Shown here: one piece after another, positions 1 to 63,587 of the stretch
Position numbering within the stretch: the stretch's first letter is position 1
Layout of the letters: each line of letters starts with the position of its first letter
Origin: Bacteroidales bacterium
GTDB taxonomy: Bacteria > Bacteroidota > Bacteroidia > Bacteroidales > VadinHA17
Length of the DNA stretch: 63,587 nucleotides
NCBI GenBank assembly: GCA_024762655.1
Contig: JANTHB010000008.1
Coordinates: 1-63,587, forward strand
Direction: 5' to 3'
Notes under the pieces: model-generated
The model's database searches: none
Seen by the model: the letters and a program-made list of their open reading frames with translations, nothing else
What the model was told of the DNA's origin: nothing
Made by a program: the position numbers and the translations under genes

Positions 1-2
1 TT

Positions 3-611
3 GCCGTTCATTTAACCAGCCGGTTTAGCGGAACCTATGCCAATAGTGTGAAAGCAGGTGAACGCATTGCGAAAGAGTTTAACAAACCGGTTTATGTAAT
101 CGACTCGAAAAACTTATCGGGAGCACTGGCTTTACTGGTTTTAAAAGCAGCCAAAAGTATTGAACAGGGGCTGCCGGTTGAATCGATTGTTCAAAACTTA
201 AAAAAGGACGTGTTTCAGGCAAAAATTTTTGTAAGTGTGCGCGATTTACAAACCATGATCAGAGGCGGGAGGGTTTCCAAACCCAGGGGAATAATAGCCA
301 AAATGCTTGGTTTAAATCCGGTTATTTCAATGGATGAAAAGGGTAATTCGATGTTGTTCGGAAAAACCTTCAGCCAGCAGGCCAGTTTGAAAAAGATATT
401 TAAACATATTGAAAAAACAAGCCGTGGAAAAACCATCTGGAATTACATCATTATGCACGCTAATAATGTGGAAGGTGCCCGGATGGCTGAAGATAAAATG
501 CTTGAAATGACAGGGAAAAAGCCCGTATCGGTGGTTAATATCTCTCCTGTAATTGGCATGCATGCCGGCCCGGGAGCTATTGCTATTTCATTATTATATG
601 ACAATAAATAA
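3..611 (+). CDS. DegV family fatty-acid-binding protein (5' end outside window)
   Basis: The reading frame is already open at base 3 and continues upstream, so only the last 202 residues are visible. The first visible residues include FSGTYANS, the DegV lipid-pocket motif usually seen as GLSGTYQSA. Further on are RGGRVSK, which matches the family motif KGGRIS, and a C-terminal GPGAIAISLLYD, which matches GPGALGIAF. DegV/FakB proteins bind a single fatty acid and can present it to a fatty-acid kinase, and the nearby plsY uses the resulting acyl-phosphate. An internal GTG at 48 is not the real start, because the homology continues before it. The next gene starts 7 bases after the stop, so the two are probably cotranscribed. 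The family call is firm; the fatty-acid role is inferred from the family. Confidence 0.85.
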   Translation, partial: AVHLTSRFSGTYANSVKAGERIAKEFNKPVYVIDSKNLSGALALLVLKAAKSIEQGLPVESIVQNLKKDVFQAKIFVSVRDLQTMIRGGRVSKPRGIIAKMLGLNPVISMDEKGNSMLFGKTFSQQASLKKIFKHIEKTSRGKTIWNYIIMHANNVEGARMAEDKMLEMTGKKPVSVVNISPVIGMHAGPGAIAISLLYDNK

Positions 612-618
612 CTACATC

Positions 619-1392
619 ATGACTTTATTTTTACAGGCATCCTTAATCATTTTAGTCCTTGTTACACTGCTGTGGATTTGGAGTGTTATAATAACCAATG
701 TAAGTATTGTCGACCTTTTTTGGGGCTTTGGCTTTGTGGTTGTCAATGCTTTTTATGTTTTTATGTCGGGCGAGTTAACAAGCCGAAAAATATTGATTCT
801 TGCCCTGGTGACCATATGGGGCCTTCGTCTTGCTATTTATCTGGCATGGAGAAATATAGGGAAAGGAGAGGATTTCAGGTATCAGGAATTTAGAAGGAAT
901 TATGGCCCTGAACGGTATTGGTGGGTTAGTTACTTCCAAACTTTTTTGTTACAAGGTGCCTTGATTATGATTATTTCTTTGCCCTTATTAGGCGTTAGTT
1001 CAAGTACAGATTCCGGTGAACTGAATGTATTGGACTACATCGGAATTGTGGTTTGGCTGGTGGGTTTTTCCTTTGAAGCAGGCGGTGATTTTCAAATGGC
1101 ACGCTTTAAGAAAAACCCGGCAAACAAAGGAAAAGTTTTGGATACAGGTTTCTGGAAATATACCCGCCATCCCAATTATTTTGGCGACTCGGCCGTGTGG
1201 TGGGCCTATGCATTATTTAGCATGGCAGCCGGAAGTTACTGGCAAATTATTGGTTCGGTTGTTATGACCCTGTTGATCATAAAAGTTTCGGGCGTTTCGC
1301 TGCTCGAAAAAACACTAAGCAATTCGAAACCAAAGTATAAAGAGTACATTCGAAAAACAAATGCATTCTTTCCCTGGTTCCTTAAAAAATAG
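619..1392 (+). CDS. DUF1295 membrane protein (steroid 5-alpha-reductase-like)
   Basis: A 257-residue polytopic membrane protein with about six or seven hydrophobic helices. The C-terminal part holds the DUF1295/isoprenylcysteine-methyltransferase-like signature around YTRHPNYFGDSAVWW, followed by a short helix and a polar tail ending in FFPWFLKK. Members of this superfamily are NADPH-dependent reductases or methyltransferases acting on lipids; the substrate of bacterial DUF1295 proteins is not established. I chose the ATG at 619 because it starts directly before the first hydrophobic helix. An in-frame ATG at 598 would overlap degV and add only seven polar residues. It lies between degV and the peroxiredoxin gene with gaps of 6-7 bases, which suggests one transcript. 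Confidence 0.82.
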   Translation: MTLFLQASLIILVLVTLLWIWSVIITNVSIVDLFWGFGFVVVNAFYVFMSGELTSRKILILALVTIWGLRLAIYLAWRNIGKGEDFRYQEFRRNYGPERYWWVSYFQTFLLQGALIMIISLPLLGVSSSTDSGELNVLDYIGIVVWLVGFSFEAGGDFQMARFKKNPANKGKVLDTGFWKYTRHPNYFGDSAVWWAYALFSMAAGSYWQIIGSVVMTLLIIKVSGVSLLEKTLSNSKPKYKEYIRKTNAFFPWFLKK

Positions 1393-1398
1393 CACAGC

Positions 1399-2133
1399 AT
1401 GGATTTTATTACAAAAAATATCTGGTTCATCCTTTTTGTCGGCTGGGGCTTGCCTCTTGGATACTACCGCAGCAAATTCCGTAAAATGGTATACCAAACC
1501 GATAGTTGGGTAATCAACCTAAAACCTGTTTTCTGGAAAGAAATAAAGGGGCTTTTTGGGAACGTTTATCCTGAAAACGTTAAGTACAGGAAGTTTCGAA
1601 ATTTCTATCTGTTTTATTTGGCAGTTTATTTAATATTATTCGTTACTTATTTAATTTTTGATACAAATTCTGAGAAAATGAAAAAAATGGAAGTCGGAAG
1701 TAAAATTCCAAAGTTTGAATTAAAAGACCAAAACGGTAACCTTTTCAAAATAGAAGACGTAATTGGCAAAAAAAATCTGGTGATTTATTTTTATCCCAAA
1801 GACGATAGCCCGGGTTGTACAAAAGAAGCCTGTGCATTTCGCGACCAGTTTGAAGTGTTTGCCGATGCCGATGCCATGATCATTGGAATTAGCGCCCAGT
1901 CGGTACAAAGTCATCTTGCTTTTGCACAAAAGCACCGGTTGAATTACACTTTGTTAAGCGATTCCGGAAACAAAGTGCGTAAATTGTTTGGCGTTCCCAC
2001 TAATTTATTTGGTTTGCTGCCGGGCAGAGTTACTTATGTTGTCGATAAAAAAGGCGAAGTGATTTATATGTTTAATTCGCAGATTCTAGCCGAAAAGCAT
2101 GTAGATGAAGCCTTACGTATTCTCCTTAAATGA
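1399..2133 (+). CDS. Membrane-anchored peroxiredoxin (Bcp/PrxQ type)
   Basis: 244 residues in two parts. Residues 1-93 contain two hydrophobic helices (about 8-22 and 68-87) joined by a basic, aromatic loop. Residues 94-244 form a complete Bcp/PrxQ thioredoxin-fold domain, with the peroxidatic cysteine in SPGCTKEAC and a likely resolving cysteine five residues later. Bcp enzymes reduce hydroperoxides, including lipid hydroperoxides, using thioredoxin. Standard Bcp is a soluble protein of about 150 residues, so the N-terminal membrane part is unusual. The frame runs through without a break. An internal ATG at 1678 could give a soluble form. The gene sits 6 bases after the DUF1295 gene and 1 base before plsY. 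Confidence 0.85.
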   Translation: MDFITKNIWFILFVGWGLPLGYYRSKFRKMVYQTDSWVINLKPVFWKEIKGLFGNVYPENVKYRKFRNFYLFYLAVYLILFVTYLIFDTNSEKMKKMEVGSKIPKFELKDQNGNLFKIEDVIGKKNLVIYFYPKDDSPGCTKEACAFRDQFEVFADADAMIIGISAQSVQSHLAFAQKHRLNYTLLSDSGNKVRKLFGVPTNLFGLLPGRVTYVVDKKGEVIYMFNSQILAEKHVDEALRILLK

Positions 2134-2134
2134 A

Positions 2135-2737
2135 ATGAATATAACCATTCAGATCGTATATATTCTTCTGACCTACTTATTGGGAGCCATCCCTTTCGGG
2201 TATATTTTAACCCTATATTTTACGGGTAAAAACATCATGGAAACAGGAAGTGGTAATATTGGTTCGACCAATGTAAAAAAGGTTGCCGGTAAAAATATTG
2301 CCATCATGGCACAGCTTTTGGATATACTGAAAGGATTTTTACCTGTGGCAGTATATCTCTATTTTCTGAGGAATGAAAAAGAAATGGCTGAATATTATCT
2401 TTATTTGGTGGCGCTGGCTACCATTTTGGGTCACGATTTTAGTGTTTTCTTAAAATTCAAAGGGGGCAAAGGAGTCAATACCACTCTGGGTGCATCCGTA
2501 TTAATAGCTCCCTATTCCGTATTTATTTCAGTGGCCATCTATTTTATTGTGAAGTGGCGATTTAAATATGTTTCTCTTGGGGCAATTACACTGGGGATTG
2601 CTTTGCCTTTGGTTGAACTAATTATTCACGGACTAAGTCTGACATTCTATTATTTATTGGTTTGTACAATTATAATCATATTCCTGCACCGTACGAATAT
2701 CAAGCGTTTAATAAACAAGCAGGAACTTTCATCATAA
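2135..2737 (+). CDS. plsY: Acyl-phosphate:glycerol-3-phosphate acyltransferase PlsY
   Basis: A 200-residue inner-membrane enzyme that transfers an acyl group from acyl-phosphate to glycerol-3-phosphate, making lysophosphatidate, the first step of phospholipid synthesis. The three PlsY motifs are present: GSGNIGSTN near residue 39, GHDFSVFLKFKGGKGV near 105-120, and HRTNIKRL near the C terminus. About five transmembrane helices are visible and the length is normal. The ATG at 2135 follows the peroxiredoxin stop by one base. An in-frame upstream ATG at 2105 would overlap that gene by 29 bases and adds residues not typical of PlsY. Base composition is as AT-rich as its neighbours. Confidence 0.93.
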   Translation: MNITIQIVYILLTYLLGAIPFGYILTLYFTGKNIMETGSGNIGSTNVKKVAGKNIAIMAQLLDILKGFLPVAVYLYFLRNEKEMAEYYLYLVALATILGHDFSVFLKFKGGKGVNTTLGASVLIAPYSVFISVAIYFIVKWRFKYVSLGAITLGIALPLVELIIHGLSLTFYYLLVCTIIIIFLHRTNIKRLINKQELSS

Positions 2738-2747
2738 AAAACGTTTT

Positions 2748-3209
2748 ATGGCATTCTATCAATTTCGAAAAGAACTATATATTAATACTTCTGTTGAGGA
2801 GATTTGGGATTTTATTAGTTCACCGAAGAATTTAAAAGAAATCACTCCCAACAACATGGGGTTCGATATACGTACACCAAATTTGCCTGCTAAAATATAC
2901 GAAGGCATGATAATCAGTTATACCGTTCGTCCTTTGCTCGGCGTTCCCACCCATTGGGTAACTGAAATAACACACGTCAGGGATCAATTTTATTTTGTTG
3001 ATGAACAAAGAGTCGGGCCCTATAAATTGTGGCATCATCAGCATATTATTATGCCTGAAAAAAATGGCGTTTTAATGAAAGATATTGTGAGTTACCAACC
3101 TCCCTTTGGAATGTTGGGAAGAATGGCCAATTTAATAGTGATTAAAAATAAATTAAACGAAATTTTCGATTACCGATCACAGATACTCAATAAAATATTT
3201 CCTGCATGA
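2748..3209 (+). CDS. SRPBCC family protein
   Basis: 153 residues with the START/SRPBCC layout. An N-terminal strand (YQFRKELYINTSVEEIWDFI) is followed by a helix with SSPKNLKEITPNNMGF, then a curved sheet and a long C-terminal helix (NKLNEIFDYRSQIL). This subgroup is often labelled cell-division inhibitor or cyclase/dehydrase-like, but its biochemical role is not established. In many aquatic bacteria such proteins sit beside photolyase genes. Here the gene is 10 bases after plsY and overlaps the UV-repair glycosylase gene by 4 bases, indicating translational coupling. The ligand cannot be read from the sequence. Confidence 0.8.
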   Translation: MAFYQFRKELYINTSVEEIWDFISSPKNLKEITPNNMGFDIRTPNLPAKIYEGMIISYTVRPLLGVPTHWVTEITHVRDQFYFVDEQRVGPYKLWHHQHIIMPEKNGVLMKDIVSYQPPFGMLGRMANLIVIKNKLNEIFDYRSQILNKIFPA

Positions 3210-3637
3210 GAATTTGGTCATTACACCCAAAGTATTTGGATAGCAAAGGTCTGGTTGCATTGTGGCGGGAAACCCTGTTGGCCAAAAACGTTCTGCAAGG
3301 CAAAACAAAAAGCTATAAAAATCATCCGCAGTTGATACGTTTTAAAAAAGCGAATGAGCCATTAGCGGCTATAAACTGGTATTTGAAATTTGTTTATAAT
3401 GAAGCACAATTAAGGGGGTATCATTTTGATATTTCGAAATTTCAACTAGCCGGTAAAATAGAAAAACTATCAGTAACTTATGGGCAACTGAAATTCGAAA
3501 GGCGGCATTTGATAAAAAAATTGAAAATCAGAGACCTAAATAAATATCATCAACTAATATATTTAAGAGATTTAGACCCGCATCCTTTATTTTTTATAAA
3601 AAATGGAACTATAGAGTTATGGGAAAAAACAAACTAA
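3206..3637 (+). CDS. Pyrimidine dimer DNA glycosylase / endonuclease V family
   Basis: 143 residues. The N terminus MRIWSLHPKYLDSKGLVALWRE matches the Pyr_excise family (T4 DenV-like and its bacterial relatives), which cuts the glycosidic bond at cyclobutane pyrimidine dimers and then nicks the strand. The aromatic and basic start, the SYKNHPQLIRFKK stretch and the later HLIKKLKIRD helix fit the family, and the length is close to T4 endonuclease V (138 residues). The start codon overlaps the SRPBCC gene by four bases. The 3' end overlaps the start of a decayed lipocalin gene. UV repair is inferred from the family. Confidence 0.82.
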   Translation: MRIWSLHPKYLDSKGLVALWRETLLAKNVLQGKTKSYKNHPQLIRFKKANEPLAAINWYLKFVYNEAQLRGYHFDISKFQLAGKIEKLSVTYGQLKFERRHLIKKLKIRDLNKYHQLIYLRDLDPHPLFFIKNGTIELWEKTN

Positions 3638-4035
3638 TTTATGCTTTTTTAGCACTAATCCTACTTAGCCTTAATGCCTGTTATACATAAGATTATATGA
3701 TATACAAAACAGTAGGTAAGCAACTGGATATTCAGAAATATCTGGGTACCTGGTACGAAATAGCCCGGTATAATCACAGGTTTGAGTAAGGCATCGAGGG
3801 GGTTAGCGCGACCTACTCCATGCGCGGGAATGGTAAAATAAAAGTGGTAAACAGCAGATACAGGGTACTTTGGATGGCAGGTTTTCAGAAGCGATAGGAA
3901 AAGCCAAATTCCAAATCCCGACAAGCCGGCAAAATAAAAAGTATCTTTCTTTTGGTTCTTCTACGGGGAATATTGTATTTACCCCTCCGATAAAGATATT
4001 TCGGTACCCATACAAAATGATTATTGCAGTGAAAA
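3619..4035 (+). pseudogene. Degenerate lipocalin (Blc-like) lipoprotein gene
   Basis: The frame begins with an ATG at 3619 and a lipoprotein-type leader ending in SLNAC. It is stopped by TAA at 3688-3690 but then continues in the same frame with the lipocalin signature GTWYEIARYNHRFE. A second TAA follows at 3787-3789. After that GVSATYSMRGNGKIKVVN is readable, then the homology jumps frame to DGRFSEAIGKAKF near 3870. It jumps again to IPNPDKPAK, a stop at 3935-3937 and KVSFFWFFYGEYCI. Intact Blc-type lipocalins are outer-membrane lipoproteins that bind lipids and are linked to membrane stress. At least three stops and two frameshifts show this copy is dead. The 3' limit is approximate. Confidence 0.85.
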
Positions 4036-4301
4036 ACTACATGCGATTGTCTTCTGTATTTGACCCTATTCCGAAGTTACCAAACTATTTCTTATTTTTG
4101 GCATGGCCTTATTTTACATTATCACGCCCACAGGACGTGGGTTTCTAAGTTAAACTACATTAAAGAAGATTATTGAACCAATAAAATGGATAAATACCCA
4201 ATCATGATTAATCCGTTTATTTTACAACAATGCAAAAATGTACTTTTTATCAAGCTGCAGAAACCATCTAATAGTAAATAATACCTGAACCTTTTCATAA
4301 C

Positions 4302-4667
4302 ATGAAAACTACACCGGAACACGATAAACGAATAGCCAAAATGACCTTTTCTTCGATCTATCCGCATTATGTGGATAAAGCCGAGAAAAAAGGCCGGACC
4401 AAAGCGGAGTTACACCAGGTTTTGGAATGGTTAACGGGGTATGATGAGGCAAAACTGCAGGAAATGATTAATAATAATGTGACCATCGAGACTTTCTTTG
4501 CAAATGCTAAACTGAATCCCAATGCCCATTTGATCAGGGGCGTAATCTGTGGGTACAGGATTGAAGAAATTGAGACTCCCTTGACCAGACAGGCCAGATA
4601 TATGGATAAATTGGTGGATGAGCTGGCCGGGGGCAAAAAGATGGAGAAGATTCTGAGGCAGGACTGA
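4302..4667 (+). CDS. DUF2200 domain-containing protein
   Basis: 121 residues, soluble and mainly helical. It carries the DUF2200 pattern: [27 protein letters not shown] at the start, then a helix with [15 protein letters not shown] and the conserved [27 protein letters not shown]. The C-terminal [24 protein letters not shown] is also typical. Function is unknown. The gene stands alone, about 270 bases after the lipocalin remnant and about 220 before the VOC gene. The start is the only ATG consistent with the family's N terminus. Confidence 0.8.
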
Positions 4668-4812
4668 GTAAAAACGGATTCCGGTTTTATTAAAAGTCAC
4701 AAAATATCATTGAGATCTTTCAAAACTGGTTCCCTGATACAGGTAATAATATCAGACTGTGTTGTTTATCTTATCCTGGTATAAATTTAGAACAATCAGT
4801 AAATAACAACTT

Positions 4813-4890
4813 ATGAAAACATTAACTATCTTTATTCCAATTGTTTGAATACGATTTACCGATTGCAACAGAGCAAATAGAATAGAAAAC
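4813..4890 (+). other. Interrupted leader in frame with the VOC gene
   Basis: An ATG at 4813 is in the same frame as the VOC gene that starts at 4891. It encodes a short hydrophobic leader, MKTLTIFIPIV, followed by a TGA stop and then IRFTDCNRANRIEN. Without the stop this would be a secretion or lipoprotein-like N terminus. The leader is either a nonsense-mutated signal peptide or a chance open stretch. Confidence 0.35.
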
Positions 4891-5352
4891 ATGAAGGATA
4901 AAACAAAGAATATCAATAAGAATTCAGAAGCGGACACAACACCCGGAGTCACGGGTATCGCTGGGATCTTTTGCTTCTCGGAAAATCCTGAAGAGACCAA
5001 AATCTGGTACGAAAAGAACCTTGGAATCCAAACCAACGAATGGGGCACGAGGTTTGAGTTTAGCAATGCCAGCCGGCCGGAAGAGATCAATAACCTGCAG
5101 TGGAGTCCCTTCAAGACCGGCAGCGATTATTTCGAGCCCTCCAAAAAGGAATTTATGATCAATTACCGCGTACGAAATATTGAAGGTCTGGTTAAAATAC
5201 TCAGGGAAAACGGAGTGATCGTGCTGGATTCAATTGTAACCTGCGATTACGGCATGTTTGTGCACATCATGGATAATGATGGCAACAAAATTGAATTGTG
5301 GAAACCGGTTGACCGCGTTTTCACAGAGATGGGCCGTAAAACCGTCAAATAA
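4891..5352 (+). CDS. VOC family (glyoxalase-like) protein
   Basis: 153 residues. After a polar N-terminal tail, residues 20-145 form a vicinal-oxygen-chelate domain. It has GIAGIFCFSENPEETKIWYEKNLGI, the typical first strand-helix-loop, and a second half ending in GMFVHIMDNDGNKIELWKP, where the Glu of IELW is the usual metal ligand. VOC proteins include glyoxalases, dioxygenases and resistance proteins, and the substrate cannot be told. The visible N terminus is unusually polar, and an in-frame leader with a stop lies directly upstream. The protein may therefore be a cytosolic remnant of a once-exported one. Confidence 0.75.
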   Translation: MKDKTKNINKNSEADTTPGVTGIAGIFCFSENPEETKIWYEKNLGIQTNEWGTRFEFSNASRPEEINNLQWSPFKTGSDYFEPSKKEFMINYRVRNIEGLVKILRENGVIVLDSIVTCDYGMFVHIMDNDGNKIELWKPVDRVFTEMGRKTVK

Positions 5353-5377
5353 TCAACAAGAATTAAATATAAGTATC

Positions 5378-5455
5378 ATGAAAACTCTCCATTTTTATTT
5401 AACCTTTAACGGCAAATGCGAGGAAGCATTTTACTTACAATCATTTTGTATTTAG
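5378..5455 (+). pseudogene. N-terminal fragment of a PhnB-like VOC gene
   Basis: The frame MKTLHFYLTFNGKCEEAF matches the first strand and turn of PhnB-like VOC proteins, which usually continue into a helix of the NFYKSVFGG type. Here the match ends after EEAF and the frame stops at 5455. The start codon of the next gene (5416) lies inside this fragment in another frame. The simplest reading is a deletion or insertion that joined the first few codons of a VOC gene to unrelated DNA. Confidence 0.6.
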
Positions 5456-6288
5456 CCTCCACATCTGTTTCCGGACAAGCAATTACGTTAAAAGGCCTTC
5501 AAACCGAAACGTTCTTGCATCCTGCTGACGGATTTACGGCCTACACACTTAAAAAAGGCGAATTTATATACAATCAATCGCCGTTTACAGTGCCTTTACC
5601 TAGTTGGGCATGGTGGGGCATTACGGATAACATTACCGCTGAGGTAGACCTTCTTCCCATCATTGGAGGGTTTTTCCAGGAGCCGTACATTCCTGTTCCG
5701 AGTTTTAATCTTAGATTTAAACTCCTAAACCAAAATAAGAAGATCCCCTCCATTGCCTTTGAAACAATGGTTCAGCATCTTTGGAATGATATAACCCAAG
5801 CTGCCCAACCCAATGCTCTTGTGCGTAGAAAAGGAAATAGTTGGTATAATCATTTGAATCTTAGTTGGAAAATCAGTTCTAAATTTTACACGCACTTGTC
5901 CTTGGGGGTAATCTATGCAGAAAATGTATATTTCAGTAACAACGACTCACTGAATTTAATTGAAAAGTTCTACCCAAAATCATTAACACCTGATTTCAAC
6001 CTCAGTATAGATTTTAGGCTGAAACCCTGGATTAGTTTGCACACCACCGGTGCTTACGGTACTACCTTTGTATATTTAGACAATATCCCACGGAAGCGAC
6101 AGATCTCATATGGTTTTAGAATTGCCCCTTTTTATAATAATAAACGGGGAATCTTAAGAACTTTTCGAGCGGAATTTATTGGTTATTACATATATCTGCC
6201 CGACATAAATGAATCAATAGAGTCGCTTGTCCCGATTTTCCCTTATTTTTACTGGCAATGGACTATGAATAAAAGACAGAAAAAATGA
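5416..6288 (+). CDS. Predicted secreted outer-membrane beta-barrel-like protein, unknown function
   Basis: 290 residues with a signal peptide (RGSILLTIILYLASTSVSGQ). The mature part is rich in alternating aromatic and polar strands such as FIYNQSPFTVPLPSWAWWGI, YTHLSLGVIYAENVYF and FNLSIDFRLKPWISLHTTGAYG. It ends in an aromatic stretch, YFYWQWTMNKRQKK. This looks like a small outer-membrane barrel, but I do not recognise the family. The start codon lies inside the broken VOC fragment, so the natural N terminus may have been altered. It overlaps the next gene by four bases, suggesting coupling to the secreted propeller protein. Confidence 0.55.
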   Translation: MRGSILLTIILYLASTSVSGQAITLKGLQTETFLHPADGFTAYTLKKGEFIYNQSPFTVPLPSWAWWGITDNITAEVDLLPIIGGFFQEPYIPVPSFNLRFKLLNQNKKIPSIAFETMVQHLWNDITQAAQPNALVRRKGNSWYNHLNLSWKISSKFYTHLSLGVIYAENVYFSNNDSLNLIEKFYPKSLTPDFNLSIDFRLKPWISLHTTGAYGTTFVYLDNIPRKRQISYGFRIAPFYNNKRGILRTFRAEFIGYYIYLPDINESIESLVPIFPYFYWQWTMNKRQKK

Positions 6289-7619
6289 AAAAAGCTGAAA
6301 GAATAACCGGTTTGATTTTAACGGGTCTCTTCATAAGCATGATTTCCTGCGGCCAAACAAACTTTATTAAGTTTGGCAGTGGTCCTGTTTTGAGTAGAAA
6401 TGCAACTTTTGGAGTTTGGAACGCTATTGCTGTAAGTGATCCAAATGTCATTAGGGTAAATGACACTTTGAAAATGTGGTACACAGGTGTTGGCTGGTTA
6501 AGTACTTCCGATACTTCAGTTCATCAAAGAATTGGGTATGCATGGTCGTTGGACGGAATACTTTGGAATCAATATCCCAACAATCCTGTATTGGATAAAA
6601 CGGATCATTCATGGGATGATAAGGGCGTTGAAACCCCAACCGTGATAATAGACTCTTTGGCTCCGGCAAACGAAAGATACAAAATGTGGTATGCAGGTCA
6701 ACATTCTGCCACAGAGATTTATGAGATAGGATATGCTTATTCTCCTGATGGATATCATTGGACAAAAAGTGACCAGAACCCTGTTTTGCAAGTGGGAAAT
6801 GGCTCTTCCTGGGAAAATGGATATCTGGAAGGACCTTCTGTTTTGCTTATAAATGATACCCTCAGAATGTGGTACGCATCTGTTGATTTAACCTCTGATG
6901 GTTCTTTAACCGATCTTACCGGAAATATTGGTTACGCCTGGTCGTTGGATGGCGCTCATTGGACAAAATATCAGAACAATCCCATTTTCACATCATATAA
7001 TTCACCGGCATGGGATCAGGCCTCCGTTGCTGATCCTCACGTTATCTATAAAGACAATCAATACCATATGTTTTATGCCGGATTAAACACATGGGTTTAT
7101 GAAAACTTTAAAATGGGCTATGCGGTTTCTAATGATGGCATCAATTGGGCACGACCAACCTCATCGCCTGTACTGGAGACAGGAAATCAAGGAGAATGGG
7201 ATGATGAAGATGCATCTTATGGATGCGCAATTTATAACCCCGCATTAAACAAATACCAAATGTGGTATACCGGTTTAGATACAAATAATTTAACATCAAA
7301 TTTATTTGGCTACTTCTATGATATTGGATATGCAACAGCTGATGTTGTTCTTTCTATAAATGAACGAAGCTATAAAAAAGCAATTCTACGGCTATATCCC
7401 AATCCTTGCCAGAATAGTTTATCAGTTGAAGTTAAAAATGGAAATAGAATCAAAAACATAAAACTATACAATGCCCTTGGGAAGGAGATATATGTGTCTG
7501 CTAGAACTTCAGATTATAAGATACAAATAAACACGCAATATGTAGAATCGGGTTTATATTTTTGTTCAATAATCTTCGATGACAACCAAAAAATATACGG
7601 TAAATTTTATAAACGTTAA
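6285..7619 (+). CDS. Secreted five-bladed beta-propeller protein (GH43/GH32/GH130-like) with T9SS sorting domain
   Basis: 444 residues. A leader with FISMISC may be a signal peptide or a lipobox. Residues 40-355 contain about five repeated blades, each with a variant of KMWYTG, IGYAWSLDG.HW and NPVL, the pattern of glycosidase-type five-bladed propellers. Residues from about 370 form a type-A T9SS C-terminal domain: LYPNPCQNSLSVEV, IKLYNALGKEI, YVESGLYFCSI and KFYKR. The sorting domain implies export across the outer membrane by T9SS and attachment to the surface or release. Carbohydrate binding or cleavage is plausible, but catalytic residues could not be assigned. Confidence 0.72.
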   Translation: MKKAERITGLILTGLFISMISCGQTNFIKFGSGPVLSRNATFGVWNAIAVSDPNVIRVNDTLKMWYTGVGWLSTSDTSVHQRIGYAWSLDGILWNQYPNNPVLDKTDHSWDDKGVETPTVIIDSLAPANERYKMWYAGQHSATEIYEIGYAYSPDGYHWTKSDQNPVLQVGNGSSWENGYLEGPSVLLINDTLRMWYASVDLTSDGSLTDLTGNIGYAWSLDGAHWTKYQNNPIFTSYNSPAWDQASVADPHVIYKDNQYHMFYAGLNTWVYENFKMGYAVSNDGINWARPTSSPVLETGNQGEWDDEDASYGCAIYNPALNKYQMWYTGLDTNNLTSNLFGYFYDIGYATADVVLSINERSYKKAILRLYPNPCQNSLSVEVKNGNRIKNIKLYNALGKEIYVSARTSDYKIQINTQYVESGLYFCSIIFDDNQKIYGKFYKR

Positions 7620-8175
7620 GGTATTTGGAAAACGCAACAAATACTACCGTTCATCTGATCTATAACGCGAATTACTTAGTAGATAATAATATTTGTGTAT
7701 TCTTATATTGCAAATAGGACGCTATATTTCCAAACACCCCATTTATAAACCGCTGTATGCTAACATTTGAGAACATGACTGTAATATTGCAAATATTAAA
7801 AAACATTTGGAGAATGAGGTTCGATGAAATTAAACAGGCACGGATTAAATGATTTACAATACCTTAGCCCATTTACAAAATCTTTTGAATCATATTTACT
7901 TTCATGATCTTACCGAGATAAATACCTGAATTCAGGCAGACATCGGTTCAAGAAATCCAAAGGCCCTTCCCACAGATACTCTTATAAGGCCAGTAGCAGA
8001 AAATACAGCCTGGAAATATCTTCCCTTTGATAAAACATCAACACTCAGAAACACGGCATGTTAGCAACAGGCTGAAGAAATATTTCAGGCAAAATAACGT
8101 TTTCTTATTGATCATTCTTAATAAGAGGCCTGGCATTGAGCAGAAAGGAATTGAAATTATAAAGTTTAACAAAAT
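7620..8175. other. 556-base AT-rich stretch without a recognisable gene
   Basis: No convincing gene, tRNA or transposon end is visible. The sequence ATATTGCAAATA occurs twice, at 7705-7716 and 7784-7795, and the second copy lies in an inverted repeat (7782-7798, TAATATT-GCA-AATATTA). A 40-codon open stretch near 7908-8030, basic and without a start codon, may be a gene remnant; I could not identify it. Confidence 0.4.
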
Positions 8176-9420
8176 ATGCAAAATCGCATTGTAAACCATC
8201 TTGAGAACCCTGAAATGCTGGAGAAATTATTCCGGGAAAATAAAAATGCTTTCTCAAAAGCATTTGAAAACATTGCCATTGAAAATGATTCGGAATTGGT
8301 CAGGTATTGGAAGATAAGACTTTCCTATGAAGATGTAAATAAAAGGTCAGAAAACACAAAGGTCGGCCTGTTGTGGGTCATTCTTTTGTCTTTGGTCACA
8401 GGTATCCTGGTCAAACTCCCTGATCTTTTTACCCGGATTGATAAAAACTTCTTTTATACCAGAGACCTGGCCATCATCGTTTTCAATGGTATAATTCTTT
8501 TCACTTTTTGGCAAAACCGCCTGTTTAATCTTAAAAACCTTGCTGTTTACGCAACCATCCTGAGTGTGACAGCATTATTTATCAACCTGTATCCCAATAT
8601 GCAAAGTGATTCCATTATGTTATCCGCCATTTTCGTCCCGCTGCTATTGTGGTGCCTGTACGGACTGGCCTATACTTCATTTGATTTCAATGACACCAAC
8701 AAAAGAATGAACTTTTTACGATTCAATGGAGAATTACTCATTACAGCGGGACTCTTAATTATTGCAGGAGGTATTTTCTCAGCCCTGACCATTCAGTTTT
8801 TCTCCGTTATTGACATGCATATTGAAGATTTTTATTTTAATAATATTGCAATTTTCGGGGCGGTTGCTGTCCCCATTCTATCCATCTATCTCTTACAAGT
8901 ATATCCCGGCCTGACCAAAAAAATTGCTCCTGTTATTGCTAAAGTATTCGCGCCTATAGTATTGGTCACCATGACCGTTTACCTCATATCATTATTGTTT
9001 TCCAATAACCACATCCTGTATGACAGGGAGTTGTTATTACTGTTAAATGCCATGCTCCTGGCAATTCTGGCCATTATTGTATTTTCTGTTTCCGAACTTG
9101 ACAATTCAAAGAACAAAAACATCAATGTCCTCACATTATTTTTGTTATCATTGTTAGCGTTGATCATCAACGCCGTTGCACTATTCGCTATTCTGACTAG
9201 AGTCTCCCATGGCCTGACGCCGAACCGGACAGTGGTCCTGGGATCAAATATCCTGATTTTTATTCATCTTATCCTCATCGGAAAAAATTTATTAAAAACC
9301 TATTTTCTTCCGGATCAATCAGGAGAGGTGGAAAAATCAGTTACACAATATATAAACATCTACGCACTGTGGACCGTTTTCGTTATTTTTCTCCTGCCTT
9401 TCCTTTTTAAATTCAGATAG
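8176..9420 (+). CDS. DUF4153 domain-containing membrane protein
   Basis: 414 residues. A soluble N-terminal segment of about 65 residues contains RYWKIRLSYEDVNKRSENTKVG, typical of DUF4153 proteins. At least ten hydrophobic helices follow to the C terminus (FLLPFLFKFR). The protein is an integral inner-membrane protein of unknown function. It is the last gene of the AT-rich part and has no close partner: about 550 bases precede it and a large palindrome follows 130 bases after its stop. The start gives the full family N terminus. Confidence 0.75.
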   Translation: MQNRIVNHLENPEMLEKLFRENKNAFSKAFENIAIENDSELVRYWKIRLSYEDVNKRSENTKVGLLWVILLSLVTGILVKLPDLFTRIDKNFFYTRDLAIIVFNGIILFTFWQNRLFNLKNLAVYATILSVTALFINLYPNMQSDSIMLSAIFVPLLLWCLYGLAYTSFDFNDTNKRMNFLRFNGELLITAGLLIIAGGIFSALTIQFFSVIDMHIEDFYFNNIAIFGAVAVPILSIYLLQVYPGLTKKIAPVIAKVFAPIVLVTMTVYLISLLFSNNHILYDRELLLLLNAMLLAILAIIVFSVSELDNSKNKNINVLTLFLLSLLALIINAVALFAILTRVSHGLTPNRTVVLGSNILIFIHLILIGKNLLKTYFLPDQSGEVEKSVTQYINIYALWTVFVIFLLPFLFKFR

Positions 9421-9552
9421 GAATTGATAGGATGTGACGCCACCTTCCTTCCTCCCTCCGAACATTCCCGACCAAACCCGCATTAAAGGCGGGCATATCA
9501 CTCCAGTATTCCGGATACAAGGATCCAAATCATAACTAACTTCAAACACTTT

Positions 9553-9594
9553 ACAGACTCCTCCTACGTAGGCGCCTACGTAGGAGGAGTCTGT
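9553..9594. repeat. Perfect 42-bp palindrome with two CTACGTAG cores
   Basis: Bases 9553-9573 are the exact reverse complement of 9574-9594. Two CTACGTAG octamers lie at 9564-9571 and 9576-9583, 12 bases apart. The inner 22 bases (9563-9584) are identical to the centre of the palindrome near 63460-63495. The flanking arms differ between the two copies but stay complementary within each. There is no T-run, so it is not a standard intrinsic terminator. Confidence 0.95.
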
Positions 9595-9682
9595 GTGAAA
9601 AATATTTTACTACTGGGAATAAAACCCTTCATTAGGTTGTCTATAAAACAGATACTGAACCGGAACCAAGTAGTCATTACCC

Positions 9683-12526
9683 ATGACACTGAAGAAGTTT
9701 TTTTTAAGGGTTTTTATTTTTCTGACGGGGATACTTCCTCTGCGGGCACAATATAGTGTAACAGGAAGAGTTATGGATAAAACAGCTGGAAAACCGTTGT
9801 CAGATGCCCATATTATCCTGGAACATACCAGCGACACCCTGAAATATGCCGCTGTCAGTGACGGAAACGGGACCTTTTCCTTCTCCCGCATTCATCAGGG
9901 AAAATATCTCTTGCAGGTAATTTATCTGGGATACAAAACCTACCGGCAGCATCTGAATGTAGAACATGATACTCATCTCGGAGATATTTTTCTGGAGGCG
10001 GATTCATTGCACATTGGCGAAGTGACCGTAACCGGGCAGATCCCTATGGCCGAACAGGTAGGCGATACGACACAGTATAATGCCATGGCTTATAAAACAA
10101 CGCAGGATGCTTCGGCAGAGAACCTGGTAGAAAAAATGCCGGGGATCGTGATCGAGGATGGAAAAGTGCAGGCCCACGGAGAAGATGTGAAAGAGGTATT
10201 GGTGGATGGTAAGCCTTTTTTTGACCGCGACCCAATGGCAGCCCTGCGTAACCTGCCTGCCGAAGTGATCGAAAAAATTCAAATCTATGATAAACAGAGC
10301 GAACAGGCCGAGTTTACGGGTTTTGAAGACGGGAACACCCGCAAGGTTATGAACATTATTACACGCATCGGCATGCGTAACGGCACTTTCGGCAGGATGT
10401 ATGCCGGTTATGGTACCGACAACCGCTATATGGCCGGAGGAAACATCAATAAATTTAAGAAAGCCCGGCGTATCTCCGTCGTAGGACAATCAAACAATAT
10501 CAACAAGCGGAACTTCTCTTCGGAAGACCTGTTAGGAGTCATGTCTGCCTCTCGTCTGAAAAATGCCGGACGGAGAAGGACCGGCGGAACAGGGGGCGGA
10601 AATCGAAGTATGGGAGGCTCTAATGCCGGCGATTTCCTCGTCGCCCCACAGAATGGCATCACGCAGACCCATGCTCTGGGCGTTAATTATACGGACGAGT
10701 GGGGGAAAAAAGTTGAGATTGCCGGAAGCTACTTCTTTAACCGAACCCATAATACAGCGTCACAACGAACCAACCGTAATTACATCTCCGATCGTGATTC
10801 GGGCCAGGTTTACTCCGAACAGGAAGAAACCGGGAGCATCAATACGAACCACCGCTTTAACCTTCGTCTTATTTACAAAATCAACGAAAATAATTCAATC
10901 CTTTTCCGACCCAGGCTGACGCTGCAATATAATGACGGCACCTCGGATATATCCGGCCAGACCTACGATGTGCAAAGGATGATCAACCAGACTGACAATT
11001 CTTTTTCCTCCCGTCTGAACGGGTTAAACTATTCCGGGATTCTCCTTTTCAGACACAAATTCAAAAAGAAAGGCCGTACCTTTTCAATCAACATCAATTC
11101 GGGGTACAACCAGTCCGGCGGGGAGAATGCCATCTATTCCATCAACAGGTTTTACAAAGATACGGTGTTTCAGGATATAAGTAACCAGCAGGCTACCCTC
11201 GACGCCAACGGGTGGAACATACAAACCAACCTGATGTATACCGAACCTTTGGGAAAAAGAAGCATGATAGAAGTTCATTATCAGCAATCTTACCGGCCCG
11301 GCTTCTCAAACAAGGAAACCTGGAACTACGATCCGGCCGATGACGGATATACGCTCCTGGACACCTTGTTATCCAACAGATTTGACAGCCGCTACGCTAC
11401 CAGTGAGATAGGAACCGGTTATCTGTTTCACCAGGGAAAACTGAATATCACTACACGTATCTCGGCAGAATCATCCCATCTGGAGAGAGAAGAGACTTAT
11501 CCTGCGGTACAACAGATTACCAACCGTTATCTTAAACTGCAGGGGTTGGTCCTGCTACGTTACCGTATGGGATTGGGAAAAAACCTTAACATTGTTTACC
11601 GCACCAACACGTCCCCACCTTCGGTATCACAGATGCAGGAAGTCCTCGACAATACCGATCCATTGCATCTGAAGATAGGAAATGCAGGCTTATCTCCTTC
11701 TTTCAAACATAATCTTTTTTTCCGCTATTCCACCGTTAACCGGAAGACCTCCTCCATTTTCTTTGTTTTCCTCAACGGAAGCATGGAACGCAACGCTATC
11801 GTTTCCCAGACCTGGACCCCCCGACGGGACACCATCATTGCGGGGAACCTTATCCCTGGTGGCATACAGCTGACCCGGCCGGTAAATGTAAACGGGCAGT
11901 GGAGCGTCAGGAATTTCATCACTTACGGTTTCCCTGTACTGCCAATAAAATCCAATCTGAATTTGAATTTCTCGGCAAGTTACAACCGGACCCCCGGCTA
12001 TATCAACCAGAGTCTGAATATTTCAAGCAGCACCTCTTTCTCGACGGGGATTGTTCTCAGTAGCAATATCAGTGAAAACCTGGATTTCACCCTCTCTTCC
12101 AGAAGCAATTATCACCTCATCAGAAATTCCCTGCAAAAAAACAGCAACTATAACTACTTTTTACAAACCACCCGTGCCCGGCTGAAATGGATCTTCTGGA
12201 AAGGACTTACTTTTTCAACCGATGTTTCTCAAAAACTGTATACAGGTCTCTCCACCACCCTGGATCAGAACTATTGGATATGGAACCTGGGCTTCGGATA
12301 TAAATTGTTTAAAGACAAAAAAGGGGAAATTGCCCTGAATGTCTTTGACCTGCTGAACCAAAATCAAAGTATCAGCCGCAATACCATGGTCAACTATGTT
12401 GAAGATATTCAAACGGTAGTCCTGCAGCGTTTCGTCATGCTTACATTCAGCTATAATCTGAGGAGCTTCCCGGGAGCGGCTCCCCCTCCACCGGGACGTC
12501 CGCCGTTCAGGAGACTTGAACGGTGA
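9683..12526 (+). CDS. TonB-dependent-receptor-like outer membrane protein (OMP_b-brl_3 type)
   Basis: 947 residues. A signal peptide ends near LPLRAQ. Residues 25-105 are a carboxypeptidase-regulatory-like domain (VTGRVMDKTAGKPLSDAHI, ISVGYKT-type motif LGYKTYRQ). Residues 110-230 form a plug-like domain with VEKMPGIVIEDGKVQAHGE and EVLVDGKPFF, and the rest is a large beta-barrel. A glycine-rich stretch (RRRTGGTGGGNRSMGG) lies near residue 300. The C terminus carries a proline-rich tail, APPPPGRPPFRRLER, after the last strand. Such proteins sit in the outer membrane; their substrates are mostly unknown. It is a single gene with no SusD-like partner. Confidence 0.87.
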   Translation: MTLKKFFLRVFIFLTGILPLRAQYSVTGRVMDKTAGKPLSDAHIILEHTSDTLKYAAVSDGNGTFSFSRIHQGKYLLQVIYLGYKTYRQHLNVEHDTHLGDIFLEADSLHIGEVTVTGQIPMAEQVGDTTQYNAMAYKTTQDASAENLVEKMPGIVIEDGKVQAHGEDVKEVLVDGKPFFDRDPMAALRNLPAEVIEKIQIYDKQSEQAEFTGFEDGNTRKVMNIITRIGMRNGTFGRMYAGYGTDNRYMAGGNINKFKKARRISVVGQSNNINKRNFSSEDLLGVMSASRLKNAGRRRTGGTGGGNRSMGGSNAGDFLVAPQNGITQTHALGVNYTDEWGKKVEIAGSYFFNRTHNTASQRTNRNYISDRDSGQVYSEQEETGSINTNHRFNLRLIYKINENNSILFRPRLTLQYNDGTSDISGQTYDVQRMINQTDNSFSSRLNGLNYSGILLFRHKFKKKGRTFSININSGYNQSGGENAIYSINRFYKDTVFQDISNQQATLDANGWNIQTNLMYTEPLGKRSMIEVHYQQSYRPGFSNKETWNYDPADDGYTLLDTLLSNRFDSRYATSEIGTGYLFHQGKLNITTRISAESSHLEREETYPAVQQITNRYLKLQGLVLLRYRMGLGKNLNIVYRTNTSPPSVSQMQEVLDNTDPLHLKIGNAGLSPSFKHNLFFRYSTVNRKTSSIFFVFLNGSMERNAIVSQTWTPRRDTIIAGNLIPGGIQLTRPVNVNGQWSVRNFITYGFPVLPIKSNLNLNFSASYNRTPGYINQSLNISSSTSFSTGIVLSSNISENLDFTLSSRSNYHLIRNSLQKNSNYNYFLQTTRARLKWIFWKGLTFSTDVSQKLYTGLSTTLDQNYWIWNLGFGYKLFKDKKGEIALNVFDLLNQNQSISRNTMVNYVEDIQTVVLQRFVMLTFSYNLRSFPGAAPPPPGRPPFRRLER

Positions 12527-12695
12527 AAAAAGTTCTTGTCCGCTTATCCGATCGTTGCGGACACTCATCCTGAGTCTGCAGGGATGTATCCGTCACAGAA
12601 TAAACCCGGTATGCAAATAAAATATCATAACCTGTATGGTTCCGGATGCAAAGAACCGTACCCCTCCCGGATGAAATAAAAACCCGTACCGGCAA

Positions 12696-13190
12696 TTATT
12701 TTTTGGATTTGTTTTGCTCTGTGATACTTTTTTTTGGAGTAAAAGAAAGGGACACTGAATTAACGCAATGCCGTGTATTCTTATCGGTAAAACCTTCTCC
12801 AAGAAAAACATGTCCCAGATGAGCTCCGCAATGAGCACAAACAATTTCTATCCTCCTTCCGTCAGCATCAGGGATGCGTTTTACAGCCCCCTCAATTTCA
12901 TCATCGAAAGAAGGCCAGCCACAGTGCCCGTCAAATTTTGCATCTGATTTATACAAAGCCGCCCCGCAGCGCTTGCAATTATAGGTGCCTTCTTCAAAAA
13001 AATCATTGTACTTCCCGGTAAAAGGCCTTTCCGTTCCCTTATACACAATTATACGTTCTTCCTCCGGAGTCAACTTATTAAATTTCATGATTTTCCCGTC
13101 TTTTATTGAATCGTTTTCCGGAAAATCAGTATCCTGATAACCGGAAAAAGCAGATAAGAAAAATATCAATACAATATCAAAATAATTCAT
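12696..13190 (-). CDS. msrB: Secreted peptide-methionine (R)-S-oxide reductase MsrB
   Basis: 164 residues. A hydrophobic leader (MNYFDIVLIFFLSAFSG) is followed by the complete MsrB domain. The zinc cysteines are in CKRC and CAHC, the recycling cysteine in HCGWPSF, and the catalytic cysteine in RHCVNSVSL. The enzyme reduces methionine-R-sulfoxide in proteins, and the leader places it outside the cytoplasm, where it would repair oxidised envelope proteins. A short lysine-rich tail follows the domain. It is transcribed away from the beta-galactosidase gene, and the region between them holds the CTACGTAG triplet. An internal ATG at codon 35 could give a cytosolic form. Confidence 0.92.
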   Translation of the reverse strand: MNYFDIVLIFFLSAFSGYQDTDFPENDSIKDGKIMKFNKLTPEEERIIVYKGTERPFTGKYNDFFEEGTYNCKRCGAALYKSDAKFDGHCGWPSFDDEIEGAVKRIPDADGRRIEIVCAHCGAHLGHVFLGEGFTDKNTRHCVNSVSLSFTPKKSITEQNKSKK

Positions 13191-13273
13191 ATCTCTTTAA
13201 ACGTTCCAACCAGTAATATTATTTCTTCAATCCGATTTAAATGATTCTGTAAAATCAGATTAAAAAACTCATA

Positions 13274-13325
13274 CTACGTAGTTATAAAAAATCTCCTACG
13301 TAGATAAGATTGATTACCTACGTAG
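13274..13325. promoter_or_regulatory. Three CTACGTAG sites at exact 22-bp spacing
   Basis: The palindromic octamer CTACGTAG occurs at 13274-13281, 13296-13303 and 13318-13325. The 22-base step is about two helical turns, so all three face the same side of the DNA. The array lies between the divergent msrB and beta-galactosidase genes, 84 bases from the msrB start. It looks like an operator array, but the binding protein is unknown. Confidence 0.55.
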
Positions 13326-13442
13326 ATTTAAACAAAACCCCTTTTCCCGGACCAGGAAATCATCCGATATATGAGAAAATACATCTTGCTATAATGACAA
13401 AAACTTACCGGATGGACCCGGAAGGAAAAATCGCACACTCTG

Positions 13443-16671
<3,229 letters not shown>

Positions 16672-16685
16672 TAAAAATTTTCAGC

Positions 16686-17690
16686 ATGAAAAAAGAAAAG
16701 ATCCGTTGGGGCATCCTCAGCACCGCAAGAATAGGAACAGACAAAGTAATCCCTGCCCTGAGGGCAGGAAAATACAGTGAAATAAAAGCCCTCGCTTCCA
16801 GAGACATTGGCAAAGCCCGCAGGGTGGCCGAACGATTTTCCATCCCAAAGTTTTACGGTTCGTATGAAGCGTTGCTGAAGGACCCGGAAGTAGATGCCAT
16901 CTACAATCCGTTACCCAATCACCTGCATGTCCCCTGGACAGAAAAAGCAGTTCTGGCCGGAAAACATGTCTTGTGCGAAAAACCTATCGCTCCAACCTTG
17001 AAAGAAACGCTCCGTCTGCTGGATACCGTAAAAGCATATCCTCACATCCGGGTTATGGAAGCTTTTATGTATCGTTTTCATCCGCAATGGGACAAAGTCA
17101 GACAGATGATCGCAGAGGGAATGATCGGCAAGATACGTACCGTTATTTCCTCGTTCACTTATTTTAATGATGACCCTGAAGACTACCGTAACTACCGTGA
17201 ATATGGCGGCGGAGGCATCCTGGATATCGGTTGTTACAGCATCTCATCAGCCCGTTACCTTTTTGGAGAAGAGCCTCTGGAAGTTTACGGTATCCTGGAA
17301 AATGACCCTGCATTCCATGTGGACCGGCTGGCCTCGGTGGTGATGAAGTTTGAGCAGGGCACTTGTCTCTTCACCAGTTCCACCCAAATGTTTGACGATC
17401 AGTTCTTGCTGCTCACAGGAACCACCGGACAAATAAAACTGCCTCTTCCTTTTAACCCGCTACCGGATAAACCCGCAATCATCTATTACAAGAATGAACA
17501 GGGAGAAAAAATATTTAAGACAACGGCCGTGGATCAGTATATGCTGATGACGGATGCTTTTTCCCTTTCTATACTCGAAAACAAACCGGTACCCACGCCG
17601 TTGGAGGATGCACTGCATAATATGAAAGTGATAGAAGCGATTTTCAGGAGTGCCGGCAAGAAGCCGGTAAATCTGCAGGAAATTAAATAA
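16686..17690 (+). CDS. Gfo/Idh/MocA family oxidoreductase
   Basis: 334 residues. The N-terminal Rossmann domain starts with IRWGILSTARIGTDKVIPAL, and the family motif CEKPIAPT follows near residue 100. The C-terminal substrate domain has GGGGILDIGCYSISSARYLFGEEP, typical of the dehydrogenase/GFOR group. Members oxidise or reduce sugars and related polyols with NAD(P). The ATG at 16686 is the first start after the galactosidase gene and places the nucleotide-binding strand at the N terminus; the frame is open further upstream but antisense to no domain. Next to the beta-galactosidase, a role in galactose or other sugar metabolism is likely. Confidence 0.88.
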   Translation: MKKEKIRWGILSTARIGTDKVIPALRAGKYSEIKALASRDIGKARRVAERFSIPKFYGSYEALLKDPEVDAIYNPLPNHLHVPWTEKAVLAGKHVLCEKPIAPTLKETLRLLDTVKAYPHIRVMEAFMYRFHPQWDKVRQMIAEGMIGKIRTVISSFTYFNDDPEDYRNYREYGGGGILDIGCYSISSARYLFGEEPLEVYGILENDPAFHVDRLASVVMKFEQGTCLFTSSTQMFDDQFLLLTGTTGQIKLPLPFNPLPDKPAIIYYKNEQGEKIFKTTAVDQYMLMTDAFSLSILENKPVPTPLEDALHNMKVIEAIFRSAGKKPVNLQEIK

Positions 17691-17724
17691 CATTCCCGGA
17701 TCTGCTGCTTTTTTTCGACCTGCG

Positions 17725-20190
17725 TTATCCTTCCCGGATATACACCCTTTTCACGCGGGCCGATATCCCGGCCAGGATCTCGTAAGGGATCGTCCCCCCG
17801 AGACGGGCCAGCTCTTCGATCGGAGCATGATCCCCGAAGATCTCCACCGGGTCGCCTGCTTTGATATCGAGTCCCGTCACATCTGCCATACACATATCCA
17901 TACACACTTTCCCAATGACCGGCACCAAAGTGTCTTTCACAAATAGTTTCCCTTTCCGGTCGCTCAGGCTGCGCATCAGACCGTCGGCATAACCGACAGG
18001 GATTACCGCTATCGTCATCTCCCGCCGGGCTTTTTCCGAACGTCCGTAACCCACCGTATCCCCGGTCTTCACGCTTTTTACCTGTGTCACCACGCTCCTG
18101 AAGCGGCTCACGGTCCGCAGGCGTCCTTTCAGGGTTTCGCTGATGCCGTATATCCCCAGGCCGGGACGTACCATATCGAACTGTGCCTCCGGAAACCGTT
18201 CTATGCCTGTTGTATTCAGGATATGCCACAGCACCCTGTAACCCAAAGCCTCCTGTATCTGTCCGGCCGTCTCCCGGAATGTTGCGATCTGTTGCCGGGT
18301 AAAATCATCCTGTTCAGGTGTTTCGCTGGCGGCCAGATGAGAAAATACCGAACGGATATACAGCGTCTCCGTTTTCGTGATTTTTTCGATCAGTGCCCCG
18401 GTTTCCTCCGGCAGGAAACCCAGGCGGTGCATGCCGGTATCTATCTTCAGGTGTACCGGATAGTCCTGCAGGCCTGCCGACCCGAGTCTCCGTATAAAAG
18501 CCTCCATGATCTCCCTGTTGTATAACTCCGGTTCGAGCGAGTAGCGTATCATCTTATCGAAGGCCGATATCTCCGGATTCATCACCATAATGGGCAGCCT
18601 GATCCCCGCGTGCCTGAGCATGACCCCCTCATCGGCATAAGCCACTGCCAGGGAATCTACCTGCTGGTACTCGAGGGCCCGGGCGATCTCATAAGCTCCG
18701 CTGCCATAAGCAAAGGCTTTGACCATAACCATCAGACGTGTGCCCGGCCTCAGGAGGGAACGATATACATTGAGGTTATGCGTCAACGCATCCAGGTTTA
18801 CCTCCAGAACGGTTTGGTGCACCTGCTCTTCCAGCAATACGGAAATCCGTTCAAATGCAAAATCACGGGCTCCTTTTAACAGAATCACCTCATCCCTGAA
18901 CTCCAGTGAGGGCAGAAACTCCAATAAAGCTTCTGTCCCCGGATAAAATGACGACCCCTCAGGAAACAAATCTGCAAAAGCCGAGATATCGGGACCCACC
19001 CCGATAAATTTTCTGACACCGCCTTCTCTGATGAGTTCTGCCACATCCCGGTACAGACCGGCTTTCGGCTTGCCACTCTGCAGGATATCGGACAGGATCA
19101 CGGTTTTCTTCAGTTTGCTGTTTTGTTGCTTTAAAAAATCCAGCGCGATCCTCAGCGACTGCAGATCGGAATTATAGTAATCATTGATCAGCATACAGCC
19201 CCGCATCCCTTTCCTGAGCTCCATACGCATGGCTACAGGCTGTAACCCCGGCATGGCTTGCGCGATATATTCCGGTTCACACTGCAAATAAAACAACACC
19301 GTCCATACGTGGATCGCATTCTCCAAAGATGCCTCATCCGTAAAGGGGATGTTGGTCTCATATTCTTTTCCGCGGTATATCGCTTTTAGTTCCGTATGAT
19401 CTCCTTTTTTATCTATTGACAGAACCCTTACATCGGCATCCTCCCCGTAAGACCATGTAAACAACTGCATTTTCTTTTTTCCAAACTGCTTCCTGATCTT
19501 ATTATCTATCCAGGGGGTCTTACGATAAATCAAAACGCCGGCATTTTCAAAAAGGGTCAATTTTTCTTTCAGTTTCTCTTCCAAGCTGGTGAAATGTTCC
19601 TGGTGTGCTTCTCCGATGTTGGTCAGGACGCCTATATCCGGGCGTATCATCTGTTCTAGTCGTTTCATCTCTCCGGGTTGGGAGATCCCCGCTTCGATGA
19701 TGCCGTAATCATAGGTATTGTCCAGGAGCCACAGCGAAAGGGGAACCCCCACCTGTGAGTTATAGCTTTTCGGACTTCGCACAACATACTTCTTTCCCGC
19801 CAGGGCCTGTACCAACCACTCTTTGACGATGGTCTTGCCGTTACTGCCGGTGATGGCAATCAAAGGTTTCCGGAAGGATTTCCTGTGCATGGCCGCCAGT
19901 TGTTGCATGGCTTTGAGCGTATCCTCCACCTCAACAAAACAGGCACCGGGATAATCTTCAGGATGTTCCGGCAGACGGCTCACCAGAAAGTAACGCACCT
20001 GTTGCCGGTAGAGCATAGGGATGAAACGGTGACCGTCATGATGAGTCCCTTTCAGTGCTACAAACAAAGCTCCGTCCGGATAGACCACCCGCCGGCTGTC
20101 GGTCAGTATTTCCCGTACGGTACCGGTCCCTGTGCCGACCTGCTTCCCGTGTACCGCATCTGCAATTTCCTGAAGGGTATATTCCGCCAT
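17725..20190 (-). CDS. Bifunctional MurF ligase / alanine racemase
   Basis: 821 residues. Residues 1-440 are MurF (UDP-MurNAc-tripeptide:D-Ala-D-Ala ligase), with the ATP-binding motif ITGSNGKT near residue 113 and a three-domain Mur layout. Residues 450-821 are a PLP-dependent alanine racemase, with the cofactor lysine in VMVKAFAYGSG and later motifs HLKIDTGMHRLGF and VCMDMCMADVTG. The fusion joins production of D-alanine to the ligation step that uses D-Ala-D-Ala, and is known from Bacteroidota. The ddl gene for the intermediate step is at 41440. The thymidine kinase gene is 9 bases upstream on the same strand, so the two probably share a transcript. Confidence 0.93.
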   Translation of the reverse strand: MAEYTLQEIADAVHGKQVGTGTGTVREILTDSRRVVYPDGALFVALKGTHHDGHRFIPMLYRQQVRYFLVSRLPEHPEDYPGACFVEVEDTLKAMQQLAAMHRKSFRKPLIAITGSNGKTIVKEWLVQALAGKKYVVRSPKSYNSQVGVPLSLWLLDNTYDYGIIEAGISQPGEMKRLEQMIRPDIGVLTNIGEAHQEHFTSLEEKLKEKLTLFENAGVLIYRKTPWIDNKIRKQFGKKKMQLFTWSYGEDADVRVLSIDKKGDHTELKAIYRGKEYETNIPFTDEASLENAIHVWTVLFYLQCEPEYIAQAMPGLQPVAMRMELRKGMRGCMLINDYYNSDLQSLRIALDFLKQQNSKLKKTVILSDILQSGKPKAGLYRDVAELIREGGVRKFIGVGPDISAFADLFPEGSSFYPGTEALLEFLPSLEFRDEVILLKGARDFAFERISVLLEEQVHQTVLEVNLDALTHNLNVYRSLLRPGTRLMVMVKAFAYGSGAYEIARALEYQQVDSLAVAYADEGVMLRHAGIRLPIMVMNPEISAFDKMIRYSLEPELYNREIMEAFIRRLGSAGLQDYPVHLKIDTGMHRLGFLPEETGALIEKITKTETLYIRSVFSHLAASETPEQDDFTRQQIATFRETAGQIQEALGYRVLWHILNTTGIERFPEAQFDMVRPGLGIYGISETLKGRLRTVSRFRSVVTQVKSVKTGDTVGYGRSEKARREMTIAVIPVGYADGLMRSLSDRKGKLFVKDTLVPVIGKVCMDMCMADVTGLDIKAGDPVEIFGDHAPIEELARLGGTIPYEILAGISARVKRVYIREG

Positions 20191-20199
20191 ACTATCCGG

Positions 20200-20802
20200 T
20201 CAGTCTTTTTCTTGTTTCTTATCTCTCTCCTCCAGGGCTTCCAGGTAGCAAGCCCTGCACAAGGGCTCGTACACATCCTTCTCACCAAGCAGCACCTGGC
20301 CTTCCTCCGCAGTCTTCCTGAAAGAATAATGTGCCAGGTTGCCACACCGCATACAGATGGCATGCACTTTGGTCACATACTCGGCTATGGCCATCAACGC
20401 AGGCATGGGGCCGAACGGTTTTCCCATAAAATCCATATCCAGACCGGCCACGACCACCCTGGTACCCTGGTTCGCCAGTTGATTACATACCTCTACCAGC
20501 CCCATATCGAAAAACTGTGCTTCATCAATGCCCACCACTTCCACATCATAAGCCAGTAGCAGTATGTTGGCAGCCGTGTCCACCGGTGTAGAACGGATGG
20601 TACGTGCATCGTGCGAGACCACATTCTCTTCCGAATAGCGCCGGTCGATGACCGGTTTGAAGATCTCTACCTTCTGGTTCGCCAGACGGGCCCGCTTCAA
20701 ACGCCGGATCAGCTCCTCCGTTTTCCCCGAAAACATAGAGCCTGCTATCACCTCTATAAAACCCTGCTTTTTATTGCCCCGTATGGATCTTTCCAGGAAC
20801 AT
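20200..20802 (-). CDS. tdk: Thymidine kinase
   Basis: 200 residues of the type II (TK1-like) family, which phosphorylates thymidine with ATP in the salvage pathway. The P-loop is [15 protein letters not shown] near residue 21, the magnesium/base motif is GIDEAQFF, and the zinc-binding cysteines are in CMRCGN and CRAC. The length is normal. The tail ERDKKQEKD is charged. It lies upstream of murF-alr on the same strand and divergent from the 248-residue gene at 20872. Confidence 0.93.
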
Positions 20803-20809
20803 GATATAC

Positions 20810-20838
20810 TTGTTTCTGAATTATTATCGTTAACTTTG
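20810..20838 (+). promoter_or_regulatory. Putative Bacteroidota-type promoter
   Basis: TTG at 20810-20812 and TAACTTTG at 20831-20838 are separated by 18 bases, close to the TTTG/TAnnTTTG consensus. The gene starts at 20872, 33 bases downstream. It would drive the 248-residue gene and rsmI. Confidence 0.5.
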
Positions 20839-20871
20839 TGATCATGCGAATATACATATAGTTTACGTATT

Positions 20872-21618
20872 ATGAACGTTGAAAGAGCTTTTGAAATTCT
20901 CTCTAAAGATATAGAAGAAATAGAAGATATTCTTTCCGGCATAGAAAAATCTTCCCTGCCGGATAATCTCGAAATGGCACTGGCAATTTCCAAACTCAGA
21001 AACCTGAAAGAAAACTTCAGCACTTTGAGTCATACGTTGCAGAAAAGCATACAACAAGCTGTTTTTACTGCACCTGACAGGGAGCCTGCAGAGATAAAAA
21101 CAAAACCCGTCGTTGTTGAAAAAGAAAATATGCTTCACGAGGAGACTCCTGCGGATCAAAAACCCGTAAAAGAAGAAGTGCCCTCGCCAACAGAAGCCCC
21201 CCCTGTGGCAGAATCAACGCCGGAGCCGGATCCTGTTTCCAAAGAAAAAACATCTCCGAAACAGGAAAAGAATGAAAAAACCGTTTTTCTCTCCGACACT
21301 TTTGAAAAAAAACAGGCTTTCCGCAATGAAAAGCTGGGGAAGGCTCATCCCAGGGATGTGTCTTCCACGATCAAGAACCGGCCTCTTTCCGACCTGCACC
21401 GGGCCATCGGATTGAATGAGAAATTTATGTTTATCCGCGACCTCTTCGACGGTGACAGCAAGAAATATGAAGAAACTGTGCAGTTCATCAATAACGCGGT
21501 GTCCCGCGAGCAGGTAGATACGTTCCTGGCACGGTTCAGGTGGGATGAAAAAAAGGAAGCCGTCCTCGAATTCCGGGAGCTGGTTGAACGCAAGCTTAAA
21601 AGTCTGAAGAATGGCTAA
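20872..21618 (+). CDS. Conserved-looking protein with coiled-coil N terminus and acidic linker, unknown function
   Basis: 248 residues in three parts. The N-terminal 60 residues form a helical coiled-coil-like segment (AFEILSKDIEEIEDILSG). Residues 65-145 are a disordered linker rich in Pro, Glu and Lys. The C-terminal 90 residues are a compact domain with DLHRAIGLNEKFMFIRDLFDGDSKKYEETVQFIN and FRWDEKKEAVLEFRELVERKL. I recall this C-terminal arrangement from uncharacterised Bacteroidota proteins but can give it no function. No signal peptide is visible, so it is probably cytosolic. It overlaps rsmI by 8 bases, which implies translational coupling. Confidence 0.6.
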   Translation: MNVERAFEILSKDIEEIEDILSGIEKSSLPDNLEMALAISKLRNLKENFSTLSHTLQKSIQQAVFTAPDREPAEIKTKPVVVEKENMLHEETPADQKPVKEEVPSPTEAPPVAESTPEPDPVSKEKTSPKQEKNEKTVFLSDTFEKKQAFRNEKLGKAHPRDVSSTIKNRPLSDLHRAIGLNEKFMFIRDLFDGDSKKYEETVQFINNAVSREQVDTFLARFRWDEKKEAVLEFRELVERKLKSLKNG

Positions 21619-22288
21619 GCTATACGTCGTCCCCACCCCTGTAGGCAACCTGGAAGACATCACCCGGCGGGCTATCCGAGTGTTGCAGGAGGCGGATCTG
21701 ATCCTGGCCGAAGACACCCGCAAGGGGCTCAACCTACTCCGGCATTACGGTATTGAGAAGCAGGTGATCTCTTATCACAAAGACAACGAACACCGTATGG
21801 TGCCGTCCATCCTCGGGCGGCTCCAGGAAGGACAGACCCTGGCCCTGATCTCGGAAGCCGGTATGCCTGGGATCTCCGATCCCGGTTTTCTGCTGATAAG
21901 AGCCTGTATAGAACAAAACATTGCGGTGGAATCGTTGCCGGGGCCGACAGCTTTTGTACCCGCTTTGGTCAATTCCGGACTACCCTGTGATCGTTTTTTT
22001 TTCGAAGGCTTCCTGCCTGCCAAAAAAGGCCGTAACAAAAGACTCAAAGAGGTCAGCCGCCTGCCCCATACCATTGTACTGTATGAATCCCCACACCGTC
22101 TGCTAAGGACGCTCAAAGACCTGAATGAACATTTTGGAAAAGAGCGCCGTGCCAGTATCTCCAAAGAAATCTCCAAGATCCATGAAACCACGTTTCGTGG
22201 TACCCTGGAGGAGCTGCTGAAACAGTTTGAAGGAAGTAAACCCAAGGGAGAGTACGTGATCATCGTAGCCGGGGCAACAGGAAAATAA
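21611..22288 (+). CDS. rsmI: 16S rRNA (cytidine1402-2'-O)-methyltransferase
   Basis: 225 residues of the tetrapyrrole-methylase fold. The N terminus KLYVVPTPVGNLEDITRRA, then ILAEDTRKGLNLL, SEAGMPGISDPGFLL, LPGPTAFVPALVNSGL and YESPHRLLRTL, are the standard RsmI motifs for SAM and rRNA binding. It 2'-O-methylates C1402 in the decoding centre of 16S rRNA. The start overlaps the preceding gene by 8 bases. The C-terminal helical domain of some RsmI proteins is absent, as in many short versions. An 11-base tandem repeat follows the stop. Confidence 0.93.
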   Translation: MAKLYVVPTPVGNLEDITRRAIRVLQEADLILAEDTRKGLNLLRHYGIEKQVISYHKDNEHRMVPSILGRLQEGQTLALISEAGMPGISDPGFLLIRACIEQNIAVESLPGPTAFVPALVNSGLPCDRFFFEGFLPAKKGRNKRLKEVSRLPHTIVLYESPHRLLRTLKDLNEHFGKERRASISKEISKIHETTFRGTLEELLKQFEGSKPKGEYVIIVAGATGK

Positions 22289-22310
22289 GGATTTGATCAT
22301 GGTTGTGCAG

Positions 22311-22387
22311 TGGTCATACGGTAGTCATTCGATAGTCATTCAGTAGTCATTCGGTAGTCATACGATAGTCTTACGGTGGTAATACGG
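22311..22387. repeat. 11-bp minisatellite, seven copies
   Basis: Seven imperfect tandem copies of an 11-base unit, consensus TAGTCATWCGR, run from 22311 to 22387. They lie between rsmI and the phosphoethanolamine transferase gene and end 21 bases before its likely ATG. Because 11 is not a multiple of three, gain or loss of a copy shifts the spacing and any upstream frame. Confidence 0.85.
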
Positions 22388-22408
22388 AAACAGGATGAGT
22401 ATAAAGTC

Positions 22409-24028
22409 ATGAAAATATTTCGTCATCCGGTATTCAAAAGTTTAGCAGCTATCTACCCGGGATACCTGATGCTGCTGGTTTTATCCCCGTTTGCGGTAGA
22501 GTATTTCATAGATCCGGATCTGATGGATTCCAGAGCTATTCTGATCGACCTGGCATGGATCCCTTTGTTTACCGCGCCGGCTGTCCTGCTCCGTAAAAAC
22601 ATCTTTTACCGGTTTGCTGATTTGCTCTTCTTCCTTTTCGGCTTTATCGAAATAGCCCACTGGGTCATACTGAAAGGACCGGTCACTTTAACGAGTCTGT
22701 TGGTCATTTCCAACACCAATCTTCAGGAATCCGTCGAGTTCCTCAACCTAAAAGCATCCTGGGGATTGCTGTTGCTGATTCCCTATATTGCCGTGTATGT
22801 TTTATCATTCAGGGAGTCGGCGCCCCTGCTTCTCTCCAGGATGGAGAGATATACCCTGGCAACCATTTTATTATTTTCGGTTATTTTTATCGGAGAGAAT
22901 ATCCTGCATGGCAGACTGATACGGAAAGGGGTGCCACCACTGGTAAAAACAGCTTTTTCTTTTGCCGATAAGATAAAACTGTATGAACAAGCCATGGAAG
23001 AAGTTACCCCCAGGAATATTGAGGCCGGGTCCCTTCCCGGTACATACCAGACTTTTGTCCTGATCCTGGGGGAGTCCTGCAACAGAAATCACATGTCTTT
23101 ATATGGTTATGACCGTGAAAGCACCCCCCGGCTGGAACACCGGGACGATATCATAGTTTTCGATAATGCCGTAGCTTCTTACTCAAACACCCTGAACAGC
23201 GTTTTATCCATGCTCTCGGAATCCAATCTGGAGAACAAAAAAGAACTTAAAAACAGTACGGATATTATTGATGTTTTTCACTCCGCCGGCTTCAAAACAT
23301 ACTGGATCTCCAATCAATCCCCTATTGGTATTTGGGACAACCTGGTGACGGTTTTTGCCAACAAATCCGATCACACGCGTTTTGTAAATATCTCAAGCAA
23401 CTCTTCTTTTGAAGCCACCTACACACCCTCCTATGATGCCAAGTTGTTTAATCCTTTCATGCGGGCGCTGGCCGACAGTGGTAAAAAGAAATTCATTGTC
23501 CTTCATTTGATGGGAAGCCACTCCTCATACTCCAGGAGATATCCGGATAAATTTAACCGGTTCAAAGGGTCTCATGCAAAAGAAAGAATCATTGCCCAAT
23601 ACGATAACTCTGTTTTATATAATGATTTCATCGTGGACAGCCTGATAAAAATATTACACACGTATTCTTCTGCCGGAAACAATACGGTCGCTGCTGCCAT
23701 TTACTTGTCCGATCACGGCGAAAACGTGTATGACGAAGGAAACCGGACCGGGCATGATTATTCAAAGACGTTACCGAAAGCCAATGTGGAGGTCCCTTTT
23801 ATCGTTTGGTTATCGGAAGCTTATAAAAGAAAGTATCCTGAAAAAATAAAGCACATGAAAGAAAAGATTCATGCCCCCTTTGTGACAGATGATCTTTTTT
23901 ATACGATCATGGATTTAAACTTCATTGAAACGCCTTTTTCAGACCCCGGAAGAAGCCTTTTCAATCCGGCTTTTGACGCAACCCGCAAAAGAGTCCTGGA
24001 AGACGGAAAGGATTACGACGATAAGTAA
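22409..24028 (+). CDS. Phosphoethanolamine transferase (EptA/CptA-like)
   Basis: 539 residues. About five transmembrane helices occupy residues 12-185. A periplasmic alkaline-phosphatase-fold domain follows, with LGESCNRNHMSLYGYDRESTP (nucleophile region near 225-245), FIVLHLMGSHSSY, and SDHGENVYDEGNRTGHDY (metal ligands). These enzymes move phosphoethanolamine from phosphatidylethanolamine to lipid A or core sugars, lowering surface charge. At the nucleophile position EptA has Thr after GE; here it is Ser. I chose the ATG at 22409; a GTG at 22376 in the same frame lies inside the repeats. Acceptor specificity cannot be inferred. Confidence 0.85.
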   Translation: MKIFRHPVFKSLAAIYPGYLMLLVLSPFAVEYFIDPDLMDSRAILIDLAWIPLFTAPAVLLRKNIFYRFADLLFFLFGFIEIAHWVILKGPVTLTSLLVISNTNLQESVEFLNLKASWGLLLLIPYIAVYVLSFRESAPLLLSRMERYTLATILLFSVIFIGENILHGRLIRKGVPPLVKTAFSFADKIKLYEQAMEEVTPRNIEAGSLPGTYQTFVLILGESCNRNHMSLYGYDRESTPRLEHRDDIIVFDNAVASYSNTLNSVLSMLSESNLENKKELKNSTDIIDVFHSAGFKTYWISNQSPIGIWDNLVTVFANKSDHTRFVNISSNSSFEATYTPSYDAKLFNPFMRALADSGKKKFIVLHLMGSHSSYSRRYPDKFNRFKGSHAKERIIAQYDNSVLYNDFIVDSLIKILHTYSSAGNNTVAAAIYLSDHGENVYDEGNRTGHDYSKTLPKANVEVPFIVWLSEAYKRKYPEKIKHMKEKIHAPFVTDDLFYTIMDLNFIETPFSDPGRSLFNPAFDATRKRVLEDGKDYDDK

Positions 24029-24135
24029 AAAGACACCTCCTGTCCGGGAATGATATCCCGGCAAGAATAACGATGGTTGTGCTTTTAGCAATGCTCGTAT
24101 TTGCTTACCAAACTTTTTGAAGGCATTTTTTCTCT

Positions 24136-25272
24136 TTATTCTTCGTAACTGATCTTTTTCAGCCGTTTCAGACTCTTGATCATCTCCTTTTTCATTTCCG
24201 GACCGGTCTCGCTGGCGACAGCTTGTTCCAAATCAGGGATAGCATCCGTGTATTCGGTTTCTGCGAGGAGAGCAGACGCCAGGGATCGCACCTGCGGATC
24301 CGTATCGCGTAGCATTCCCACCGTCCAGCGCACACCGGCACGGGAACGCATCTCATGCAGTTGCTTCATGGCTTCTATACGTTTCCCGGGGTGGTTATCA
24401 AACAGTTGCCAGAACATAGCTCTTTCCCGGCGCCTGTAGGCCGGGTCGAAGATGATGGCATGATGATCCCTTCCGGGACGCACTACCTCATCGTCATAGG
24501 AGACCAGCTCTTTTCCGGCAGTCCAGCGCACCATCCTTGGCACCAGCCAGCGCATCCCCGGCGTGGACTCGGGATGTCCCACCGACAGGAAAGCCCTTCC
24601 TTTTCCCGGTTGGGAAGCAATAAGGTAGGGTTTCCCGGGGGTCATCCCCGCGGGGGCACCCGCTTTGGCATGCACATCCGTACGCATTTCTGCAAGGATC
24701 TGATAAGAGACCGGGTCGTCTGCAGGAATCAGCATAGGACCTTCATTATACTGGATAAAGACCGAATCATACCCCTTCAACTCGGGGAAAAAAGCCGCCG
24801 CCCCTTTATGCAGGGTCACACATGCCAGGGCTCCTCCCCGGGCATCATGCACCCGGTCGATGGCTTGCAGACCACTCACATGCAGACAGGGATAGTCCGG
24901 GGTGTCCGACAACAAATAGGCTCCCGCACAGATCCCTACGATCCCTTTTCCATCCCTGACCACAAAATCCCGTACTTTCCGCATACCTTCGGCCCCCAGG
25001 TTGTTCGCCTCTTTGCTGCCACTGCCGCCGGGGAAAATGATCACATCCAGTTGCTGCAGGATTCCGCCGGCAATTTCGCGGGCCGTAATGATACGGGGAG
25101 TTATTCCGGCATCCGTTTTCAAGGCCTCCATGGTTTCCGTAACACATACGTTACTGGCTCCGTTGCCTGAAAACACCCCTGCCCGGAGTCTGTGACCGGA
25201 ATCATCCTTTTGGCCCGCACAAGCGGTCATTATCACACCGGAAATAATGATAAAATATGTAATTCTCCTCAT
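24136..25272 (-). CDS. Lipoprotein with BPL-N (glutamine-amidotransferase-like) domain and HEAT-like tail
   Basis: 378 residues. The N terminus MRRITYFIIISGVIMTAC is a lipoprotein signal, so the protein is probably anchored in an outer or inner membrane on the periplasmic side. Residues 30-260 resemble the class-I glutamine-amidotransferase-like BPL-N domain, with VIIFPGGSGS, a nucleophile cysteine in GICAGAYLL and a His-Glu pair in VGHPES, so the triad looks intact. The last 80 residues are helical and repeat-like (RWTVGMLRDTDPQVRSLASALLAE), similar to HEAT repeats. I chose the ATG at 25272, because the in-frame one at 25299 adds residues before the signal. The gene lies 29 bases after the helicase gene. 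Its reaction is unknown. Confidence 0.7.
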   Translation of the reverse strand: MRRITYFIIISGVIMTACAGQKDDSGHRLRAGVFSGNGASNVCVTETMEALKTDAGITPRIITAREIAGGILQQLDVIIFPGGSGSKEANNLGAEGMRKVRDFVVRDGKGIVGICAGAYLLSDTPDYPCLHVSGLQAIDRVHDARGGALACVTLHKGAAAFFPELKGYDSVFIQYNEGPMLIPADDPVSYQILAEMRTDVHAKAGAPAGMTPGKPYLIASQPGKGRAFLSVGHPESTPGMRWLVPRMVRWTAGKELVSYDDEVVRPGRDHHAIIFDPAYRRRERAMFWQLFDNHPGKRIEAMKQLHEMRSRAGVRWTVGMLRDTDPQVRSLASALLAETEYTDAIPDLEQAVASETGPEMKKEMIKSLKRLKKISYEE

Positions 25273-25301
25273 GCCTGTTATTATTGTATTATTAAACATT
25301 T

Positions 25302-26510
25302 CTACTTCCGTCTTCTTCCTTTATAACCGTGCCTTTTCGTTCCTCCACCCCGGGGTCTTCGTTCTCTTCTCTCCGGTTCTTTTTCTTCTTCACTTCCCGG
25401 CATCCGGTAGATCGTATAACCGATGAGCCGTTCTATTTTTTTCAGTTTATAGCTTTCTTCCGGACTCACCAGGGTTATGGCCACACCGGATTTTTTAGCA
25501 CGTGCGGTCCTGCCCACCCGGTGAACATAATCCTCCGGATCCTGAGGCACATTGTAATTGATCACCAGATCGATATCATCAATATCAATCCCCCTTGAGA
25601 TCACATCCGTTGCCACAAGGATGGGTAATTTTTTGCTTTTGAAGGTCCGGAGGATCTCATTGCGTTCGGGTTGGGTCAGATCCGAGTGAATGGCCTGCAC
25701 GGGGAAGTTCATTCTTTTGAATTCCCGTTCCAGCTCCTTTACGCTCTTTTTGGTTGCGGAAAAGATCAGCACATGATCCAGGTCCTGATCCTGGAGCAAT
25801 TTTTTCAATACGGATGTTTTATTTCTTTCAGAGGTAATATACACCGCCTGCAGCACGCCTTCCGCAGGTTTGGACACCTCAAAGTCTATCTCTTCAGGGT
25901 TTTTCATGATTTTTTTGGCAAACCGTCTTATCTCCGGAGCCATCGTGGCAGAAAAAAGAAGGGTCTGCCGTTCCCCTGTCAACCGGTTTATGATCCGCAT
26001 GATATCCTCTTTGAATCCCATATCGAGCATACGGTCGGCTTCATCCAGAATGAGAACCGAAATTTTCTCAAGGTGAGTATATCCCAGGTTGATATGGGAA
26101 AGCAATCGTCCCGGGGTAGCAATCAGGATATCGGCCCCTTTCAGGATGGCTTGTTTCTGCTGCTCAAACTCAGTGGCATCCCCTCCTCCGTATATGGCCA
26201 TGGAGCTGACATCCGAGTAATAGGTAAGTCCTTCAAACTGCTGGTCAATCTGAATGGCCAGCTCACGCGTAGGAGCCAGTATAAGCACGGAAGGATGTTT
26301 ACCCCGGTCTTTCCGGGTAAGTATCTGCTGTATCACCGGCAAGGCATAGGCCCAGGTCTTCCCGGTGCCGGTCTGGGCACATCCGATCACATCTTTTCCC
26401 TCCAGAATAAAGGGAATGCTGGCTTTTTGTATGTCGGTGGGTTCCTCAAAACCAAAAGAACTTATTCCTTCAAGTATGGCAGGATCGAACGGGTAATCTT
26501 TAAAACGCAT
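25302..26510 (-). CDS. DEAD-box RNA helicase (RhlE-like)
   Basis: 402 residues with all main helicase motifs: Q motif (GFEEPTDIQKASIPFIL), motif I AQTGTGKT near residue 46, PTRELA, DEAD in LILDEADRML, SAT, and the C-terminal ATDVISRGIDIDD and HRVGRTAR. The basic tail (RRERRPRGGGTKRHGYKGRRRK) probably binds RNA. Such helicases remodel RNA during ribosome assembly, mRNA decay or cold adaptation. It is upstream of the BPL-N lipoprotein gene on the same strand and divergent from the HAD gene. The exact RNA target is unknown. Confidence 0.93.
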   Translation of the reverse strand: MRFKDYPFDPAILEGISSFGFEEPTDIQKASIPFILEGKDVIGCAQTGTGKTWAYALPVIQQILTRKDRGKHPSVLILAPTRELAIQIDQQFEGLTYYSDVSSMAIYGGGDATEFEQQKQAILKGADILIATPGRLLSHINLGYTHLEKISVLILDEADRMLDMGFKEDIMRIINRLTGERQTLLFSATMAPEIRRFAKKIMKNPEEIDFEVSKPAEGVLQAVYITSERNKTSVLKKLLQDQDLDHVLIFSATKKSVKELEREFKRMNFPVQAIHSDLTQPERNEILRTFKSKKLPILVATDVISRGIDIDDIDLVINYNVPQDPEDYVHRVGRTARAKKSGVAITLVSPEESYKLKKIERLIGYTIYRMPGSEEEKEPERRERRPRGGGTKRHGYKGRRRK

Positions 26511-26574
26511 GGATGTAAATGGGTTAAATTACGGTCAAGGATGATTCGTCTTAGAATATCCAAAAATAATACAT

Positions 26575-26617
26575 TATTTTTGACCGGAACTAAAGAAGCC
26601 CTCTTTTTTAAGGGCTT
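26575..26617 (+). promoter_or_regulatory. Possible promoter box and 5' leader hairpin of the HAD gene
   Basis: TATTTTTG at 26575-26582 fits the -7 box TAnnTTTG, but no clear -33 box is seen. A 7-bp stem follows (26596-26602 pairs with 26611-26617, with a mostly T loop). The hairpin would lie near the 5' end of the transcript. It has only a short T-tail, so it may be a leader structure rather than a terminator. Confidence 0.3.
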
Positions 26618-26637
26618 TTATACAGAATGATAAGAAG

Positions 26638-27333
26638 ATGAAAAAAAAATATCAATCGGTTTTCTTCGATCTCGACAATACGCTGTGGGACTTCAATGCC
26701 AATTCCCGCCGGGCTTTTCATATCCTGTATGACAAATACGGCTTCCGGGAGAAAGGCATTTCTTTCGATCATCTCAACACCGTATATCACAAACACAACG
26801 ATGCATTATGGGAAGCCTACCGCCGGGGCAATACAGACAAACAGACCCTGCGATGGAAACGTTTTTTCCTGACATTACAAGAACTGGGGATCCCGGATAT
26901 GACGCTGGCCCGGAAGCTGGATCATGATTATATCGAGACCAGCAAGACCATGACCGGTCTGGTGGACGGAGCCATAGATATCCTGGAATACCTGAAACCA
27001 AAATATAAACTGTTTCTGTTGACCAACGGGTTTAACGAAGTACAGTTTACCAAGATTCGCAACAGTGGTCTGGAACCTTATTTCGAGGAAACGATCACCT
27101 CCGAGATGGCAGGCATCCTCAAACCTCACCCGGATTTTTTCAAATATGCATTGCACCGGACCAACAGCACTCCCCAAACCGCTGTGATGATCGGGGATGA
27201 TCCGGAAACAGATATCCGGGGTGCTGCCAACGCAGGCATAGATACGGTCTTGTTCAATCCCTCAAGGGCCCCCCATGACACCCGGCCCGGGCACGAGATA
27301 CAAAGACTGGAAGAATTAAAGAAGATCCTGTAA
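26638..27333 (+). CDS. HAD-family nucleotidase, YjjG type
   Basis: 231 residues. The HAD motifs are FFDLDNTLWDF (motif I, nucleophile Asp), LLTNGF (motif II), KPHPDFFKYAL (motif III lysine) and MIGDDPETDIRGAANAG (motif IV). The order and spacing match the YjjG group, which dephosphorylates non-canonical pyrimidine nucleotides. A helical cap lies between motifs I and II. The start ATG is followed by nine A residues, which could be prone to slippage. It stands alone between divergent and convergent neighbours. Confidence 0.87.
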   Translation: MKKKYQSVFFDLDNTLWDFNANSRRAFHILYDKYGFREKGISFDHLNTVYHKHNDALWEAYRRGNTDKQTLRWKRFFLTLQELGIPDMTLARKLDHDYIETSKTMTGLVDGAIDILEYLKPKYKLFLLTNGFNEVQFTKIRNSGLEPYFEETITSEMAGILKPHPDFFKYALHRTNSTPQTAVMIGDDPETDIRGAANAGIDTVLFNPSRAPHDTRPGHEIQRLEELKKIL

Positions 27334-27433
27334 CTCCTGAATCCGTTCGTAGCAGGATTATTAATAAAGAAATTTCTTTAAACGAACGATCCCCGGGTTA
27401 ACCCGTCCGACCGGCGTCAGCCGGGTTATGGGC

Positions 27434-28945
27434 TCAGAAAGGGGTGTTATCCTCATAGAAACCTTTCCCTCCGTGGGATTCAGGCTCACTATTCATTCTC
27501 GAGCTATAGGTCATGGTCGTGGGAGCGTCTATTTCGGCATCCAGCATATTTTCATAATCTTCCAGATCTGTAAAACGGGCAAGTTTATCGGCAAACCGCA
27601 ACCGTACATCTCCGATGGGGCCGTTCCTGTGTTTGGCCAGGATAATCTCGGCCACGCCGACGGTAGAGGTACCGTCTTCAAACTCGGTGATATTGTATTT
27701 CTCGGGCCTGTGGATAAACAAAACCATATCGGCATCCTGCTCGATGGCCCCTGACTCACGCAGGTCGGACAGTTGCGGGCGTTTGTTTCCCGACCGCATT
27801 TCCACCGATCTGTTCAACTGGCTCAGGGCAATGATCGGCACATCCAGCTCCTTCGCCACTGTTTTCAGCGTCCGGGAGATAGAACTCACTTCCTGCTCCC
27901 GGCTTCCTTTGTTGTCTGTCGGAGCCGTCATCAGCTGCAAGTAATCCACCACCACCAGTTCGACCCCATACTGCATTTTCAGACGCCGGCATTTGGCCCG
28001 GAATTCAAACAGTGAGATGGCCGGTGTATCATCGATGTAAACAGGAGCTTCGATCAGTTTTTTGATCCTGTCTTCCAGTATTTTCCATTCATCATCGGAA
28101 AGTTTTCCATTCCGCACTTTTTGTACGGGCAGCTCCGTCTCGCTCACGATCAGTCGGTTAACCAGCTGAAGAGAGGACATTTCGAGAGAAAATATCGCCA
28201 CCGGCCGTTCATGGTCAATGGCAATATTCCGGGCCATGGAAAGCGCAAAAGCTGTTTTTCCCATAGAAGGCCGGGCAGCAATGATCACCAGATCGGATTT
28301 CTGCCAGCCGGAGGTCAGGCGGTCGAGCTTGGTAAACCCGGAAGGCACGCCGCTGAGGCTGTCTTCCCGTTTGGCAGCTTCCTGAATCTGCTCAATGGCT
28401 TTATGTACCAGCACGTTGATCTTGGAGGTCTCCCTTTTGATGTAGCCTTCGGCGATCTGAAACAGTTCCTGCTCTGAAAAATCCAGCAGATCGTCCACAT
28501 CGATGCTCTCATCAAAAGAACGACGTTGTATCTCCGAAGAAACACGGATCAACTCCCGTTGGATAAACTTCTGGGCAATGATTCGCGCATGATACTCCAC
28601 ATGGGCAGATGAAACAATGCGGCTGGTCAACTGTGACAGATAATAAGCCCCTCCCACTTCTTCCAGCTCGCCGCGTTTCTTCAGCTCTTCCTTAACCGTA
28701 AGAATATCTATCGGTTTTTGTTGTTGGGATAACTCAACGATCGCCGCATATATTTTCTGGTGCGTCTCTTTGTAAAAACTCTCGGGGATCAAAATATCCA
28801 GAACAGATAAGATCACATCTTTTTCCAGCATGATCGCTCCCAGCACCGCTTCTTCCAATTCCACCGCCTGTGGCGGTATCTTCCCAAAATCTTCCGCTAC
28901 GGGCGGTTTCCCGACGTTTTTCTTTTTAATTTCCCTTCCTGCCAT
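27434..28945 (-). CDS. dnaB: Replicative DNA helicase DnaB
   Basis: 503 residues. The N-terminal collar domain begins PPQAVELEEAVLGAIML. The RecA-like ATPase domain carries Walker A in RPSMGKTAFAL near residue 230 and Walker B in VVVDYLQLM, followed by EVSSISRTLKTVAKELDVPIIALSQLNR and the arginine-finger region. DnaB forms the ring that unwinds DNA at the fork. There is no intein; the helicase motifs are contiguous. The C-terminal tail of about 50 residues is less conserved. On the minus strand TAATTTTG (28966-28973) could be the -7 box of its promoter. Confidence 0.95.
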   Translation of the reverse strand: MAGREIKKKNVGKPPVAEDFGKIPPQAVELEEAVLGAIMLEKDVILSVLDILIPESFYKETHQKIYAAIVELSQQQKPIDILTVKEELKKRGELEEVGGAYYLSQLTSRIVSSAHVEYHARIIAQKFIQRELIRVSSEIQRRSFDESIDVDDLLDFSEQELFQIAEGYIKRETSKINVLVHKAIEQIQEAAKREDSLSGVPSGFTKLDRLTSGWQKSDLVIIAARPSMGKTAFALSMARNIAIDHERPVAIFSLEMSSLQLVNRLIVSETELPVQKVRNGKLSDDEWKILEDRIKKLIEAPVYIDDTPAISLFEFRAKCRRLKMQYGVELVVVDYLQLMTAPTDNKGSREQEVSSISRTLKTVAKELDVPIIALSQLNRSVEMRSGNKRPQLSDLRESGAIEQDADMVLFIHRPEKYNITEFEDGTSTVGVAEIILAKHRNGPIGDVRLRFADKLARFTDLEDYENMLDAEIDAPTTMTYSSRMNSEPESHGGKGFYEDNTPF

Positions 28946-29122
28946 TTTATTGATTTTATACTGATCAAAATTACGAAATGATCCTGACGTGACCTATCGT
29001 TTTTGGTATACTTTTACACATCTCATGTTAAAAAATAAATTTTTCTGTTCATAAATTTTTCCGCCCCTGCTTTACAGCTCAATCCGGATATTCATTTATC
29101 TTTATTCCGGAAAAATTCAACC

Positions 29123-29938
29123 ATGATTGTTTACCCCAATGCCAAAATAAATCTGGGTTTGCGTATTTTGCGCAAACGTGCCGACGGATTTCATGAGATA
29201 GAAACCATTCTGTATCCTGTCGGGTGGTGTGATATTCTGGAAATCCTGCCTTCGGAGACTTCCCGGGAAATATGGTTCAGGACGAGCGGCTTGCCCCTGT
29301 CCGGCCGGTCGAAAGACAACCTTGTCTATAAAGCAGCCTTCCTGATGCAGAAACGGTATGGTCTGCCCGGAATGAAGATCTATCTCCACAAACAAATCCC
29401 TGCCGGCGCCGGACTTGGGGGAGGTTCGTCAGACGCGGCTTTCACCCTGAAAGCGATCCAACGGCTGTTCTCCCTTCCCGTTTCTTCCCGGGAGTTGCAT
29501 CTTTTGGCATCCCGGTTAGGAAGCGACTGTGCTTTTTTTCTGGACAACAAACCGGCACTGGCTTCCGGAAAAGGCGACCTCCTCTCCCCCGTACCCCTGG
29601 ACCTCCATGGCACGTATATTCTGATCATTTTTCCGGGTTTTGCCTCCGACACTGGCCGTATGTATCAGAACGCCCGTATCTCCTCCGCAGGTCTCTCCCT
29701 GAAAGAGGCCATGGTCCGTCCTTCTCACGACTGGAAAAAACTCCTTATCAACTATTTTGAAGAGCCCCTCTCCCGGGATTTCCCTGTCACTCAGCACTTG
29801 CTAAAAAAGCTGTATGCCGGAGGTGCCTGGTTTGCCTCCGTTTCCGGTAGCGGATCTTCTGTGTACGGCCTCTTTGACAGTCCTCCTCCGGAGATCCCGC
29901 TGACCAGGAATTATTTGACGTGGTCAGAACAACTCTGA
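29123..29938 (+). CDS. ispE: 4-diphosphocytidyl-2-C-methyl-D-erythritol kinase
   Basis: 271 residues of the GHMP kinase family. The N terminus IVYPNAKINLGLRILRKRADGFHEIETI contains the substrate-binding lysine and histidine, and the ATP loop is IPAGAGLGGGSSDAA near residue 92-106. The C-terminal ASVSGSGSSVYGLF is the third GHMP motif. The enzyme phosphorylates CDP-methylerythritol in the MEP isoprenoid pathway. It converges on the biotin carrier gene, and the two stops are one base apart. No other MEP gene lies in the window. Confidence 0.94.
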   Translation: MIVYPNAKINLGLRILRKRADGFHEIETILYPVGWCDILEILPSETSREIWFRTSGLPLSGRSKDNLVYKAAFLMQKRYGLPGMKIYLHKQIPAGAGLGGGSSDAAFTLKAIQRLFSLPVSSRELHLLASRLGSDCAFFLDNKPALASGKGDLLSPVPLDLHGTYILIIFPGFASDTGRMYQNARISSAGLSLKEAMVRPSHDWKKLLINYFEEPLSRDFPVTQHLLKKLYAGGAWFASVSGSGSSVYGLFDSPPPEIPLTRNYLTWSEQL

Positions 29939-29939
29939 G

Positions 29940-30278
29940 CTATGCTTTGGGTAATTCCAACTTGATTAAAAGCTGGTCTTTTTTCACATTCTCTCCTTCT
30001 TTCACATATATCTCATTCACTTTTCCCGCCAGGGGGGCCAGCACACGGTTTTTCATCTTCATGGCCTCCAGGATCATGAGTTTATCCCCCTTTTTCACCT
30101 TTTGTCCTTCTTTTACGTTGACTTTCTGAATGGTTCCGGCAATAAACGAAAGGATCTTTTCCGGCTCGGGCATGTGGTATTTTCTGAGCTCCTCAAAACC
30201 TTCCGGTACAATTGTTTTATACTCCGTTCCGTCAATGTTAAGTAGCTCTTTGGGCTTTTTTTCTTTTTTTGTTTCCAT
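29940..30278 (-). CDS. Biotin carboxyl carrier protein of an acyl-CoA carboxylase/decarboxylase
   Basis: 112 residues. Residues 40-112 form a biotinyl domain with the biotinylated lysine in EAMKMKN and the flanking pattern GDKLMILEAMKM...GKVNEIYVKEGENVKKDQLLIKLE. The N-terminal part (ELLNIDGTEYKTIVPEGFEELRKY) is a short linker. I chose the ATG at 30278, giving METKKEKK; another in-frame ATG at 30302 is closer to the upstream stop. It is 33 bases downstream of the carboxyltransferase gene and is likely its carrier. Confidence 0.87.
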   Translation of the reverse strand: METKKEKKPKELLNIDGTEYKTIVPEGFEELRKYHMPEPEKILSFIAGTIQKVNVKEGQKVKKGDKLMILEAMKMKNRVLAPLAGKVNEIYVKEGENVKKDQLLIKLELPKA

Positions 30279-30311
30279 CTGGAAAATATTTTTCTTCTGC
30301 ACAAAAGGGAA

Positions 30312-31856
30312 CTAAAACGGAGGCACCCCATGTTTTTTCTTCGGGACTGAGATCACCTTATGTTCCGACACTTCGATAGCGTGCAACAGCAGTTTTCTGG
30401 TTTCTGCCGGTTCGATTACCGAATCGACATAACCTTTTGCAGCAGCCACATACGGGTTGGCAAATTTATCCTTGTATTCCTTGACTTTTTGTTTTCTCAT
30501 CTTCTCCGGATCTTTGGCTTCGTTTATCTCCTTCCGGAAAATAATATTGGCAGCGCCTTCCGGTCCCATCACGGCGATCTCGGCCGAAGGCCAAGCAAAT
30601 ACGAAGTCGGCCCTCAGATGTCTGGAGCTCATGGCAATATACCCTCCTCCGTATGCTTTTCTGATGATCACCGTCATTTTAGGCACGGTTGCTTCACTGT
30701 ATGCATACAATACTTTGGCACCGTGACGTATGACCCCGGCATGTTCCTGATCCACTCCGGGCAGGTATCCCGGCAGGTCGACAAGGGTGACAATCGGAAT
30801 ATTGAAAGCATCGCAATACCGGATAAAACGCGCTGCCTTATCCGAAGAGTCCACATCCAGCACCCCGGCCAGATAAATAGGCTGGTTGGCCACAAAGCCT
30901 ACAGTACGGCCTCCCATGCGTCCGAAACCGATCACCAGGTTGCGGGCCCATCCTTCCATAATCTCAAAGAAATCGGAGTCGTCCACCACGGCTTTAATCA
31001 CGTCCCTGACATCATAGGGAAGTTTCGGATCCGCCGGAACAATATCTTCGATCTTGTAATCCCTTCTGGGAGGTTTGGAAGCGATCTTCTGGGATTTTTC
31101 CTCGTTGTTCCAAGGGATAAAAGAGAGCAGTTTCTGTATCTGACCGAAACATTCTTTTTCATTCTTTGCAAAGAAATGGGCATTACCGGTAATGGTACTG
31201 TGAATACGGGCTCCTCCCAGATCTTCCATAGAGATGTCTTCCCCCAGCACCGTCTTGATCACACTGGGCCCGGTAATAAACATTTTGGAGATATTATCCA
31301 CTACAAACACAAAATCGGTAAGCGCCGGAGAGTATACGGCGCCCCCGGCGCAAGGCCCCAGTATCACGGAAATCTGTGGGATCACCCCCGAAGAGAGCGT
31401 GTTCCGGTAAAAGATTTCTCCATATCCCGCCAGGGAATTCACTCCCTCCTGAATCCTGGCACCTCCCGAGTCATTGATCCCGATCAAAGGCATCCGCATC
31501 TTCATGGCATGATCCATGATCTTGGTAATTTTCCTGCTGTGCATCAACCCCAGCGAGCCTCCGGCAACGGTAAAATCCTGGGCGAATACAGCTACCGGCC
31601 TGCCATGGATCGTCCCGGTACCTACAATAACCCCATCCCCGTACAGGGTCTTCTTATCCATATCAAAATCACGGGCCTCATGTTCAACAAACATATCATA
31701 CTCGTTGAAAGACCCCTTGTCCAGCAAAGCAACAATACGTTCCCGGGCCGTGAGTTTCCCCATCGACACCTGTTTGAGCACCGCCTTTTCTCCACCTCCC
31801 TGCAAAACTTCCTCGCGACGCTTCTGTAATTCCTGAATTTTTCTTTTTAAACCCAT
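30312..31856 (-). CDS. Acyl-CoA carboxyltransferase subunit (propionyl-CoA carboxylase beta / methylmalonyl-CoA decarboxylase alpha)
   Basis: 514 residues of the carboxyltransferase family. The N-terminal half has LTARERIVALLDKGSFNEYD and the GGARIQEGV crotonase-like oxyanion motif. The C-terminal half has VDLPGYLPGVDQEHAGVIRHGAKVLYAY, KAYGGGYIAM and GPEGAANIIF. The length is typical. The enzyme moves CO2 between biotin and an acyl-CoA, probably propionyl-/methylmalonyl-CoA. Only the biotin carrier lies next to it. No biotin carboxylase or sodium-pump decarboxylase subunit was found in the window, so the direction of the reaction is open. Confidence 0.9.
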   Translation of the reverse strand: MGLKRKIQELQKRREEVLQGGGEKAVLKQVSMGKLTARERIVALLDKGSFNEYDMFVEHEARDFDMDKKTLYGDGVIVGTGTIHGRPVAVFAQDFTVAGGSLGLMHSRKITKIMDHAMKMRMPLIGINDSGGARIQEGVNSLAGYGEIFYRNTLSSGVIPQISVILGPCAGGAVYSPALTDFVFVVDNISKMFITGPSVIKTVLGEDISMEDLGGARIHSTITGNAHFFAKNEKECFGQIQKLLSFIPWNNEEKSQKIASKPPRRDYKIEDIVPADPKLPYDVRDVIKAVVDDSDFFEIMEGWARNLVIGFGRMGGRTVGFVANQPIYLAGVLDVDSSDKAARFIRYCDAFNIPIVTLVDLPGYLPGVDQEHAGVIRHGAKVLYAYSEATVPKMTVIIRKAYGGGYIAMSSRHLRADFVFAWPSAEIAVMGPEGAANIIFRKEINEAKDPEKMRKQKVKEYKDKFANPYVAAAKGYVDSVIEPAETRKLLLHAIEVSEHKVISVPKKKHGVPPF

Positions 31857-32038
31857 CCTGTAATTAGATTAAAGATTTCAATCTTAGCTGGTCATAAAAA
31901 TGCTTTTAAACATATTTTCGTTATGCAACATTACAAAATCCCTATTATTAAAAAAAATATTACAGGGAAAAAATGCAGTCTGCCTGCTTAACCTTTTGTC
32001 CTGCAACCTGGAAACTTCGGGAACCTCTGTGGCCGTAT

Positions 32039-33127
32039 TTATTTGGGAGTCATAAAAAACAATACCGTGGCAATGAGGGTAAAAATGAGGTTTGGCAACC
32101 AGGAGGCCAGGAGCGGATCCATATTTCCTCCGATAGCAAACTGTGAAGAAAACTGCATAAACAAAATATAAGTAAAACTCAGGGCAATGCCCGTACCGAT
32201 CTGCACGCCGATGCCTCCTTTCATTTTCCTCGAAGATAAAGATAATCCTATCAGGGTCAGGATAAAAGCCGAAAAAGGATAAGAAAAACGGTTGTGCAGG
32301 GCGATCTCATATTCCTCGATATTTTCCGCCCCCTGCAACCGCTGGTTTTTCACAAATTGTTGCAGTTCCCCCAGATTAAGGGTCTCCGTAATATTTTTCC
32401 GTGACGCCAGGTCTTCGGGTGTTAAAAAAAACGTCGTATCCAACCTGGATCCTTTTTTAATTTCTTCATGCAGGCTGTCAGAGATGATCCGGATATAGTA
32501 ACTGCGGGCATTCCATTTTTTGGTTGCGGTATCCCATCTCACAGAACTGGCGATCATCTTGCTCTGCAGTCTTCCCTTTTTATCAAATTTCTCCATCGAA
32601 AATTTTTGTCCCACTTTGCTGATAGGAGAATAGCTCTGCATATACACATAGAGGTTCGGCCGCACCTGCCGGTGAATATTATACGTATTGGAACGATAGT
32701 TTTGCACGCGTCCGACATACTCCTCTTCAAAAGCCAGTCTACGGGCGTTGGCATGGGGCAGCAGGAAGTTCGAAATCAGAAACGACCCCAAGGCGATCAC
32801 AAAAGCCGAAAACATATAAGGTACCAGCAACCGGTAGAAGCTGACCCCGTTGCTGATAATGGCAATGATCTCTGAGTTGTAAGCCATTCTTGAGGTGAAG
32901 TAGATCACGGAGATAAACACAAACAACGAACTGAAAAGGATCGCAAAATACGGGATAAAATTCAGGTAATACTGAAAGACCACTGCCTGAAAAGGAGCCT
33001 GGTGGTCAATGAAATTATCCAGTTTCTCACTCAGGTCGAAGACCACCGCGATCCCTAAGATCAGGACAATGGAAAAGATAAACGTCCCCAGAAATTTCCT
33101 GGTAATATATATATCCAGTTTTTTCAC
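32039..33127 (-). CDS. LptF/LptG family lipopolysaccharide export permease
   Basis: 362 residues. Three transmembrane helices at the N terminus (LDIYITRKFLGTFIFSIVLILGIAVVFDLSEKL), a periplasmic beta-jellyroll of about 160 residues and three C-terminal helices make the YjgP/YjgQ layout. LptF and LptG form the membrane part of the ABC system that pulls LPS from the inner membrane toward LptC/LptA. Sequence alone does not tell F from G. The start overlaps tgt by 4 bases, and the tgt-permease pairing is familiar from Bacteroidota. Confidence 0.9.
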   Translation of the reverse strand: MKKLDIYITRKFLGTFIFSIVLILGIAVVFDLSEKLDNFIDHQAPFQAVVFQYYLNFIPYFAILFSSLFVFISVIYFTSRMAYNSEIIAIISNGVSFYRLLVPYMFSAFVIALGSFLISNFLLPHANARRLAFEEEYVGRVQNYRSNTYNIHRQVRPNLYVYMQSYSPISKVGQKFSMEKFDKKGRLQSKMIASSVRWDTATKKWNARSYYIRIISDSLHEEIKKGSRLDTTFFLTPEDLASRKNITETLNLGELQQFVKNQRLQGAENIEEYEIALHNRFSYPFSAFILTLIGLSLSSRKMKGGIGVQIGTGIALSFTYILFMQFSSQFAIGGNMDPLLASWLPNLIFTLIATVLFFMTPK

Positions 33128-34263
33128 GCCGGCGCCAGTCTTTTACCGATTTTCTCAACCATTTCCGTTTTCCACCCTCCGAAAGTCCCTTCCTGTATTT
33201 TTTCTCTTGCCTGCTTTACTAACCAAATATAAAAACTTAAATTGTGTATGGTAGCGATTTGTGCGCCCAGAATTTCTTTGGACAGGATCAGATGCCGTAG
33301 ATAAGCTTTGGAATACACCTTACTATATAAAGAAGGGCCCAGCGGATCGATGGGGGAAAAATCCTCCTTCCATTGCAGGTTTTTAATGTTGATGATTCCC
33401 TCATGGGTGAACAACATTCCGTTGCGGGCATTGCGTGTGGGCATAACGCAGTCAAACATGTCCACACCACGTGCAATGGATTCCAGAATATTGACGGGGG
33501 TCCCCACACCCATCAAATAACGGGGTTTGGATTCCGGAAGGATGGCACACACCAGGTCAACCATTTTATACATATCCTCCGTGGGCTCTCCCACCGACAA
33601 TCCTCCTATGGCATATCCTTCCGCCTTATAGGAAGCTATGGTTTTTGCGGATGTTTCCCGCAGGTCGGGGTAGACGCTCCCCTGGACAATGGGGAAAAAC
33701 ACCTGGTTATGACCGTACAAAGGTTTACTCTCCTGAAAATACTGCCACCCTCTCCCGAGCCAGCGGTGCGTCAGGGCAAGTGACTCTTTGGCATATTCAT
33801 AGGTACAGGGATAAGGGGTACATTCATCCAAAGCCATCATAATATCCGATCCGATCACACGCTGAATATCCACGACCTTTTCGGGGGAAAAAAGATGCCG
33901 CGACCCGTCAATATGGGAATGAAACCAGGCTCCTTCCTCGGTAAGTTTGCGCGTTTCCGTCAGCGAGAACACCTGATACCCTCCACTGTCGGTCAGTATG
34001 GCATGTTTCCAGTTCATGAAACGGTGCAAGCCCCCGCTTTTTTCCAGCACCTGCAATCCGGGACGCAGGTACAGATGATAGGAATTTCCCAGGATCACCG
34101 GGGCTTTTACCTCTTCCTCCAACTGCTGCTGAGACACCGCCTTCACACTTCCGGCGGTTCCCACCGGCATAAATACCGGGGTCTGTATCTCTCCGTGCCC
34201 GGTCTGTATGATCCCGGCACGTGCTCTTGTCGTCTTGTCCCTGCCTGTTAATGAAAAAAACAT
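33124..34263 (-). CDS. tgt: tRNA-guanine (queuine) transglycosylase, zinc cysteines missing
   Basis: 379 residues. The enzyme swaps guanine-34 for preQ1 in tRNAs with GUN anticodons. The general base Asp92 is in TDSGGYQVFS, and the nucleophile Asp271 is in MFDCVMPTRNARNG. In E. coli the zinc motif is DPECDCYTC; here the aligned residues 306-314 are DPLGPSLYS, so all three zinc cysteines are gone while the later TIHNL histidine remains. Alignment before and after this point is continuous, so it is not a frameshift. The gene starts a two-gene operon with the LPS permease. Confidence 0.93.
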   Translation of the reverse strand: MFFSLTGRDKTTRARAGIIQTGHGEIQTPVFMPVGTAGSVKAVSQQQLEEEVKAPVILGNSYHLYLRPGLQVLEKSGGLHRFMNWKHAILTDSGGYQVFSLTETRKLTEEGAWFHSHIDGSRHLFSPEKVVDIQRVIGSDIMMALDECTPYPCTYEYAKESLALTHRWLGRGWQYFQESKPLYGHNQVFFPIVQGSVYPDLRETSAKTIASYKAEGYAIGGLSVGEPTEDMYKMVDLVCAILPESKPRYLMGVGTPVNILESIARGVDMFDCVMPTRNARNGMLFTHEGIINIKNLQWKEDFSPIDPLGPSLYSKVYSKAYLRHLILSKEILGAQIATIHNLSFYIWLVKQAREKIQEGTFGGWKTEMVEKIGKRLAPA

Positions 34264-34421
34264 ATCCAGTGATTTCGGGCAAACCTACACAAATTTTTCG
34301 ATGCAAATATACACTGATTGCATGAAAAAAATCATTTGTCCCTCCCTGATCGTCCTCGCTCTTTCTTTATCCTGATCTTCACTGACGTTTTTGGACGTTT
34401 CATAAAACTTCCGGGAAAAGA

Positions 34422-34453
34422 TTTGCAAGCCATGGAAAACTTTGATAAACTTG
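34422..34453 (+). promoter_or_regulatory. Putative promoter for the glycosyltransferase-sigma-rsmG operon
   Basis: TTTG at 34422-34425 and TAAACTTG at 34446-34453 are separated by 20 bases. The pair matches the Bacteroidota consensus except for one base in the -7 box. The first start codon of the operon is at 34470. Confidence 0.5.
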
Positions 34454-34469
34454 CGGTCAACTTTCCATA

Positions 34470-35594
34470 ATGCCCTTGAGTTTAAGATTCACTGATATAA
34501 TTCTGATTTTTGCCGGAGCTTCCCTCGCCGTCCAGCTATTTTATTATCTCCGTTATTTTGCAGCGGTAGGTTTCAGGAAAATCCCTGTGAAAAAAAAGAC
34601 GGATACTCCCGTTTCCGTTATCATATGTGCCCGAAACGAAGAAAATAATTTAAGACAGTTCCTTCCGCTGGTGCTGACGCAAAATTATCCTGATTATGAA
34701 GTCATCGTCGTCAATGACGCTTCTACCGATGATACCGAAATCTTCCTGGAAAGTCTGAGCAGACAGTATAAGCATCTTAAATTCACAACGATCAACAAAG
34801 ACGCACGTTTCTCGCACGGGAAGAAACTGGCCGTATTGGTGGGGACCAAAGCTGCTAAACACGAATGGTTGTTATTCACAGACGCCGACTGCAAACCGGC
34901 CTCCAACCAATGGATCCGTCTTATGGCCCGTAATTTCACTAAAAAAACCTCTATCGTTCTCGGATACGGTGGTTTTATTCCTCAAAAAGGGATGCTGAAC
35001 CGGTTTATCCGTTACGAAAGTTTTTTCATCGCGGTCCAATACCTGGGGTTTGCGTTACGGGGCCGTCCTTACATGGGGGTAGGCCGTAATATGGCCTACC
35101 GTAAACCTTTGTATTATGAGATCAGCAAACGCACGTATTTCGTCAAGCTGGCCTCCGGCGATGACGACCTGTTGGTCAACCGGTTAGCCAACAAGAACAA
35201 TACATGCATCGAAACGGACCCCCGCGCCAAAACCTTATCGGCACCTCCCCGCTCCTGGCGGCAATGGTTCCTGAACAAAAAAAGACATATCACCACGGCA
35301 CGCTACTACACCCGGACAAGCAAACTGCTTTTGGGCGGAGAATTGGCATCCCGTTTGGTCTTTTACCTCTCGGCAGGACTGCTTTTCTTCCTGCCGGTTT
35401 CGCCGGTTATCCCGGCCGGAGCAATCATCCTCAGATGGACCGTTATGGGTATCGTTTTCGCACATGCTCAAAAACGTTTGGCGGAAAAACAATTATTATT
35501 ATCTTCGTTTTTTTATGATCTGGTCATTCCATTTATATATTTTATCATCTGGTTAACCAACCTTTCCCGAACAGCAAAAACATCATGGGAGTGA
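34470..35594 (+). CDS. Family 2 glycosyltransferase, membrane-bound
   Basis: 374 residues. An N-terminal transmembrane helix precedes a GT-A domain with VSVIICARNEENNL, VVNDASTDDTEIFL and the DXD-like FTDADCKPAS. A QxxRW-like region (PPRSWRQWFLNKKRH) follows, as in processive or polyprenol-linked GT2 enzymes. Two or three C-terminal helices (about 290-370) anchor it. Donor and acceptor sugars are unknown. The stop overlaps the sigma-factor start by 10 bases, so the two are coupled. Confidence 0.85.
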   Translation: MPLSLRFTDIILIFAGASLAVQLFYYLRYFAAVGFRKIPVKKKTDTPVSVIICARNEENNLRQFLPLVLTQNYPDYEVIVVNDASTDDTEIFLESLSRQYKHLKFTTINKDARFSHGKKLAVLVGTKAAKHEWLLFTDADCKPASNQWIRLMARNFTKKTSIVLGYGGFIPQKGMLNRFIRYESFFIAVQYLGFALRGRPYMGVGRNMAYRKPLYYEISKRTYFVKLASGDDDLLVNRLANKNNTCIETDPRAKTLSAPPRSWRQWFLNKKRHITTARYYTRTSKLLLGGELASRLVFYLSAGLLFFLPVSPVIPAGAIILRWTVMGIVFAHAQKRLAEKQLLLSSFFYDLVIPFIYFIIWLTNLSRTAKTSWE

Positions 35595-36196
35595 GCGATA
35601 CGAACAACAACTTATCTGAAAAAGCCAAAAAAGATCTGGAACTGGTCAAACGGGCGCTGTCGGGTGACCAGCAAGCCTACTCAAAGCTTATGAACAGATA
35701 TCGCGATGCAATATATTACATGTTGCTTAAGATGGTGAACAACCCTACCGATGCGGAAGACCTCACCATCGAAACCTTCGGAAAAGCCTTCAAGAATCTG
35801 CATCAGTACGTCCCGGATTTTGCTTTCAGCACCTGGCTTTTCAAGATCGCCTCCAACAATTGTATTGATTTTATCCGGAAACAACGTACCCCTCTGATAT
35901 CCATAGACCAGGACCATAACGACAAAAACGGAATGCCTCTGACCATCCAGGAGAGCTCTCCCGACCCGGAGGAAAACATGATCAAGAGTCAGAAAGCGGT
36001 GCTTATGCGCAGTGTGGTGGATCAACTCAAACCCCGGTATAAGGACCTGATTGTATTGAGATATTTCAAGGAATATTCCTACGAAGAGATCGCCAATGAG
36101 CTCAACCTTCCGCTTGGTACCGTAAAAGCCCAGTTGTTCCGTGCCAAAGAGCTTCTATACAACATCCTGAGAAAAAACAGCGACACCAAGCCATAA
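35585..36196 (+). CDS. RNA polymerase sigma factor, sigma-70/ECF type
   Basis: 203 residues. Region 2 lies at about 25-100, with NPTDAEDLTIETFGKAF and FSTWLFKIASNNCIDFIRKQR. Region 4 lies at about 140-195, with YKDLIVLRYFKEYSYEEIANELNLPLGTVKAQLFRAKELL, a helix-turn-helix for the -35-like box. Regions 1 and 3 are missing, as in ECF sigma factors. No anti-sigma factor is encoded beside it; the neighbours are a glycosyltransferase and rsmG. Its regulon cannot be inferred. Confidence 0.88.
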   Translation: MGVSDTNNNLSEKAKKDLELVKRALSGDQQAYSKLMNRYRDAIYYMLLKMVNNPTDAEDLTIETFGKAFKNLHQYVPDFAFSTWLFKIASNNCIDFIRKQRTPLISIDQDHNDKNGMPLTIQESSPDPEENMIKSQKAVLMRSVVDQLKPRYKDLIVLRYFKEYSYEEIANELNLPLGTVKAQLFRAKELLYNILRKNSDTKP

Positions 36197-36199
36197 CCC

Positions 36200-36829
36200 A
36201 TGCATTACGGTCTGAGCAGGATCCTTACCTATTTCCCGGAATTAAACGATACCCGGATATCCCTTCTGGAGCAACTCGCCGAAGGATACTTCTACTGGAA
36301 CGAACGCATCAATGTCATCTCCCGCAAGGACATAGACCACCTGTATGAACACCATATCCTTTATTCCCTGGCCATTGCAAAATTCCGGTCTTTTCTTCCG
36401 GGAGAGCATATCGTGGATGTAGGTACGGGCGGAGGGCTGCCCGGTCTGCCTCTGGCCATCCTTTTTCCGGAATCTCATTTTCATCTTATCGACAGCATCG
36501 GGAAAAAGATTAAGGTGGTGGAAGCGCTCACCGCCGATCTGCAGCTCAGGAACGTTACCTGTCAGAAGATCAGGGCGGAAGAACTGAAAGACCGGTACAC
36601 CTTCGTTACAGGACGTGCGGTCAGTAAGTTCGATGTTTTCCGCCGGCAGTCCCGCCATCTGCTCAAAAAAACCGCTCCCGGCCACCGGGGCGGCATGATC
36701 TACCTGACAGGCGGAAATATTGAATACCATATCTCTCCCTCCTTGCAAGATATTACGGTAATCCCCGTATCTGCCTATTTTAACGAACCTTTTTTTGAAA
36801 CCAAAAAAATCCTGTTTGCTTCCTCCTGA
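36200..36829 (+). CDS. rsmG: 16S rRNA (guanine527-N7)-methyltransferase
   Basis: 209 residues. The SAM-binding motif is IVDVGTGGGLPGLPLAILFPE near residue 70, and the N-terminal helical segment WNERINVISRKDIDHLYEHHILYSL is typical of RsmG (GidB). The later TGRAVSKFDVF and KKTAPGHRGGMIYLTGG also fit. It methylates N7 of G527 in 16S rRNA, and its loss gives low-level streptomycin resistance in other bacteria. It starts 3 bases after the sigma-factor stop. Confidence 0.93.
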   Translation: MHYGLSRILTYFPELNDTRISLLEQLAEGYFYWNERINVISRKDIDHLYEHHILYSLAIAKFRSFLPGEHIVDVGTGGGLPGLPLAILFPESHFHLIDSIGKKIKVVEALTADLQLRNVTCQKIRAEELKDRYTFVTGRAVSKFDVFRRQSRHLLKKTAPGHRGGMIYLTGGNIEYHISPSLQDITVIPVSAYFNEPFFETKKILFASS

Positions 36830-36846
36830 AATATCCCGGCATTTTT

Positions 36847-36876
36847 TTTGAGTATTGAAAAAAAACATTACTTTTG
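36847..36876 (+). promoter_or_regulatory. Bacteroidota-type promoter of rpmH
   Basis: TTTG at 36847-36850 and TACTTTTG at 36869-36876 are 18 bases apart and match the consensus exactly. The rpmH start codon is about 68 bases downstream. Confidence 0.65.
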
Positions 36877-36944
36877 CAGCCTGTTTAATCAACCGCACCC
36901 AAGCGGACAATTTTTATAGGTCAGGCAAATAAGAAATTACAGAT

Positions 36945-37103
36945 ATGAAACGGACATTTCAGCCCTCTCGTCGCAAAAGGAAGAATAAACACGGTTTCCG
37001 GGAACGCATGTCATCTGCCAATGGCCGGAAAGTTTTGTCGCGCCGCCGTATCAAAGGACGGAAGAAACTTTCTGTTTCCGACGAACCGAGACACAAGGTG
37101 TAA
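36945..37103 (+). CDS. rpmH: 50S ribosomal protein L34 (bL34)
   Basis: 52 residues, very basic. It begins [20 protein letters not shown], the L34 signature, and continues with [25 protein letters not shown]34 is a small protein of the large ribosomal subunit. A short acidic tail (SDEPRHKV) ends it. It has its own strong promoter directly upstream. The gene is easily missed because of its size. Confidence 0.95.
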
Positions 37104-37237
37104 AGAATCAATCCTTATACACTTTTTTTCATCTTATCTTTACTTAATTCTAAATCCCCGGCTGATCGAACGGGTATTTGCTTCATGATGGTCTGCGGCC
37201 TTGATCAACGCTCATCCCTCTAACTTTGTCTTTCCCC

Positions 37238-37268
37238 TTGTCTGCCTATAATTTTATCTTTACTTTTG
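37238..37268 (+). promoter_or_regulatory. Putative promoter of the PASTA operon
   Basis: TTG at 37238-37240 and TACTTTTG at 37261-37268 are 20 bases apart. The -7 box matches TAnnTTTG exactly. The PASTA gene starts at 37304. Confidence 0.6.
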
Positions 37269-37303
37269 CGTTCTAGTAATTAACCATTAACACACCTGGT
37301 GGC

Positions 37304-38137
37304 ATGAGTCTGGGACGATTTCTTATCAGCAAGGTTTTTCTTAAAAATCTCTTCTATGCCTTTCTGACAACCTTTATCCTTCTCTTTCTCGTCCTGGTCT
37401 GGTTAAGAATCTATACCCGTCACGGCCAGAAAAAAGAAGTACCCGACTTTTACGGTCTTACCGTGGATGAATGTCAGCCCCTGCTCAAAAAAGAACATTT
37501 TGTCCTGGTTGTTCAGGATTCGGTATATACGAAAGAAGTCCCGCCGGGAGCCATTGTGGAACAGAACCCCAAAGCCGGATCCATGGTAAAAAAAGGAAGA
37601 AAGATCTTTCTCATCATCAACGCCATACAACCGGAAATAGTTCCTGTGCCTTATGTGGTAGGTTATTCACTGCGTCAGGCCAAGGCGCTCCTGGAATCGA
37701 ACGGGTTTCAGGTGGGCAATCTTAAGTATGTCCCCGACATTGCCATCAACAATGTACTAAAAGAAACCTATCAGGAGCAGGAACTGAAGCCAGGCGATTC
37801 GCTCGAAAAAGGAGTGCCGGTCGACCTGGTTCTGGGCAAGGGGCTGAGCAATCAAAAAACACCTTTACCCGATTTCACCGGGATGACCATGGCAAGAGCC
37901 GAGCAGGTGATTATCAGTGCCGCCCTGAACAAAGGAGCCATGGTATATGACTCCACCGTTCATAACGCAGATGATTCCATGGCCGCATTCGTCTGGAAAC
38001 AAAGTCCGCTCTACAAGGAAGACCAGTTTGTTCCGGTGGGATCCTCCGTGTATCTGTGGCTCACGCTCGATTCTGCCAAATTGCCGGCTCCCGACACCTT
38101 AACCCTCGAAGAACTACCTGTGCCGAATGAAAAATAA
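37304..38137 (+). CDS. Membrane-anchored PASTA-domain protein without kinase
   Basis: 277 residues. A short cytoplasmic start and one transmembrane helix (NLFYAFLTTFILLFLVLVWL) are followed by three PASTA domains outside the membrane, at about 45-110 (PDFYGLTVDECQPLL), 112-182 (VPYVVGYSLRQAKALLESNGF) and 188-262 (PDFTGMTMARAEQVI). PASTA domains bind muropeptides or guide cell-wall synthesis. In Firmicutes and Actinobacteria they are fused to Ser/Thr kinases or PBPs; here neither is present. The gene overlaps the next by 11 bases and lies in the same direction as ddl, so a wall-related role is likely. Confidence 0.85.
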   Translation: MSLGRFLISKVFLKNLFYAFLTTFILLFLVLVWLRIYTRHGQKKEVPDFYGLTVDECQPLLKKEHFVLVVQDSVYTKEVPPGAIVEQNPKAGSMVKKGRKIFLIINAIQPEIVPVPYVVGYSLRQAKALLESNGFQVGNLKYVPDIAINNVLKETYQEQELKPGDSLEKGVPVDLVLGKGLSNQKTPLPDFTGMTMARAEQVIISAALNKGAMVYDSTVHNADDSMAAFVWKQSPLYKEDQFVPVGSSVYLWLTLDSAKLPAPDTLTLEELPVPNEK

Positions 38138-39998
38138 GCTTCTGTCTATCCTGGTGTTTCTTCTCCCGGGGCTTCCGCTTTCTGCGCAGGAAACGCTTGT
38201 CCCGCTGATCTCTAATCCTACTGTCAGAAAAGCATATACCGGAGGACTGAAGCATACGGCCAAGAGTCTCCTGACGCCCGACACCCTGTCCCTGCCCTTT
38301 TTAGATGATTTTTCCACGTACAGGGTTTATCCTGATCCGGCCCTCTGGTCAGACCGGGATGTGTTCATAAACCAGACGCTGGGGGTCTCTCCTCCCACCA
38401 TCGGGGTTGCCACACTGGATGCCATCAACGATAAAGGATCCCTGTACCCCGACGCCGAAACATTTCCTTTCATTGCCGACCATTTAACCAGCAAACCGCT
38501 GTACCTGAATTATTCTCCTGCAAGCAATATCTTTTTCAGTTTTTACTTCCAGCCCCAGGGGCTGGGGGACTTTCCCAATCAGGACGACTCTCTATGCGTA
38601 GATTTCTACGCCCCGCTTCAGCAGACATGGCATACGGTTTGGAATGCTCCGGGCGACTCGCTGGAGCCGGACACCATCACTCCTTTTCGCATGGTCATCC
38701 TGCCGGTGAAAGACACGGCTTTTCTGCATGCAGGGTTTCGTTTCCGCTTTCGCAATTATGCCAGTATCTCCGATAACACCAGCGACCCGGGCAGAGTCGG
38801 CAACTGCGACCAGTGGAATATTGATTATGTATATCTGAACCGGGACCGTTCCAATGACGATACGGTCATGCATGATGTTGCCATAGCCACCCCGTTGAGG
38901 TCGGTACTGAAAACGTATGAGGCCATGCCCTGGCGGCATTTCAGGGAGACCTATCTGACGGAAATGGGCAGTTTCCTGCCGGTGACCTATCGCAATAACG
39001 ACACCATCGTCCGTAATGTCACGCGGCAGTTTGAGATCACCGACCTGTTCACCGGTCAGCTATCACATGCCTACACGGGAGGCGCCGTAAACATAGAGCC
39101 CCTTACCACAGAAACCTATGCCTCTCCTCTCATCTATACCTTCAACTCTCCCGCACCCGATTCGGTTGTTTTTCTTGTGCGAAGCTATCTTATCACCGAT
39201 AATTTCGATCCCAAACTAAACGATACCGTCACGTATTACCAGGTTTTCAGGGACTATTTCGCCTACGATGACGGCTCGGCCGAAGCAGGTTACGGGCTGA
39301 GCGGCAACGGTATGGACCGTGCTGCGGTGGCCATCCGTTTTCATGCCTATAAGCCCGACACCCTTCAGGCAATCAGGATCTATTTCAACGAATCCTGGAA
39401 AGAAGCCAACAACACAACGTTCAATCTGATGGTTTGGGCTGCCGACGGATCCATGCCCGGAGAAAACATTTATCAGAAAAGCAGCCAGTCTCCTGTTTTC
39501 CGGGACAGCCTGAATGGGTTCACCACCTATGGCTTCGACTCGGCCGTCGTGATCCCCGAGGGAGATTTTTATGTGGGGTGGCAACAAAACTCATCCGTTT
39601 TTCTGAACGTCGGTTTTGACAGGAACCGCAACAACCAGGACAAGAACCAGATCTATGTCAGTGGCCTGTGGCTGCCTTCCTCCATCCCCGGCTCTATCAT
39701 GGTGCGGCCGGTCACGGGTCACACCCTGCTCACGTCTGTCCCGTCACACGCACCCGACAACGAAGACTGGACGGTCTATCCCCAACCGGCAAAAGATCAT
39801 CTGTATATCAAATACAATAACCGGGAAATACAAAACCCCGAGTATTTTCTCCTTGACATGACCGGAAGGATCCTTTACCGGCACAAGGGATTTACCAGAT
39901 CGGTCAATGTCTCCGGGCTTCACAACGGCTTCTACCTCCTGGTGGTCCGTCAGAACGACCGGCCCGTATATCGCACCCGTTTTGTTATCTCCCGTTAA
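38127..39998 (+). CDS. T9SS type A sorting domain-containing protein, unknown function
   Basis: 623 residues with a signal peptide (MKNKLLSILVFLLPGLPLSAQ). The middle, about 40-530, is beta-rich with repeated FDDFST/YDDGSAEAGYGL-like motifs of secreted Bacteroidota proteins. The last 75 residues form a T9SS type-A C-terminal domain: VYPQPAKDHLYIKYNN, YFLLDMTGRILY, NVSGLHNGFYLLVVRQ and RTRFVISR. It is therefore predicted to be carried through the outer membrane. No enzyme motif was recognised. It is placed between the PASTA and pseudouridine-synthase genes with overlapping or 10-base gaps. Confidence 0.75.
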   Translation: MKNKLLSILVFLLPGLPLSAQETLVPLISNPTVRKAYTGGLKHTAKSLLTPDTLSLPFLDDFSTYRVYPDPALWSDRDVFINQTLGVSPPTIGVATLDAINDKGSLYPDAETFPFIADHLTSKPLYLNYSPASNIFFSFYFQPQGLGDFPNQDDSLCVDFYAPLQQTWHTVWNAPGDSLEPDTITPFRMVILPVKDTAFLHAGFRFRFRNYASISDNTSDPGRVGNCDQWNIDYVYLNRDRSNDDTVMHDVAIATPLRSVLKTYEAMPWRHFRETYLTEMGSFLPVTYRNNDTIVRNVTRQFEITDLFTGQLSHAYTGGAVNIEPLTTETYASPLIYTFNSPAPDSVVFLVRSYLITDNFDPKLNDTVTYYQVFRDYFAYDDGSAEAGYGLSGNGMDRAAVAIRFHAYKPDTLQAIRIYFNESWKEANNTTFNLMVWAADGSMPGENIYQKSSQSPVFRDSLNGFTTYGFDSAVVIPEGDFYVGWQQNSSVFLNVGFDRNRNNQDKNQIYVSGLWLPSSIPGSIMVRPVTGHTLLTSVPSHAPDNEDWTVYPQPAKDHLYIKYNNREIQNPEYFLLDMTGRILYRHKGFTRSVNVSGLHNGFYLLVVRQNDRPVYRTRFVISR

Positions 39999-40008
39999 TC
40001 TGCCAGGC

Positions 40009-41043
40009 ATGACCGACAAGGAAAATGATCAGCAGGAACTGTATGAACACTACCGTTTCACGGTAGATGCGGGGCAGAAACCGTTGCGCATAGACAAATA
40101 CCTGATCAACAGGCTGGAGAACACCTCCCGCACCCGCATTCAGAATGCCGCGGTTGCCGGCAACATCATGGTGGACGGCCATCCCGTAAAACCTAACTAC
40201 AAGGTTAAACCCGGAGAAACCATAACCATCGTCCTCCCGCACCCTCCCCGCGTGATCGAGATCATCCCCCAGGACATTCCCCTGGATGTCCTTTATGAAG
40301 ATAAAGACCTGATGGTCATCAATAAACCTGCAGGCATGGTGGTACACCCCGGTTACGGGAACTATACGGGCACCCTGGTCAACGCCCTGGCATGGCACCT
40401 GAAAGATGAACCGGCGTTTCGTGAGGGTGACACCAGACCCTGGCTGGTGCATCGTATCGACAAAAACACCACCGGCATCCTGGTGATCGCCAAGAATGAG
40501 ATCGCCATGAATAAACTGGCCAAACAGTTTTTTCTTCATACGGTAAAAAGAAGATACATAGCCCTTGTCTGGGGCACTCCTCCTGAGCAGGAAGGAACCA
40601 TAGAAGGACACATAGGCCGCAACCCCAGAGACCGGACCAGGATGTTTGTATTCCCCGACGGATCGCAGGGTAAGCCGGCCATCACCCATTACCGCGTGCT
40701 GGAAGACCTCGGATACATCAGTAAAGTGGAGTGCCGTCTTGAAACAGGACGTACCCACCAGATACGCGTTCATTTTCAGTATATCCGGCACCCCCTGTTC
40801 AACGATGCCGAATACGGAGGCGACCGCATCCTGAAAGGAACCACCTTCAGCAAATACCAACAGTTCGTAAAAAACTGCTTCAATATCCTGCCGCGGCAGG
40901 CCCTGCACGCCAGGTCGCTTGAATTTATCCACCCTTCCACCGGCAAAACCATGTCTTTCGACTCGCCCCTGCCCGATGACATGGAACAGGTGATCCGGAA
41001 ATGGAAAAAGTATATGGAAGGACGAACGATGAACGACGACTGA
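40009..41043 (+). CDS. Pseudouridine synthase, RluA/RluD family
   Basis: 344 residues. An S4 RNA-binding domain (RIDKYLINRLENTSRTRIQNAAVAGNIMVDG) precedes the catalytic domain, which has the active-site aspartate in HRIDKNTTGILVIAKN. GRTHQIRVHF is the second signature. RluD makes pseudouridines in helix 69 of 23S rRNA. The ATG at 40009 gives the normal N terminus; the open frame upstream lies inside the T9SS gene. The next ORF begins after 160 AT-rich bases. Confidence 0.91.
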   Translation: MTDKENDQQELYEHYRFTVDAGQKPLRIDKYLINRLENTSRTRIQNAAVAGNIMVDGHPVKPNYKVKPGETITIVLPHPPRVIEIIPQDIPLDVLYEDKDLMVINKPAGMVVHPGYGNYTGTLVNALAWHLKDEPAFREGDTRPWLVHRIDKNTTGILVIAKNEIAMNKLAKQFFLHTVKRRYIALVWGTPPEQEGTIEGHIGRNPRDRTRMFVFPDGSQGKPAITHYRVLEDLGYISKVECRLETGRTHQIRVHFQYIRHPLFNDAEYGGDRILKGTTFSKYQQFVKNCFNILPRQALHARSLEFIHPSTGKTMSFDSPLPDDMEQVIRKWKKYMEGRTMNDD

Positions 41044-41134
41044 AAAACAGGCAGATTTTATCCCCTTATCTGCATTCGTTTTTGGACTTCTTATTTGTCT
41101 TTTAAAGATTTTATATTTAATTTCATCCTGTTTT

Positions 41135-41180
41135 ATATGTATTTAAATATTTATTTTAATATGTATTTAAATATTTATTT
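41135..41180. repeat. Two 22-bp direct repeats, each with the palindrome TATTTAAATA
   Basis: Bases 41135-41156 and 41159-41180 are identical. Each contains TATTTAAATA (41140-41149 and 41164-41173), so the two dyads are 24 bases apart. The block ends 26 bases before the AbrB-like gene. It may be a binding site for that protein or a promoter-like AT-rich element. Confidence 0.75.
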
Positions 41181-41206
41181 CTTCCACAACGTAAAAAATT
41201 CACATT

Positions 41207-41401
41207 ATGGCACGGAGAAAACTTTCCAAAAAACAGATTCGCACCTTACAAAAGCTGGGTGGAGGCGCCAGTTATGCGGTAACGCTTCCCATGGATGATA
41301 TTGAAGAGCTGGGCTGGAAAGCCAGGCAGAAACTTGAAGTTGTCAGGTATGGGGACGGGTTTTTGATCCGCGACTGGAAGGCCAACTCCAAAAAAGATTA
41401 A
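41207..41401 (+). CDS. AbrB/MazE/SpoVT-like small DNA-binding protein
   Basis: 64 residues, basic at the start (ARRKLSKKQIRTLQKLGGG). It has the swapped-hairpin pattern of AbrB-type domains: SYAVTLPMDDIEELGWKARQKLEVVRYGDGFLIRDW. MazE-like antitoxins have this fold, but no toxin gene is next to it; the neighbours are rluD-like and ddl. Two direct repeats lie directly upstream and could be its operators. The start ATG is preceded by an AT-rich stretch. Function as a repressor or activator is an inference. Confidence 0.65.
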   Translation: MARRKLSKKQIRTLQKLGGGASYAVTLPMDDIEELGWKARQKLEVVRYGDGFLIRDWKANSKKD

Positions 41402-41439
41402 ACATTCAGACAAGCTACAGGCAACAAGGAACGAAGTAC

Positions 41440-42423
41440 ATGGGAAACAATACCAGGAATATTGCCATACTGGCCGGGGGGTATTCGTCCGAATATGAAA
41501 TCTCCCTGAAAAGTGCCAAGCAGGTGATAAGTCATCTGAGAAAAAAATATTACAAAACGTATCTTATCCTGATCACCCGGGAAGAATGGTTCTGGGAATC
41601 GCCTCAGGGCGACAGGGTTGCGGTGGATAAAAATGCTTTTACCCTGCAAGCAGACGGAGTCACCGTTCATTTTGACGGAGCACTTATCATCATCCACGGC
41701 AGTCCGGGCGAGGACGGAAAATTGCAGGCCTATTTCGAGATGACCGGGCTCCCCTATGCCGGTTGCAACAGCTTTACCTCTGCATTGACCTTCAACAAAT
41801 TTGCCTGTAAGCTGTTTCTGGAGAAGTACAATATCCCCACCGCCCCTTCCGTGCTGGTTCGTAAGACTGCAGGGTGGACCCCTCCCGATCTGGGGGAGAT
41901 GAGATATCCGTTGTTTGTCAAGCCCAATGCCAGCGGTTCCAGTTTTGGTGTGTCCAAGGTGTCCAGGCCTTCGGAAGTAGGCCCTGCCATCCGGAAAGCC
42001 TTTGAGGAAAGTGATGAGGTAATCATTGAAGAATTTATTGAGGGCACCGAAGTTTCCTGCGGCGTATTAAAGACCTCTGTGCGCGATATCATCTTTCCCC
42101 CGACGGAGATCGTCAGTCACAATGAGTTTTTTGATTATCAGGCTAAATATTCGGAAGGCCTGGCCGAGGAGATCACGCCCGCCCGTTTGCCGGAAGACAA
42201 GATCACCCTGATTCAGGAGACCGCTTCTTACATCTATTCCGTGCTGGGATGCAGGGGGATAACACGCATTGATTTTATCCTGAAAAGAGACATTCCTTAT
42301 TTTCTGGAGATCAACACGATCCCCGGTCTCAGCAAAGAGAGCATTATCCCACGCCAGGCCCGTGCTTTCGGGGTCAGTATGGAAACGCTTATGGGCATGA
42401 TCACGGACGATCTGTTTAACTAG
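41440..42423 (+). CDS. ddl: D-alanine--D-alanine ligase
   Basis: 327 residues. The N-terminal AILAGGYSSEYEISLKSA binds the first D-Ala and IIIHGSPGEDGKLQ follows. The ATP-grasp domain has LFVKPNASGSSFGVSKV, VIIEEFIEGTEVSCGVL and the metal-binding FLEINTIPGLSKESIIP. The enzyme makes D-Ala-D-Ala for peptidoglycan and supplies the MurF half of the murF-alr fusion. The terminal serine/tyrosine pattern (SKES) is that of ligases making D-Ala-D-Ala; D-Ala-D-Lac specificity is not indicated. Its stop overlaps the gcvP stop by 4 bases on the other strand. Confidence 0.95.
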   Translation: MGNNTRNIAILAGGYSSEYEISLKSAKQVISHLRKKYYKTYLILITREEWFWESPQGDRVAVDKNAFTLQADGVTVHFDGALIIIHGSPGEDGKLQAYFEMTGLPYAGCNSFTSALTFNKFACKLFLEKYNIPTAPSVLVRKTAGWTPPDLGEMRYPLFVKPNASGSSFGVSKVSRPSEVGPAIRKAFEESDEVIIEEFIEGTEVSCGVLKTSVRDIIFPPTEIVSHNEFFDYQAKYSEGLAEEITPARLPEDKITLIQETASYIYSVLGCRGITRIDFILKRDIPYFLEINTIPGLSKESIIPRQARAFGVSMETLMGMITDDLFN

Positions 42424-45299
42424 CCTTCTTCTCCGGCCGGGAAATGCTCCAGGCCCTCTACCGAGCACATCAGATGCCGGTCCCCCCAGGCATCCTCCAC
42501 CCGGTTGACTGCCGGCCAGAATTTATTCTCCGAAATCCAGGGCAACGGGAAGACCGCCTTTGTGCGCGAATAAGGGTGCGTCCACTCATCTGTCAGGGCT
42601 TCTTCCTGTGTATGGGGGGCATTTTTCAGAACATTGTCCTGAGGATCCGTTCTCCCCTCCTGCACCTCCATGATCTCATCATAGATGTTAATCATCGTCT
42701 CCACAAAACGGTCCAGTTCGGCTTTGGATTCGCTCTCGGTAGGCTCAACCATAAGGGTTCCGTGCACCGGAAAAGAAAGCGTAGGAGCATGAAAGCCGTA
42801 ATCCATCAGTCTTTTGGCGATGTCTGTTTCGGTGACGCCCGATACATGTTTGAACTCTCTGCAGTCGAGGATCATCTCATGGCCCACATAGCCGTTTTCG
42901 CCGGTATATAAGGTTTTAAACCGGTCTTTCAGGGCCCGGGAAAGGTAATTGGCATTGAGTATTGCCACTTCGGAGGCTTTTTTCAGGCCATTGCTTCCCA
43001 TCAGTCGCATATAGGCGTGTGAGATTACCAGGATATGGGCACTGCCGTAAGGTGCCGCAGCGACGGTGATCTTTCCTTTTGGTCCGCCCACAGGCACCAG
43101 CGGATGTTCCGGCAGATATTCTTTCAGGTGTTCCGCCACCGCTACCGGCCCCACGCCGGGACCGCCCCCGCCGTGGGGAATGGCAAAGGTCTTGTGCAGG
43201 TTCAGATGGCATACGTCGGCCCCGATCATCACCGGGCTGGTAAGGCCTACCTGTGCGTTCATGTTGGCGCCGTCCATGTACACCAGTCCGCCGAACGAAT
43301 GAACGATATCCGTCATTTCTTTTATCCGGCTTTCAAAAACACCGTGCGTAGAAGGATACGTAACCATAAAAGCAGCCAGACGGTCTTTGTTCTCTTCGGC
43401 CAGGCGACGCAGCGAATCCACATTGATATTGCCCCGCTCATCGCAATCCACCACGACCACTTTCATCCCCGCCATGACCGCGCTGGCCGGGTTGGTACCA
43501 TGTGCCGACGAAGGGATCAGCACTACATCTCTTTCACTTTGGCCTTTATCTTCCAGGTACCGGCGGATGATAGAGAGACCGGTATATTCCCCGGCAGCTC
43601 CCGAGTTGGGTTGAAAAGTGATATCGGCAAATCCGGTCACTTTCAACAGATCTTCTTTCAGGTCGCCGATCATCCGCCTATAGCCCGCCGCCTGTTCTTC
43701 AGGCACAAAAGGATGAATCGTCCCGAACTCCATCCAGGAAACGGCCAGCATTTCAACCGCAGCATTCAGCTTCATGGTACAGGAACCGAGCGAGATCATC
43801 GAATGGGTCAGGGAGATATCCTTCCGCTCCAGTTTTTTGATATAGCGCATCATCTCTGTCTCGGAGCGGTATTTATGAAATACTGCATTCTGCAGGAAAG
43901 GCGTTTGCCGCACGAATTTCCGGTCCAGATATATTTTGTCCGTCTGCAGGGTTCCCGGAAAGGTTTTCTTTCCGGCAGCTTCGGCAAAGAGGTCCATCAG
44001 ATCCTGTACGTCCCCCTGGTGTACGGTTTCATCCAGGCTAATCCCCACATACCCGGGCTCGAAAAAATTCAGATTGATTTCTTTTTGCAGGGCCAGTTTC
44101 CGTATTTTCTCTTTATGTTGCTCATCAGGGATCTTTATCTTCAGGGTATCAAAAAAGTTCTCATTTACCTGGTCATAGCCGAGGGTTATCAGGCTTTTAT
44201 TCAATGTTCCGGTCATGGCATGGATACTCCCGGCAATTTTTCTCAGACCTTCCGGTCCATGATACACGGCATACATCCCGGCCATGGTAGCCAGCAGGGC
44301 CTGTGCCGTACATATGTTGGAAGTCGCTCTTTCTCTTTTAATATGTTGTTCCCTTGTCTGCAAGGCCATGCGCAATGCCGGTTTTCCGTGTGTATCCCGG
44401 CTCACCCCGATGATCCGGCCGGGCATATGGCGTTTATACTCTTCTTTGGCAGCCATATATCCTGCATGCGGTCCGCCGTAACTTACCGGCAGTCCGAGGC
44501 GCTGCACCGACCCCACTGCTACGTCGGCGCCCCACTCTCCCGGAGGACGCAGCAACGCCAGGCTCAGTATATCTGCCACGGCAACCACCGGCACCTTGTT
44601 TTCATGGAGTTTACCCGCCCAGGCTTCGTAATCGCACACCTGTCCTCCGGCATTGGGATATTGCACCAGTGCCCCAAAAAAATCCTCTCCCGGTATCATG
44701 TTCTCCCACGACCCCTTCACCAGTTCGATTTTCCTGGCATCAGCACGGGTCTTGAGGATACTCCATGTTTGCGGAAAGATATTGTTATCCACAAAGAAAC
44801 GATTAACATGGGCTTTCACCTGTTCCCGCGGACGGGCATTATAAAGCATAAGCATAGCCTCGGCCGCAGCAGTACCTTCATCCAGTAACGAAGAGTTAGC
44901 CAGAGGCAAAGCGGTTAGATCGATAAGCACCGTCTGAAAATTCAACAGGGCTTCCAGCCGGCCCTGTGAAATCTCAGCCTGATAAGGAGTGTAAGAGGTG
45001 TACCAGGAAGGATTCTCCAGGATATTTCGCTGGATCACAGCCGGAAAGACCGTATTGTAATATCCCATACCGATATAGGAGCGGAAAAGCTTGTTTTCCG
45101 ACGCAATTTTCTTGAGATATTTCAGGTATTCGTCTTCCGACAGGGCCGGAATATCAAAATCTTTATCCAGGAGTATATCCCGGGGGATTACCTTTTCAAT
45201 CAGCGAGTCCAGGGATCTCTCCCCGACAACTTCCAGCATCTGCCGGATATCGTTATCACGTGGACCGATATGTCGGTCGGCAAAAGTATAAGGTGTCAT
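42420..45299 (-). CDS. gcvP: Glycine dehydrogenase (decarboxylating), P-protein
   Basis: 959 residues, a full single-chain P-protein. It decarboxylates glycine and passes the aminomethyl group to lipoyl-GcvH. The PLP lysine is in HLNLHKTFAIPHGGGGPG near residue 700. The N terminus FADRHIGPRDNDIRQML and IGMGYYNTVFP, and the C-terminal AAPYGSAHILVISHAYMRLMG, match known enzymes. GcvT and GcvH are not encoded in the window. The gene is upstream of nothing on its strand; it ends in the ddl stop. Confidence 0.96.
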   Translation of the reverse strand: MTPYTFADRHIGPRDNDIRQMLEVVGERSLDSLIEKVIPRDILLDKDFDIPALSEDEYLKYLKKIASENKLFRSYIGMGYYNTVFPAVIQRNILENPSWYTSYTPYQAEISQGRLEALLNFQTVLIDLTALPLANSSLLDEGTAAAEAMLMLYNARPREQVKAHVNRFFVDNNIFPQTWSILKTRADARKIELVKGSWENMIPGEDFFGALVQYPNAGGQVCDYEAWAGKLHENKVPVVAVADILSLALLRPPGEWGADVAVGSVQRLGLPVSYGGPHAGYMAAKEEYKRHMPGRIIGVSRDTHGKPALRMALQTREQHIKRERATSNICTAQALLATMAGMYAVYHGPEGLRKIAGSIHAMTGTLNKSLITLGYDQVNENFFDTLKIKIPDEQHKEKIRKLALQKEINLNFFEPGYVGISLDETVHQGDVQDLMDLFAEAAGKKTFPGTLQTDKIYLDRKFVRQTPFLQNAVFHKYRSETEMMRYIKKLERKDISLTHSMISLGSCTMKLNAAVEMLAVSWMEFGTIHPFVPEEQAAGYRRMIGDLKEDLLKVTGFADITFQPNSGAAGEYTGLSIIRRYLEDKGQSERDVVLIPSSAHGTNPASAVMAGMKVVVVDCDERGNINVDSLRRLAEENKDRLAAFMVTYPSTHGVFESRIKEMTDIVHSFGGLVYMDGANMNAQVGLTSPVMIGADVCHLNLHKTFAIPHGGGGPGVGPVAVAEHLKEYLPEHPLVPVGGPKGKITVAAAPYGSAHILVISHAYMRLMGSNGLKKASEVAILNANYLSRALKDRFKTLYTGENGYVGHEMILDCREFKHVSGVTETDIAKRLMDYGFHAPTLSFPVHGTLMVEPTESESKAELDRFVETMINIYDEIMEVQEGRTDPQDNVLKNAPHTQEEALTDEWTHPYSRTKAVFPLPWISENKFWPAVNRVEDAWGDRHLMCSVEGLEHFPAGEEG

Positions 45300-45421
45300 G
45301 AAAACATGTTTAACGTTCGTAAAATATTCCGGCTAAAAATAGAAAAAGGGATGAGTAAAACAAACCACAAAAATCATGTGAGAAACAAATTTTCAACCCG
45401 GAATTACAGGTTTCGCCCTTT

Positions 45422-46069
45422 TTAAAAATCCAGAAACGGGTTGCTGAGTGCTTCATAGCCAACGGTAGTCTCCGGGCCATGACCCGGGAACACCCTGACC
45501 TCCTCATCCATTTTTTCCAGAATCTCTGTTTTTATACTGTTCTTAAGCAGGTTATAATCTCCTCCCATCAGATCGGTGCGTCCGATACTCCCCCTGAACA
45601 GGACATCTCCGGAAAAGAGAAGACCGTTTGCCCGCTCATAATAGGCTGTTCCGCCGGGCGTATGCCCCGGCATGGGGATCACTTCCAGGGTTATGTCTCC
45701 AAAGGTCAGGGGTTTCATTTCCAGGTTTTCCGCTTCAGGCATCTCTGCCACCGGGAAAGAAAACATCTCCCCCTGCATCTTTACGGTACGGTATAAAGAG
45801 AGGTCGTCGGGATGAATCCTGGGTTTGAGTCCGAATTTTTCAAAAAAGAAAGGGACCCCGCAAACGTGGTCCAGATGGCCATGTGTCAGCAAAACATGCG
45901 CCGGTTGCAGATGCTGATCCCTGATGAAGGAAAGGATATCCTCCTCTTCTTCCGGAGCGTTGTTTCCCGGATCAATAATCACGCAGGCACCTTCGGGTTC
46001 ATACAACACATAGGTGTTTTCCTGAAAAGGGTTGAAAACAAATTTTTTTATTCCCGGTTTATGTCTCAT
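45422..46069 (-). CDS. Metallo-beta-lactamase-fold hydrolase (glyoxalase II-like)
   Basis: 215 residues. Metal-binding motifs are THGHLDHVCG near residue 62, the histidine in PGHTPGGTAYY, the aspartate in LLFSGDVLF and PGHGPETTVG near the end. The compact size and motif order match the glyoxalase II-like YcbL group, which hydrolyses thioesters. It lies 51 bases after pcm and before gcvP on the same strand. The substrate is unknown. Confidence 0.9.
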   Translation of the reverse strand: MRHKPGIKKFVFNPFQENTYVLYEPEGACVIIDPGNNAPEEEEDILSFIRDQHLQPAHVLLTHGHLDHVCGVPFFFEKFGLKPRIHPDDLSLYRTVKMQGEMFSFPVAEMPEAENLEMKPLTFGDITLEVIPMPGHTPGGTAYYERANGLLFSGDVLFRGSIGRTDLMGGDYNLLKNSIKTEILEKMDEEVRVFPGHGPETTVGYEALSNPFLDF

Positions 46070-46120
46070 GTTTTTTTCTTTGATTTTTATCTGATCGTCC
46101 CGGCACGTTCAGGGGTATGA

Positions 46121-46798
46121 TCATTTTTCGGTTGTTTTGTTACGGCCGTTGGTTCCTTTTATCATGGGTACAAAGACGAAGTACCCGTGTTTGGTTACCT
46201 CCACATCATCGCGGTTATGTTTTATCATGCGGGTCATTTCCTGGGTCTCTCCGCCTACCGGTGCCACGAGCATTCCTTTGTTCTTAAGTTGCCGGATCAG
46301 GGTATCGGGGATCTCGGGGGCAGCTGCCGTAATCAGGATCTTATCAAAAGGAGCAAATGCAGGCAGTCCTTTATAGCCGTCGCCGTAAAAAAACCTCGGG
46401 TGGTATCCCAGGCGTGTGAGCAGTGCCTGCGAGTTGAGAAACAGTTCTTTCTGCCGTTCTATGGTAAACACGCGGGCTCCCAGCTCCAGCAAAACGGCCG
46501 TCTGATACCCCGAACCCGTACCTATCTCCAGCACTTTATCCCCCTTTCGGATATCCAGCAATTCCGTTTGAAAAGCCACCGTATAAGGCTGTGAGATCGT
46601 CTGACCGGCACCTATCGGGAACGCCTGGTCTTTGTAGGCATAATTCAAAAACCCCGTATCCATGAACAAATGCCGCGGCACCTTATTTATAGCGTCCAGC
46701 ACCACTTCCGACGTGATCCCTTTCCCGCGGAGCTCCTCCACCAGTTTTTTCCTTAATCCCTTATGCCGGTAGTTATCTTCCAGGTCTTCTTGTTTCAT
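46121..46798 (-). CDS. pcm: Protein-L-isoaspartate O-methyltransferase
   Basis: 225 residues. The SAM motif is VLEIGTGSGYQTAVLLELG near residue 90, preceded by AFPIGAGQTISQPYTVAFQTELL, the standard Pcm substrate motif. The later KILITAAAPEIPDTLIRQLKNKGMLVAPVGG is the post-I region. The enzyme methylates isoaspartyl residues so that damaged proteins can be repaired. The N-terminal helix is longer than in E. coli Pcm. It is the first gene of a minus-strand group with the hydrolase and gcvP. Confidence 0.94.
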   Translation of the reverse strand: MKQEDLEDNYRHKGLRKKLVEELRGKGITSEVVLDAINKVPRHLFMDTGFLNYAYKDQAFPIGAGQTISQPYTVAFQTELLDIRKGDKVLEIGTGSGYQTAVLLELGARVFTIERQKELFLNSQALLTRLGYHPRFFYGDGYKGLPAFAPFDKILITAAAPEIPDTLIRQLKNKGMLVAPVGGETQEMTRMIKHNRDDVEVTKHGYFVFVPMIKGTNGRNKTTEK

Positions 46799-46978
46799 AA
46801 TTTTCCGGTTACTTTCTTATATGGTATGTATCAATACGCACTGAGCATTCCAATCTTTCCGGCTTTTATCTGACTATCTTCCATTCACTTATCAACAGAT
46901 CCCCGTTCATAACTTACCCTTAGAACCAGAAAACCTTCCCGGTAAAAATGATAAGTTTGCAAAAACTTCTGCAAAAAT

Positions 46979-47914
46979 ATGATAAAAATCGGGGTTTTCG
47001 GCTTATCCGGAGAAACAATTGATCTGGCGCGGGAAATCCGGCAGAAAACGAAGCGTGCGGAGCTGTTGTTTTTCACGCACGGCATGCGGCCTGATTACGC
47101 AGAACAACCGGATAGTTTTTTTTCTTTCACCGATCCCGATGATCTGGTTTCCCGTTCGGAAAAACTGATCTTCACCCATCCGTCTTCAGAGGACATGCCT
47201 TTTATCAGGCAGGCCCTGCGTCAGTCAAAGCCTTTGTTTTTTGTAAATACCGGGCATCTGACGTTGGATGATATGGATGAGATCGTCTGCCTCTCAGGAG
47301 AAGCGGAGGTGCCTGCGGTTTGCTACAATCCCGTCTGGATAAGGTTCATCCAGGGAAAAATACCCCCGGTCATTTCCGACCCTCTTTATGCAGAAACCAC
47401 TTATCGTGTCCCACTTTCACAATTCTCTCCGGAGAATATTCTGCAGGATATGTCTTTTTCTCTTGAGTCTATGCTCCGTATTTTCAGAGCTTTCCCGAAA
47501 AAACCGGTGGTCAACATGTATTCTGCCAGTCTGGTCCGGACGGATATGGTTTATGTGCGCCTCGACTTCGACAACAGTGCGATGGCCCTGTTTAAGTATG
47601 AAGGGCTGTCGGAGGTCCGTGAACATTCCTGCCGGATCACACAAACCGGCTTTCTGATCCATTGTAATTTTATCAACGGAAGCGTCCGTCACCTGCTGGT
47701 AAAACCCGGAGGATTATCTGCGACCCGTTCCACCAGGGTGCCCGAAGAGAATCCCGCCCTTTCCCTGAGTTGGCAATTTTTTCTTCCGGGAGAGAAAGAA
47801 AACAATATTTTTATGGAAGACCGGCTTGCCGCCACCCGCATCATGCAATTTATACAGGATAAAATGCGCCATCATTCCTTTGCCCCGCAGAGAGCCGTAA
47901 AAAATCTACAATAA
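46979..47914 (+). CDS. Reduced Gfo/Idh/MocA-like protein of unknown activity
   Basis: 311 residues. It starts with a Rossmann-like IKIGVFGLSGETIDLAREI and has a domain pattern like Gfo/Idh/MocA proteins, with a second half (MVYVRLDFDNSAMALFKYEGLS) resembling their beta-sheet substrate domain. The usual EKP motif is not seen; the aligned place reads SKPLFFVNTGHLT. It may bind a nucleotide sugar without normal catalysis. It is 67 bases upstream of the exopolysaccharide sugar transferase in the same direction, so a role in surface polysaccharide is plausible. Identity is tentative. Confidence 0.5.
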   Translation: MIKIGVFGLSGETIDLAREIRQKTKRAELLFFTHGMRPDYAEQPDSFFSFTDPDDLVSRSEKLIFTHPSSEDMPFIRQALRQSKPLFFVNTGHLTLDDMDEIVCLSGEAEVPAVCYNPVWIRFIQGKIPPVISDPLYAETTYRVPLSQFSPENILQDMSFSLESMLRIFRAFPKKPVVNMYSASLVRTDMVYVRLDFDNSAMALFKYEGLSEVREHSCRITQTGFLIHCNFINGSVRHLLVKPGGLSATRSTRVPEENPALSLSWQFFLPGEKENNIFMEDRLAATRIMQFIQDKMRHHSFAPQRAVKNLQ

Positions 47915-47981
47915 TTTCCGCTTTCAAAAACATTCTTTTCGTTTTTACGTTAAAAATCCATACGTATCATGTTCCCTTCTT

Positions 47982-49400
47982 ATGAACCCGAAAAAACAGG
48001 TACTGAAATACCTACTATCGGACTACCTTGCCTCCGTGGCCACGTGGGTCTTGTTTTTTATGTACCGGAAGGTATACATTGAGTCGGTAAAATTCGGATA
48101 TTCCGTTCCTTTTCAGGCAGATAAGAACTTTATTCTGGGGCTGGCATTTATTCCTTTCGGCTGGCTGCTGTTGCATTATCTTTCCGGATATTACCGGAAC
48201 ATATACCGGAAATCCAGACTTCAGGAACTGGCTCAAACTTTTGTGGTAAGCCTGATAGGGGTGGTCGTTCTTTTTTTCCTGATTATCCTGAATGATGTCA
48301 TTGCCACGTATAAGAATTATTATCATTCTGTGGCGGTATTGTTTTCCCTGCAGTTCCTCTTCACGTATCTGCCACGGCTTATTATCACCTCCGTCACCAA
48401 TTTCCGGATTCATAGAGGGAAGCTCGGTTTTAACACGGTAATCATCGGCAATAATCAGAAAGCCCTGAATATCTATAAGAGACTCAAAGAGGCCAATGGC
48501 AAGGCAGGATACCGGTTTGTTGGTTTTGTTTCTTTGAAACAGGCAGAAAAAGGCCCCCTCGAGGATCATCTTCCCTACCTGGGCTCTCTGAAAAAAGCAC
48601 GGAGGATCCTTTCGGACGGGAAGGAGGTACAGGAGATTATCCTGGCCATTGAAGAACATGAGAAAAAAGAAATCGGAACGATCCTTAACCAGCTTTTCAA
48701 CGCACAGGCACATCTCCAGGCTATTCCCGAGCTGTATGACATCCTGGCCGGCAGGGTCCGGATGTCTTCCTTTCTGGGCACTCCCCTTATTGAGATCACC
48801 CACGAGCTGATGCCGGCCTGGCAGGTTGTCCTTAAGACCCTCATAGATTACATAGGGGCTCTGATCCTGCTGTTCCTGTCCGTTCCTGCTTTTCTGATCC
48901 TCGCTCCGGTTATAAAACTCACTTCCGGCGGACCGGTATTTTTCAAACAGGAAAGGGTGGGCCGTCACGGTAAACCTTTTATGATTTACAAATTCAGGAC
49001 GATGTATAAGGATGCGGAAAAAGAAGGACCTGCCCTCTCTTCCAGAAACGACCCGAGAATTACTCCTGTGGGACGCTTTTTGCGGCGTACCCGGATGGAC
49101 GAAATCCCCAATTTTATCAATGTCCTGAAAGGAGAAATGTCGCTGGTAGGTCCCCGTCCCGAAAGGAAACATTTTGTGGATCAGATCCTGGATAAAGTAC
49201 CTCATTATATCCACCTGCAAAAAGTAAAGCCCGGGATCACCTCGTGGGGACAGGTGAAATACGGCTATGCTGAAAACATAGATCAAATGATAGAACGCAT
49301 GCAATACGACCTTATCTATATCGAGAACATGTCCCTGTATGTGGATATGAAAATCCTGTCACATACCCTGATCACCGTCCTGAAAGGAAAAGGAAAGTAA
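47982..49400 (+). CDS. Undecaprenyl-phosphate sugar phosphotransferase (WcaJ/EpsL type)
   Basis: 472 residues. Four N-terminal transmembrane helices (about 10-130) and a Rossmann-like cytoplasmic domain (about 145-260) precede the bacterial sugar-transferase domain, which starts at about 280 with a helix and KLTSGGPVFFKQERVGRHGKPF. Its catalytic motif is RRTRMDEIPNFINVLKGEMSLVGPRPE. The enzyme transfers a sugar-1-phosphate, usually glucose or galactose, to undecaprenyl phosphate and starts exopolysaccharide synthesis. No other polysaccharide genes follow, so it is an isolated initiator here. Confidence 0.92.
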   Translation: MNPKKQVLKYLLSDYLASVATWVLFFMYRKVYIESVKFGYSVPFQADKNFILGLAFIPFGWLLLHYLSGYYRNIYRKSRLQELAQTFVVSLIGVVVLFFLIILNDVIATYKNYYHSVAVLFSLQFLFTYLPRLIITSVTNFRIHRGKLGFNTVIIGNNQKALNIYKRLKEANGKAGYRFVGFVSLKQAEKGPLEDHLPYLGSLKKARRILSDGKEVQEIILAIEEHEKKEIGTILNQLFNAQAHLQAIPELYDILAGRVRMSSFLGTPLIEITHELMPAWQVVLKTLIDYIGALILLFLSVPAFLILAPVIKLTSGGPVFFKQERVGRHGKPFMIYKFRTMYKDAEKEGPALSSRNDPRITPVGRFLRRTRMDEIPNFINVLKGEMSLVGPRPERKHFVDQILDKVPHYIHLQKVKPGITSWGQVKYGYAENIDQMIERMQYDLIYIENMSLYVDMKILSHTLITVLKGKGK

Positions 49401-49454
49401 AGAGACGTAAGAGGTTTGCGGTCCGGCGGGCGGGGCAGACGAATCTCTTTCTGT

Positions 49455-50015
49455 TTATTTCAATACATACCTGTGCACCACATGATACTCCGGTCCTTCC
49501 GGTTTCAGGAGGCTCTCATAGAGATGCAGCTCCCGTACGGTCAGGCGTGCGATCTTCTGTTCCCGGTATTCCCCGAGAACTTGCGCAAGGCGCTGCCGGT
49601 CTTCGAACTTCCTGATACGACCGAGGGTCAGATGGGGAGAGAAAGGTTTGCCGGGTAACTCAAAATTCCCTTTTATCAGTACTTCCTCCACAGCCCCGGC
49701 CAGGTCGTTCAGTGCCTCCGAGGGAGTAACCCCAAACCATAACACCCGGGGGTTGTGTAATCCGGGAAAAACACCCGCGCCCCGGAAAACCAGGTCGAAG
49801 CCCGGGAGATCTTTCATACGGGCGGAAAGCAGGCGGTGCAGACGGCTGATTTCTTCCTCTCCGGTATCTCCAAAGAAATGAAGCGTAAGATGCAAATTTT
49901 CAGGGGTTACCCATTTGATCTTTTCTCCCTGCAACAGATCCCGCAGGTTTTTATAGTGACGGGTCAATCCGTCATTCCGGCTCACCGGTATGGCTAAAAA
50001 TATACGTTTGATCAT
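49455..50015 (-). CDS. thpR: RNA 2',3'-cyclic phosphodiesterase
   Basis: 186 residues with two HxTx motifs: HLTLHFFGDTGEEE near residue 43 and HLTLGRIRKFED near residue 130. The N terminus KRIFLAIPVS is typical. These two-histidine phosphoesterases open 2',3'-cyclic phosphates on RNA ends and can have ligase activity in vitro. It is convergent with the sugar transferase gene and divergent from elbB. Confidence 0.9.
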   Translation of the reverse strand: MIKRIFLAIPVSRNDGLTRHYKNLRDLLQGEKIKWVTPENLHLTLHFFGDTGEEEISRLHRLLSARMKDLPGFDLVFRGAGVFPGLHNPRVLWFGVTPSEALNDLAGAVEEVLIKGNFELPGKPFSPHLTLGRIRKFEDRQRLAQVLGEYREQKIARLTVRELHLYESLLKPEGPEYHVVHRYVLK

Positions 50016-50072
50016 AAAAAGAAGAACGAAAATTTACTAACTTTATGAATCCAAAACATAAACGATTCAGCC

Positions 50073-50729
50073 ATGGAAGATAAGAAAAAATTTGCAGTAA
50101 TTTTAGCCGGATGTGGGGTCATGGACGGTTCCGAGATCCATGAAGCCACAATGGCCCTGTATGCCGTTGTAAAAAACGGGGGTGTTTATAAGATTTTCGC
50201 ACCGGATATTCCCCAGCATCATGTGATCAACCACCTGACGGGAGAGGAGATGAACGAAACACGTAATGTTTTGGTTGAGGCGGCACGTATTGCGCGGGGG
50301 AAAATACGTCCGTTAAGTGAATTCAATGCCCGGGAGGTTGATGCGCTGCTCATGCCGGGAGGATATGGCGCCGCCAAAAACCTGAGCGATTTTGCTTTCA
50401 AGGGGGCCGGATGTACGGTCCATGAAGAGGTGGCGGGAGCCATCAAAGCGATGGTGCAGGCAGGCAAACCCGTGGGGGCTCTGTGCATTTCGCCGGCGAT
50501 CGTCGCTTGTGTGCTGCGGGATGTGGAGGTAACCATCGGAAAGGACAAAGCCACCGCCGAAGCCATAGAAGCTATGGGCGCCCATCATGTGGAGACCCAT
50601 CACGGCGAGGTGACGGTGGATAAAAAATATAAAGTGGTCACCTCCCCCTGTTACATGCTTGATGCCACCATCGCAGATATCGCCAACGATGCCGATGTTA
50701 CGGTGAAGACCATGCTGGAAATGATGTAG
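50073..50729 (+). CDS. elbB: Isoprenoid biosynthesis glyoxalase ElbB
   Basis: 218 residues of the DJ-1/PfpI-like ElbB group. The nucleophile cysteine is in PVGALCISPAIVA, and FAVILAGCGVMDGSEIHEATMALYA starts the protein. DALLMPGGYGAAKNLSDFAFKG is the second signature. ElbB has glyoxalase activity in E. coli and influences isoprenoid output. The length is normal. Its start is 58 bases from the divergent thpR start. Confidence 0.92.
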   Translation: MEDKKKFAVILAGCGVMDGSEIHEATMALYAVVKNGGVYKIFAPDIPQHHVINHLTGEEMNETRNVLVEAARIARGKIRPLSEFNAREVDALLMPGGYGAAKNLSDFAFKGAGCTVHEEVAGAIKAMVQAGKPVGALCISPAIVACVLRDVEVTIGKDKATAEAIEAMGAHHVETHHGEVTVDKKYKVVTSPCYMLDATIADIANDADVTVKTMLEMM

Positions 50730-50798
50730 CAGGAAGGGATAAGAGATCAAGAAGCGGTTTTATCAGGCGGAGACAACCCGGGGTGCCCAGTCATCCTG

Positions 50799-51407
50799 CT
50801 AGATCATCCCGTATTCGATCATCATCACCACCTGGTTGAGGATGCGATCTTCCCCCTCGGGATCGAATTTCGTCTTCAGGTTGGACCCGAAGAGACGTGC
50901 TACGGTCTGCCAGAAACCGGCATTGAAAGCTCCCTTCATTCTATCTATGATTTCATAGGAGGTCATGCCCGTCTCGCGGTCTATCAGTTTGATCAGGATC
51001 TTGCCCTGGCTGAAAGTCATGTTCCATATTACATCTGAATACTGGTCTTTCAGGGACTTCTCAACCTGTTTGATGTAGGCTTTCTTTTCTCTTTCGGTAT
51101 TCAGTGAATCCATATGTTGTTCCATCTCATTCAGCAAACGGGCCGTTAATCTGGCATAGGGATATACTTTCTTCACATTCCGTACATAACGACCGAACCT
51201 GCGGGCTTGTCTTCTGTTTCTGAACTTAGGCAGAGGGATCACCCTCACCTCCTCCATTTCCACCAGGGGCAGGGTGTCGGTACCAATAGTAGTGGTGGGA
51301 AGTGCGGAAGGAATATGTACCGTATCCCTTCTGTCTATCGTCTGAGCCGGGAGGGTCAACATACAAAACCACCCCGTCAAAACCAGCAACCATCCCTTCA
51401 AACGCAT
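50799..51407 (-). CDS. DUF4294 domain-containing secreted protein
   Basis: 202 residues from the chosen ATG at 51407. A signal peptide (RLKGWLLVLTGWFCMLTLPAQ) is followed by the DUF4294 domain, with VRNVKKVYPYARLTARLLNEMEQ, then LKDQYSDVIWNMTFSQGKILIKLIDRETGMTSYEIID, and a C-terminal NQVVMMIEYGMI. The family is confined mostly to Bacteroidota and has no known function. An upstream in-frame ATG at 51434 would add nine polar residues before the signal. Confidence 0.82.
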   Translation of the reverse strand: MRLKGWLLVLTGWFCMLTLPAQTIDRRDTVHIPSALPTTTIGTDTLPLVEMEEVRVIPLPKFRNRRQARRFGRYVRNVKKVYPYARLTARLLNEMEQHMDSLNTEREKKAYIKQVEKSLKDQYSDVIWNMTFSQGKILIKLIDRETGMTSYEIIDRMKGAFNAGFWQTVARLFGSNLKTKFDPEGEDRILNQVVMMIEYGMI

Positions 51408-51522
51408 ATTCCTGCTCCTTTTATCCAAAAACACAACCTCTCGTTTTTTAAATCAAAAAACATACCAACCTCTATTGTCAAACCTTCTTAATAACGATAC
51501 ATAAAATTACTAATTTTGTTGC

Positions 51523-52158
51523 ATGGCAACAAAAATAACACCGGAACAACTGGAAGACAAAAGCCGCTACCGGTTGATTCTGAAACTTTCCTATCACGAC
51601 ATCCCCGGCTTTGTGTTGCGTTATCTGTCACAGAAGAACCAGGTAACTTTTTTTTTCTGGCTTTTCTCTTTGTTTTTCCTGTTGCTGGCTATACACCCCA
51701 CCGTGGATTTTTTTTCCGTACATCCGGGGATCCGGAAAACCGTTCTCTACGGCTTCTATGGACTCATAGCGTTTCCGGTTCTTCTGATACCGGTGCATGA
51801 AGGGATACATGCCTTGTTTTTCCTGCTGGCCGGAGTAAAGAACATCACCGTGGGTGCCAGCCTCAAAGAAATGTTTTTTTATGTTACCGCTCACCGTTCG
51901 CCTGTCAGGCGCAAGGATTTCACACGGCTGGCCCTGGCTCCTTTTGCGCTGATCAGTGCCGGCCTGTGGATTGCTGCCTGGCTGGTACCCGGTTTTCTCT
52001 CCTGGAGTTTCTATCTCACCCTTTTTGCCCATGCCACCATGTGCGCCGGCGATTTCGCCATGCTCTCATTCTACCGGCAATACGGAGACCGGGAGATCAT
52101 CACGTATGATGACGTGGAAGAGAAAGCTGCCTATTTCTTTCTGGAAGAGGGATCCTGA
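51523..52158 (+). CDS. DUF3267 putative membrane metalloprotease
   Basis: 211 residues. Four hydrophobic helices are visible. The second region carries PVHEGIHALFFLLAG, an HExxH-type zinc motif. A later LFAHATMCAGDFAML gives a possible third ligand (His or Asp), which fits DUF3267 proteins. Whether it cuts membrane proteins is not known. It follows the divergent DUF4294 gene and precedes the peptide transporter by about 100 bases. The N-terminal ITPEQLEDKSRYRLILKLSYHDIPGF is soluble. Confidence 0.78.
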   Translation: MATKITPEQLEDKSRYRLILKLSYHDIPGFVLRYLSQKNQVTFFFWLFSLFFLLLAIHPTVDFFSVHPGIRKTVLYGFYGLIAFPVLLIPVHEGIHALFFLLAGVKNITVGASLKEMFFYVTAHRSPVRRKDFTRLALAPFALISAGLWIAAWLVPGFLSWSFYLTLFAHATMCAGDFAMLSFYRQYGDREIITYDDVEEKAAYFFLEEGS

Positions 52159-52264
52159 TGAACCGTTCACCAGGTCTCTGCGCAATCTGCAGGAAAAAAA
52201 CCTCCCGTCATTTCATATTTTCCTATATTTACGCTTCCTTTTTATAAACCATAAATATTTTTTT

Positions 52265-53710
52265 ATGTCACCGATCGGGAAAGTCATCAAAAAGTTACCG
52301 CGGGTTTTCTGGGCCTCCAATATGATGGAATTGTTTGAGCGTTGGGCATGGTACGGCGTTTACAATGCACTGGCCCTTTATCTCACTTTGTCGAAAGATA
52401 CCGGGGCCCTGGGTTTTACCCAAGGAGAAAAGGGGATTATTATAGGTACGGGATCCATGCTGCTTTATTTTCTGCCCTTAATCACCGGTGCCATTGCCGA
52501 CAAGATCGGTTATAAAAAAGTGCTCATTCTTTCTTTCTCCATGTATGTGATCGGCTATTACATGGTAGGCACCTTCGACGCATACGGCTGGGTCTTTTTT
52601 GCCTATATCTTCCTGGCTACGGCAGGCGCTTTTTTCAAGCCTATTGTCTCGGCCATGGTAGCCAAAACCACCAATGATGAAACATCTTCCATCGGTTTTG
52701 GCATTTTTTATATGATGGTGAATATCGGTGGGTTTATCGGGCCGTTTATTGCCGGCCTGGTCTATGAACTCAATTGGAACTATGTGTTTTACATCTCCAT
52801 TGCCGTCATCGCCCTGAACTTTATCATCGTATTCTTTTTCTTTCACGAGCCGGCCCGGGATGAGGGCGACGATGCCGGCACCTTGGGGGCCAAAATCCTG
52901 GAAGCTTTCCGAAACATTGTCTTTACCCTGGCCGACTGGAAGTATGTGCTTTTTCTTGTGATCATGACCCTTTTCTGGACAGCTTTCAATCAGCTTTATT
53001 ATTCTTTCCCGGTATTTGTCAACGACTGGGTAGACCTGAACAAACTGGGGGCCTCGGTGGGGCTCGCACCCGGAAAGATCACTGCCGTAGGACTCACCAG
53101 CCTGGATGCTTTCTTTATCATTGTCCTGCAGCTTTTCATCTCCTCCGTCACCATGAAATTCAAGCCCCTGCACGCTATGATGGGAGGCATGCTTATCCTG
53201 GCCGGCGGTTTATTCTTCATGTTTGCCAGCCAGAACGCCTGGATCGTGATCCTCGGAATCCTGGTCTTTGCCATCGGAGAAATGGCCTCCTCCCCCAAGT
53301 ACACCGAATACATAGGACGCATTGCTCCGTTGGATAAGAAAGCACTGTACATGGGCACTTCTTTCCTGCCTATCGGTGCCGCTCATTTCCTGGCGGGGAT
53401 CCTCTCGGGAAAACTGTATGCCAATATCAGCGAGAAATTCACGCTGCTGACCAGGGCTGTAGCTGATAAAGGATTGCATATTCCCGCATTGTCGGACACT
53501 TTCACGAAGAATGATTACTTTACAATGGCTGCAGAGAAAATGAACATGTCTCCGCATGAAGTGACCCATTATCTCTGGATCCGTTACCATCCTTCCCGGA
53601 TATGGATCCTTTACACCGGGATAGGCATCTCTGCCGCTGTATTTTTATTCCTCTACGACCGTTTTATCCTGAAAGGTGCCGACGTAAGCAAGAACAGCAT
53701 CCGTGAGTAA
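52265..53710 (+). CDS. POT family peptide transporter
   Basis: 481 residues with about twelve transmembrane helices of the major facilitator fold. The POT signature MMELFERWAWYGVYNALALYL near residue 20 contains the ExxER proton site. The second signature is in the FKPIVSAMVAKTTND region, where the fifth helix starts. Such proteins take up di- and tripeptides with protons. The C-terminal half has an extra long loop (NISEKFTLLTRAVADKGLHIPALSDTF). The ATG at 52265 follows an AT-rich leader; the open frame upstream overlaps the DUF3267 gene and is not used. Confidence 0.87.
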   Translation: MSPIGKVIKKLPRVFWASNMMELFERWAWYGVYNALALYLTLSKDTGALGFTQGEKGIIIGTGSMLLYFLPLITGAIADKIGYKKVLILSFSMYVIGYYMVGTFDAYGWVFFAYIFLATAGAFFKPIVSAMVAKTTNDETSSIGFGIFYMMVNIGGFIGPFIAGLVYELNWNYVFYISIAVIALNFIIVFFFFHEPARDEGDDAGTLGAKILEAFRNIVFTLADWKYVLFLVIMTLFWTAFNQLYYSFPVFVNDWVDLNKLGASVGLAPGKITAVGLTSLDAFFIIVLQLFISSVTMKFKPLHAMMGGMLILAGGLFFMFASQNAWIVILGILVFAIGEMASSPKYTEYIGRIAPLDKKALYMGTSFLPIGAAHFLAGILSGKLYANISEKFTLLTRAVADKGLHIPALSDTFTKNDYFTMAAEKMNMSPHEVTHYLWIRYHPSRIWILYTGIGISAAVFLFLYDRFILKGADVSKNSIRE

Positions 53711-53746
53711 AAGAGAAATCATTATCTTTACGAAAAAGAGGGTTGT

Positions 53747-54256
53747 ATGATCATCTCCCAGATTGCCGCCATGTCACGCAACCGGGTTATCGGCCGGGAT
53801 AACACACTCCCCTGGCACATGCCCGATGATCTTGCTTATTTCTTCCGTATCACCAAAGGGCACCATATTATTATGGGGCGTCGTAACTATGAGGCCAACG
53901 GAAAAGCCCTGCCCGGCAGGGTCAACATCGTCGTCACCCGCAACAGGGACTACCATGCTCCCGGATGCATTGTCGTTCATTCCGTACAGGAAGCGCTGGA
54001 TTACGCACGAAAACAGGAAGAAAAGGAAGCCTTTATCGTTGGCGGAGGGGCCTTGTATGCCGCCACCCTGGATCTGACCGACCGGATTTATCTCACCCTC
54101 ATAGATGCTTATGTGGAAGGAGACACTTTCTTCCCGGAACCCGACCCCCGGCAATGGCAGGTGGTATCCGAAGAATTTCATCCGGCTGACGACAGAAATC
54201 CTTATAACTATACTTTTTATATATTTAATAGAAAACCGGAACCTTCTAAAAATTAA
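53747..54256 (+). CDS. folA: Dihydrofolate reductase
   Basis: 169 residues. MIISQIAAMSRNRVIGRDNTLPWHMPDDLAYF contains the Met20 loop and the catalytic Asp27-like residue. GRRNYEANGKALPGRVNIVVTRN and FIVGGGALYAA are the NADPH-binding motifs. The enzyme reduces dihydrofolate to tetrahydrofolate. It is 36 bases after the transporter and 4 bases before the serine hydrolase gene. No thyA gene is next to it. Confidence 0.95.
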   Translation: MIISQIAAMSRNRVIGRDNTLPWHMPDDLAYFFRITKGHHIIMGRRNYEANGKALPGRVNIVVTRNRDYHAPGCIVVHSVQEALDYARKQEEKEAFIVGGGALYAATLDLTDRIYLTLIDAYVEGDTFFPEPDPRQWQVVSEEFHPADDRNPYNYTFYIFNRKPEPSKN

Positions 54257-54260
54257 ATTC

Positions 54261-55634
54261 ATGAAACGCGTTAAAATAACCCGCCGGATCTTATCCCTGT
54301 TTTTACTGGGTTTGTTCTTATTCATAGTCATCTATGCCTGGCCTCGTCTTCCGATCATCACCGGTTTTGCAGCCAAAGGCATGTGCTCGGGAGTTTTTGT
54401 GGGGCATCGCAGCCAGGAATCCGTTGCCTCCCGGGAGTTAAGTTTTTTCCCTATCAGCCTGGCCCGGACTACCATACATCCGGAAGACAGCTCTGTCACG
54501 GCCACGGTCTTCGGTCTGGCCAAGCGCAAGGCGGTATACCGCAGGGGGCTGGGCTGTACCCTGTTGGCCGATATCCCCGAAGAAAAGGTAAAAGCCCAGG
54601 CCATATTCCTCCCGTCCCGTCCTTTCGATCCCGATACCGTTGCCTGGCCCCTGGGCTCGGTACTTCCGGATTCCCTGCCGGCAGGGGTCGACTATGCAGC
54701 CCTGAACCGCGTGCTGCACGCAGCCATCGATACCCCCGGTTCGGAGCAAGTAAAAAAAACTCTGGCAGTAGCGGTTGTATATAATAATATGCTCGCTGGG
54801 GAAGCGTATGCTCCCGGCATTGGCAAAAACACCCCCCTGTTGGGATGGTCCATGACCAAAAGTATAATAAGCGCCCTGGTGGGTATGCGGGTAGCCGACC
54901 ATCAACTCAACATCCATGAACCGGCGCCGGTACCGGAATGGAAAAACGACGACCGCTCAAAGATCCCTCTCAGCAGCCTGCTTCACATGACCAGCGGACT
55001 AGAATGGGATGAAAACTATTTTGATATTTCCGACGCCACTAAAATGCTGTATGTGTACGGGGACATGTACCATTATGCTGTCAACAGGCCGGCAGCTTAT
55101 CCTCCCGACTCTGTCTGGTACTACTCTTCCGGGACCACCAACATCCTTTCGGGGATTGTCCGTAACACCTTTGGAAACGACCGCGCATACTTAACCTATC
55201 CGTATGAAAGGTTGTTTTACCGTACCGGCATGCTTCATACGACCCTCGAGGCCGATGCTTCGGGAACCTTTGTTGGCTCGTCGTACAGTTATGCCACCAC
55301 CCGCGACTGGGCCCGTTTCGGACTCCTCTATCTTCATCGCGGCATTTTTGCCGGCGATACCGTCTTACCGCCCGAGTGGGTAAGCTATTCCCTCCGTGAG
55401 GCGCCCCATTCAAACCAGGCGTATGGCGCCCAATGGTGGCTGAACCGGAATAAAAAACTCCCGGATGTGCCGGCAGACACCTACTTCTGTGACGGATTCC
55501 AGGGCCAGCGTGTCTTTGTCATCCCCTCCAGAAACCTGGTGGTGGTAAGACTGGGCTGGTCCATGAAGAACTTCAACTTCAATACCTTCCTGAAAGAAAT
55601 TATCAGCACGTTGCCGAAGGGGGAAGATAAGTGA
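54261..55634 (+). CDS. Serine hydrolase (class C beta-lactamase / 6-aminohexanoate dimer hydrolase type)
   Basis: 457 residues. An N-terminal hydrophobic helix (RRILSLFLLGLFLFIVIYAW) anchors or exports it. The SxxK motif is in GWSMTKSIISALVG, a Tyr-containing motif is in WYYSSGTTNILSG, and the last part has AYGAQWWLN and DGFQGQRVFVIPSRNLVVVRLG. This is the penicillin-binding-protein fold with beta-lactamase or esterase activity. The start ATG is 4 bases after folA; the open frame upstream belongs to folA. A lactamase role is not proven. Confidence 0.86.
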   Translation: MKRVKITRRILSLFLLGLFLFIVIYAWPRLPIITGFAAKGMCSGVFVGHRSQESVASRELSFFPISLARTTIHPEDSSVTATVFGLAKRKAVYRRGLGCTLLADIPEEKVKAQAIFLPSRPFDPDTVAWPLGSVLPDSLPAGVDYAALNRVLHAAIDTPGSEQVKKTLAVAVVYNNMLAGEAYAPGIGKNTPLLGWSMTKSIISALVGMRVADHQLNIHEPAPVPEWKNDDRSKIPLSSLLHMTSGLEWDENYFDISDATKMLYVYGDMYHYAVNRPAAYPPDSVWYYSSGTTNILSGIVRNTFGNDRAYLTYPYERLFYRTGMLHTTLEADASGTFVGSSYSYATTRDWARFGLLYLHRGIFAGDTVLPPEWVSYSLREAPHSNQAYGAQWWLNRNKKLPDVPADTYFCDGFQGQRVFVIPSRNLVVVRLGWSMKNFNFNTFLKEIISTLPKGEDK

Positions 55635-55656
55635 GAGGTGAGTCAGTGCTGTTATC

Positions 55657-56313
55657 TCAGGGATGGAGCAGGTGCAGGTCGGATACCCGTTCCCTGACCG
55701 CCTGCATAAAAGCCTCGCTCGGGTCGGTTTTCACCGTACGGTATGTGCTGTCTTTTTCCATCCAGAAAGGAGTATGCTCCATACGGGTGTATTCATAGTG
55801 CCCGATGAGATATTTTATGGAAGGATATTTCTTTACCAGATATCGAACCAGATTTGCGTTGGCTTCGATTTGCCGGGGGGTCATATTGTCCACCCCGCCG
55901 GCACCGCCGACATTCTCCACCCCTATACTGCAATAGTTCAACCCGATCACATGCCTGGCCATCCAGGTCTCTTTCATAAGCCGGTAAACCGTCCCGTCAC
56001 GATCCACCAGAAAATGAGCGGAAACATTCAGGTTGCCCGCATCGGCAACGATGCCTCCGTATTGAATGGTCTCCGGCTTCAGGATATTAAATGCCTCTTC
56101 AAAATCATTGGTCTCTATCCAGTGTAAAACAATGATCTTCGGAGTAATGGAAATATCTTCCGGATCCAGCCCGTAATGCTGATGGATATAGTCCAGCGTC
56201 AACCGGACTCTTTTTTCGGAAAAATCAATCGGTTTGTCAACAATTCTGAGCGTATCCCGCTGACAGGAGACCAGTGGTAAAATCAAAAGAATGAACCTTA
56301 AAACCCGGATCAT
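55657..56313 (-). CDS. N-acetylmuramoyl-L-alanine amidase lipoprotein (Amidase_2)
   Basis: 218 residues. MIRVLRFILLILPLVSC is a lipoprotein signal, so the enzyme is membrane-bound outside the cytoplasm. The Amidase_2 zinc ligands are the histidines in KIIVLHWIE and LIGHYEY and an Asp-containing motif KTDPSEAF. GGIVADAGNLNVSAHFLVDRDGTVYRLM is the central core. It cleaves the amide bond between muramic acid and L-alanine. The ATG at 56313 is chosen since it starts the signal; an in-frame one at 56355 adds a cysteine-rich stretch. Confidence 0.87.
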   Translation of the reverse strand: MIRVLRFILLILPLVSCQRDTLRIVDKPIDFSEKRVRLTLDYIHQHYGLDPEDISITPKIIVLHWIETNDFEEAFNILKPETIQYGGIVADAGNLNVSAHFLVDRDGTVYRLMKETWMARHVIGLNYCSIGVENVGGAGGVDNMTPRQIEANANLVRYLVKKYPSIKYLIGHYEYTRMEHTPFWMEKDSTYRTVKTDPSEAFMQAVRERVSDLHLLHP

Positions 56314-56431
56314 GACGTTACAATTTAAACATTTACAAACTTCAGCACCGGCCATTTGTGCACTACAGGCCCAAAATATTTATCTGACAATGCCTTCCGG
56401 TATCTTATCCCCAATACAAAAATATAATAAA

Positions 56432-57898
56432 TTATCCGTTTTCATTATTTTTTCTGATAATCCAAAGCCCGAGGTACGTGATCATTCCATTCAACAGCAG
56501 GATCGTATATCCGAAATGAAATCCCGTGTAGCGGATGAAAACAACATTCAGCAACCACGACAGAAGCGGGGATAAAACAACCACCAACGGGACCCATTTG
56601 TCCCGGACCTGATTTTTTGTTATCAGACCGAAACTGTAAAGCCCGAGCAGGGGACCGTATGTATAACCGGCAATGGCAAAAACGGTATTTATAACACTGT
56701 CGTTATTCACCGCCCGGAAGACCATAATGATCGTAATCAACAAAACGGAGAAAGAGATATTTACCATGTTCCTGATTCTTTTCTTCTGCGCGTCCGTTTT
56801 CCCTTCCGTATGGAGAAAATCCGTATAAAAGGAAGTGGTAAGGGCTGTCAGCGCAGAATCGGCCGAAGAAAAGGCTGCCGAGGCAATCCCCAGTAAAAAG
56901 ATAATCCCTGCACCGGTGGAAAAATAGTGGAGGGCCAGGGTGGGAAAGACTTTGTCGGTATCGGTATAATGCCCTGCCGCATCCGTGGGCAGCATGATCC
57001 CCGACTTGTTGGCAAAGACAAACAACAAAACACCCAGCGACAGAAAGATCAGGTTCGTAACAACAAGGATGATTGTGTAGAGATAGATATTTTTTTGGGC
57101 TTCTTTCAGATTGCGACAGGTCAGGCTCTTTTGCATCTCATTCTGATCCAGTCCGTTCATAGCCACCGCTACCACTGCTCCGGTGATAAACTGCTTGTAA
57201 AAGTTCTTTTCATAGTTCCAATCCCAGTTAAAGATATGTGAATACTTGCTGTGTACAATGGTCTTTACCGTCTCCCCAAAAGAAAGATGCAGGCCTTTGG
57301 TGATAATTATGATGCTGACTACCACCGAAGAAAGCATCATCAGGGTCTGGAACGTATCGGTCCATACGATGGTCTTGATCCCGGCTTTGTTGGTATAGGC
57401 CCAGATCATCATTATGGTAAGCATGACCGTGATGACAAAAGGGATATGATAATAATCGAAAAAAGCCAGTTGCAGGACCCCTGCCACGACAAACAACCGC
57501 AGAGAAGCCCCCAGGGACTGAGAAGTCAGAAAAAAAAGAGCTCCCGTTTTATGAGAGACCCGTCCAAAGCGGGACCCCAGGTAGGAATAGATGGAAACCA
57601 GCTTCAGCCTGTAATACAGCGGTAGCAGTACCATGGCGATAATAAAGTATCCTACCAGATACCCGAGGACAAGTTGAAAATAGTAAAAATATGTATTCCC
57701 GACCTCCCCGGGTACGGAGATGAACGTAATCCCCGAAAGGGAAGCTCCTACCATCCCGAATGCCACAACATACCAGGGAGAACGCCGGTTACCGGTAAAA
57801 TAGGTTTCCGTATCTGCGTTCTTTGCCGTAAAATGCGAAATCAGCAATAATACGCCGAAGTAAGCCAGGATAACCCCTAATACGATGATGGGACTCAT
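56432..57898 (-). CDS. Sodium:solute symporter family protein
   Basis: 488 residues from the chosen ATG at 57898. About thirteen transmembrane helices form the LeuT-like SSS fold. The sodium-site region SLSGITFISVPGEVG near residue 50 and SADSALTALTTSFYTDFL near the middle are typical of the SSS family. The substrate is unknown; sugars, amino acids and sialic acid are all carried by family members. An in-frame ATG at 57955 would add a basic, aromatic leader. The gene is 119 bases after the amidase gene's start. Confidence 0.88.
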   Translation of the reverse strand: MSPIIVLGVILAYFGVLLLISHFTAKNADTETYFTGNRRSPWYVVAFGMVGASLSGITFISVPGEVGNTYFYYFQLVLGYLVGYFIIAMVLLPLYYRLKLVSIYSYLGSRFGRVSHKTGALFFLTSQSLGASLRLFVVAGVLQLAFFDYYHIPFVITVMLTIMMIWAYTNKAGIKTIVWTDTFQTLMMLSSVVVSIIIITKGLHLSFGETVKTIVHSKYSHIFNWDWNYEKNFYKQFITGAVVAVAMNGLDQNEMQKSLTCRNLKEAQKNIYLYTIILVVTNLIFLSLGVLLFVFANKSGIMLPTDAAGHYTDTDKVFPTLALHYFSTGAGIIFLLGIASAAFSSADSALTALTTSFYTDFLHTEGKTDAQKKRIRNMVNISFSVLLITIIMVFRAVNNDSVINTVFAIAGYTYGPLLGLYSFGLITKNQVRDKWVPLVVVLSPLLSWLLNVVFIRYTGFHFGYTILLLNGMITYLGLWIIRKNNENG

Positions 57899-57978
57899 GC
57901 GTTGCCAGGTTTTGTGAAATTTCAGGCAAAAGTAAAATATTTTTCTATATTTCATTTTTTTTCGTCCTGAAGCCTAAC

Positions 57979-57986
57979 TACCTTTG
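57979..57986 (+). promoter_or_regulatory. Possible -7 box of the GNAT gene
   Basis: TACCTTTG fits TAnnTTTG and lies 19 bases before the start at 58006. No convincing -33 TTTG box was found; the upstream place is a T-run (57955-57962). Confidence 0.3.
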
Positions 57987-58005
57987 GATACATAAAAATC
58001 AAACC

Positions 58006-58482
58006 ATGGAAGATCAGCAGGTCATCATTAGGTCGCTGGAGACCGAATCAGAGATAAAAGCCTGTGCGGCGCTCATGGCAGGCACGAATCCGTGGATCAC
58101 CCTGCAGATAACAGCCGGACAAATCGAAGAGACCCTGCGCGATCCGTTGTATGAATCGTATGTTGCTCTTTCCGGGGAAGAGATTGCCGGCGTAGCAGTC
58201 ATCCAGATGAAAGGCGCCTGTACCGGATACCTGAAAAGCATTGCCGTCAGCGACAAATGGCGGAAAAAACATGTAGGCAGCCGGCTCATGGATTTTATTG
58301 AACAAAGGATTTTCGCGGGACACCCCAATGTTTTTCTGTGTGTTTCTTCTTTTAATGAAGCCGCCAAACAATTTTATGTAAGAAGAGGATACCGCGAGAT
58401 TGGGGTTATCAGGGACTATCTGGTGGAGGGTTATGATGAGATTTTTATGCGTAAAACCACAGGCCCCGTTCTCAGGAGATAG
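58006..58482 (+). CDS. GNAT family N-acetyltransferase
   Basis: 158 residues. The acetyl-CoA site is VSDKWRKKHVGSRLMDFIEQ near residue 85-104, the V/I-x-x-x-x-R-x-x-G-x-G/A pattern. FLCVSSFNEAAKQFYVRRGYREIGVIRDY is the C-terminal motif. It acetylates an unknown amine, protein or antibiotic. The gene ends 8 bases from the PBP gene on the other strand. Confidence 0.88.
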   Translation: MEDQQVIIRSLETESEIKACAALMAGTNPWITLQITAGQIEETLRDPLYESYVALSGEEIAGVAVIQMKGACTGYLKSIAVSDKWRKKHVGSRLMDFIEQRIFAGHPNVFLCVSSFNEAAKQFYVRRGYREIGVIRDYLVEGYDEIFMRKTTGPVLRR

Positions 58483-58490
58483 TCTTCCCG

Positions 58491-60842
58491 TTATCGTTTC
58501 TTTTTCCCGAAAATACGCCGCATGGTTTCACGTATTTTCTTACGACGTATTTTCTGCCGTTCCTGTCGTTCTTTCTGTTTTACCAGGCGCAGAGAGTCTG
58601 AGAGTGGTCTTCTGCCGAACAACCGTTCGAAGAAGTTTTCTTCGGGATTGACCGGAGAATAATCCGGACAGTTCAGTTTTTTCATATCCCCGGCAGTGAG
58701 CATAGGAAAGCTGCCCCGCACATATTTCCCTGCCTGCGGATCCCGTTCCATATTTTTTACGAACCGGGCAAACACAGGCAGTGCCATGTGCGCACCCTGT
58801 CCCAACGTGGTCGTCCGGAAATGTACCTGAGGGCTTTCGGCGCCCACCCAGCATCCGGTAACAAGCCCCGGCGTGATACCTATAAACCATCCGTCGGCAT
58901 TGTTTTGTGTCGTTCCTGTTTTCCCGGCCAGCTCTTCCTGCAGATGATAGACGCTACGCAGAGAGCGGGCGGTTCCCGAATCCACTACCTCCCGCAGCAT
59001 ATACAGCATCAACCAGCTGATGTCATCATCCAACACCCGGATTGGGGGATCCTCCGGCTGATATTCATACAACACCTCTCCATGGCTGCCGGTAATTTTC
59101 AGGATGGTAACAGGTTCTTTTTGCTCCCCCCCGTTCACAAAGGGCGTATAGGCATTGATCAGTTCGCGCAACGACAGGGAGACCGTTCCCAGGGCAATGG
59201 AAGGCACCGCCGGGATCTCAGACCGGATGCCCAGCCTTTCGGCCATCTCCACAACCCTTCCCACACCGGTTTTCGCAAGTACAGCGGCGGTCACGGTATT
59301 CACCGAATGAGCCAACGCTCCCTTCAGAGAATAATAACCTTCATATTCCCCTTCGGCATTTTCCGGGGACCAGTCGTCAAATTCTGGAAATGTTCGGCGT
59401 TCGTTGGAGAAGAATTTACAGGGAGAGAGCCCCTCCTCGAGGGCAGCAGCATAAACAAACGGCTTAAACGTGGATCCTGCCTGTCTTTTCGCCGTAACAT
59501 GATTATACTGATACCGGCTGTGGTCAATGCCCCCCACCCAGGCCAGGACAAATCCGGAATACGGATCTTCCGCCATAAAGCCGGCATGCAGGGTCATCAG
59601 ACTCTGGGTTATGGAATCAAGCGGCGTATAGGTTTTCGTTTGCCGGTTTTCATCGTTTGTCAGGGTTACGGGAATACGCATCTTCTGCAGGATCGCTTTT
59701 TCGGTTAATCCTTTCTCCAGCCAGTATTTATAACGTGAGCTGTTCCTGACGGCACGCATAAAAAGACCGGAAGAGTCAGGCCAGGGCGTTCGTCCCTGCC
59801 AGTGCCGGTCAAACTCTTTTTGTAACACTTTCATATGACTCCGGACAGCCTGTTCGGCAGATCTCTGCAGCACCGAATGAATGGTGGTATAGATCTTCAG
59901 CCCGCCGGTAAGGATATTCACCGTATCTCCATATTTTTCTTTCAGGATCTTTTCCGCTTCCAGTCTCGCCATATCCCTGAAATACGGAGCGATCCCGGCA
60001 TTCCGGTCTATTCTCCTGTAATGTAAAACCAAGGGTGATTTCTGCCATTTTCTCATCTCTTCCGCTGAAAGAAACCCATGTTCTTCCATACGGCGTAACA
60101 CAACATTCCGGCGTTTTTTGTTTCTTTCAGGATGCAGACGGGGATTATAAGCAGTGTTGGCTGCCAACATACCGACCAGGGTAGCTGCTTCGGCAGGGTT
60201 CAGGGCTCCGGCAGGTTTACTGAAAAAACGCTGCGAAGCGGTTTCTATTCCATAGATATCCTCTCCGAAGGGCACCGTGTTCAAATACAACGTAAGAATC
60301 TGCTCTTTATCATATACTTTTTCCAGCCGGGCAGCGATGAAAGCTTCCTTCGTCTTGTTCACCAGCAGGGAGCCCCAGGAATGGCCCTTTCGCGGGTAGA
60401 TATTCCGGGCCAGTTGTTCGCTAATGGTACTTCCACCGCCCTGTGAACGCTCGCCCAGCAATATCGTTCGTACCAACACCCTTCCCAGGCTGATATAGTC
60501 AATGCCGTGATGTTCAAAAAAACGGGAATCTTCAGTAGCCACCAGGGCGTGGAGGACGTGGGGAGAGATATTCTTATTTCCGATGGTCAGCCGGTTTTCA
60601 ATAAAATAGCGTCCCATCAGTTTCCCATCCAGAGAATATACTTCCGAAGCCGTATTCTGACGTATATGCTCCAACGACTCGACCGACGGCAGGGCTCCGA
60701 AAAAACCGGCCCAGACCAGAAAAATAAAAAAAACAAACAGAAGGAATGCGGACCCCAGCAAGGTAAACAACGCTTTGACTGCCGGCCCCTTCCATGTACG
60801 GGTATGCCTGTTTTTCTTTTTGTATATGTTTCTTGCTGCCAT
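58491..60842 (-). CDS. Penicillin-binding protein 1A (class A transglycosylase-transpeptidase)
   Basis: 783 residues. An N-terminal transmembrane helix at about 25-48 is followed by a GT51 domain with catalytic Glu104 in ATEDSRFFEHHGID. The transpeptidase domain has SxxK in GSTFKPFVYA, SVN in AHSVNTVTAAV and KTGTT in LAGKTGTTQNN. The basic tail (QERQKIRRKKIRETMRRIFGKKKR) is typical of Bacteroidota PBP1A. The enzyme polymerises and cross-links peptidoglycan at the periplasmic face. TATCTTTG on the minus strand at 60879-60886 may be part of its promoter. Confidence 0.94.
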   Translation of the reverse strand: MAARNIYKKKNRHTRTWKGPAVKALFTLLGSAFLLFVFFIFLVWAGFFGALPSVESLEHIRQNTASEVYSLDGKLMGRYFIENRLTIGNKNISPHVLHALVATEDSRFFEHHGIDYISLGRVLVRTILLGERSQGGGSTISEQLARNIYPRKGHSWGSLLVNKTKEAFIAARLEKVYDKEQILTLYLNTVPFGEDIYGIETASQRFFSKPAGALNPAEAATLVGMLAANTAYNPRLHPERNKKRRNVVLRRMEEHGFLSAEEMRKWQKSPLVLHYRRIDRNAGIAPYFRDMARLEAEKILKEKYGDTVNILTGGLKIYTTIHSVLQRSAEQAVRSHMKVLQKEFDRHWQGRTPWPDSSGLFMRAVRNSSRYKYWLEKGLTEKAILQKMRIPVTLTNDENRQTKTYTPLDSITQSLMTLHAGFMAEDPYSGFVLAWVGGIDHSRYQYNHVTAKRQAGSTFKPFVYAAALEEGLSPCKFFSNERRTFPEFDDWSPENAEGEYEGYYSLKGALAHSVNTVTAAVLAKTGVGRVVEMAERLGIRSEIPAVPSIALGTVSLSLRELINAYTPFVNGGEQKEPVTILKITGSHGEVLYEYQPEDPPIRVLDDDISWLMLYMLREVVDSGTARSLRSVYHLQEELAGKTGTTQNNADGWFIGITPGLVTGCWVGAESPQVHFRTTTLGQGAHMALPVFARFVKNMERDPQAGKYVRGSFPMLTAGDMKKLNCPDYSPVNPEENFFERLFGRRPLSDSLRLVKQKERQERQKIRRKKIRETMRRIFGKKKR

Positions 60843-61032
60843 GCAGGGGACTCTTCTTTTTTATATTATTGAGCCGGACAAAGATAGTAACCTAAATCTG
60901 TATGGAATATTGTTCCCGCAACAATTTCAGATCAGCGCTGTCAATTACAAGGACAATTAACCGATATATTCGGTAATTATTTTTAATTTTGCCCGTTATT
61001 ATTCCTGAACATAACCCAAAAAGCATATTGTT

Positions 61033-61650
61033 ATGAAAAAGATACTCCACCGTTTCACCATAATCATTGTTTTACTGTTGCTTTTGGCGGGAAGCAGGTT
61101 TACCGTTTCGGCCCAGACAAGGATGTCGCAGGTAATGGATACGGCCACCCTGAAAAGCCAACTGGAGTATGTCCAGAAAAGAACCAAAATATATGATAAC
61201 TTCCGTGCCATCCGGGAAGATTACTTTCAGAAAATCAAGAGAAATTCCCTGGATTCGTTGAAGCAGGCCAGGCAAATCATTGATGAATTGAATAAAAAAA
61301 TCTATGATATGGATCGGCAAATCACCGTACTGAAAGGGAATCTTGCCAAAACAAAACAGGATCTGGAAGAGGTCACCCGCACAAAAAACAGCTTAAGTCT
61401 TTTCGGCATCAGGATGAACAAAGCGGCCTACAATGTTCTTTTATGGGGCATCATTGCAGGCCTGGCGGCCCTGCTGGTCATTCTTTTTCTGATGTATAAA
61501 CGTTCGCATACCGTAACCCTTCACACCAAAAAAGAACTGGATGAACTGAAGGAAGAGTTTGAAAGCTACCGCAAAAGCACCCGGGAACGGATCGAAAAGA
61601 TGACCATCAGCCACCATAAAGAGATCCAAAAGCTGAAAGGCAATCCATAG
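61033..61650 (+). CDS. Membrane-anchored coiled-coil protein, unknown function
   Basis: 205 residues. A signal peptide (KKILHRFTIIIVLLLLLAGSRFTVSAQ) is followed by a coiled coil at about 40-120 (DSLKQARQIIDELNKKIYDMDRQITVLKGNLAKTKQDLEEV), one transmembrane helix at about 137-158 and a second charged helix (KKELDELKEEFESYRKSTRERIEKM). The layout places the first coil outside and the second inside the cytoplasm. I do not recognise an enzymatic domain. It stands alone between PBP1A and the sulfatase. Confidence 0.65.
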   Translation: MKKILHRFTIIIVLLLLLAGSRFTVSAQTRMSQVMDTATLKSQLEYVQKRTKIYDNFRAIREDYFQKIKRNSLDSLKQARQIIDELNKKIYDMDRQITVLKGNLAKTKQDLEEVTRTKNSLSLFGIRMNKAAYNVLLWGIIAGLAALLVILFLMYKRSHTVTLHTKKELDELKEEFESYRKSTRERIEKMTISHHKEIQKLKGNP

Positions 61651-61889
61651 CGTCAGGAAAGAAATTAAAAGCATCCATCTGTTACAATCCGGTTTTCACT
61701 ACTTAGGGTTTGCTCCCGTCTGCATAAATCTTCTCAAAGGGAAAATAATCCCAAATTTACCCGGTACCCTACCGCAGGCGGGTGCGCATTAGTAGATTTT
61801 TTCGAAATATCTATTGCGCAACCCGGGATAATAGGTCAAAAAAATTTCTTTATTTGTATACCTGAAAGAAAATGCCAAACTTATCCGAT

Positions 61890-63374
61890 ATGAAAACAAT
61901 TGGGAAATATATGCTGATCGCCGGCCTGTTGGGACTTGGGTTTCTCGGTGCCTGTTCAGGCGGGAAAAAAGCAAAAGATGCAAAAGATAAACCTGAACGT
62001 CTGAATATACTATGGATTGTGGCGGATGATCTGGGCACCGACCTGGGGTGCTATGGAAACGAGGTGGTCTATACCCCCAACCTGGACCATCTGGCGGCGC
62101 AGGGTGTAAAATACGGTTATTTCTACACCGTAACTGCCGTATGTTCCCCCAGCCGTTCTACGATGATCACCGGGATGTACCCTACCAGTATTCATTGCCA
62201 GAATCATCGCACCCACTTTAAAAAACCCTTACCGGACGGGGTGGTACCCATTACCTGGTTATTCCGCAAAGCGGGATATTTCACCTGTAACGGAGATTTC
62301 CGGGATAAAAACAGGCCCGGGAAACAAGACTACAATTTCAAAGCCGACAACCTCTATGACGGCACCGACTGGAGCCAGCGTAAACCCGGGCAGCCTTTCT
62401 TTGCTCAGATTCAGATCCACTACCCTCACCGGGCCTTCTCTCATGACACCATTCGTCCCATTGATCCGGAGAAAGTAACAATCCCTCCCTATTATCCGGA
62501 CCACCGGATTACAAGGCAAGACTGGGCTTTATACCTTGAAACCATTCAGATCCTGGACCGGACCGTAGAAAATATTCTACAAAGACTGGAGAAGGAGGGG
62601 CTGGCCAAATCCACAGTAGTATTTTTCTTTGGCGACCAGGGACGGCCTATGCTACGTGCCAAACAATTTTTGTATGACCCCGGTATTCATACCCCGCTGA
62701 TTATCCGTTATCCGGATGGAAAAATGGAAGGAACGGTTGAGAATAAACTTGTAAGTAATGTGGATCTCGCTCCGGCAAGCCTTGCCCTGGCAGGCATCCC
62801 GATACCTGAATATATGCAGGGGATTGATTTTCTGGACCCCAACGTCCCGGAAAGGACTTATGTATATTGCATGCGTGATCGCCGGGATGAAACCGTGGAC
62901 CGGATACGGGCTGTACGTACAAATAATTTTAAATATATACGTAACTTTTATCCGGAAAGGCCATACACCCAGTTCAATACCTATAAAAAACAAGCTTATC
63001 CCGTGCTTACCCTGATGCAGGTATTGCACCGGAAAGGGAAACTGACACCGGCGCAGGAGCAGTTTATGGCTGACAGAAAACCTCCCGAAGAGTTATATGA
63101 CCTGATCCGGGATCCTTTTGAAATTCATAATCTGTACAAGAACAACGCCTATGCAGATACCTTACAGCAACTGCGTACTCTGCTGGACACCGTACTGGCA
63201 AAATACGATAAAGGCACCTACCCCGAAGATGAAAGAGAGATTGAATACGCAAAAAAACTGGCCGCCAAACGATATACCCAAATTATGAAACGCCGGGGGC
63301 TGGGTGAAAATCCCACGGATGAACAAATCCTGGAATGGTGGGAGAAAAGACTCACCCCGGCCGGAGGAAGGTAA
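61890..63374 (+). CDS. Sulfatase, lipoprotein
   Basis: 494 residues. A lipoprotein signal ends in GFLGAC. The sulfatase domain starts with ILWIVADDLGTDLGCYG (metal Asp pair), and the formylglycine motif is CSPSR with Cys85. VVFFFGDQGRP is the C-terminal metal motif, with Gln at the position that is usually Asn or His. The C-terminal LRTNNFKYIRNF-like region is present (VRTNNFKYIRNFYPE). It hydrolyses a sulfate ester, probably from a glycan, after activation by a formylglycine maturase not encoded here. Another in-frame ATG at 61872 adds six residues before the signal. Confidence 0.88.
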   Translation: MKTIGKYMLIAGLLGLGFLGACSGGKKAKDAKDKPERLNILWIVADDLGTDLGCYGNEVVYTPNLDHLAAQGVKYGYFYTVTAVCSPSRSTMITGMYPTSIHCQNHRTHFKKPLPDGVVPITWLFRKAGYFTCNGDFRDKNRPGKQDYNFKADNLYDGTDWSQRKPGQPFFAQIQIHYPHRAFSHDTIRPIDPEKVTIPPYYPDHRITRQDWALYLETIQILDRTVENILQRLEKEGLAKSTVVFFFGDQGRPMLRAKQFLYDPGIHTPLIIRYPDGKMEGTVENKLVSNVDLAPASLALAGIPIPEYMQGIDFLDPNVPERTYVYCMRDRRDETVDRIRAVRTNNFKYIRNFYPERPYTQFNTYKKQAYPVLTLMQVLHRKGKLTPAQEQFMADRKPPEELYDLIRDPFEIHNLYKNNAYADTLQQLRTLLDTVLAKYDKGTYPEDEREIEYAKKLAAKRYTQIMKRRGLGENPTDEQILEWWEKRLTPAGGR

Positions 63375-63459
63375 AACCAAACTAACCGGCAAACCGGAAC
63401 AGGCAATATGTACCCCTTCGTCAACAGAACCGAAAGACACCTCCGTAACACCAGCGACA

Positions 63460-63495
63460 GAAAGCACCTACGTAGGCGCCTACGTAGGTACTTTC
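63460..63495. repeat. Second CTACGTAG palindrome, 36 bp with one mismatch
   Basis: CTACGTAG occurs at 63468-63475 and 63480-63487, 12 bases apart. The arms pair over 18 bases with one mismatch (C65/A90), and the pairing can extend by three bases if A59 is bulged. The inner 22 bases are identical to those of the palindrome at 9553-9594. It lies about 85 bases after the sulfatase stop. No T-run follows. Confidence 0.85.
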
Positions 63496-63587
63496 GTCAG
63501 GGGGATGGTCTTAACCCCTAAGATAAAATTGTATTTTTAATAGCATGCATCACAAGAATAATCACCAACAATGAATCCAAACTAATT

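Follow-up and report, generated by a model that had tools for sequence, protein, structure and literature searches.

A perfect 42-bp palindrome in a Bacteroidales genome was found to be one of about fifty arrays of a short palindromic octamer, CTACGTAG. The arrays are distributed genome-wide, and octamer and spacing are conserved while the linkers vary. Array positions are conserved between species, octamers are retained within coding sequences, few decayed copies exist and no neighbouring gene family is enriched. I regard it as roughly an even chance that the palindrome belongs to a set of putative binding arrays, spread over the whole chromosome, for a cooperative dimeric protein with an architectural role. 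The protein binding, the cooperative dimer and the architectural role are what I infer, the last from the number and dispersal of the arrays and from the lack of a regulon.

Octamer arrays in the window

The window is the whole stretch of 63,587 nt that was analysed. Its source genome (G000) has 3.44 Mb in 165 contigs. The 8-base palindrome CTACGTAG occurs seven times in the window, in three clusters, while dinucleotide shuffles gave a mean of 0.23 and a maximum of 2. The arrays and their neighbours are as follows.

8176..9420, plus strand: 414-aa ORF without Pfam or NCBIfam match, upstream neighbour of the first array (context only)
9553..9594, no strand: 42-bp perfect palindrome, two octamers at 12-bp spacing with 11-bp complementary outer arms
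9564..9571, no strand: CTACGTAG octamer 1 of the first array
9576..9583, no strand: CTACGTAG octamer 2 of the first array; homology with the closest relative (G006) starts exactly here
9683..12526, plus strand: outer-membrane beta-barrel protein (PF14905), downstream neighbour of the first array (context only)
13274..13325, no strand: three octamers spaced 22 bp apart, between the divergent genes for MsrB (msrB) and a LacZ-type beta-galactosidase
61872..63374, plus strand: sulfatase (PF00884), upstream of the second two-octamer array (context only)
63460..63495, no strand: second two-octamer array with imperfect arms, GAAAGCAC and GTACTTTC
63467..63488, no strand: second two-octamer array, 22-bp core identical to the first, octamers at 63468 and 63480

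A preliminary description of this DNA had reported the palindrome, the second copy of its 22-base core and the seven octamers in three clusters. The sequence at 9553-9594 is indeed its own reverse complement, the core recurs identically at 63467-63488, and a recount likewise gave seven octamers in three clusters. It had also stated that the arms are complementary within each copy. This holds for the first copy (11 bp) but not fully for the second, whose arms GAAAGCAC and GTACTTTC form 2 pairs, one mismatch and then 5 pairs. The octamers of the 22-bp array start at 13274, 13296 and 13318, and its linkers are unrelated. An Rfam search of the whole window gave no match, and no terminator-like site was found at 9300-9800, around the first palindrome. 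Orthology of the second two-octamer array with the arrays at sulfatase genes of G001, G004 and G006 was considered and dropped, because those lie 5′ of the gene and the window copy lies 3′.

Distribution of the arrays

Is the octamer pair confined to the window? The whole-genome search found 53 copies of CTACGTAG-N4-CTACGTAG in G000, while the control, the reversed pattern in the same genome search, gave none. The preliminary description would have been wrong if the octamer occurred at random frequency or the palindromes at two places only; about fifty arrays were found instead. All six congeners have the pair, with 17-60 copies per genome. Other genera of the same family have 0 to 69 copies (1-69 where present), and the pair was found in none of 24 genomes from other families in the order. 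The total number of octamers is 125 in G000, 45-113 in the congeners and up to about 146 in array-bearing genera, against 2-9 in the array-less genera searched. Thus, most octamers of G000 sit in arrays.

In a wide scan of genome contigs, the matches listed were mostly from Bacteroidales and Bacteroidota metagenome assemblies. Isolated single octamer pairs outside Bacteroidota are expected by chance in so large a collection. Genomes of Lloydbacteria (L099, L100) and Paceibacterota (L087, L112) have palindromic CTACGTAG pairs, some with complementary arms, which are possibly independent of the Bacteroidales arrays. A phage origin was set aside, since only 5 matches were found among 2.9 million viral contigs. 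Literature searches covering part of the literature showed no earlier description of the octamer or the arrays among the matches listed.

Spacing and lineage-specific architecture

Across lineages, two things are constant, the octamer and a pitch of 12 bp or, in some arrays, 14 or 22 bp, while the linkers, the number of units (2 to 5) and the flanks vary. Among all sequences examined, neighbouring octamers within 100 bp are 12 bp (299 cases), 22 bp (23), 14 bp (12) or 24 bp (6) apart, although these proportions are biased because most loci were collected with the 12-bp (N4) pattern. Most of the 24-bp cases have a decayed middle octamer, and other distances are nearly absent. A search of G010 (genus g5) open to any linker of 5-34 revealed the same classes of 12, 14 and 22 bp, with rows of up to four octamers at the 22-bp pitch. 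The 22-bp array at window position 13274 of G000 has an orthologue in G002 (L170) with the same octamers and pitch and with different linkers.

The number of units depends on the lineage. G000, G006, G002 and G003 have chiefly two octamers per array, and GCGC is the most frequent linker in G000 (22 of 42). Many arrays of G001, G004 and G005 have three octamers, while in genus g6 a four-octamer pattern was matched 14 times in each of the two genomes (G011 and G022). A variant octamer, CTACGTTG, recurs mid-array in G022 (C2:12850, C3:3400, C29:14528 and others) and may mark tolerated changes of the half-site.

G001 and G004 have a dispersed directional element of roughly 110-120 bp with unlike ends, and the array forms its right end. 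On the left, the element has a module with two or three ACTTT/AAAGT half-sites, and its AT-rich spacer is near-fixed in length. In loci L204-L241, this second module lies about 58 bp to the left of each array. It is not evident in G000 or G006. A promoter role of the elements was rejected, since both orientations toward the neighbouring genes are equally common.

Decayed copies are rare. In G000, 42 sites are exact, and allowing up to 2 mismatches added only one (control 0). The exact pattern had been used to pick most of these loci, and larger stretches of G000 contigs agree with the count.

Arrays relative to genes

The arrays lie mostly in diverse intergenic gaps, and twice inside coding sequence. 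Convergent gaps are over-represented (12 sites, 5.3 expected) and divergent gaps under-represented (3, 8.1 expected). When 72 neighbour proteins were matched to 161 Pfam families, no enrichment was found.

The first intragenic array lies in mnmA (named by NCBIfam) of G000, G006 and G002, at about residue 144 of 410, where an in-frame array of 24 bp encodes NYVG[A/T]YVD. It is missing from all 15 other aligned homologues. The array was gained in-frame in the ancestor of the three genomes. The second lies in a LuxC-like gene (weak Pfam match) of G000, G001, G004 and G005, with two or three octamers. The proteins are 61-65% identical to that of G000; the octamer codons are unchanged, while the linker codons have changed. 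The identity of the octamer codons is supportive, not conclusive, as its chance is about 0.02 for four codons given the background. In 13 other genomes of the family, the LuxC-like gene has unrelated sequence of similar length in place of the array, and in G010 a 14-bp array lies just outside the gene.

Positions between genes are also shared. One intergenic array is kept in G000, G004 and G001 and slightly decayed in G006, in surroundings that are poorly alignable. An array lies upstream of a CvpA-family gene in G000, G006, G001, G004 and genus g6, and 14 of 20 arrays of G004 have a positional counterpart in G001. The orthologous 22-bp arrays, the shared intergenic site, the intragenic arrays and the scarcity of decayed copies point to selection that acts on the octamers as DNA.

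In G003, A runs lie to the left and T runs to the right of arrays L066, L105, L127 and L006, which gives them the look of bidirectional terminators, unlike those of other genomes. The T fraction beside the G003 copies is 0.70, while G000 has no T-run excess (0.38, against 0.34 for A).

Complementary arms and linkers

The preliminary description had proposed a conserved protein-binding core inside a hairpin or cruciform. The core is well supported at the level of sequence: the octamers are fixed among variable linkers and flanks, the spacing is strictly 12, 14 or 22 bp, and the octamers are kept across species within genes. The hairpin holds for some of the arrays. In G000, the mean complementarity of the outer arms is 2.24 bp, against 1.03 after random exchange of the right arms between copies (0 of 2000 shuffles). 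G006, G003 and the 14-bp arrays of G010 show the excess too, but G001/G004 and the 22-bp class do not. Of the 27 four-octamer arrays of genus g6, 9 have linkers 1 and 3 that are exactly complementary, where 1.9 would be expected. The arrays L103 and L119 share flanking sequence and the upstream gene, and their linkers are compensatory (CTGG..CCAG and GCAG..CTGC). The arm excess and the compensatory linkers make the remark on arms real in part. On the other side, complementary arms are missing altogether from 14 of 42 copies in G000 and from the three-octamer arrays of G001/G004, and the 22-bp spacing makes a compact hairpin impossible. Since one third of the copies of G000 lack arms, the hairpin is not the defining feature.

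According to a study of template switching (PMC8794818), this process on inverted repeats can give rise to complementary arms and preserve them. In the first copy, it probably produced the long arms as a secondary feature of a short inverted repeat; this source seems the likelier one because the arms are dispensable, while the octamers and their pitch are not. Simple duplex binding does not predict the excess of arm and linker complementarity, a point against the proposed binding arrays.

Chromosomal spread and rearrangement

The 27 arrays on the 28 largest contigs of G000 show a more even spread than expected at random (chi 9.3, 27 expected, P=0.0002), with the lengths of five contigs interpolated. 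The spread in G006 has the same direction (P=0.08), and significance was reached in G000 only. An excess of contig ends at arrays was not significant in four genomes. In G022, several arrays are placed right at contig ends (C1:1, C91:4, C178:104, C53:74, C90:113).

Comparison of G000 with G006 showed broken synteny at 5 of 13 gaps with an array, against 6 of the 65 that have none (Fisher P=0.016), a small sample of testable gaps in draft assemblies. The G000 loci L031 (A-B), L023 (C-D) and L043 (E-F) correspond to the G006 junctions A-C and E-D (loci L202 and L279), and an array or octamers lie at each join. These three arrays and two array-bearing junctions suggest array-to-array rearrangement.

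Proposed explanation and alternatives

How might the arrays work? A dimeric, sequence-specific DNA-binding protein would recognise each palindromic CTACGTAG octamer. An array would hold two to five such dimers next to one another at a fixed pitch, 12 bp or less often 14 or 22, so that the sites would act only as cooperative arrays. Some fifty arrays per genome would then serve the architecture or positioning of the nucleoid (the organisation of domains, segregation or the placement of division) and not the control of single genes. A wider proposal is more tentative, and I hold it as a possibility that is somewhat less probable than its opposite: a chromosome-organising system new to Bacteroidales, in which a putative protein sits on phased arrays roughly every 50-70 kb, diverging lineages change the arrays at some fifty loci together (in unit number, pitch and flanking modules), and the arrays are also preferred junctions of rearrangement. 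A mobile or recombining element would be another way to account for the in-frame gain in mnmA and the enrichment at synteny breakpoints.

Such an element is the main rival. The arrays could be REP-like or MITE-like non-autonomous elements, short palindromes with GTAG/CTAC tags that are spread by a transposase acting in trans. Their dispersal, the preference for intergenic and above all convergent gaps, the gain in mnmA and the 110-120 bp directional element of G001/G004 agree with this, and GTAG-tagged REPs lie chiefly 3′ of genes and at times within them (PMC3733652). This explanation is nevertheless unlikely, as neither the transposase nor the form of the element bears it out. The Y1 transposase family (Y1_Tnp, PF01797) was not detected in the array-bearing G003, G005, G011 and G024, but was found in the array-less G007, G013 and G014. 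Array positions are largely common to species, decayed copies are almost absent in G000, the LuxC-like array replaces sequence of about equal length, and octamers and spacing are conserved without a continuous element. Two genomes each have a Y1 transposase gene about 1 kb or less from an array (G000:C48, 2404-2763 and 3434; G022:C109, 7928-8272 and 7694). Recombination or fragility offers another account, in which chromosomes break and rejoin at cruciform-prone arrays, which then mark the junctions. The broken array gaps, the G006 junctions and the start of G006 homology exactly at an octamer of the first palindrome speak for it. However, most arrays occupy colinear, conserved positions, the sample is small and from draft assemblies, and recombination alone leaves the fixed spacing, the lineage changes in unit number and the retention of octamers in coding sequence unexplained; I consider it rather improbable.

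RNA hairpins, as transcription terminators or stabilisers of 3′ UTRs, would account for the enrichment in convergent gaps, the outward T runs of G003 and the mirror linkers of g6, and an 8-bp stem with a 4-nt loop could form. Yet the mnmA array is mid-gene, ordinary terminator-like hairpins adjoin the arrays in L021 and L210, G000 lacks a T-run excess, the window has no Rfam match and the 22-bp arrays have no compact stem. This explanation is very unlikely, and a terminator as the general function was ruled out by the mid-mnmA array, the adjoining hairpins and the missing T runs outside G003. Operators of a large regulon are very improbable as well. Some arrays are divergent or 5′ of genes, such as the 22-bp array between msrB and lacZ and the one upstream of the CvpA-family gene, but divergent gaps are depleted, the neighbours have no common function and some arrays are intragenic. 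A regulon was rejected, as no neighbour family is enriched.

Comparison with known systems

To my knowledge, Bacteroidota have no described dispersed sites that serve nucleoid occlusion, organise macrodomains or load chromosome proteins. The matches listed in a literature search on such sites concern E. coli, V. cholerae or FtsZ chemistry. The arrays provide a short, exact DNA bait for finding a chromosome-organising protein. They are also a natural experiment, a genome-wide set of sites whose unit number and pitch change together across genera, and they allow one to ask whether sets of binding sites seed chromosome rearrangements.

GTAG-tagged REPs and REPINs, which are associated with RAYT transposases, are likewise dispersed extragenic GTAG palindromes, often 3′ of genes and sometimes inside them (PMC3733652). 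The arrays differ in their conserved pitch and in lacking both a continuous element and a REP-type stem beyond the GTAG tag. Here GTAG is half of the octamer, next to a variable 4-bp linker, and does not stand at the foot of a separate imperfect stem-loop; nor does PF01797, the Y1 tyrosine transposase family, track the arrays. As for MITEs or transposons, the cases to compare are the 24-bp in-frame gain in mnmA, the same-length replacement in the LuxC-like gene and the unlike ends of the G001/G004 element. Intrinsic terminators have a GC-rich stem followed by a T run; G000 shows no excess of T runs, and the G003 copies are an exception. Template-switched quasipalindromes (PMC8794818) resemble the arrays in having arms that differ among copies but are complementary within a copy. 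Template switching covers the arms only and leaves the octamers, their pitch and the number of sites unexplained. HIP1 of cyanobacteria is an over-represented palindromic octamer too, but it is far more frequent and does not occur in phased pairs.

The closest likeness is to the sites of SlmA, Noc and MatP (matS). There are 24 SlmA binding sites (SBS) in E. coli and 79 in V. cholerae, and 74 Noc sites, and SlmA binds as a dimer of dimers (PMC5519180). Those sites, like the arrays, are short palindromes in tens of copies per chromosome (53 here, control 0) whose neighbours have no common function. They are bound by a sequence-specific protein that is not dedicated to one regulon, as is proposed for the arrays. 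Such sites occupy a defined zone of the chromosome, at ori or ter or away from ter; for the arrays, the draft contigs of G000 showed an even spread. In contrast to those sites, the arrays are tandem arrangements of a shorter palindrome with a strict pitch and variable linkers, in Bacteroidales, and they are mostly intergenic where the SBS of E. coli are mostly intragenic. The best-supported reading is that the CTACGTAG arrays may work like SlmA, Noc or MatP sites, a likeness that falls short of a claim to membership.
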